Shown here piece after piece: positions 1-33,933 of a DNA stretch of 33,933 nt. The translations under genes and the position numbers were made by a program. Within the stretch, counting starts at the first letter, position 1, and every line of letters begins with the position of its first letter. Below the pieces are notes generated by a model, which ran no database searches, had not been told where the DNA came from, and worked only from the letters and a program-made list of their open reading frames with translations. This stretch comes from Acidimicrobiia bacterium (lineage in GTDB: Bacteria; Actinomycetota; Acidimicrobiia; Spongiisociales; ZC4RG35), in contig JARDZU010000005.1 of the NCBI GenBank assembly GCA_029240695.1, forward strand, positions 1 to 33,933. Reading direction: 5' to 3'.

Positions 1-3
1 GAT

Positions 4-219
4 ATGAGAGGCCTCCGTCAGATCATCAGCGAGATAGAAGGTCTTGAGAGCGAGGGAAATCGCATCTACCGGAGAGCCGTCGCCCGACTCTTCTCCGGGG
101 AGATGGAACCGGTCGATGTCATCCGCTGGAAGGACATCGTCGAGTCGCTCGAGGCGGTGCTAGACCGAATCGAGGACATGACGAACATCGTCACCACGAT
201 CGTCGTCAAGCAGGCCTGA
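4..219 (+). CDS. DUF47/PhoU-like phosphate transport regulator, C-terminal part (gene truncated by window start)
   Basis: Helical C-terminus (RWKDIVESLEAVLDRIEDMTNIVTTIVVKQA) typical of DUF47 proteins; immediately upstream of a PiT permease. Confidence 0.75.
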   Translation: MRGLRQIISEIEGLESEGNRIYRRAVARLFSGEMEPVDVIRWKDIVESLEAVLDRIEDMTNIVTTIVVKQA

Positions 220-232
220 GGGAGCATCGATC

Positions 233-1225
233 GTGGAGATCGGCGCGATCATCGTCATCCTCGTCGCGCTGGCATTCGACTTCACCAACGGATTCCACGA
301 CGCCGCCAACTCGATCGCGACGGTGGTGTCGACCAGAGTGCTATCGCCTCGCTACGCGGTGGTATGGGCGGCGTTTTTCAACTTCGTCGCCTTTCTCATC
401 TTCAGCACGCACGTGGCAAACACCATCGCCAAAGACGTGGTTGTGCAGGAGGCCCTCACCGTAGGGGTGATCTTCGCCGGGCTCCTCGGTGCGATCGCCT
501 GGAACTTGTTGACGTTCTGGCTCGGCCTCCCTACAAGCTCGTCGCACGCCCTCGTCGGTGGAATGGCAGGTGCGGCCGTAGTGCGGGGCGGTTTCGATGT
601 CCTGATATCCGAAGGGCTGGCGACCATCGGTGCTTTCATCGTCTTGTCGCCATTGGTCGGGCTCGCTATCGGGCTGTTGTTGACCGTGATCATCCAATGG
701 GTGTTTCACCGCGAGAAGAACCTGCCGAGATTGAACAAGGGTTTCCGCCGTGGTCAGCTCGTTTCGGCGGCCGCGTTCAGCCTGGGACATGGCGGCAATG
801 ACGCCCAAAAAACGATGGGGATCATCCTGGCGGTCCTCATCGCGGTCGGAAGCCTCCCAGCGGATGCCGAAGTGCCGTTGTGGGTCGTCCTCTCCGCACA
901 CACGGCGATCGCGCTAGGGACCCTTTTCGGCGGATGGCGGATCGTGAAGACGATGGGGTTCAAGCTCACCAAGCTGCAACCTTCGGGTGGTGTCGCCGCC
1001 GAGAGTGCTGCCGCCGCGACACTCTTCTTTGCCTCGGCACAGGGCATCCCGGTCTCCACGACGCACACCATCACCGGGGCAATCGTCGGAGTGGGCGCTT
1101 CCCGGCGTATGTCGGCGGTGCGTTGGCGCGTTGCCGGCAGGGTGCTGTGGGCGTGGATCTTCACGATTCCGGGGGCGGCCATCGTTGCCGGGATATTCTC
1201 GCTGATTGTGGAAGCGCTGGCATGA
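233..1225 (+). CDS. PiT family inorganic phosphate transporter
   Basis: GTG start; FDFTNGFHDAANSIATVVSTR and GGNDAQKTMGI signatures with PVSTTHTITGAI; multiple TM segments. Confidence 0.95.
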   Translation: MEIGAIIVILVALAFDFTNGFHDAANSIATVVSTRVLSPRYAVVWAAFFNFVAFLIFSTHVANTIAKDVVVQEALTVGVIFAGLLGAIAWNLLTFWLGLPTSSSHALVGGMAGAAVVRGGFDVLISEGLATIGAFIVLSPLVGLAIGLLLTVIIQWVFHREKNLPRLNKGFRRGQLVSAAAFSLGHGGNDAQKTMGIILAVLIAVGSLPADAEVPLWVVLSAHTAIALGTLFGGWRIVKTMGFKLTKLQPSGGVAAESAAAATLFFASAQGIPVSTTHTITGAIVGVGASRRMSAVRWRVAGRVLWAWIFTIPGAAIVAGIFSLIVEALA

Positions 1226-1425
1226 ACGATCGCAGGGCCTATTTCTTCCTGGCCGCGGCCCTCGCCGTTCTCGCGGTACAAGGGCTCGTGCCCCAGTACC
1301 GCTGGTTGACCCTTTCCGTGGCGGCCCTCTACCTGGCCTTCGCCCTGGCCTTTGCCACCGCCAATCTCTCGGCCCGGCGAGCGTCCATCAAGAAACGCCA
1401 ACCGCTGGACCGGTCGAGCAACTAG
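1222..1425 (+). CDS. Small (67 aa) two-TM membrane protein
   Basis: ATG at 1222 overlaps PiT stop (ATGA); hydrophobic segments FFLAAALAVLAVQGLV and LTLSVAALYLAFALAFA. Confidence 0.6.
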   Translation: MNDRRAYFFLAAALAVLAVQGLVPQYRWLTLSVAALYLAFALAFATANLSARRASIKKRQPLDRSSN

Positions 1426-1431
1426 GTTCGG

Positions 1432-1872
1432 TCAGGTGGAGGAGGGGGAGTCCTGGAGACCTTCCTGTTTGCCGCCTGACCTGAGGATGCCCACTCCCAG
1501 GCCGATCAGGGCCACGGCGAGGAGAACTGCCCCGATCCGCGTGATCAGAGTCCCGGACGAGGACCCTCCCTCTTCGCCGACGAGCATATGGAGGAAGAAG
1601 CCACCCGATTGGAGGAGGATGCCGGTCAACAGGGTCAGCCCGAGCAGTCGCCGGCGCCGGGCGTCGAAATCGGTGCGGTCCATGAGCACGAAGTAGACCA
1701 GAGCGAGGGTTAACAAAACCCCGGCGTGGGCGTGTCCGGCCCGGAAGAACTGCTCTTCGAACTCGCTGATGGTCCCCTGGCTGGTCAGCATGCCCAGCAG
1801 CGACCATCCGCCGAACTCGACCGTGACGATCGCGAAAAGTGTGAAGGCGATCATTCGCGAGGTGGGTCTCAT
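1432..1872 (-). CDS. Conserved hypothetical membrane protein (about 4 TM)
   Basis: ORF with hydrophobic helices; AAGGAGGAA ribosome-binding site upstream of ATG at 1872 (longer ORF extends to 1896). Confidence 0.7.
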   Translation of the reverse strand: MRPTSRMIAFTLFAIVTVEFGGWSLLGMLTSQGTISEFEEQFFRAGHAHAGVLLTLALVYFVLMDRTDFDARRRRLLGLTLLTGILLQSGGFFLHMLVGEEGGSSSGTLITRIGAVLLAVALIGLGVGILRSGGKQEGLQDSPSST

Positions 1873-1930
1873 CGGGGTTCCTCCTTGTTGCGACAAGTGG
1901 AGCCGCTTCCGACACTCGATTTGATCGGCT

Positions 1931-2641
1931 TCAGGCTCCAGACCGTTGCCGTGTCGCCTCGAGGCCCTCGAGGATCAGATCGAGCCCGAATTCGAATTCG
2001 AACTGGTCATCGCACCAGCCCAATGTCGAATCGGGATCGTCGTGGGCGACCTCCATCATCATTCCCGTCAGATGCGGGAACTGTCCGGCCATCTCAGCCA
2101 TCGCCTCCGTCATTTCCTCGTCGCCTTCGTCGGCGTTCTCCGGCTCGAACAGTTCCTGGGTGAAGCCCAAGCCGCGGCTGCCCAGAGCGTGCATGGCGTG
2201 ATGGGCCAGGTCGTATGAGAAGCCGCCGGCGTGCAACACACCGAGCAGCTCGTCGAAATAGCGCATCGTGGTCGGGCTTATCGCGGTTCGCGTCTCGATC
2301 AGTCGCGAGGCCCAGCGGTGTCGAAGCAGGACCTCCCTGGCGGCGAGGATCCTCGAGCGCATCACGACCTTCCAGTCCTCGGTCGCCGGAGGAACATCCA
2401 CGGCGCTGACAGCCCGGTTGATCTCATCCATGATGACGTCCACCACACCGTCGAGGACCGCTTCCTTGTTGGCCACGTGGTAGTAGAGCGACATCGCCTC
2501 GGCGCCCAGCTCGCGGGCCAGGTTGCGCATCGTGAGGGCGTCGATGCCTTCCCGGTCGGCCAGGTCGACTGCGGCGCGCAGGACTCGTTCCCGTGTCAAT
2601 GGATCACGGGCTCTGGGTCTCGGCTCGGTCTGCGTTGCCAT
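1931..2641 (-). CDS. TetR/AcrR family transcriptional regulator
   Basis: N-terminal HTH (RERVLRAAVDLADREGIDALTMRNLARELGAEAMSLYYHVANKEAVLDGVVD) with TetR_C-type C-terminal domain. Confidence 0.93.
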   Translation of the reverse strand: MATQTEPRPRARDPLTRERVLRAAVDLADREGIDALTMRNLARELGAEAMSLYYHVANKEAVLDGVVDVIMDEINRAVSAVDVPPATEDWKVVMRSRILAAREVLLRHRWASRLIETRTAISPTTMRYFDELLGVLHAGGFSYDLAHHAMHALGSRGLGFTQELFEPENADEGDEEMTEAMAEMAGQFPHLTGMMMEVAHDDPDSTLGWCDDQFEFEFGLDLILEGLEATRQRSGA

Positions 2642-2658
2642 CGGTCTCCGATTCTAAT

Positions 2659-2742
2659 CGTACGAGGTAAGACTGAATAGGACTTGACAGCCTTACGCCG
2701 TACGAGGTACCTTACACCATACGACTTACAACGTACGAGTGA
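2659..2742. promoter_or_regulatory. Divergent promoter/operator region with repeated TTACnnCGTACGAGGTA-like elements
   Basis: Elements at about 2659-2670, 2693-2709, 2712-2728 and 2726-2742, around a TTGACA (2684-2689) / TACCTT (2708-2713, 18-bp spacer) promoter. Confidence 0.7.
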
Positions 2743-2753
2743 CAGAGGAGGTC

Positions 2754-3728
2754 ATGATGAAGGCAATCGTGCAGGACATATACGGCTCGGCCGACGTGCT
2801 CGAGTTGAGGGATATCGATCCGCCGGTCATCGGCGACAACGAGGTCCTCTTGCAAGTGCATGCCGCCGGTGTCGAACCTGGGGTGTGGCACATCATGACC
2901 GGGCTGCCCTATCTGGTCCGGGTCATGGGCTACGGCCTGACCAAGCCGAAGTACCCGGTGCGAGGGCGGGATGTCGCCGGGCGTGTCGAAGCGGTGGGAG
3001 CCGCAGTAACAAAATTCCAACCCGGGGATGAGGTCTTCGGGACCTGCGAGGGCTCCTTCGCCGAGTACGCCGCCGCCCGTGAGGACAAGTTGGCACTGAA
3101 GCCGGGCAATCTGAGTTTCGAGGAGGCGGCCGTGATTCCCATCTCGGGGATGACCGCACTCCAGGCCCTGCGTGACAAGGGACAGGTGAGACCAGGACAC
3201 AAGGTGCTGATCATCGGTGCCGGTGGCGGCGTTGGCACGTTCGCAGTCCAGCTGGCCAAGGCATTCGGAGCCGAGGTCACCGGGGTGTGCAGCACGTCCA
3301 AGATGGATCTGGTCGCGTCGATCGGCGCCGATCATGTCATCGACTACACACGTGACGATTTTGCAGACCGCCCGGCCCAGTATGACCTCATCATCGACAA
3401 CGCCGGCAATCGGTCACTTTCTCAGCTCCGAGACGCCCTGGCCCCCGAGGGGACCCTCGTCATTGTCGGGGGCGAGAATGGCGGGGCCTGGGTCGGTCCC
3501 GCCGACCGGATCATCCCGGTGGCTTTGCTCTCGCCGTTCGTCAAGCAGAGGCTGCTGGCGTTGATGGCGACGGAACGTCAGGAAGACCTCCGGGCCCTCG
3601 CTGAGATGGCAGAGGCCGGCAAGTTCAAGCCGGCGTTGGACCGGACGTACCCGCTGGTCGAGGCACCCGACGCCGTTCGATACGTTGGCGAGGGACACGC
3701 CCGAGGAAAGGTCGCTGTCACGATCTGA
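2754..3728 (+). CDS. MDR-family NAD(P)-dependent alcohol dehydrogenase/quinone oxidoreductase
   Basis: GroES-like N-terminus, VLIIGAGGGVGTFAVQLAKAFGAEVTGVCS Rossmann motif; GAGGAGG RBS before ATG 2754/2757 (ORF from 2739). Confidence 0.92.
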   Translation: MMKAIVQDIYGSADVLELRDIDPPVIGDNEVLLQVHAAGVEPGVWHIMTGLPYLVRVMGYGLTKPKYPVRGRDVAGRVEAVGAAVTKFQPGDEVFGTCEGSFAEYAAAREDKLALKPGNLSFEEAAVIPISGMTALQALRDKGQVRPGHKVLIIGAGGGVGTFAVQLAKAFGAEVTGVCSTSKMDLVASIGADHVIDYTRDDFADRPAQYDLIIDNAGNRSLSQLRDALAPEGTLVIVGGENGGAWVGPADRIIPVALLSPFVKQRLLALMATERQEDLRALAEMAEAGKFKPALDRTYPLVEAPDAVRYVGEGHARGKVAVTI

Positions 3729-3753
3729 TGGAACGATCGATCAGGACCCCCCT

Positions 3754-4725
3754 TTGAGAGCCATCGTCCGCGAGGAGTACGGCTCACCGGATGTGCTCGA
3801 GTTGCGGGAGATCGAGAAGCCAGTGCCCGGTGATGGCGAGGTGCTGGTCAAGGTTCATGCCGCGTCCGTGAACACGGCAGACCTCGACTATCTACGAGGT
3901 AGGCCGGTGGCCGCTCGAGTCGCATCCGGGATAAGTCGCCCCCGAAGTAGTCGCATCGGTCTCGATGTCGCCGGCCGGGTCGAGGTCGTTGGTCGAGACG
4001 TGACGACGCTCGGGGTCGGGGATGACGTATGGGCGGATTTGTTCGACTCCGGCCAGGGCGCCTTTGCCGAGTACGTCTGCGCCCCCGAGACGGCGTTCTC
4101 ACCGATGCCGTCGGGCGTGACGTTCGAGCAGGCGGCAACGGTTCCTCACTCTGGGGTCTTGGCGCTGCAGGGTCTCCTCGGCTATGGAGAAATCAACCCG
4201 GGTGAGAAGGTCCTGATCAACGGGGCCGGTGGGTGTGTTGGGCCCTTTGCGGTGCAGCTCGCCAAGTCATTCGGCGCCGAAGTGACCGGTGTTGACCACG
4301 GTGGGAAGTTGGAACTCATGCGCACGGCCGGGGCTGACCATCTCATCGACTACACCAACGAAGACTTCACGACGAACGGGGGTCGTTATGACCTGATCCT
4401 GGACATCGTCGATGAGCACTCGGTCCTCTATTACAGGCACTCGTTGGCCGCGGGAGGGCGTTACGTTCTCGTCGCCCGCAGGCTGACCGGATTCGCTCAG
4501 GCGTTCCTGGTCGGGGCAGGGGTCTCCATGACCAGCGACAAACGAATGGGCACCTTCATGTGGCGGGCGAACAGGCGTGCCGACCTCGAACTCATCAAAG
4601 GCCTCCTCGAGAATGGAAAGATCACTCCGATCATCGACCGGCGGTTCCAGTTGTCCGAGGTCCCGGATGCTCTGCGCTATCAGGAGGAGGGCCATGCCCG
4701 GGGCAAGGTCGTCATCACGATGTGA
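3754..4725 (+). CDS. MDR-family NAD(P)-dependent alcohol dehydrogenase/quinone oxidoreductase (tandem paralog)
   Basis: VLINGAGGCVGPFAVQLAKSFGAEVTGVD; aligns throughout with the preceding gene; likely TTG start at 3754 (ORF open from 3685). Confidence 0.9.
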   Translation: MRAIVREEYGSPDVLELREIEKPVPGDGEVLVKVHAASVNTADLDYLRGRPVAARVASGISRPRSSRIGLDVAGRVEVVGRDVTTLGVGDDVWADLFDSGQGAFAEYVCAPETAFSPMPSGVTFEQAATVPHSGVLALQGLLGYGEINPGEKVLINGAGGCVGPFAVQLAKSFGAEVTGVDHGGKLELMRTAGADHLIDYTNEDFTTNGGRYDLILDIVDEHSVLYYRHSLAAGGRYVLVARRLTGFAQAFLVGAGVSMTSDKRMGTFMWRANRRADLELIKGLLENGKITPIIDRRFQLSEVPDALRYQEEGHARGKVVITM

Positions 4726-4735
4726 AGCGAAGGCG

Positions 4736-5419
4736 CTAACCGCTGGTGATTGGCTGTCCTAGCGCGATTGCGAGCCCGATGACCAGACCTATCCCGGCGA
4801 TGACAAGGAGGGCTACCTGGGCCCTGAAGTACTCGAACCGCTCGGCCATCGCAGCGAAGAAAAGCGCGGCGGCGAAGAGAAGGGTGGTCATGGTGTAGAC
4901 GTCGGAGATGGTGTTGGCATCCTCTCCGGCTTGAAAGAGCTCGTCGGCACGTGCTTCGAGGCGGTCAGCCTCAGCGTCCTGTGAAAGCTGATACTCCGGC
5001 ATGGCAAACGGACTGGGCGGGGCATCGGGGTTGTTGAGTGGATCGAGAGCCATCCAAGCGTCGAAGCCCACTCTGAATTCGTCTCTGAACCGCTCGAAGT
5101 AGAAATCGGCGACCGCAGGGCGTTCCAAGAGGACGGCGTCTATGTAGTTCTCGAACACGCTCAGGTCGGCCAGACGGAATTGGTTGGCAGCCGTGCGTTG
5201 CTGGGCAGCATTGGTGCGTGACCCTGATGCCTGGGTGTAGTTGCTCGACTGGATGCCGTCCCAGAGCGATGCCTGGTATCCGCTCCACGCAGTCGAGAGC
5301 GCGGCAAAGGCGAGAATCGCCACGGTGATGATCTCCATGCGCTTCTCGCTCCACGAAACCGGTGGGGTGCCGCCTTGGTTGGGCGTCTCAGCGTGTGATT
5401 CAGGTCCTGCCATTTCCAT
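4736..5419 (-). CDS. Conserved hypothetical membrane protein (DUF4337-like layout: one N-terminal TM, central helical part, two C-terminal TM)
   Basis: ITVAILAFAALSTAWSGYQASLW and C-terminal paired TM segments; family name tentative. Confidence 0.6.
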   Translation of the reverse strand: MEMAGPESHAETPNQGGTPPVSWSEKRMEIITVAILAFAALSTAWSGYQASLWDGIQSSNYTQASGSRTNAAQQRTAANQFRLADLSVFENYIDAVLLERPAVADFYFERFRDEFRVGFDAWMALDPLNNPDAPPSPFAMPEYQLSQDAEADRLEARADELFQAGEDANTISDVYTMTTLLFAAALFFAAMAERFEYFRAQVALLVIAGIGLVIGLAIALGQPITSG

Positions 5420-5570
5420 TCCTCACTCGAACAGAGCATTATTGGCTGCGGGGACGCCCGCATCGTGCAATGTGGGCGAAAGCCTGGCATGAGCCAACCA
5501 GATCTGGCGGATGGAAGGTGCCAGTGTGCAAGAGTTGGTGCCACGTGAATTGCCGATCGAAAGGATGCAA

Positions 5571-6020
5571 ATGAGCGGCAGCGAAGAAATGATTGGACCC
5601 ATCGACTATCTCATCATCGAGTGGCCGGCAGGCTCGCCCCCGAACGGTGAGGCCTTCCCCCACCTGATCGATCTGGTCGACCGGGGCCTGATTCGGGTCC
5701 TGGACTTCTCCTTCGTGGAGAAGGACGACGCGGGCAACGTCCTCGAGATCGACATCGCCGACTTCGACGGAGACGGCACGAACGATCTGTTGGTCTTTGC
5801 CGAAGCGTCGTCAGGCTTGCTCGACGAGGAGGACTACGCAGAAGCAGGCGCCGCGCTCGAACCCGGGGTTGCCGCCGCCATCCTCGTCTTCGAGAACACC
5901 TGGGCGGCGCCCTTCGCCACGGCGTTACGGAAGAGCGGTGCTCAACTTGTCGCCTCCGGGCGCATCCCGGTCAACGCATTGATCGCCACCCTCGACGAGC
6001 TCGAAGCCGCCGAGGCCTGA
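5571..6020 (+). CDS. DUF6325/DUF1269-like protein
   Basis: IGPIDYLIIEWPAG... VAAAILVFENTWAAPFATALRKSGAQLVASGRIP; ORF open from 5511, internal ATG 5571. Confidence 0.7.
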   Translation: MSGSEEMIGPIDYLIIEWPAGSPPNGEAFPHLIDLVDRGLIRVLDFSFVEKDDAGNVLEIDIADFDGDGTNDLLVFAEASSGLLDEEDYAEAGAALEPGVAAAILVFENTWAAPFATALRKSGAQLVASGRIPVNALIATLDELEAAEA

Positions 6021-6039
6021 TCCCGAAAGGAACGAGAAC

Positions 6040-6333
6040 ATGGGATTGATTCGAGGCGTAGCACGCACTGCCGCCATCGCAGGCACCGCCACTGCCGTGT
6101 CCAACCGGGTGTCTCGCCGTCAAGGTGAGCGCTGGGCCAATGAGCAGGATGCCGCTGCCTACCAGGAACAACAGGCCTACCAGCAGGCGCCACCACCGCC
6201 ACCAGCTGCCGCCCCGGCCTCCGGCACCGACGACATGCTGGCGCAACTGAAGCAGCTTGGAGACCTCCACGCTGCCGGTGTCCTTACGGACGAGGAGTTC
6301 GCGGTCCAAAAAAACAAGGTGATGAATCCTTAG
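6040..6333 (+). CDS. SHOCT domain-containing protein
   Basis: C-terminal DDMLAQLKQLGDLHAAGVLTDEEFAVQKNKVMNP matches the SHOCT motif; preceded by AAAGGA RBS. Confidence 0.85.
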   Translation: MGLIRGVARTAAIAGTATAVSNRVSRRQGERWANEQDAAAYQEQQAYQQAPPPPPAAAPASGTDDMLAQLKQLGDLHAAGVLTDEEFAVQKNKVMNP

Positions 6334-6347
6334 TAGTCGGATCGCGA

Positions 6348-7043
6348 TCAGCGTCGAAAGCGGCCGGTCCACAACGAGACCAAGCGGGCAACGAAGGTGA
6401 TGAGGAACACCTGTCCGACAAAGGCCCCGACAACGACCAGTCGCTTGGCCAACTCCGTGGCCGGGGTGATGTCACCGTAGCCCACGGTGGTCAGGGTCAC
6501 GAACGAGAAGTAGATGTAGTCGCCTGCAGCGACCACGCCGTTGAGCGTGTTAGCGCTCGTGAGGAGTTCGAGGCTGTGGAGGACCGACGCCAACACAAAT
6601 GCGAGCAAGGCGTAGGAGGACACCCCTCCCATGACGGTCTGAATCGTCACGTGCTCGTGACGGGTGATCCTGTTCAGGATGGCGAGGATCGCAGAGAATT
6701 GTGCCACCGCGAGAAGCGCCAGTCTCCAGCCATCCGCGGTATCGGAGTCAAAGAGTCCGAGCGAAAGCGTTGTCAACAGGACGACGAGGGTCGCCACGAG
6801 GCCGACCCGGCGCAGCCGCTTCGGCACTCCAGGTGACCAAAGCGCCGCCAAGAGCAAGGTGATCCAGAGGATCGAGTCGACTGCAATCAGAATTCGACTC
6901 GTGTCGACACCCGAGAGGACGTATCCCACCAGAATGATCAGCAACATGAGGCCGTAACGCTCCCGGATCGGAACGCCGGCTGACACCTGCTCGATATCCC
7001 CGACCAGCGACTCCCCAGAAGGTCCTGACTGCTGGCTGCTCAT
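6348..7043 (-). CDS. Potassium channel-like (ion_trans_2) membrane protein
   Basis: Pore/selectivity filter SFVTLTTVGYGDITPATELAK, multiple TM helices; start taken at MSSQQSG (ORF open to 7154). Confidence 0.85.
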   Translation of the reverse strand: MSSQQSGPSGESLVGDIEQVSAGVPIRERYGLMLLIILVGYVLSGVDTSRILIAVDSILWITLLLAALWSPGVPKRLRRVGLVATLVVLLTTLSLGLFDSDTADGWRLALLAVAQFSAILAILNRITRHEHVTIQTVMGGVSSYALLAFVLASVLHSLELLTSANTLNGVVAAGDYIYFSFVTLTTVGYGDITPATELAKRLVVVGAFVGQVFLITFVARLVSLWTGRFRR

Positions 7044-7213
7044 CCGGTAGTGATGCGTCTTTCGATCATTCCCATGCCTGTCATCCGCGGGATACGGACT
7101 GGTGTCGATCCGCGCCGTGCCCATTCTGCACGTGTCCCCGACGGTCCATGTCATAGAGTGCCGCCGGAGTCGTCACGTCGAACATTGGGCAGAAGCCGAA
7201 CGGCAACGACCGA

Positions 7214-7437
7214 GTGAGTCTTATCAACTCCATGTTGCCTTACGCGTTCGGCGCGGCGTTCGCCGCGCCGAACGTCCTGGTCGTCAGCGCCGTCATCGTT
7301 ACCAAGGCGAAGCGGCCCATCGCCGCAGGATTCGCCTTCGTCGCCGGTGCCGTGGCCCTCGATGTGGCGTTTCCATCATCATCGTGTGGATCGCCGAGGC
7401 GACCGGGACTCAGGTCGCAGCATCCTCGGCGGCATAA
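7214..7437 (+). pseudogene. Remnant of a GAP/LysE-like membrane protein, truncated with an apparent frameshift near 7367-7375
   Basis: Frame 2: INSMLPYAFGAAFAAPNVLVVSAVIVTKAKRPIAAGFAFVAGAVALDVA; continues in frame 1 as VSIIIVWIAEATGTQVAASSAA then stop. Confidence 0.55.
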
Positions 7438-9005
7438 TTTGCGAGGAGAGCTTCTTCTTCGTCCATCTTGGGGAAGAGGGCGAAGACGATTGCCGCTCCT
7501 AGGAGGACGGCGATGATGCCGGCCATGTATGCCCACTGGTCGCCCTGGAGGAAGGATTCCTTGGCCGCGGCGGTGATCTCGCTGGCGTACTGGGGGTACT
7601 GAGCGGCCACAGCCTCGGCTCCGGCGAACGACTTGGTTAGCTGGCTCTGAACCGAGGTGGTGATCTCAGCCTGTTCGGGTGACGAGCCGATCGCCACCGC
7701 CGCTGCCGCTGCGTAGCCGGCGGTGAGTAAGGCACCGAAAATGGATTGCATGATGGCCCCACCGAGGTCGCGCTGGAGATCTGCGGTGCCGGAGGCCATC
7801 CCAGCTCGCTTGACCGGCACCGAGCCGGTCAGCGAGTGCGAGGCCGGGGTGCCGGCGAACCCGACTCCGATCCCCATCAAGGCATACCCGAGCCCGACCT
7901 GCCAATAGGAAGTCCCCTCAGCCCAAAGCAACACCATGGTGAGGAAGCCGAACAGACAAAACAGGTATCCGAGCAGCAAGGTTGCCCGGGCACCGTTGTG
8001 CTCGACCAGCTTCGCCGAGCGGGGAGCAACGAGCACCATCATGAACGCAGCCGGGAGGATCGCCGCACCCGCCTCGAGGGTGGAGTAACCGAGCACGTTT
8101 TGCAGGAACTGCTGGCCGATGAACATCGCGCCCATCAACGAGCCGAACACGATGATCCCGGCGACAGCTGCGACCCAGAAGATGCGACGCTTGGCGATGT
8201 CGAGGTCGTAGAGAGGGCTATTCGTCCTGCGCTGCCGGATGATAAAGGCAGCTCCTGAGGCGAGGGCGACGATTGCGAGCGAGAAAACGAGAGTTGCCTG
8301 GCCCTGCACCGGTGCGAAGTTGATGGCGAGGATCATGCTCGACACCAAAACGATCGAGAGGATCCCACCCAGGTTGTCAACTGGCTCGGTGGTCTCGTTG
8401 ACATGGCTGGGCACGAACCGGAACGACAGGAAGAGCGCGACGGCGGCCAGGGGCAGTGTGATCAAGAATACCGAGCCCCACCAGAACTGGAGCAGCAACG
8501 CGCCGGCGACCAGCGGACCGAGGGAGGCAATCGCGCCTCCGCTCCCGGACCAGAGAGCTATCGACTTCGTCCTCGCCGGCCCGGCCCACAGGGCGGTGAT
8601 CAGGGCGAGTGTTGTGGGGTACGCCATTCCTGCGGAGACACCCCCGATGAGCCTTGCTGCGAAGAGGACCTCGTCACTGGGGGCGTAGGCAGCAAGCAGG
8701 CTGGCCGGAATCGCTAGCGACACCCCCAGGAGCAGCAGCAACTTGCGGCCATACCGGTCGCCTACGGCACCCAGATAGAGGACCGACGCTGCCAACCCCA
8801 GGGAATAACCGACGGCGATGAGGTTCAAGACCGTCTGCGACGAGTCGAAAGCGGCCCCGATCGAGGGGAGCGCCACGTTCGCCACCGACAGGTTCAAATT
8901 GGCTACGGCGGCGACCAGGATCAGCGTGACCAGGACCCGACCTCCTGCATCTGCAGAGCCCTCGGCGGGGGCAGGAGCACTGCTCGGCGGGTTGGCTGCA
9001 GACAT
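7410..9005 (-). CDS. MFS transporter, DHA2/EmrB-type drug efflux
   Basis: 531 aa, about 14 TM; VLYLGAVGDRYGRKLLLLLG MFS loop 2-3 motif; antiporter-type segment LALITALW. Confidence 0.92.
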   Translation of the reverse strand: MSAANPPSSAPAPAEGSADAGGRVLVTLILVAAVANLNLSVANVALPSIGAAFDSSQTVLNLIAVGYSLGLAASVLYLGAVGDRYGRKLLLLLGVSLAIPASLLAAYAPSDEVLFAARLIGGVSAGMAYPTTLALITALWAGPARTKSIALWSGSGGAIASLGPLVAGALLLQFWWGSVFLITLPLAAVALFLSFRFVPSHVNETTEPVDNLGGILSIVLVSSMILAINFAPVQGQATLVFSLAIVALASGAAFIIRQRRTNSPLYDLDIAKRRIFWVAAVAGIIVFGSLMGAMFIGQQFLQNVLGYSTLEAGAAILPAAFMMVLVAPRSAKLVEHNGARATLLLGYLFCLFGFLTMVLLWAEGTSYWQVGLGYALMGIGVGFAGTPASHSLTGSVPVKRAGMASGTADLQRDLGGAIMQSIFGALLTAGYAAAAAVAIGSSPEQAEITTSVQSQLTKSFAGAEAVAAQYPQYASEITAAAKESFLQGDQWAYMAGIIAVLLGAAIVFALFPKMDEEEALLANYAAEDAAT

Positions 9006-9012
9006 CGGTAGG

Positions 9013-9198
9013 TCACCCTGCCTTTGCCGTGGGAGGCATCGCGGCGTCCAAGTAGACGGTGGTGAACTCGCCCGTCCCTTCGAAGCCGCCGACGGTCACG
9101 CTGTTGGCGAAATGGAGTCCATCCATCACAGGTGTCATCTCCCATGTCCCTTCGGGGTTTGGCAACAGCTCGGTGCCGATCCGCACCTGACTTGACAC
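9013..9198 (-). CDS. Small hypothetical ORF directly upstream of MFS gene
   Basis: 61 aa ORF with likely GTG start, 7-nt gap to MFS start; could be a gene remnant. Confidence 0.3.
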   Translation of the reverse strand: MSSQVRIGTELLPNPEGTWEMTPVMDGLHFANSVTVGGFEGTGEFTTVYLDAAMPPTAKAG

Positions 9199-9283
9199 TA
9201 CGCGGCGGATCTCCCGTCGACGCGCCCTGTCGAGCTCGTGTTGGCGGTAGTGATGTTCAATGGAACGACACCATTTTTCGTGA

Positions 9284-9622
9284 TTGCGTTTCGATGCTCC
9301 TCGGGGAGAATGTCGTCACTTAGAGCGAGGAGATCGGGTGGGTTGTCTGTTTCTGATCCTCTTGGGGGTCAGTCCGCGTCTTGCGGTTGTGGCCCTCTGG
9401 CTATTGACGGATTGGGTCGAACGTGCCTTCGGCGACAGTTGGCTCCTTCCTGTGGCCGGATTGATCCTGCTGCCATGGACCACCGCCCTATATGTGGTGG
9501 GGTACGTCGCCGGTGATGCGGCCGCTCCATGGGGGATCCTTGGGGCCATCATCGGGTTGTTCCTCGACGTAGCCGTCCATGCCGGTTCGGCGACCATGAC
9601 GAGGCGGCGCTCGAGCAGTTAG
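9284..9622 (+). CDS. Small hypothetical membrane protein (true start probably around 9335 or later)
   Basis: LFLILLGVSPRLAVVALWLLTDWVERAFGDSWLLPVAGLILLPWTTALYVVGYVAG...WGILGAIIGLFLDVAVHAG; conserved actinobacterial small membrane protein style. Confidence 0.55.
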   Translation: MRFDAPRGECRHLERGDRVGCLFLILLGVSPRLAVVALWLLTDWVERAFGDSWLLPVAGLILLPWTTALYVVGYVAGDAAAPWGILGAIIGLFLDVAVHAGSATMTRRRSSS

Positions 9623-9701
9623 ATCGAGCGTTATCACAGTCTCTTTACGTTCTCTATAGGCGCGTCCGACATCCTTTGGATGTGGCCTTGGCGTCTTTCA
9701 C

Positions 9702-9839
9702 ATGCAGGATTCTGGAACCGCGGTCTGGTCTGCGACGTCTGAATTCAGGCTGCCGACAGCTTTGCCCATGACCCTCCCCATTCTGCAACCCACCAGCGTG
9801 AGCGAACGCGCCCGCACCGGCCACGAGGCCAGGGCCTGA
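9702..9839 (+). CDS. Putative 45-aa leader ORF translationally coupled to response regulator (internal ATG 9768 would give 23 aa)
   Basis: In-frame ATG 9702 to TGA 9837-9839, stop overlapping ATG of the RR (TGATG). Confidence 0.3.
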   Translation: MQDSGTAVWSATSEFRLPTALPMTLPILQPTSVSERARTGHEARA

Positions 9840-10534
9840 TGCGCATCCTCGTTGTCGAGGACGAGCAGGATCTGGCGTCGGCGATAGCTGACAGCCTTCG
9901 CCGCGACGGGTACGCGATCGACATCGCGCCCACCGCGACGTCGGCGATGCGCCTCACCTCGGTCAATTCCTACGACGTCGTCTGCCTCGACCTGAATCTT
10001 CCCGACGGGGACGGGCTCGACGTGTGCCGGCAGGTGTTGGCCGACCCGGCTCGGTCGTACGACCTGGCCCCGGCTCCAAAGATCCTGATGCTGACCGCCA
10101 GGGGTGGTATCGACGACCGGATCCGAGGGTTGGACGAGGGTGCCGACGACTACTTGGTGAAGCCGTTCTCGTTAGGGGAGCTGAGCGCTCGAATCCGTGC
10201 GCTGCTCCGCCGTGACACGTCGACGGGCAGCTCGATCATCGCCTACGCCGGAATCGAGATGGACACCGCCCGCCATGAGGTCACGGTCCACGGAAGGCCA
10301 GTAGCCCTCACCGTGAAGGAGTACGCACTCCTCCGCTGGTTTCTCCTGCATCCCGAGGAGGTGCACAGCGCCGAGCGTCTCCTCGAGCACGTTTGGGACG
10401 AGCACGCCGACCCGTTCACCAACACGGTGAGGATGACCTTGTCCAATTTGCGTCGGAAGTTGTCATCGGTCTCGGTTGCGCAGCTGATCGTGACCCTTCC
10501 CGGACGTGGCTACATGTTGAAGGCCGATACATGA
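9839..10534 (+). CDS. OmpR/PhoB-family response regulator
   Basis: REC domain (VVEDEQDL, CLDLNLPDGDG, DDYLVKPFSLGEL) plus winged-helix Trans_reg_C. Confidence 0.96.
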   Translation: MRILVVEDEQDLASAIADSLRRDGYAIDIAPTATSAMRLTSVNSYDVVCLDLNLPDGDGLDVCRQVLADPARSYDLAPAPKILMLTARGGIDDRIRGLDEGADDYLVKPFSLGELSARIRALLRRDTSTGSSIIAYAGIEMDTARHEVTVHGRPVALTVKEYALLRWFLLHPEEVHSAERLLEHVWDEHADPFTNTVRMTLSNLRRKLSSVSVAQLIVTLPGRGYMLKADT

Positions 10535-11604
10535 GCGGGTCCAGAGTTCGATTGGCGATGGTCCTGATGGCGCCTGCCGTCCTCATGGCGTTCGTGGTCA
10601 TGGTGGTGACGGTCGCGCTCCTCGCGAGTCACGAGCCGTGGGCCGACGCCCGGACCGGCATCGCCCAGGTCGGTGACGACCTGGTGGTGGTAGTGGCCGA
10701 AGAAGCGTCGCTCGACGGGCTCATCGATTCCGGTTTGTTGGCGCCTGCCCTGGCCCTGTTCCCGGCGCTCGTCGTCGCCTGGGTCGTTGCCGGTCGGGTG
10801 AGACGGGTTGTCGCGCAGGCCCGCGCGGAAGTCGAGGCCGCAGAAATCGAGCGTCGCAGCCGGACCCAGGAAGTCGTCCACGAGCTACGCACTCCGCTTG
10901 CCGTGATGGGCACGAATCTCGAGCTCGCGGCAATCGAGGCCGGGCACGAGCCCGGAGCTGCGGGATACATCGATGCCGCCCGCCGGGCCGTGAGCAGGAT
11001 GACGCGAACCGTCGACGACCTCGCCGGCCACGGCGGGCTGGCGGTCGAGCAGGGAAACGACCCTGTCGACCTGGCCGACCTCGCCGAGTCGGCGGTGGCC
11101 GAGCACTTTGGCCCCGCCCGTGCACGCGGGGTGAATGTGGAGCTCGTCGGGACATCTCGTACGACCGTTCCCGCGGTCGACCCGGCCGCGGTGCGGATCG
11201 CGATCGGGAACTTTCTCAGTAACGCGGTACGCATGGCGCCCCAGGGGTCGTCGGTTGGCATCGATTGGGGTCGGCTCGATGGCTGGGCCTGGATTGCGGT
11301 GATCGACGAGGGCCCCGGACTGGCTCCTCATCTTCAAGCCCGTGTCTTCGAGAGGGGATGGCAAGGCCATCACGAGCGCGAGCGTGGTACGGGGAATGGT
11401 GAGGCCGGATTGGGGCTCACCATCGCCCGTCAGCTCACCGAAGCCCAGGGCGGGGCGGTGACTGTCGAATCCGAAGAGGGCGGAGGCGCCGTTTTCACTG
11501 TCTGGTTGCCGGTCGAGATCGGCGCTGACCCGAGGGCGGTCATCGCACCCGATCGAATCCACGCCATCGCGCGACCCTGGCTCGAGGCCTCGCTGACCGC
11601 TTGA
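10531..11604 (+). CDS. Sensor histidine kinase
   Basis: ATG 10531 overlaps RR stop; two N-terminal TM; EVVHELRTPLAVMGTNLELA H-box; NFLSNAVRMA, DEGPGLAPH, GEAGLGLTIARQL ATPase motifs. Confidence 0.94.
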   Translation: MSGSRVRLAMVLMAPAVLMAFVVMVVTVALLASHEPWADARTGIAQVGDDLVVVVAEEASLDGLIDSGLLAPALALFPALVVAWVVAGRVRRVVAQARAEVEAAEIERRSRTQEVVHELRTPLAVMGTNLELAAIEAGHEPGAAGYIDAARRAVSRMTRTVDDLAGHGGLAVEQGNDPVDLADLAESAVAEHFGPARARGVNVELVGTSRTTVPAVDPAAVRIAIGNFLSNAVRMAPQGSSVGIDWGRLDGWAWIAVIDEGPGLAPHLQARVFERGWQGHHERERGTGNGEAGLGLTIARQLTEAQGGAVTVESEEGGGAVFTVWLPVEIGADPRAVIAPDRIHAIARPWLEASLTA

Positions 11605-11660
11605 CGGGCCTTTTAAAGGTCATCCCATATGTTGCGGCGGTTGACCAAACGGAGGATGCC

Positions 11661-12821
11661 TTGACCCAACTCGACCCCAGCCCGCCCAAGCTCCGCCCCA
11701 GACGGCGGTCATGGCGCGACCTTCCGGCTTCGCCGCCCATCGGCGACCCGCACCCGCCAATCATCGAGGAGCAACCGGTGGTGGCGCCGACACAGCCTGC
11801 GGAAGTGGCGGAGAAGACGCCCAGAAGCGGTCTGCGCATCTTCACCTATGCGCTGACGGTGGTTGTGGTGGTACTGGTTGGCGCCGCGGTCTGGCTCTGG
11901 CAGCGCGAAGTGCCGGTCGCCACGACACCGACGGTGGCTGCCGAGGAGGCGGAAGCCGGGAGTCCGGGCGCGGTTGCAGCAGCCCTGGGTCCGGCCGTGG
12001 TCCATATCGAGATCCTCGGCGGGTTGGAGGCCGGGGGAGGGGTCGGCTCGGGTGTGATCTACGACTCTTCAGGGCTCGTCCTGACCGCACATCACGTTGT
12101 CTCATTCTCAGATGAGGTGACCGTCATGACCTCCGACGAGCGTTCGTTCAGCGGGCGGGTGGTGGGGCGGATCCCCGAGCGTGATCTCGCCATCGTTGCT
12201 CTCACCGATGCGACCGATTTGGTCGCGGCGACCATCGCCGAGCCTGGGACGGTCGAAGTAGGGGAGCCGGCCATCGCGATGGGGAGCCCGTTCGGGTTCC
12301 AGCAGTCCGTCACTGCCGGGATCATCTCGGGCCTCGACCGTGAGCTGGAGACGCCGATGGGCACTCTCACCGGGCTCATCCAGACAGACACACCGATCAA
12401 CCCGGGCAATTCGGGAGGCCCGCTCGCCGACGCCGAGGCCAAGGTCATCGGCATCAACACCGCGATCGCCTCCATGTCTGGCGGTAACGACGGTGTCGGG
12501 TTCGCCGTGCCCGTCGAGGACTTCGCGTCGCTGATGGAAGAGGTCGAGGCGAACGGCGGCGTCGAGGCCCCGACCGTGCCCGCCCCGGAGGATGCCGGTG
12601 GGTTGGGAGGCCTGGTTCCCGGCCTCGAAGACCTTCTGCCCGGGCTAGATGACCTATTCGGCCCCGAAGGACCGGGAGGTCTGGAGGATCTTCCCGGCCT
12701 GGAAGAGATGCTGGAGGAGATGTTCGGCACCACCGACATCCCGCCGGAGCTGCAACAGCTCCTGGAGGAGCTGCTTGGTGTCCCGGCCCCGGCGGCGCCA
12801 GAGGAGGGAGAAACCTCATGA
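11661..12821 (+). CDS. S1C-family (HtrA/DegP-like) membrane-anchored serine protease
   Basis: LTAHHVV, RDLAIVAL and TPINPGNSGGPL triad motifs; N-terminal TM after a Pro-rich cytosolic tail; TTG start 11661 after GGAGG (ORF open from 11601). Confidence 0.9.
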   Translation: MTQLDPSPPKLRPRRRSWRDLPASPPIGDPHPPIIEEQPVVAPTQPAEVAEKTPRSGLRIFTYALTVVVVVLVGAAVWLWQREVPVATTPTVAAEEAEAGSPGAVAAALGPAVVHIEILGGLEAGGGVGSGVIYDSSGLVLTAHHVVSFSDEVTVMTSDERSFSGRVVGRIPERDLAIVALTDATDLVAATIAEPGTVEVGEPAIAMGSPFGFQQSVTAGIISGLDRELETPMGTLTGLIQTDTPINPGNSGGPLADAEAKVIGINTAIASMSGGNDGVGFAVPVEDFASLMEEVEANGGVEAPTVPAPEDAGGLGGLVPGLEDLLPGLDDLFGPEGPGGLEDLPGLEEMLEEMFGTTDIPPELQQLLEELLGVPAPAAPEEGETS

Positions 12822-13861
12822 CCACCCGTCAATTCACAACGAGGAGCGACGCGGCTCAGCCAGGACTCCACGGGGTCCAACTCCGTGAGGTGATGGCCGA
12901 GTTGCAGCGGGTGATCGTTGGCCAGGACCGAGTCCTGGAGCGCGTCCTGGTCGCTCTCATGGCCGGTGGCCATTGCCTTCTCGAGGGCGTGCCCGGCTTG
13001 GGCAAGACACTCACGGTGTCCACATTGGCAAAGACCCTCGGGGGCACATTCAACCGGATCCAGTTCACACCCGACCTGTTGCCCTCGGACATCGTTGGCA
13101 CCCGGATCTACCGGCCGTCGACCGAGCGGTTCGATGTGGAGTTGGGCCCCGTCTTCGCCAACTTCGTCCTGGCCGATGAGATCAACCGGGCCCCGGCCAA
13201 GGTCCAGTCAGCGCTGCTCGAGGTGATGGGGGAGCGTCAGATCTCGATCGGAGGCACCACGTATCCCCTGCCGCTGCCATTTCTCGTCCTTGCCACCCAG
13301 AACCCGATCGAATCGGAGGGTGTGTACCCCCTGCCGGAGGCTCAGCGGGACCGGTTCCTGATGCGAATCCCGGTGGATTACCCGACACCCGACCAGGAAC
13401 ACGAGATCGTCGACCGTTCACGACACCAGGCATCCGGGTCACCGGTTGCGCTTCTGTCGACCGACGATGTGGCCGGGCTTCAGGCGGCGGCGTCAGCGGT
13501 GTACGTCGACCGGGCGGTGCAGGACTATGCCGTCAGGCTGGTGCTCGCCACCAGGAACCCTGCCGAGCACGCCGTGGCCATCGACGGGCTGCTCGCCTAC
13601 GGCGCCAGTCCCCGAGCCAGCATCGGGCTAATCAACGCCGGTAGGGCTCTTGCCCTGCTGCGGGGTAGGGATCATCTCCTCCCGCAGGACGTCTACGACA
13701 TTGCCTACGACGTACTCAACCACCGGCTGGTGCTGTCCTTCGACGCGGTCGCCGACGGGGTGACCGTCGACGATGTGTTGATCGAGGTGCTGACAACAGT
13801 GGTCTCACCGCGTGTCTCGTCCTCCCAGCTCGCCGGGAACCGAGCTCCGCTGGCAGTCTGA
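12818..13861 (+). CDS. MoxR family AAA+ ATPase
   Basis: GHCLLEGVPGLGKTLTV Walker A, ADEINRAPAKVQSALLEVMGERQ, LATQNPIESEGVYPLPEAQRDRFLM; ATGA overlap with protease. Confidence 0.97.
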   Translation: MTTRQFTTRSDAAQPGLHGVQLREVMAELQRVIVGQDRVLERVLVALMAGGHCLLEGVPGLGKTLTVSTLAKTLGGTFNRIQFTPDLLPSDIVGTRIYRPSTERFDVELGPVFANFVLADEINRAPAKVQSALLEVMGERQISIGGTTYPLPLPFLVLATQNPIESEGVYPLPEAQRDRFLMRIPVDYPTPDQEHEIVDRSRHQASGSPVALLSTDDVAGLQAAASAVYVDRAVQDYAVRLVLATRNPAEHAVAIDGLLAYGASPRASIGLINAGRALALLRGRDHLLPQDVYDIAYDVLNHRLVLSFDAVADGVTVDDVLIEVLTTVVSPRVSSSQLAGNRAPLAV

Positions 13862-14832
13862 TGCAGCTCAGACGATCCGGGCCCCCCAAAGGGGTCGAGC
13901 CGATCCCGCGCACATCGCGTCTCACGTCGCCGTCGCAGGTCCCGATCGAGCGGCTGCGGCTCACGGTGCTTCGCCGGCTGAACGGCCTCCTCTCCGGCGA
14001 TCATGCCGGGCTCTTCCCGGGCCACGGGACCGAGAGGGGCGAATCCCGCCCCTACGTGCCGGGCGACGATCCCCGTTACATCGACTGGGCAGTGACAGCC
14101 CGGACCCATGACACACACGTCCGAGACATGGTTGCCGACCACGAGCTCGATGTCTGGCTGATCCTCGACTCCTCGTCGAGCCTCGGTTTCGGCACGGGCC
14201 GAGCCACGAAACACGAGGTTGCCTGGTCCGCGGCCGGTGCCTTTGCCCTGCTTGCCTCGAACGGTGGAAACCGGGTGGGGGCGGCTCGGTCGACCAACCG
14301 CAAGGGACGTTCTCGTCCGCTTCTCATCGCCGCCCGTGGTGGCTCGGCACATGCGGGCGGAGTTCTCACTGCGCTCCTCGACGCTCCTGAGGACGGGGAG
14401 ACCGGCGACCTCGGTCGAGCCATCGAGATGGTCGGCCAGGTCGCTCACCGTCGAGGCATGGCAGTAGTCATCTCCGATTTCCTGGGATCTCCCGACTGGG
14501 AGCGCCCCCTGCGGGCCATGTCCAAACGACATGAATTGATCGCCGTCGAGGTGGTGGATCCCCGGGAGGTCGACCTGCCAGATGTCGGGTTGATCTCGGT
14601 GGTCGATCCCGAGACGGGGAGACGTCGACTGATCGATACGGCCAAGGATGGCGTTCGCGAGCGTTACGCCGAGCTGGCCGAGGAGCGCCGGGCCGATGTC
14701 GCGGACCGTCTCAAGTCGTGTGGCGCCGATCACCTGGTCCTGCGAACAGATCGCGATTGGGTTCTCGACTTCGTGCGTTTCGTCTCAGGCCGCAAGGCGA
14801 GACTGATGTCGGCGGGGAGGTCGGGACGATGA
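13861..14832 (+). CDS. DUF58 domain-containing protein
   Basis: GESRPYVPGDDPRYIDWAVTARTHDTHVRDMVADHELDVWLILDSSSSLGF; starts at the MoxR stop (TGATG). Confidence 0.95.
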   Translation: MQLRRSGPPKGVEPIPRTSRLTSPSQVPIERLRLTVLRRLNGLLSGDHAGLFPGHGTERGESRPYVPGDDPRYIDWAVTARTHDTHVRDMVADHELDVWLILDSSSSLGFGTGRATKHEVAWSAAGAFALLASNGGNRVGAARSTNRKGRSRPLLIAARGGSAHAGGVLTALLDAPEDGETGDLGRAIEMVGQVAHRRGMAVVISDFLGSPDWERPLRAMSKRHELIAVEVVDPREVDLPDVGLISVVDPETGRRRLIDTAKDGVRERYAELAEERRADVADRLKSCGADHLVLRTDRDWVLDFVRFVSGRKARLMSAGRSGR

Positions 14833-15815
14833 GTGATTTCGGGTTTCTCTCGCCTGGCCGTCTGGCCATTCTCATCCTGCCCGTGGCCCTCACGGTCGGA
14901 TACCTTGTGCTGCAGGCGAGGCGTCGTCGTTATGCGGTGCGGTTCACGACGGTCGAGATGCTCGACCACGTGGCGCCGGACCGTCCCGGATGGCGCCGCC
15001 ATCTCCCGGCCATCGGGCTGATTGTTGCCGCCGTGGTGGCGACCATGGCCTTCGCCCGCCCGGTCATAGCCGGAGAGACCCGTGAGTCGACCCAGCTCGT
15101 GGTTCTGGCAATCGACACATCGATCTCAATGGAGGCCGAGGACGTTTCGCCGTCGAGGGTAGACGCGGCCCGAGAGGCTGCCGGGGCCTTCCTCGATGCG
15201 GTGCCCGAGGGTGTCGCGGTCGGGGTCGTCGGATTCGACGGCGTGGCCAGGAACCTGATCTCTCCGACCACCCGCATCGACGCGGTGCGCCGAGTCATCG
15301 ACGGAGCCATCAACCACAGTGGCCTGGGCGAGGGAACCGCCATCGGCGAGGCCGTGTTCCTCGGTATCGACGCCATCGAGGCTTCCGGCAGCGAGACAGA
15401 TGACGAGTCGGCTACTTCTGACGAGGCCGTCGGCACGATCGTCGTCCTCTCCGATGGTGAGACGACTATGGGTCGCACCAACGATGAGGCTGCCACCGCG
15501 GCCCGCAGTGCCGGCATTCCGGTTCATACCATCGCCTTCGGGACGGACGCCGGGACGATCATGGACCCATTCGAAGGCGAGGTCCCGGTGCCGGTCAACG
15601 AGGAAGCCCTGGCCGAACTGGCCCGCCAGACCGACGGCAAGGCACTCACCGCGGCGTCGGTCGAGCAGCTCAGCCAGGTCTATGAGGATCTCGGGCGCTC
15701 CGTCACCGTCGAGAAGGAACAAGTCGAGATTGGTGACTGGTTTGCCGGCGCCGCTCTGGCCCTCCTCAGCTTGGCCGGTGTGGGCTCTCTGGTTTGGTTC
15801 GGCCGGCTTCCCTGA
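14829..15815 (+). CDS. VWA domain-containing membrane protein (BatA-like)
   Basis: N- and C-terminal TM flanking a VWA domain with MIDAS (LAIDTSISMEAEDVSPSR); ATGA overlap with DUF58 gene. Confidence 0.94.
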   Translation: MSDFGFLSPGRLAILILPVALTVGYLVLQARRRRYAVRFTTVEMLDHVAPDRPGWRRHLPAIGLIVAAVVATMAFARPVIAGETRESTQLVVLAIDTSISMEAEDVSPSRVDAAREAAGAFLDAVPEGVAVGVVGFDGVARNLISPTTRIDAVRRVIDGAINHSGLGEGTAIGEAVFLGIDAIEASGSETDDESATSDEAVGTIVVLSDGETTMGRTNDEAATAARSAGIPVHTIAFGTDAGTIMDPFEGEVPVPVNEEALAELARQTDGKALTAASVEQLSQVYEDLGRSVTVEKEQVEIGDWFAGAALALLSLAGVGSLVWFGRLP

Positions 15816-15842
15816 AGGATCCCGTCTTCCTGTGTCGATTGG

Positions 15843-17057
15843 TCACTGGAACAGCGAGCGCAGGTGTTGGTTGAGGAAGGTCCCGTTGGGGTCGAATCTC
15901 CGACGCATCTCGAGGAAGTTCTGATACCGGGGGAACAGGGCCGCGATGCGCTCCGATGTCATGAAATGGATCTTGCCCCAATGGGGTCGGCCGCCATACT
16001 CGGCGAACAGCTCGTCGCAAGCGCGGAGGTATGGCCAATAGTCGGTTCCCGGCTCGCCCGAGATGGAGACAACTAGATTGTCCCTCTGATAATTGGGGCT
16101 CAGCCAGGCATCATCGGCCGCGACCACCCGGATTTCCAGTGGGTAGACACTCAGCGGGAGCCAGTCGAGCATGAGCTTTCGCATCCCGTCGAGGATCTCC
16201 CGGGTTTGCTCGATGGGTAGGAAGTACTCGACCTCATGGAAATTCGGGTCGTAAACCATCGGATAGATCCGGTAGGAGCGGTCGATTCGCTCGCCCTCAG
16301 GCAAATCGCCGGCCGACGTGCCAGGTTCGACCTCCCGGTATCGCTTGACCACACAATCGTCGGCGTCGGCGTCATGGAGGTTGTAGAGGGTGGCCGAGGC
16401 CTCGGTCGGCATCCAGAACAGGCCGAAATGGCGGTACTCCTCCAGGTCGGACTCGAAGCGCTCCATGACCTCGTCGTACTTCATGATGTCGATTCGGGCG
16501 TGCAGGTCGTAAGCGGGGACGACTTTCAAGGTGACTTCGGTCATGATGCCGAGCAGACCAATCGATGCCTGGAGGGCGTGAAGGACATCCGGATCGCTGT
16601 CTCTGGTGATCTCGACGAGATTCCCCAATCCGTCGACGAACCTCGCTCCTTCGAGAGCCGCCGAGAAGTTGGGCTGTTTCAGACCCGACCCGTGGGTCGC
16701 GGTGGCGATGGCGCCGGCTATCGCTTGTGTGTCGATGTCGCCTTGATTGGCAAGAGCCAGGCCTTGCTCCCACAGCGGATCGCCGAAATCAGCGATGGTG
16801 GTCTTGGGCCCGGCTTTCACCGTGAGTTGTCTCGGATCGACCTCGATAATCCCGCGGAGCGGGCTGGTGTCGAGCAAGACATCGGTTTCGACGATCGGGG
16901 TGAACGAGTGCCCGGTGCCGACCGTGCGGATCGAGTGTCCGCTGGAGGACGCCCTGGCCACTTCACGCTGGACGTCGGTCTCGGAATCGACGCCCACGAT
17001 CTCCCGCGGCGAGAAAGATTGGTTGCCGACCCAATTGGTCCAGGTCCCATCATCCAT
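15843..17057 (-). CDS. FAD-binding D-arabinono-1,4-lactone oxidase-like protein
   Basis: RTVGTGHSFTPI, ATHGSG, C-terminal RPHWGKIHF and FDPNGTFLNQHLRSLF; ATG 17057 (GTG alternative at 17072 lies in a hairpin). Confidence 0.92.
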   Translation of the reverse strand: MDDGTWTNWVGNQSFSPREIVGVDSETDVQREVARASSSGHSIRTVGTGHSFTPIVETDVLLDTSPLRGIIEVDPRQLTVKAGPKTTIADFGDPLWEQGLALANQGDIDTQAIAGAIATATHGSGLKQPNFSAALEGARFVDGLGNLVEITRDSDPDVLHALQASIGLLGIMTEVTLKVVPAYDLHARIDIMKYDEVMERFESDLEEYRHFGLFWMPTEASATLYNLHDADADDCVVKRYREVEPGTSAGDLPEGERIDRSYRIYPMVYDPNFHEVEYFLPIEQTREILDGMRKLMLDWLPLSVYPLEIRVVAADDAWLSPNYQRDNLVVSISGEPGTDYWPYLRACDELFAEYGGRPHWGKIHFMTSERIAALFPRYQNFLEMRRRFDPNGTFLNQHLRSLFQ

Positions 17058-17066
17058 CGAAGTGGT

Positions 17067-17102
17067 TGTCACCGGCCCGGAATGTACCCAGGGCCGGTGA
17101 CA
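17067..17102 (-). terminator. Perfect 12-bp inverted repeat, likely terminator or 3' hairpin of the TPR gene
   Basis: TGTCACCGGCCC-(12 nt)-GGGCCGGTGACA between TPR stop and lactone oxidase start. Confidence 0.65.
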
Positions 17103-17112
17103 GGTTGGTTGA

Positions 17113-18426
17113 TCAACCCTCTAATGACTCGAGCACGCTCTTGGCATGAGGGGCTTGGAGGGGATGGAACATTGGTGCTTTGTCCAGGGCCTCTGAGAGC
17201 TCGAGGCGCGCCTGCTTCTCGTTACCTTCGGCCAGGGCGATCAGGCCTGAGTGGTAGAGAATCTGCGGCTCCCTGAGCCCCACATCGAAGACCTTGTCCA
17301 TCTGGCTCCTGGCTTCCTCGACCCGGCCGGCTCTGTACAGGGCCCAGGCGTAGGTGTCGAGGCCAAACGGATCCGATCGCTGACTCACATCGACCTCGGC
17401 GAGCTCGACTGCACGCTCCGCCTCCAGAGCGTGATCGGCCAGGAATTGGGCCAGCGTTCGCCGATAGGCGTCCTGATGAATTGGAGTCTCGCTGGCTGCC
17501 GGCTCCACCTGGTCATAGAAGGCCTCGGCTCGCCGCTCATCACCAAGGGCCACAGAGAGATCACCGAGGATCGCGAGCGTGCCGGGGTCCGGACTCAAGG
17601 ATGCCGCTCCCTCATAGGCCGTGAGTGCCTCTTCGAGCCTTCCGTCGGACATCAGCACCGCACCCAACGTCGCCCGTGAGGACGACCAGGTGGGATCGGC
17701 CTCGATGGCGCGATTCAGCATGGTCTCTGCCTGTTCGTATCGACCGAGGTCGTTGAGGAAGTGAGCGGCAAATGTCAGATGAAAGGCGAGGCGTCGGAGC
17801 TCGGAGCCTTCGGTCTCGGTGATCCGCAACGCTTCCTCTGCATAGCCGAGTGCCGCGGGAACGTCTCCCATCGAATCGGCGTGCTGAGCACGACGAGTCA
17901 GGATCTCGGGTATCTCACCGGTTAGTGCGGCGACCTTCTCCAAGGCTCCAGCGGCCGCCTTGGCGTCACCGAGTTCGAACTGGGCGTCCGCAACCACCAA
18001 CTGTGCCGCCGCGTCCGTGCTGTCGGATGCGGCGAGGCTCGATGCGAGCCCGAGTGCCTCGTCGAAACGATGCACGGCGAGGTAGGACTGGGCGAGGCGG
18101 AGTCCGGCGACCTGGTCCTCCGGTGCGAGGTCTACCGATTTCTCCAGACTGTCGATGGCCGATCCGTAGTCGCCGAGATCGTCGACCAGCTCGGCCCGCT
18201 CCAGATAGAGCCTGCCCAGCTCGCTCATGTCGAGAGGGTCACCGTTCTCGGCGACCCGCTCCTCGAAGACGGAGATCAGGCGTTCCACTTCGCCAAGGCG
18301 GGGGATGGGGGTCTGTTCGAAGGCGCTCGGGGGCGCGGTTTCTGGGGTTTCGGTGAGAGCGTGGAGGCCGTAGGAACCTGCAACCAGCAGCCCGATGGCA
18401 ACTATGGCGGTGATTGCTCGTCTCAT
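17113..18426 (-). CDS. TPR-repeat protein with N-terminal signal/TM segment
   Basis: MRRAITAIVAIGLLVAGSYGL N-terminus; repeated TPR-like helical pairs (LDMSELGRLYLERAELVDDLGDYGSAIDSLEKSVDLAPED...). Confidence 0.85.
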   Translation of the reverse strand: MRRAITAIVAIGLLVAGSYGLHALTETPETAPPSAFEQTPIPRLGEVERLISVFEERVAENGDPLDMSELGRLYLERAELVDDLGDYGSAIDSLEKSVDLAPEDQVAGLRLAQSYLAVHRFDEALGLASSLAASDSTDAAAQLVVADAQFELGDAKAAAGALEKVAALTGEIPEILTRRAQHADSMGDVPAALGYAEEALRITETEGSELRRLAFHLTFAAHFLNDLGRYEQAETMLNRAIEADPTWSSSRATLGAVLMSDGRLEEALTAYEGAASLSPDPGTLAILGDLSVALGDERRAEAFYDQVEPAASETPIHQDAYRRTLAQFLADHALEAERAVELAEVDVSQRSDPFGLDTYAWALYRAGRVEEARSQMDKVFDVGLREPQILYHSGLIALAEGNEKQARLELSEALDKAPMFHPLQAPHAKSVLESLEG

Positions 18427-18455
18427 GTCGATCCTTTCTCGGTACCCCCGGAGTG

Positions 18456-18487
18456 TTGGCCGGTGGGGAACTACCCCCACCGGCCAA
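18456..18487. promoter_or_regulatory. Perfect 13-bp inverted repeat (6-nt loop) between DUF4331 and TPR genes
   Basis: TTGGCCGGTGGGG-AACTAC-CCCCACCGGCCAA. Confidence 0.75.
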
Positions 18488-18491
18488 TGAC

Positions 18492-19643
18492 TCAGCTGTT
18501 GGGCACTCCCAGGTATGGGAATTTGGACAGGTAGTCGTCGTGCGGCCCGATTCCATCGGTGTTGATGGCGCCGTCGGCATCTCGATCATCGAACAGACCG
18601 AGCGGGTCTCCACCCGTCACGATCCGCAACTCGATGTCGATCACGTCGTCGGCCAGGGCGCGACCGTTCAACGGTCCCGCAGCAGCCATTGCGGTGTCGT
18701 AGGTAATGACATCCGGCAACAGCACGCCGGTGAGGGCACCAGCCGCGGCGTCGCTGTAGGCGCCTTCGACGTCCAGCGATGAGAATGCCTGCAACGCTGC
18801 GATCGTGCCGGCCGTGAAGTCGGCGACATCGCGCTTGGGCTTGCCGGCGTTGAACACGTTCTTGGCGTTTGAGTCTGCCTGAACGATCGGTCCGGAACTG
18901 TTGACCACGGTGTTGATCGCGGGCCGACCCATGCGATCGACCTGGCGATCGCGACTGCCGTTTTCGGAGCTCGTGGTTCCCCACACACCGATCTGCTTGC
19001 CCAGCTTGGAGTCGGGTACTTCGATCACGATGGCGAGGGTGTTGAGGTCTTCGAAGAAGTCGCTCTCCATTCCGTCGTTGAACATCCGCGGTCCGACCCC
19101 CTCGACGGTTCCGCGGAATCCGCTGAGGTCGAAGAAGAACGGGTCCGAGCGCAGGCCCGTGAACAACTTGCCGTTGCCTGAGAACAGCCGGATCGCGTCC
19201 TCGGTGGAGCCGAATCCGATGAATTTCCCGTCCGGCGTGACCTCACGGGCCTCGGACCCGGTCGCCCTGCGGACTGTCACGAACTGTCCGTCACGGAAGA
19301 AGCGATCGACGAAGCTGAACGAGTACGTGACGTCCTCGACCGCATCGCCGTTCTGATCGATCCTCAAGTGATATGCGCCTTCCCGACGATCGGCGAACTT
19401 CGTGTCGCCGGTGGCTATCGGATTGACCGTGGCCGCCAGCACCGTCTTGGAGGGATCCGAGCCCTCGAAGACGTACACGTCGTTGATATCGAGTCGGGTC
19501 TTGCCTCCGGGCGAGGTCAACCCCGGTGCATCGAGGTGATCCGCCCCTCGGGCAGTCAAAGGGGCAAACGCAAACGTGGCTACCAGGGCAAGTAACACCC
19601 AGATGGCCACAGTGGACGCCGCCTTTCGTGTTGTCGTCATCAT
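18492..19643 (-). CDS. DUF4331 domain-containing secreted protein
   Basis: Signal peptide then ADHLDAPGLTSPGGKTRLDINDVYVFEGSDPSKTVLAATVNP and NGRALADDVIDIELRIVTGG, typical of DUF4331. Confidence 0.93.
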   Translation of the reverse strand: MMTTTRKAASTVAIWVLLALVATFAFAPLTARGADHLDAPGLTSPGGKTRLDINDVYVFEGSDPSKTVLAATVNPIATGDTKFADRREGAYHLRIDQNGDAVEDVTYSFSFVDRFFRDGQFVTVRRATGSEAREVTPDGKFIGFGSTEDAIRLFSGNGKLFTGLRSDPFFFDLSGFRGTVEGVGPRMFNDGMESDFFEDLNTLAIVIEVPDSKLGKQIGVWGTTSSENGSRDRQVDRMGRPAINTVVNSSGPIVQADSNAKNVFNAGKPKRDVADFTAGTIAALQAFSSLDVEGAYSDAAAGALTGVLLPDVITYDTAMAAAGPLNGRALADDVIDIELRIVTGGDPLGLFDDRDADGAINTDGIGPHDDYLSKFPYLGVPNS

Positions 19644-19747
19644 CGCCTCCTTCCAAAGTCGTTCGATGACGTCCCTGGTTCGGAGCCGCCGAGCGCATGG
19701 TTTGGGAAGAGTTCGGGTATGACTCGTGTGTCGACGAAAGGAAGCCG

Positions 19748-20188
19748 ATGTCAGACAGCGATCACGTGGCGAAGGTGTCCACAGTCATCGATGCCCCCAA
19801 GGAAGAGGTTTGGGAGGCCCTGACCGACCCGGACTCGATAAGCCAGTACATGTTTGGGACGAAGGTGACCACCGACTGGATGGAAGGAAGCCCGATCACC
19901 TGGGAAGGGGAATGGGACGGTCGGTCATACCAGGACAAGGGCACCGTCCGCGAGGTCCTTCCGCCTCAGATCCTCGAGTACAGCCACTTCAGCCCGCTCA
20001 CCGGGTTGCCCGATGTGCCAGAGAACTATCACACGGTCCGTATCGAAGTGGTCGACGACGGCCCGGCGACAAAAGTGACTCTGATCCAGGACCACAATGA
20101 CACCGCCGGGGCCCGGGACCATTCCGAGGGCAACTGGCAGACGATGCTCGACGGTCTCAAGAGGGTCGTCGAGGACGGGTCCTCGTAG
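19748..20188 (+). CDS. SRPBCC/AHSA1-like (START-fold) protein
   Basis: HVAKVSTVIDAPKEEVWEALTDPDSISQYMFGTKVTTDWMEGSPITWEGEWDGRSYQDKG. Confidence 0.9.
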   Translation: MSDSDHVAKVSTVIDAPKEEVWEALTDPDSISQYMFGTKVTTDWMEGSPITWEGEWDGRSYQDKGTVREVLPPQILEYSHFSPLTGLPDVPENYHTVRIEVVDDGPATKVTLIQDHNDTAGARDHSEGNWQTMLDGLKRVVEDGSS

Positions 20189-20212
20189 TAATCAGCCGGC
20201 CGGCCGGTCCGT

Positions 20213-23200
20213 CTAGTGGTTTTGCCAGGCTTCTTCCACCGCGGAGAGAGTCTCTTCGGGCGACTTGGTCGGCTCGGAGACGTATTCGGTCAGTTCGGTG
20301 AGCAACGGGCCGAACCCGATTTCATAAGGCATCAGGTCGGAGCCGTCGAATCGAAACATGTCGGCGTCGACCGACGCGGCTAGTTGTCCTGCGATCGAAT
20401 TGATGATTGGGTCCTGGAACAGGTCGGTGTCGAATCCACGGTGTGGCGGCACGAAGTCGGAGGTTTGGGTCTGGGCCCGGAGCGACCCCCACTCGGGACT
20501 GGCGATCGCCCTCATCACCGCCCGCACCTCCGGCCGATCGGTGAGGGGCAGCGCGATGTCTCCGGCGCCTAGCACCGCTGGGTCATAGGCGGTGGCGATG
20601 CGTGGGAAAGGTGCGACGGCCATCGGCGCTTCGCCAAAGAAGGTCCTGGCGAAGGTGGGCGCCGGGGTGAGCCAGCATGGTGGAGGATCCTCCCCGGCGA
20701 GGGAGTACGCCTCATCCCAGCCCGTCTCTTCGATCAATCGTGAGGTCGAGTAACCCGGGGTATGAACCAGTGTGCCCACCTTCTCGAGGGCGGCGACCAC
20801 GGATGGGTGGTCGAACGCGACCTGGTGGGTGACCCAACGATCGTAGAACTCGGGGCCTTCCGACAAGAGCACGACTGTCTCCAGCCAATCGGTCGCCGGC
20901 CATCCGGTCGTATCGAACGAGAAGACACCCAGACACCATGGTGTCTTGCCATCCGCCACTATCTGGTCGCTCAGGGACATGAGCGACTGCCAATCGGCCG
21001 GTTCCTCATATCCGGCGCTTTCGAACGCGGCCTCGTTGTACCACAGCAGCGATTTCGCCCCGATGTTGGACCACACACCGTGGTGGCGGCCGGCGACCGA
21101 GATGAGAGACGTCAGATACTCGCCGTACGACTCTTGGAGGTACTCCTCGCCCAAGTAGGCGCCGATGTCGATGAGTGGCCTGTCCGCCGCGATCTCCGAG
21201 ATCGCGGAGGGGGCCGGGATTATCGAGATCTCGGTCGGGTCCCGGCCGAGCGGAACATCGTTGGGGTTCTCGTCGAAGGGATGGGCGACGAATCGCACGT
21301 CGATGCCCAGGTCGGCAGTCAGCTCGGTGAGCTCGAGCTCCGCTCCTTGTGCCATGACACCATTCCAGGAGCCGGTGATCTCCACTGTGGTGCCCTCTAG
21401 GGGTCGAGCGTCGCCGCCTCGTCCCATGTATCGGTCCATTCCACCGGCAATCTCGAGGTCGGCGACCGGTTCCATGAGATCCGGGCACCCGTCCGTTGCG
21501 AAGTATCGGGCGCATTCGTTGGGGGTGAGCGAGCGATTTGCAGCCTTCTGGCCGAGTTCGACCAGGTCGGCCGGCGGGAGGGCGAACACGCCTCGTGCAC
21601 CGGTGGTGTGAAGACGGACCGCTACCGGTGTGCCGTCGTCGTCGGCCGGATACTGAACCGTCGAGTCCTGAAGGACCCAATGCAATGCGTCGACAGCCTC
21701 CGGTAGGGCGGAGCCGGTTTCCTCAGTCGCCCTGATGGCTGCAATGGCTAGCAGGGTCGAGAGCTGAGGGTCGTCGGCCATGACCAGCGCCGATTCTGCG
21801 ACCAGTGATTGGGCTTGGTCGTTGGCTGCAAGCTCGTTAGCCAGGTCGCGCGCCCGTTCGCCCTGACCATATGCCAGCAGCGCAAGAGCCACGACCAGGA
21901 CAGACACGGCTCCGAGCCCGACCAGCGCGCGGGTCCTGCGGCGAAGCCGTGATCCCTGCAGCTGCCCGTCTCTGGCGATCTTCTCCCTCTGCCGCTCCTC
22001 CTCAACGGCGGCATCAAGGAAGGCCTTCTCCACCGAGGTGAGACGTACCGGGGCATCGGCGACCCAGGTCTGATAGCGGGCCAGGCTGGCACCGGCCAAC
22101 AGGAAATCGGGGTTCCTCTCCCCGTCGATCCACTCTGCCGTGGCCGTGGTCAAGCGCGCCCGGGCTCGGATGTCGGCTCGCGCCTCGTCGATCCACGACC
22201 CGAGACGTGCCCAGGCCCCGATCAGGCTCTCATGCGCGATCTCCACGGTCGGAGCCCTGCTGGCGGGGTCCCGGTCGAAGCTGAGCAGACGATGACGGGC
22301 AAATGCCCGGAGCATGTCGTCGACTTCGCCTTCCGTCCCTTCGATGCTCTTCACCTCCGAGAGGAGGGCCCTGCGTCGGGTGTCCCCGCCACTCTCATTC
22401 AGAGATACGAGACGAAGGAACACCTGTTTCGCCGCGGCCCGCCCGTCGGGGCCCAAGGCGCCAAACAACGATTCGGCCCTGGTCACAAGCGCTCGAGTCA
22501 GGCCGCCCATCGACTCGTACGCGGCCGCAGTCATCGTGGTCCCGCGTCTGCTGTCGAAGAGCTCGGTGAGCGTGTACTGGAGCATGGGCAGCACGCCCGG
22601 CTCAGAGGTGGCGTCGGCGGTCAGGGCTGCCAGCAACGCGGGCTCGACTACTACGTCCACCGATTCGGCCGGGCGCGTGATGGCTCGCTCTAGCTCAGGG
22701 TGGGTCATCGGAGTGACCAACTCGGTGTGGTCCCGTAGGAGCTCGCCGATCCCCATCGTGGCGAGCGGGTGGTCGTAGAAGTCGGCGCGTAATGTGATGA
22801 CGATCCGGAGCCTGCTCTGCGGATGGGTGATGGCGTCCACCAGTGCCTCGGTGAAGGCCTGACGCTCTTGATCCCCGGTCATGGTGTACAGCTCTTCGAA
22901 CTGGTCGACCACCAGGACGAATGGTGATACCTCGTCGGGCAATAGCCCCGGAATCGACCTGCGCAGACCGGATGGTTGGGCAACCAATTGCTCGAGCAAG
23001 GTGGGGGGCATCGACACGGCGACGCTGGTAAGAGCGCGCTCCAGGCTGTCGAATGGGTGCGAGCCGGGAGTCATGGTGGCGATAAACCACGAGTCGGCGC
23101 CGGGGACACCGCCGGCTCTGAGTGCAGGTACCAGACCGGCGTGGACGACGCTTGACTTGCCGCTTCCGCTCGGCCCGACCACGGCCAGGAATCTGTTGAG

Positions 23201-24814
23201 CGGGTCTGGCCCGCCGAGCCTGGTGAGCATTCGCTCCACCAGCCGCTCACGCCCGAAGAACTCCCCAGTGTCGGCCTCGTCGAAGGGCACCAAGCCCTTG
23301 TACGGGTTTGGCACATCCACGACTGCTGCCTGACCCTGCGTGGCCCCGACCGCGGATCGGAGGGCCTCAGCGAACTGCGAGACCGTGCGATACCCGCGGG
23401 GATTGCCCATGATGGCGGCGAAGCCGGTCTCGAGCTGAGCAGTCAGCTCGGTGAGTGTCCCATCGGCGCCGACCATGAGCTGGGCGGCGCAGGTGGCCAA
23501 CGCTTCGATGTCGTCGGTGGGTGTGGAATTGGGCCCGGCGCTCATGCCGAAATCCGTGATGAGGGGCCTGGCGTCGTTGTCGAGGAGCACGTTATCCAGG
23601 GTCACTCCGCCATGGACGATGCCCAGTTCGTGCGCACGGGCCAGGGGAAGCGCGAGCTGGCTCACGATCTCGCAAACCCTGTCCGCAGGCGTCGGGCCTC
23701 GGGCCAGGAGCGAGTGGAGGCTGCCCCCGGTGATCAGCTTCTCGACCAGGATGGCTCCGTCGGGCTCCCGCCAGAAATCGAAGATAGGCACCACTTGTGG
23801 AGAGTCGAGCTCGGCGATCGACCTCGTCTCGGCTTCGAACCTCCGGACGAAAGCCGGGTCGTTTGCCACCTCAGCCCGGATCACCTTGACGGCGACCTCT
23901 CTGCCGATGGCGGGCTGATAGGCGCGGTAAACGTTCCCGTACCGGGTCTTGCCAAGGCTCGTTCTCAGCTCATATCCACGCACTGCCAGGCCTGGGTCGG
24001 TGCCGCCCTCGTTTTGACGACCTTGCACCGGCTCCAGCCGGGGATCGCCGGTGAGGATCTGCTCTTCCAAGTCCCGCAAGCCGGCCGACGGCTCGATACC
24101 CAGCTCCGACCCCAGATGGTCCCTCAGTTGACCGTAGGCACGGAGGGCCTCGGCTTGACGGCGGGACCGATAAAGCGCCGTCATGAGCAGTGCGGTGAGC
24201 TGCTCCCGATAGGGGTTTTCACGCACCAGGCCTTCGAGCTCTCCGACCAACTGATGGCTCAATCCACGGGCGAGGTCGGCCTCCACGCGGCCTTCGACGG
24301 CATCGAGACGCAATGAGTTGAGACGGTGGATCTCGGTCTGGGCGAACGACTCGTAAGAGAAGTCGTCGAGCGCCCGCCCTCGCCACATCGACAGGGACTC
24401 GGCGAACACGAGTGACGCAGCCGAAGGATCGTGAGATGCCAACCCGCGTCCTTCCGCCAGTAGACGCTCGAAAATGGCGACATCCACCTCCTCCGGGTCC
24501 ACTTGGAGTAGATAGCCGGGAGCCCTGGTCAGCAGCAACGTGCCCTCGGAGCGTGCCGGCCGGTCGGGCTCGAGAGCCGTCCTCAGGTTGGAGACATGGA
24601 CCCAGAGGGCGTTCTGCTTGTCGGCGCCGCCCTCACCCCACAATTCATCGAGAATGCGATCGGTGGACACGACCTGATTGCGATGGATCAGGAGCAGGGC
24701 AAGGAGCGATTTCTGTTTGTGGCTCCCCAGGTCGACCGTCTCGCCGGCGCGTCGAAGCTCGAGTGGCCCGAGGACATTGAACTGAACACCGCGACCGGAC
24801 ACCCACACCTCCAA
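20213..24814 (-). CDS. Multidomain BTAD/SARP-type regulator + degenerate protein kinase + nSTAND NTPase + TM + extracellular solute-binding domain
   Basis: aa ~10-255 winged helix + BTAD; aa ~280-490 kinase-like; aa ~503-900 STAND (VVGPSGSGKSS, VLVVDQFEELY); aa ~963-983 TM; aa ~1143-1533 ABC sugar-binding-protein-like. Annotated start is TTG; GTG at 24802 after GGAGG is an alternative. Confidence 0.88.
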   Translation of the reverse strand: MEVWVSGRGVQFNVLGPLELRRAGETVDLGSHKQKSLLALLLIHRNQVVSTDRILDELWGEGGADKQNALWVHVSNLRTALEPDRPARSEGTLLLTRAPGYLLQVDPEEVDVAIFERLLAEGRGLASHDPSAASLVFAESLSMWRGRALDDFSYESFAQTEIHRLNSLRLDAVEGRVEADLARGLSHQLVGELEGLVRENPYREQLTALLMTALYRSRRQAEALRAYGQLRDHLGSELGIEPSAGLRDLEEQILTGDPRLEPVQGRQNEGGTDPGLAVRGYELRTSLGKTRYGNVYRAYQPAIGREVAVKVIRAEVANDPAFVRRFEAETRSIAELDSPQVVPIFDFWREPDGAILVEKLITGGSLHSLLARGPTPADRVCEIVSQLALPLARAHELGIVHGGVTLDNVLLDNDARPLITDFGMSAGPNSTPTDDIEALATCAAQLMVGADGTLTELTAQLETGFAAIMGNPRGYRTVSQFAEALRSAVGATQGQAAVVDVPNPYKGLVPFDEADTGEFFGRERLVERMLTRLGGPDPLNRFLAVVGPSGSGKSSVVHAGLVPALRAGGVPGADSWFIATMTPGSHPFDSLERALTSVAVSMPPTLLEQLVAQPSGLRRSIPGLLPDEVSPFVLVVDQFEELYTMTGDQERQAFTEALVDAITHPQSRLRIVITLRADFYDHPLATMGIGELLRDHTELVTPMTHPELERAITRPAESVDVVVEPALLAALTADATSEPGVLPMLQYTLTELFDSRRGTTMTAAAYESMGGLTRALVTRAESLFGALGPDGRAAAKQVFLRLVSLNESGGDTRRRALLSEVKSIEGTEGEVDDMLRAFARHRLLSFDRDPASRAPTVEIAHESLIGAWARLGSWIDEARADIRARARLTTATAEWIDGERNPDFLLAGASLARYQTWVADAPVRLTSVEKAFLDAAVEEERQREKIARDGQLQGSRLRRRTRALVGLGAVSVLVVALALLAYGQGERARDLANELAANDQAQSLVAESALVMADDPQLSTLLAIAAIRATEETGSALPEAVDALHWVLQDSTVQYPADDDGTPVAVRLHTTGARGVFALPPADLVELGQKAANRSLTPNECARYFATDGCPDLMEPVADLEIAGGMDRYMGRGGDARPLEGTTVEITGSWNGVMAQGAELELTELTADLGIDVRFVAHPFDENPNDVPLGRDPTEISIIPAPSAISEIAADRPLIDIGAYLGEEYLQESYGEYLTSLISVAGRHHGVWSNIGAKSLLWYNEAAFESAGYEEPADWQSLMSLSDQIVADGKTPWCLGVFSFDTTGWPATDWLETVVLLSEGPEFYDRWVTHQVAFDHPSVVAALEKVGTLVHTPGYSTSRLIEETGWDEAYSLAGEDPPPCWLTPAPTFARTFFGEAPMAVAPFPRIATAYDPAVLGAGDIALPLTDRPEVRAVMRAIASPEWGSLRAQTQTSDFVPPHRGFDTDLFQDPIINSIAGQLAASVDADMFRFDGSDLMPYEIGFGPLLTELTEYVSEPTKSPEETLSAVEEAWQNH

Positions 24815-24843
24815 CCCGAACCCTGCGATTACATGTTTAGCGA

Positions 24844-24860
24844 CTTAAGCCCGGCTTAAG
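24844..24860. promoter_or_regulatory. Perfect 17-bp palindrome CTTAAGCC-C-GGCTTAAG in divergent intergenic region
   Basis: 8-bp arms, 1-bp centre, between 24814(-) and 24904(+). Confidence 0.6.
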
Positions 24861-24903
24861 CCCTCGCGAACCCGAGGAAAGTCGGCCAATCAACGGTGTG
24901 GCC

Positions 24904-25500
24904 ATGTCGGTCACACGCATACTTGTAGTGGGGTTGTTGCTGTCGGGCCTGTCGGGTGGCTGGCCTGCGCCGGCTACGAGCCAGCTTGCAGCCCTTTCGG
25001 CGCAGGAAGCCCCATTCGACCTAAGCGGCTTCAGAGATGATGCTGACGTTGCTCTGGCCCGGTGGGCCTTCGATCGCTTTGATCAGGCCGAACTCGAACT
25101 GCCAGCTCTTTCACTGTCATTCCACGACGAGCGGGCGGCGTGTGAGGGCCATGTCGGTTACTACCGCTCGGGCGCTCCCGCCAGCATCGACATTTGTGGG
25201 TTCAACTGGGACCGCTTCCTCGTGACTCCGAAAAAGACGATCCTCCACGAGCTGGCCCACGCCTGGGCTCATCAGACACTCGACACCGAGACCCGGAATC
25301 GGTTCCTCGATCTCCGAGGGCTCGACACCTGGCAGGACAAGTCGGTGTCATGGGAGAAACAGGGCATCGAGCACGCCGCCGAGGTCATCGCATGGGGTCT
25401 CATGGACGAGGATCTCTTTCTCACCTCGATCGGGGAGACCGACGCCGTCCTACTCGCTGAGGCGTTCGTACTGCTCACAGGCAGGGAGTCTTTGAGGTAA
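24904..25500 (+). CDS. Secreted putative zincin-like protein with HExxH motif
   Basis: Signal peptide (VTRILVVGLLLSGLSGGWPAPATS), TILHELAHAWAHQTLD; ORF open from 24898. Confidence 0.7.
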   Translation: MSVTRILVVGLLLSGLSGGWPAPATSQLAALSAQEAPFDLSGFRDDADVALARWAFDRFDQAELELPALSLSFHDERAACEGHVGYYRSGAPASIDICGFNWDRFLVTPKKTILHELAHAWAHQTLDTETRNRFLDLRGLDTWQDKSVSWEKQGIEHAAEVIAWGLMDEDLFLTSIGETDAVLLAEAFVLLTGRESLR

Positions 25501-25507
25501 ACAAGAG

Positions 25508-25527
25508 ACCCGGCCTGTTGGCCGGGT
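25508..25527. terminator. Short GC hairpin, possible bidirectional terminator
   Basis: ACCCGGCC-TGTT-GGCCGGGT between convergent gene ends; no clear T-tract. Confidence 0.5.
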
Positions 25528-25546
25528 GTCCACACACATGCTTGCG

Positions 25547-26371
25547 TCAGCGGGAGTCCTCCAGCCTGGCGAGGAACTCGGGAACGTGTTCACTCCAGAG
25601 AGCCAAGGTGTCGGGCTCGATGTAAGCCGTGTCCTCCATCACGGACCAGTCGGCTGGATGGTTGTCGATCATCCATTCTTCAAAGAGTGCCATGGCCTCG
25701 TCGTTGTAGCCATCATCCGTGAACATGTTGTTGACACTGGTGATCTTGCCGTCCTCGATGGTGAAGAAGTAGAAGTTGCCGGTGCCGGGTTCGGTACCGG
25801 CGGCCCGGGTGATGCTGTCGGAAATGACATATGGGCACCGCACCTGCGACCCGAGCTCAAAGCATGCATCGAACTCGTGGGTAGTACCCATGACTCGCTT
25901 GTACTCCATGTAGGCCGGGAAGTTCTCGGCCGTGTCCGGCCAAGTGAGGAACGCGACATCATCGGCGAACAACGACATAACCGTATCGACGTCATAATCG
26001 CTCAGCGCCGCCACGAACCGCTCGGCTATCTCCACGGGTGTGTTGGCCAAATCTGGCGCCGGTTCCCGGGTGTACACGGCCCCGATGATCCCGATTGCGA
26101 TCACGGCGGTCAGGACTGCGGGAACAAAGGCCGGGCGCCGTCTGATCGGGCGGCTAGACGCACCTGATCGAAACGCCTCTTCGGATCTGGCGATTTCTTC
26201 CAAAGCCGTCGGCTCCGGCCGATCGGTCGTCTCGGTCGTGCGACCCTCCTTGATGGAGTAGACGTCGCGGAGGAGGCGACGGGACAGCTCGTCGTCGAAC
26301 AGCCGCTCGAGATGTCGATCTCGGGTGATCAGGTTGGCCCGACGGACTCTTGCCTCTAGCTCGACGCTCAT
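25547..26371 (-). CDS. Membrane protein with cytosolic N-terminus, one TM and extracytoplasmic NTF2/SnoaL-like domain; candidate anti-sigma factor
   Basis: TM AFVPAVLTAVIAIGIIGAVY; ERFVAALSDYDVDTVMSLFADDVAFLTWP NTF2-like; 4-bp overlap with ECF sigma gene. Confidence 0.7.
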   Translation of the reverse strand: MSVELEARVRRANLITRDRHLERLFDDELSRRLLRDVYSIKEGRTTETTDRPEPTALEEIARSEEAFRSGASSRPIRRRPAFVPAVLTAVIAIGIIGAVYTREPAPDLANTPVEIAERFVAALSDYDVDTVMSLFADDVAFLTWPDTAENFPAYMEYKRVMGTTHEFDACFELGSQVRCPYVISDSITRAAGTEPGTGNFYFFTIEDGKITSVNNMFTDDGYNDEAMALFEEWMIDNHPADWSVMEDTAYIEPDTLALWSEHVPEFLARLEDSR

Positions 26372-26946
26372 GTTCCACCGCCTCTCGTAGCAACTGGTTG
26401 GGTCGCACGTCTTTTCATGAATCTCTTAGGATCCAGCTCACGCGCCAATCTCTGCTTGGCGCGGGAGTACCGCTGGTCAACTGCATCGCGGGAGATACCG
26501 AGCACCGTCGCGATCTCGCCGGGGGAGAGCTCCTCCCACAGGTTCAACAGAATGATCTCCTGATCGGTCCGGCTCAGCCGGGACACGGCGTCGATCACTT
26601 CACGGTCCTCTTCGTTCCTGAGCAGTTGCTCATCTGGCATGGGAGCCCAGGCACGATCTCGGCTGGCTCGCTCCAAGAGGCGCGCTCGTCGCCCGGCGCT
26701 TCGCCGCTGATTGGCGAGGACACGAAAGGCCACACCGATCAGCCAGGCTCGGGCATCGTCGGCGGCCGGGACGTCGTCGATGCGTCTCCAGGCGACAACG
26801 AAGACCTCCGCTGCGGCGTCCCAGGCGTCCCATCGTGATACACGTCGGGCGCAGTAGGCCAACACGGCGCGATGATGGGCGACGTAAAGCCGCTCAAAGG
26901 GGACATCCCTGCCGGAAATCTGGGCCGGCGCTGAGTCTTCGGACAT
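26368..26946 (-). CDS. ECF-family RNA polymerase sigma factor
   Basis: Region 2 (FERLYVAHHRAVLAYCARRVSRWDAWDAAAEVFVVAWRR) and region 4 (LSRTDQEIILLNLWEELSPGEIATVLGISRDAVDQRYSRAKQRL). Confidence 0.95.
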   Translation of the reverse strand: MSEDSAPAQISGRDVPFERLYVAHHRAVLAYCARRVSRWDAWDAAAEVFVVAWRRIDDVPAADDARAWLIGVAFRVLANQRRSAGRRARLLERASRDRAWAPMPDEQLLRNEEDREVIDAVSRLSRTDQEIILLNLWEELSPGEIATVLGISRDAVDQRYSRAKQRLARELDPKRFMKRRATQPVATRGGGT

Positions 26947-27087
26947 CGTCGCCCCGCAACCGATTCACGAATGAACTGTCCGGATGAGACGGTTTCTGAC
27001 CGGTAATCGTATTGATCTCAAACCGGCCTGGCCTCGGGATGGGGTCCGCGTAGAGTCAGGAGCTGCCATTGAAGAAAGGGGCTCATC

Positions 27088-27576
27088 ATGACCAGTAAGA
27101 ACGATTTCACCGAAGAAGAGTGGGTCAAGCTCTACCGGGCCCCGTTGATCGCCGGCATGGGAGTTTCGCTGGCCGACATAGGTGGCCCGATCGAGATGTC
27201 GAAGGAGTCAATGGCGGCGATGAAGTCGGCCGTGACCCCCACGGACGAGCAAGGTTTGGTCGTCGATCTGTCCGCCGGCCTGAAGGTAGCTCTGGAGGAG
27301 AAGCAGAATCCCATGTCGGATCTCAAACCTGAGTCTGGCGCCGACCCTCGTGCGCTGATCCTGGACGAGCTCCGGGAAGCGAACCGAATAGTCACCCAGA
27401 AGGCGACGGCGGAGGAGGCGACCGGGTATCGAGCTTGGGTCCTCCAATCCGCCAAGAACGCCGCCGAAGCCGCAAAGGAAGGCGGGTTCTTCGGGATCGG
27501 GGCCGAGCAGGTGAGTGAAGGGGAAAGGCAGATCCTCGTCAAGCTCGAAGAGATCCTGGGAGACGCTCCCGTCTGA
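27088..27576 (+). CDS. Hypothetical protein
   Basis: 162 aa ORF, RBS GAAAGGGG upstream of ATG, codon-like composition; no family recognised. Confidence 0.65.
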   Translation: MTSKNDFTEEEWVKLYRAPLIAGMGVSLADIGGPIEMSKESMAAMKSAVTPTDEQGLVVDLSAGLKVALEEKQNPMSDLKPESGADPRALILDELREANRIVTQKATAEEATGYRAWVLQSAKNAAEAAKEGGFFGIGAEQVSEGERQILVKLEEILGDAPV

Positions 27577-27623
27577 TCGACAATTCGGGGCCGCTGGCCC
27601 AGCCCCCGGGATACAGTCGCCCG

Positions 27624-28700
27624 ATGGACCCAAACGAAGCCGAGATCGATCGGATTCGTCGCGCCTGCACCCGATGGCTGGCCTGGCATGGCGATCGAAC
27701 AGCCGCCGGGTTGCTCTCGGAGCTACCCACCGACATCACCCCCGATCGCTACGGGGACGGCGGCGTTGTCGAGGAACTCGAGACCTACCTCGCCGATCTC
27801 CTCGGGATGCCGGCTGCCGCCTTCTTCGTGAGCGGGACCATGGCACAGCAGATCGCCTTGCGCATACATGCCGACAGACGGAATCACCGGACGATCGCAT
27901 TTCATCCCACCAGTCACGTGGAAATGCACGAGGGAGGCGCTTTCGAGCGGCTCCATCACCTCGTCGGGAGGCCGGTTGGTGATCCCTACGGTCCCCTCAC
28001 TCTCGAGAGCTTGGAGGAGGTAGCCGAACCCCTGGGCGCCCTGCTGCTCGAGTTGCCCCAGCGGGAAATCGGGGGGCAGCTCCCGGATTGGGAAGATCTG
28101 CTCGCCCAGACTGCTTGGGCTCGCGATCGAGGAGCGGCGATTCATCTCGACGGCGCCCGTCTCTGGCAGTGCCCACCCGCCTACGACCGACCGCTTGAAG
28201 AGATCGCCGGGCTGTTCGATAGCGTCTATGTCTCGTTCTACAAAGATCTGGGGGCGCTCGCCGGGTCGGGCTTGGTCGGCCCCGAGGACTTCATTGCAGA
28301 GGCCCGGGAATGGCGTCTCCGCCACGGCGGGACCCTTTTCGCCATGTGGCCATACGCCGCCTCGGCTCTGGCCTCGGTTCGATCCCGCCTCCCACGAATG
28401 AAGAGTTATCGGGATCACGGCCTGGCCATTGCTGGTGCCCTGCGTGACCTCGATCGGGTGCGGGTGGTTCCAGATCCACCTCATACGTCGATGTTCCATC
28501 TTCATCTGGGTATCTCGTCGGAAGTGTTCAAGGCCAATGCGCTGCGGATCGCGGAGGAGGAAGGGATCTGGACCTGGAAGACGACTTTCCCGGGGACCCA
28601 TCCCGATTGGCAGATCATCGAGCTCACGGTTGGTGATTCGACGCTCGACTTCGAACCGGGCGAGGTTGGCGACTTGATCACTCGGCTGGTCGCCGACTGA
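27624..28700 (+). CDS. Threonine aldolase-like PLP-dependent enzyme (beta-eliminating lyase family)
   Basis: IHLDGARLWQ and YVSFYKDLGALAGSGL (probable PLP lysine), YGDGGVVEELETYLADLLG. Confidence 0.9.
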   Translation: MDPNEAEIDRIRRACTRWLAWHGDRTAAGLLSELPTDITPDRYGDGGVVEELETYLADLLGMPAAAFFVSGTMAQQIALRIHADRRNHRTIAFHPTSHVEMHEGGAFERLHHLVGRPVGDPYGPLTLESLEEVAEPLGALLLELPQREIGGQLPDWEDLLAQTAWARDRGAAIHLDGARLWQCPPAYDRPLEEIAGLFDSVYVSFYKDLGALAGSGLVGPEDFIAEAREWRLRHGGTLFAMWPYAASALASVRSRLPRMKSYRDHGLAIAGALRDLDRVRVVPDPPHTSMFHLHLGISSEVFKANALRIAEEEGIWTWKTTFPGTHPDWQIIELTVGDSTLDFEPGEVGDLITRLVAD

Positions 28701-28714
28701 TCGTCAGAACATGA

Positions 28715-28764
28715 TTGACGGTTTCCCACTGAGCTGGCATACTGAACCAAATGGTTCAGTATGC
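28715..28764 (+). promoter_or_regulatory. Promoter (TTGACG-17-CATACT) with perfect 13-bp-arm palindrome spanning the ArsR start codon
   Basis: GCATACTGAACCA-AA-TGGTTCAGTATGC at 28737-28764; ATG at 28751. Confidence 0.8.
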
Positions 28765-29086
28765 GACACTCGATCGAACCCTGGGAGCCATCTCTGACCC
28801 GACCAGACGTCAGATCCTGGACCGGCTCGGTCGTGGACCGGCCTCGATCACCGAGCTGGCCCGACCGTTGGCCATGTCGTTGACCGGTCTCAAGAAACAC
28901 GTCCGGATCCTCGAGGAGGCAGAGCTGGTGGTCACCGAGAAGGTGGGGCGGACCCGGAGTTGTCGCCTCGGCCCATCCCGCTTGGACGACGCGTTCGACT
29001 GGATCGAGTTCTACCGGAAGCAGTGGGACCGCCGACTCGACGGGCTCGAGGCCTATTTCGAAGAAAGGAAAGGAGAAGAACGATGA
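28751..29086 (+). CDS. ArsR-family HTH transcriptional regulator
   Basis: LGAISDPTRRQILDRLGRGPASITELARPLAMSLTGLKKHVRILEEAELVVTEKVGRTRSCRLGP. Confidence 0.95.
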   Translation: MVQYATLDRTLGAISDPTRRQILDRLGRGPASITELARPLAMSLTGLKKHVRILEEAELVVTEKVGRTRSCRLGPSRLDDAFDWIEFYRKQWDRRLDGLEAYFEERKGEER

Positions 29087-29538
29087 GCTACGAGCTCAGA
29101 GTGGAGAGGTTGATCGACGCCACCCCGGAGGAGGTGTTCGACGCATACACCGATCCCGAAGCGATGAAGGTCTGGTTCACCATCCTCAACGAGGAGGCGA
29201 TGATCGTCGAGAACGAGATCGACCTCCGGGTGGGCGGCACCTGGGTGAGCGCCTGGGGGTTCTCCCCGGAGGAGATGTTTAGTGAGACTCAGACCTTCGA
29301 GGTCGTTGATCGGCCGCATCGGCTCGTCAGCAAGTCGAGCGGGAGGTCACCGGACGGCAGCAGCATGGATGACACAACCGTAGAGATCACCTTCGAGGAA
29401 GAAGGAGGGAAGACGCTGATGAAAGTGATTCACTCCGGACTCCCTGACGAGGCGAATAGGGACTTCTTCGCCAACGTGGCCTGGCAAGGATTCTTCGACC
29501 GCCTCCAGGCCTACTTCGCGGCGAGGGTCGGCGGCTGA
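29083..29538 (+). CDS. SRPBCC/AHSA1-family protein
   Basis: RLIDATPEEVFDAYTDPEAMKVWFT; ATGA overlap with ArsR gene. Confidence 0.93.
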   Translation: MSYELRVERLIDATPEEVFDAYTDPEAMKVWFTILNEEAMIVENEIDLRVGGTWVSAWGFSPEEMFSETQTFEVVDRPHRLVSKSSGRSPDGSSMDDTTVEITFEEEGGKTLMKVIHSGLPDEANRDFFANVAWQGFFDRLQAYFAARVGG

Positions 29539-29584
29539 ACCGGGCCTGATCGGTGGAGTCGCCTCACCTAGGGTCGGCGCCACC

Positions 29585-30586
29585 GTGGAAATCGCCATCG
29601 TCGGGACCGGAAAGGTCGCCGAGCGCAATTACATACCGGGTCTCCTCCGTCACGACGATGTCTCTTTGACTCTCTACTCGAGGACGAGGGAGCGTGTCGA
29701 TGCCCTGGGTGAGCGATTCGGGGTGCCTGTGGTCGGCTCTCTCGACGAACTGCTCGGGCGAGAGCCGGAGGCGGTGTTCGTCCTCACCGGTGAGCACGAG
29801 CGTCTGGAGGTGACCCGCGCCCTTCTACCTTTTGGGCCCAAGCGGTTGTTCCTGGAGAAGCCCTTGATGGCCCGCGGCGGCCAGGCCAATGTCGTGGAAC
29901 AGGACTTCTGGGATGGCAAAGCCCTCCTCGAGGAGGCCAACACGGCAGGGGCAGAGGTGGCGATGGTGTTCAACTACCGGTTCTTCGACCAGACAGTGCG
30001 GGGCCGGCAGCTCGTCGAAGAACGTGATTTCGGTGCCCCGGTCAGCGTCATGGCGGTTTCCCACTACGCAACCTGGAGCCATTGCATCGATTTGATACTT
30101 CTGTTCGCCGGTCCGCTCCGGCGAATCTCCGCCCAGCAGGGCACTCGAGCGCACGAACATCCCGCCTCGGGGACGGCGCCTGACATCGCTGCCTCCTTTC
30201 TCATCGGTCAGGACGCGACCGGCACTCTCCTCGGAACGAACGGGATCGATTGGGGGTTTCCCCTCTTCGAGTTGATAGTCGCCTTCGAGCGAGGTCGTCT
30301 CCACTTTCGCGGTCTCGATGAGGAGATGGAGGTCCTGGACTCGAACGGCGACGTGCACGAGGTCGTCATGCCGAGCCGGGAAACATCCCGCTGGCACAAG
30401 TACGACGCATCGTTCGAGAAGTCCATCGACGCTTATCTCGACTCGGTCCGGGCAGGCCTCCCGCCGCCGGTTCCGGGCATCGCCGGCCTTCGAGAACTGC
30501 AATTCGAAGCGAGTCTCAAACGATCGATCGCCGAGCAGCGCCCGGTGATCCCTGACGATGATTTCCCGATCGAGCCGGTACGGTGA
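29585..30586 (+). CDS. Gfo/Idh/MocA family oxidoreductase
   Basis: IAIVGTGKVAERNYIPGLLRHDDVSLTLYSR; LFLEKPLM motif; GTG start. Confidence 0.88.
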   Translation: MEIAIVGTGKVAERNYIPGLLRHDDVSLTLYSRTRERVDALGERFGVPVVGSLDELLGREPEAVFVLTGEHERLEVTRALLPFGPKRLFLEKPLMARGGQANVVEQDFWDGKALLEEANTAGAEVAMVFNYRFFDQTVRGRQLVEERDFGAPVSVMAVSHYATWSHCIDLILLFAGPLRRISAQQGTRAHEHPASGTAPDIAASFLIGQDATGTLLGTNGIDWGFPLFELIVAFERGRLHFRGLDEEMEVLDSNGDVHEVVMPSRETSRWHKYDASFEKSIDAYLDSVRAGLPPPVPGIAGLRELQFEASLKRSIAEQRPVIPDDDFPIEPVR

Positions 30587-30596
30587 CCGCCGTCAC

Positions 30597-31550
30597 ATGC
30601 GATACATCGCGATAACCGGCATCGAGCGCCCTGTTTCGGCCATCGGTCTGGGCACAACTTCCAAGATCTTCACGCCGGCCGGAGACGGCGCGGTCGCCGA
30701 GCTGATCGACGCCTACCTCGCCGTCGGCGGGAACTGCATCGACACCGCCCACATCTATGGGTTCGGTGAGAGCGAGAAAGCTCTGGGCCGGTGGCTCGAG
30801 CAATCGGGTCGACGTGACGACATTGCCCTGATCACCAAGGGATGCCACCCACATGTGGACGAGGCCGGGCAATTTGGCCCCCCCCGGGTGAATCCAGATG
30901 CGATTCACGACGACCTGAGTGAGAGCCTTGAGAGGCTCGGGACCGACCACGTCGATTTGTGCCTGCTGCACCGGGACGACGAGACGGTTGCTCCCGGCCC
31001 GCTCCTGGAAGCGCTCAACGAAGAGATCGTGAACGGCCGCATTGCCGCATGCGGCGCCTCGAACTGGACGGTCGAGCGGATCGCTCTGGCCAACGAATAC
31101 GCCGCCGAGCACGGACTCATGGGGTTCGCGGCTTCCTCGCCCGGCCTGAGCCTTCCCCGCCCCGTCGAGATGCAGTTCCCCGGGACGCTGTTTGCCGACG
31201 ACGACACCCGCCGCTGGCATGCCGACACCCAGATGCCGGTGTTCGCCTGGACCTCGCTGGCAGCGGGATTCGCCAGTGGTCGTTTCAGGCCCGATGACAG
31301 GGACGTGGACGAAAGCACCAGGGCGTTTTTCTCAGAGGACAACTTCGAACGGATGCGGAGGGCTGAGGAAGTGGCTGAGATACGGAACGCATCGGCTCTC
31401 CAGGTCGCCCTCGCCTTCGTCCTCGGTCAGGAGTATCCCGTTGTCGCCCTGGTCGGCCCGTCGAAGGTCGAGAACCTCCATAGCGGTCTGGGCGCGCTCG
31501 AAGTCGAATTGACCCCTGACGAGATGCGCTACCTCGACCTGGAGACCTAG
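30597..31550 (+). CDS. Aldo/keto reductase family protein
   Basis: GLGTTSKIF, NCIDTAHIYGFGESEKALGRWL, LGTDHVDLCLLHRDD, CGASNW motifs. Confidence 0.92.
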   Translation: MRYIAITGIERPVSAIGLGTTSKIFTPAGDGAVAELIDAYLAVGGNCIDTAHIYGFGESEKALGRWLEQSGRRDDIALITKGCHPHVDEAGQFGPPRVNPDAIHDDLSESLERLGTDHVDLCLLHRDDETVAPGPLLEALNEEIVNGRIAACGASNWTVERIALANEYAAEHGLMGFAASSPGLSLPRPVEMQFPGTLFADDDTRRWHADTQMPVFAWTSLAAGFASGRFRPDDRDVDESTRAFFSEDNFERMRRAEEVAEIRNASALQVALAFVLGQEYPVVALVGPSKVENLHSGLGALEVELTPDEMRYLDLET

Positions 31551-32554
31551 CGGCGGCGGCCTTCGCGCCTGGTCCCGACCGTGGCCTTCGGCACCGAGGC
31601 GCCGAGCCGATCACGGATCTCGTCGAAACTGGGACGCGCACCGGCCAGGAAGCCATCGACCGCTTCCCGGATGGCGGCCGTGTGGTCCGGAGTCGACCCG
31701 CAACATGCGCCGATGATCCGCCCTCCCGAGCGGAGGGCGAGTTCGACATAGTCGTCCATCCCCTCCGGTCCGATCGGGTAGGTCAGGCCGCCTTCGGTTT
31801 GATACAACGGGATTCCGCAGTTGGCTTTGGTGATGGTCACTGCATCCGGCGCCACCTCGCCGATGGCATGAGCCGCAGCAACGGCGTCTCCGGGGCCGAT
31901 TCCGCAGTTGGCCCCGATCGCGGTGACCTCTGGGTGCCCCAACCACCACCGACCGAAGTCACGGGGATGGATGCCCATCATGGTGTGGCCGGCGGTGTCG
32001 AAGCTCAGGGTGGCCGCGACCGGGAGGCCGGTTCCGGATGCGGCCTCGACCGCGGCGGTGAGCTCCTCGTAGGAGGAGATGGTCTCGATCCAAATCACGT
32101 CCGCCCCGGCGTCGGCCAGCGCTTCGCATTGTTCTATGAACACCTCGACGCCGCGCTGGTGGGAGAGGGTGCCCAGCGGTTCGAAGAGCTCTCCTGTGGG
32201 CCCGACGCTCCCTGCGACCGCCACCGGGCGGTCGGCCAGGTCTGCAGCCCGTCTCGCCACCGAGACACCGGCCCGGTTCAACTCGGCCACACGGTCGCCG
32301 AGCTCGTGGAGGTCGAGACGGAGCCGGTTTCCTCCGAACGTGTTGGTGAGGACGATGTCGGCGCCGGCCTCGATGAACCTGCGATGGACCTTCTCCACGA
32401 GGTCGCTCTCCTCGACGTTGAGCAACTCGGGGCAGCCTCCGCCCTCGAGGCCAAGCGAGAAGAGCGTGGTCCCCATCGCCCCGTCGGCCACGAGATATTG
32501 GTTGTCGGCGAGCAGACTGGTGAACGTCGAGTTTGCGTCGGGTTGGTGGGCCAT
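31547..32554 (-). CDS. Homocysteine S-methyltransferase family protein (betaine-homocysteine methyltransferase-like)
   Basis: DGAMGTTLFSLGLEGGGCPELLN, TNTFGGNR, GANCGIG and GACCGSTPDH zinc-ligand motifs; AGGAGACGGAG RBS before ATG 32554. Confidence 0.9.
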   Translation of the reverse strand: MAHQPDANSTFTSLLADNQYLVADGAMGTTLFSLGLEGGGCPELLNVEESDLVEKVHRRFIEAGADIVLTNTFGGNRLRLDLHELGDRVAELNRAGVSVARRAADLADRPVAVAGSVGPTGELFEPLGTLSHQRGVEVFIEQCEALADAGADVIWIETISSYEELTAAVEAASGTGLPVAATLSFDTAGHTMMGIHPRDFGRWWLGHPEVTAIGANCGIGPGDAVAAAHAIGEVAPDAVTITKANCGIPLYQTEGGLTYPIGPEGMDDYVELALRSGGRIIGACCGSTPDHTAAIREAVDGFLAGARPSFDEIRDRLGASVPKATVGTRREGRRR

Positions 32555-32720
32555 CTCCGTCTCCTGTTGTGAAGGCGGCCCCAAAATGAGGAAACCGCCG
32601 CAGCGAGTGCCGGGCGGTTCTTCCATCCCGACGCTTTAGCCGCATTTCTTGAGCGCCCGCAAGCTGTGGATCAAATCGGCGCTTTCGAGGGAGGATACGC
32701 GTGTTGTCGTCGCCTGACAA

Positions 32721-32748
32721 GGAAGACGGCCCCGAAGGGCCGTCTTCC
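32721..32748 (-). terminator. Perfect 12-bp stem hairpin downstream of substrate-binding protein gene
   Basis: GGAAGACGGCCC-CGAA-GGGCCGTCTTCC. Confidence 0.8.
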
Positions 32749-32769
32749 CGGTACGTAACGGAATCGCGA

Positions 32770-33789
32770 CTACTGGTCCGCCAACCAGGCCGACCAGACG
32801 TCTTCGTTGTCTGCGATCCACTGGGCCGCGACGTCGGCGGCGTCCTCGCCCTCTGTCTCGACCGCCGGCAGCATGCTGAGTTGGTCCTCGGTGGTGATCT
32901 GGAACTTCTCCAGGAACGACTGCACGTTGGGCGCCTTGTCGGCGAGCTGGGCCGAGGCGTACTTGGTGAGGACGTCCTCGGGGTAGTCGCAGTCGATGGC
33001 GGCCGGATCGGCGTAGCAGTCCTCGTTGTACTCGGGGAGAAGGACATTCACGAGGTCGTACTGGGCCACCGCCGCAGTCGGGGTCCACCAGTACATGAGG
33101 ATCGGCTCCTCCGCGGCGACTCTGGCATCGAGCTCGGCGACTGTCGACGCCTCGCTTCCGGAGAAGACGACCTGGAACGGTAGCCCCAGGTTCTCGATGA
33201 TCGCTTCGTCGTACTGGGAGTAAGAGGGATCGGTGCCCAAGAACCGACCATTTTCGCCGGTCTCGGCGGTAGCGAACATCGCCGCCACTTCGGGATCGTC
33301 GTAGCCCTCCCACGTCGCCAACTCTGGGTTTGCGTCGATCACGTACTGCGGCGTGAACCAGCCGATCTTGCCGATCGCCCCGAGCTCGCCGATGTCGACA
33401 ACGCTGCCGTCGTCGATGAAGGCCTGCTCCTCGGCGACCACACCCGAGGGCCACACCTCGAGCACGACATCGAGGGAGCCGTCTGAGAGGCCGGTGAACA
33501 TCGTGTTCTCGTCGATGGCGACGACTTCGGCGTCGTTACCGAGCTCCGCCTCGATCAACTGGGCGGCGATCTCGGCATTGAGCGCCGAGGCCGTCCAGGG
33601 GTTGGCCACGATGTTGATGGTCTCGCCGCCACCAGTTGCCGGGGCGGTGGTGTCTCCACCCTCTTCGGCGGCTTCGGTCGTCGCCGTGCCACCTTCGCCG
33701 GCCGCGGTGGTGGCCGTGCCTCCGTCGTCGGCGCATGCCGCCAACAGCAGTGCCATAACCGATATCAGAATCCAGATTCTCTTTTTCAT
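32770..33789 (-). CDS. Glycine betaine/proline-type ABC transporter substrate-binding lipoprotein
   Basis: Lipobox LLLAACA, low-complexity Thr/Ala/Gly/Glu linker, OpuAC-like domain (INIVANPWTASALNAEIAAQLIEAELG...YWWTPTA). Confidence 0.9.
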   Translation of the reverse strand: MKKRIWILISVMALLLAACADDGGTATTAAGEGGTATTEAAEEGGDTTAPATGGGETINIVANPWTASALNAEIAAQLIEAELGNDAEVVAIDENTMFTGLSDGSLDVVLEVWPSGVVAEEQAFIDDGSVVDIGELGAIGKIGWFTPQYVIDANPELATWEGYDDPEVAAMFATAETGENGRFLGTDPSYSQYDEAIIENLGLPFQVVFSGSEASTVAELDARVAAEEPILMYWWTPTAAVAQYDLVNVLLPEYNEDCYADPAAIDCDYPEDVLTKYASAQLADKAPNVQSFLEKFQITTEDQLSMLPAVETEGEDAADVAAQWIADNEDVWSAWLADQ

Positions 33790-33872
33790 GGTTCTCCTAG
33801 GGCCCGCCAGCCGACGATCGCGGCCGGAAAGGGTCGCTGGTACATTACCGACGTGGCTGTCACGAAGGGGCT

Positions 33873-33933
33873 GTGACCGGCGACGTGTGCCTGTCGGTCG
33901 AGCACATCTGGAAAGTCTTTGGTGCTAAGCCCG
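33873..33933 (+). CDS. Start of ABC transporter ATP-binding protein (probable betaine transporter), truncated by window end
   Basis: GTG start, VTGDVCLSVEHIWKVFGAKP resembles the N-terminus of quaternary-amine ABC ATPases; divergent from the SBP gene. Confidence 0.6.
   Translation, partial: MTGDVCLSVEHIWKVFGAKP

Follow-up and report, generated by a model that had tools for sequence, protein, structure and literature searches.

How information about molecules outside the cell reaches a promoter is in bacteria usually a matter of several proteins, since outside nutrients usually need a sensor kinase and a response regulator, or a transporter and a regulator; STAND proteins are mostly regarded as cytosolic sensors. 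The locus described here raises the question whether a single polypeptide can span this distance. A first-pass annotation of the window (the whole stretch of 33,933 nucleotides that was analysed) had proposed a transmembrane one-component sensor, in which an extracellular binding domain controls a STAND switch linked to DNA binding. Anatomy, homology, the topology signal and a matching operator support this proposal well; ligand binding, control of the NTPase by that binding and DNA binding are the steps that we infer from them. Beyond that proposal, the analysis revealed a paired gene for a secreted HExxH protein, an 11-bp direct-repeat operator and interchangeable sensor domains.

The reading frame has the coordinates annotated before (20213-24814) and lies on the minus strand. 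Counted from TTG 24814 it comprises 1533 codons, a length that is best taken as an upper bound. The probable start is GTG 24802 (~1529 aa), because a GGAGG is located 5 nt before it, with a spacing common to the two closest relatives (L004 and L005), where a TTG with GGAGG occupies the equivalent position. Residue numbers throughout follow the 1533-aa count. The domain order is OmpR-type winged helix, BTAD, kinase-like domain, nSTAND1 NTPase, one transmembrane helix, linker and a C-terminal solute-binding protein (SBP) fold (Table 1).

Table 1. Features of the fusion gene, the shared promoter and the divergent gene, with positions in the window.
Feature	Position	Strand	Remarks
Fusion gene	20213..24802	-	~1529 aa from the probable start GTG 24802; in-frame TTG upstream at 24814
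GGAGG ribosome-binding site of the fusion gene	24808..24812	-	5 nt before GTG 24802
OmpR-type winged helix (Trans_reg_C), residues 31-102	24509..24724	-	Pfam; AF2 model vs AfsR SARP 8k60
BTAD, residues 110-254	24053..24487	-	Pfam, 1.1e-39
Pseudokinase, ~residues 275-490	23345..23992	-	HRD = HGG, no activation segment/APE; optional in family
nSTAND1 NTPase, residues 504-902	22109..23305	-	Pfam PF20703; Walker A 545-555, Walker B 633-643
Single transmembrane helix, residues 963-981	21872..21928	-	Preceded by RLRRRTR; 6 K/R on N side
Extracytoplasmic linker, residues 985-1138	21401..21862	-	dpQLxxLLA helix and GVFALP...LTxxEC...CP motif
C-terminal SBP domain (SBP_bac_1, sugar-type), residues 1139-1533	20216..21400	-	Pfam and AF2 fold
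Candidate direct-repeat operator CTTAAG-N5-CTTAAG	24844..24860	.	11-bp period; shared divergent promoter
Secreted HExxH/EHAAE protein, putative metallopeptidase	24898..25500	+	GTG 24898, ATG 24904; 200-aa ORF opposite the fusion gene

Separate genes could have been joined by an assembly or gene-calling error, and the window indeed comes from a draft genome of 282 contigs. Such an artefact is ruled out by full-length homologs in independent draft genomes and in a genome assembled as one contig of 5.56 Mb, and the dN/dS of 0.12 over the entire fusion length also speaks against it, leaving this explanation a negligible probability. Within the genus dN/dS ranged from 0.07 to 0.21 across the domains, indicating purifying selection on every one of them. 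The annotated single polypeptide is thus real and retained in homologs.

For the N-terminal half, a Pfam profile search found Trans_reg_C, BTAD and nSTAND1, in agreement with the annotated SARP/BTAD winged helix and nSTAND module. The nSTAND1 match is strong (1.8e-112, 377 bits against a cut-off of 27.1), and its Walker motifs are intact and almost invariant in the family. As in large SARPs, the winged helix is followed by a BTAD and then by a STAND NTPase C-terminal to it. In an AlphaFold2 model of the cytosolic part (pLDDT 84; pTM 0.46, too low to read the inter-domain arrangement), the SARP part matched the SARP domain of AfsR in its transcription complex (8k60) with a TM-score of 0.88, and the kinase-like part matched mycobacterial PknI. 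The protein is not AfsR proper: the NCBIfam equivalog NF053617 scored 146 bits against a cut-off of 1430, and the sensor consists of a transmembrane helix and an SBP, with no TPR.

The annotated protein-kinase-like fold is present, in a degenerate form that the family can dispense with. The Pkinase match at residues 281-430 covers only positions 1-150 of the 263 in the profile. In 3/3 members of the genus HRD is changed to HGG and the activation segment is missing, while DFG is kept; outside the genus most family members retain HGD. An active kinase in the window's genus is ruled out by these two losses. Five fused copies lack the domain altogether (L049, L051, L053, L101 and L102). Its dN/dS of 0.15-0.21 is the highest among the domains (0.07-0.15 for the others) and well under one.

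The single transmembrane helix was correctly annotated, and every fused homolog has one helix at the same location, flanked N-terminally by 4-8 basic residues in a positive-inside pattern. The C-terminus was confirmed as a sugar-type SBP of the two-lobed kind. SBP_bac_1 matched at residues 1170-1350 (1.2e-9, 39 bits against a cut-off of 26), and AlphaFold2 modelled residues 985-1533 with high confidence (33 sequences; pLDDT 91.9, pTM 0.91). A Foldseek search of the PDB with this ectodomain model placed sugar SBPs on top, the first being AcbH (target TM-score 0.81). The nearest unfused SBPs are ordinary exported lipoproteins with a lipobox, and an invariant cysteine pair (C310/C396 of A1) is common to them and the fused SBP. 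A cysteine pair in the linker is conserved across the fused copies. A cytosolic SBP is unlikely given the conserved helix, the charge pattern, the exported kin and the conserved cysteines.

Whether this domain binds a ligand of its own has to be weighed, since in the window's genus the SBP has lost some of the residues that its kin conserve (RQASF, FWTGM); because of this loss, ligand binding may be altered or lost there. The SBP might bind nothing, or dock on a ligand-loaded transporter or another partner, and the protein would then sense the state of transport. Its kin do work with ABC permeases, and the fused SBPs have long branches in the tree and show variation at conserved positions. Against this, the motifs KSxxWY, GWxxTDW and RFDxSDLM are retained and no ABC permease was found among the 20 window ORFs scanned, and we regard sensing of transport as distinctly improbable. 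The same scan bears out the annotated lack of a separate transporter for the window itself; elsewhere in the genome a separate lipoprotein SBP is present (G000:C23), so that the claim does not hold in full. AcbH-type SBPs of ABC transporters (PDB 3oo6) share the ectodomain fold. Unlike such secreted lipoproteins serving a permease, the SBP studied here is tethered by a transmembrane helix to a regulator.

A search with the extracellular half found the fusion in 12/395 genomes of the class. In two genomes of the same genus the fusion is ~80% identical and its neighbours are conserved; kinase-less fusions of ~1310 aa occur in two genomes of another class, of which one is the single 5.56-Mb contig. 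In one genome (G363; L047:4441-19576, plus strand) three fusion paralogs of ~1625-1650 aa each lie in tandem. A homolog of 1876 aa (L056:9677-15304, plus strand) has ~250 extra residues beyond the SBP domain that match no Pfam family.

Related Actinomycetota proteins of the type SARP-(kinase)-nSTAND1-TM-WD40 (L008, L105, L161) share the chassis, the transmembrane helix and the linker ends, and differ in having a WD40 propeller where the fusion protein has the SBP. In these relatives the linker is split, with the helix before the propeller and the EC...CP part after it; indeed, the GVFALP...LTxxEC...CP motif also terminates them. In the SBP type both pieces are joined and the SBP follows. The SBP therefore appears to have taken the place of the propeller, a direction suggested by this arrangement of the linker. 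No HExxH neighbour was found at the WD40 examples of other classes (L104, L105, L107) within the stretch examined. The STAND tree, with weak deep branches, does not group the SBP types together, and thus repeated swapping of sensors is likely; with the same weakness of the deep branches, the SBP tree requires 3 changes for the fusion and the STAND tree 6. Other outside parts also occur. In one SARP-nSTAND1-TM protein (L159:3607-7488, minus strand) the outside part is PnrA/Bmp, and in another (L156:9555-13640, plus strand) it is PnrA together with SBP_bac_3; both have an HExxH gene nearby.

The gene opposite the fusion gene encodes a protein with a signal-like N-terminus and two invariant cysteines. 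H117, E118, H121, E158 and E162 are invariant in 10 sequences, giving an HExxH motif and a possible third acidic ligand, and the protein is best described as a putative metallopeptidase of the secreted type. No Pfam family passed its cut-off (best M78, 17.7 bits against 22) and no credible PDB sequence match was obtained, so that assignment to a known peptidase family was rejected. The gene adjoins the fusion gene in all kinase-bearing copies with a visible flank (the window, L004, L005, L007, L047, L052, L054, L055 and L056); among all fused copies, the flank was out of view at L049 and L050. It also adjoins one kinase-less fusion (L051) and lies beside the near relatives L147 and L153; none was found by the kinase-less L053, L101 and L102, the latter two from another class. 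The family occurs in 43/395 genomes of the class and in 4/297 of the phylum. Among 20 further copies examined, 13 have a large SARP gene close by, and one (L144) repeats the L007 locus. The family is often multi-copy, with up to 7 members per genome in the window's class.

A candidate operator is located in the promoter shared by the two genes, and in the window each start codon is ~40 bp away from it. SARP sites consist of direct repeats with a spacing of 11 or 22 bp (PMC10936776), and the 11-bp spacing is that found here. The best 11+11 match in the window was 10/11, a value reached in 0/500 shuffles. The exact sequence CTTAAG-N5-CTTAAG is found once per genome, always at the fusion/HExxH locus, in eight genomes (G000, G066, G078, G219, G168, G314, G339 and G232), of which G339 and G232 joined the set after their sites were seen; it is absent from 18/18 comparison genomes of the order. 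Three fusion-bearing genomes (G363, G308 and G276) lack the exact sequence and have different or weaker repeats. Other pairs carry another repeat sequence at similar places, GTTGAGA in L052 and GCCAGAT in L150, and no repeat was detected at L053, L101 or L102. In L056 (G314) the two genes are not divergent, the HExxH gene being located downstream of that for the regulator, and each promoter has its own 11-bp repeat. The direction of the repeat is unreadable because CTTAAG is its own reverse complement, and no clear -10 is seen at the canonical 8 bp. A wider regulon in the own genome was rejected, as no second operator was found genome-wide even with one mismatch allowed. Judged by sequence and spacing, CTTAAG-N5-CTTAAG is a putative SARP-type operator for the fusion protein. 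Another HExxH gene, next to an AfsR-like SARP, is preceded by three 11-bp repeats of the GCCAGATAGCC type (L150:7755-7790); their sequence is different and their spacing the same as that of the CTTAAG repeat.

Taken together, we lean towards a membrane receptor that is itself a transcription activator, switched in an AfsR-like manner and acting only on its own gene and that of its peptidase-like neighbour. A small ligand would close the outside SBP domain, a relative of lipoproteins feeding sugar ABC transporters, and the resulting change would pass through the one transmembrane helix to the nSTAND1 NTPase. Until ATP is bound, the NTPase would keep the N-terminal SARP module inhibited, in the manner of AfsR and MalT. 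In AfsR the protein is held back by its own NTPase and sensor, ATP binding relieves this autoinhibition, and the SARP domain binds its repeats as a side-by-side dimer (PMC10936776). Freed SARP modules of the fusion protein, dimerized in the same manner at the membrane, might bind the two 11-bp repeats and recruit RNA polymerase. Regulation of an adjacent promoter fits an activator that, like CadC, is tethered to the membrane (PMC5430869). Expression of the receptor itself would rise, and the secreted HExxH protein, raised from the divergent gene, would be the main output.

The HExxH protein could instead belong to the signal path, acting on the ectodomain or on a peptide sensed by the SBP, and the operator would then balance both proteins. 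The tight pairing across several genera, also with other large SARPs, would fit this, as would the location of both proteins' action outside the membrane and the presumed autoregulation of the pair. However, among the related large SARPs, which include a WD40 type (L161), the family also adjoins TPR-type regulators without a predicted transmembrane helix (L148, L150, L154), whose sensor would be out of reach. A role as output is therefore favoured, and we consider a role as input unlikely. The pair might also act in conflict or defence, the SBP detecting a molecule of an invader, with a toxic peptidase as the output. STAND proteins whose sensors have been swapped are frequent among defence systems, and a putative peptidase is the output. 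But at its effector end the receptor carries a transcription activator that has a candidate operator of its own, the HExxH protein is secreted, and the scan of 20 window ORFs turned up no recognisable defence genes, which makes a defence function very improbable.

The receptor-activator favoured here has partial counterparts in several known systems. AfsR, a large SARP of Streptomyces coelicolor, likewise combines an OmpR-type winged helix and BTAD with a STAND NTPase switch and an 11-bp direct-repeat operator; it differs by its NOD and TPR sensor and its phosphorylation by separate kinases (PMC10936776), whereas the fusion protein has an inserted pseudokinase, an nSTAND1 NTPase and a membrane-tethered extracellular SBP. 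CadC/ToxR activators also have a winged helix inside, one transmembrane helix and a sensor outside in one chain, but contain no NTPase switch and no BTAD, both of which intervene here, and their sensor domain is unrelated (PMC5430869). In the GlnH-GlnX-PknG system of Corynebacterium an SBP in the periplasm likewise passes its signal through the membrane to a regulator in the cytosol, with three separate proteins and a real kinase in place of one chain ending in a transcription factor (PMC9769921). Large SARPs, nSTAND1 proteins, SBPs and membrane-bound activators are each already known; for the combination SARP-nSTAND1-TM-SBP no account was found in the literature searched (open-licence PMC papers).

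We tentatively propose, at somewhat less than even confidence, that these proteins represent an undescribed class of receptor-transcription factors of Actinomycetota. In this class the extracellular sensors (sugar-type SBP, PnrA/SBP_bac_3, WD40) would be interchangeable on one SARP-nSTAND1-TM chassis. For several of them a single unique operator would link the receptor to a paired secreted HExxH protein whose family is likewise undescribed, and extracellular proteolysis would be the response to a ligand outside the cell. Least expected among these findings is the HExxH family that is paired with the regulator and has a single operator. The whole path from ligand pocket to promoter appears to be contained in one chain that uses a STAND (NLR-type) ATPase as its switch; if this is true, outside molecules may be turned directly into gene expression without partner proteins. 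Since the protein joins a transmembrane helix to a classical small-molecule-binding ectodomain, opening of a STAND switch is directly testable with a soluble ligand, and the unique operator with its single paired target offers a ready two-gene reporter system.

Two other gene groups of the window were observed. At 25547-26946 (minus strand), adjoining the HExxH gene, a sigma-70 family (ECF-like) factor precedes a protein that combines a TM-like stretch with a SnoaL-like domain, an arrangement conserved in L004. At 10393-15812 (plus strand) genes for a histidine kinase, a trypsin-like protease, a MoxR ATPase, a DUF58 protein and a VWA protein lie in a row that is conserved in L005.
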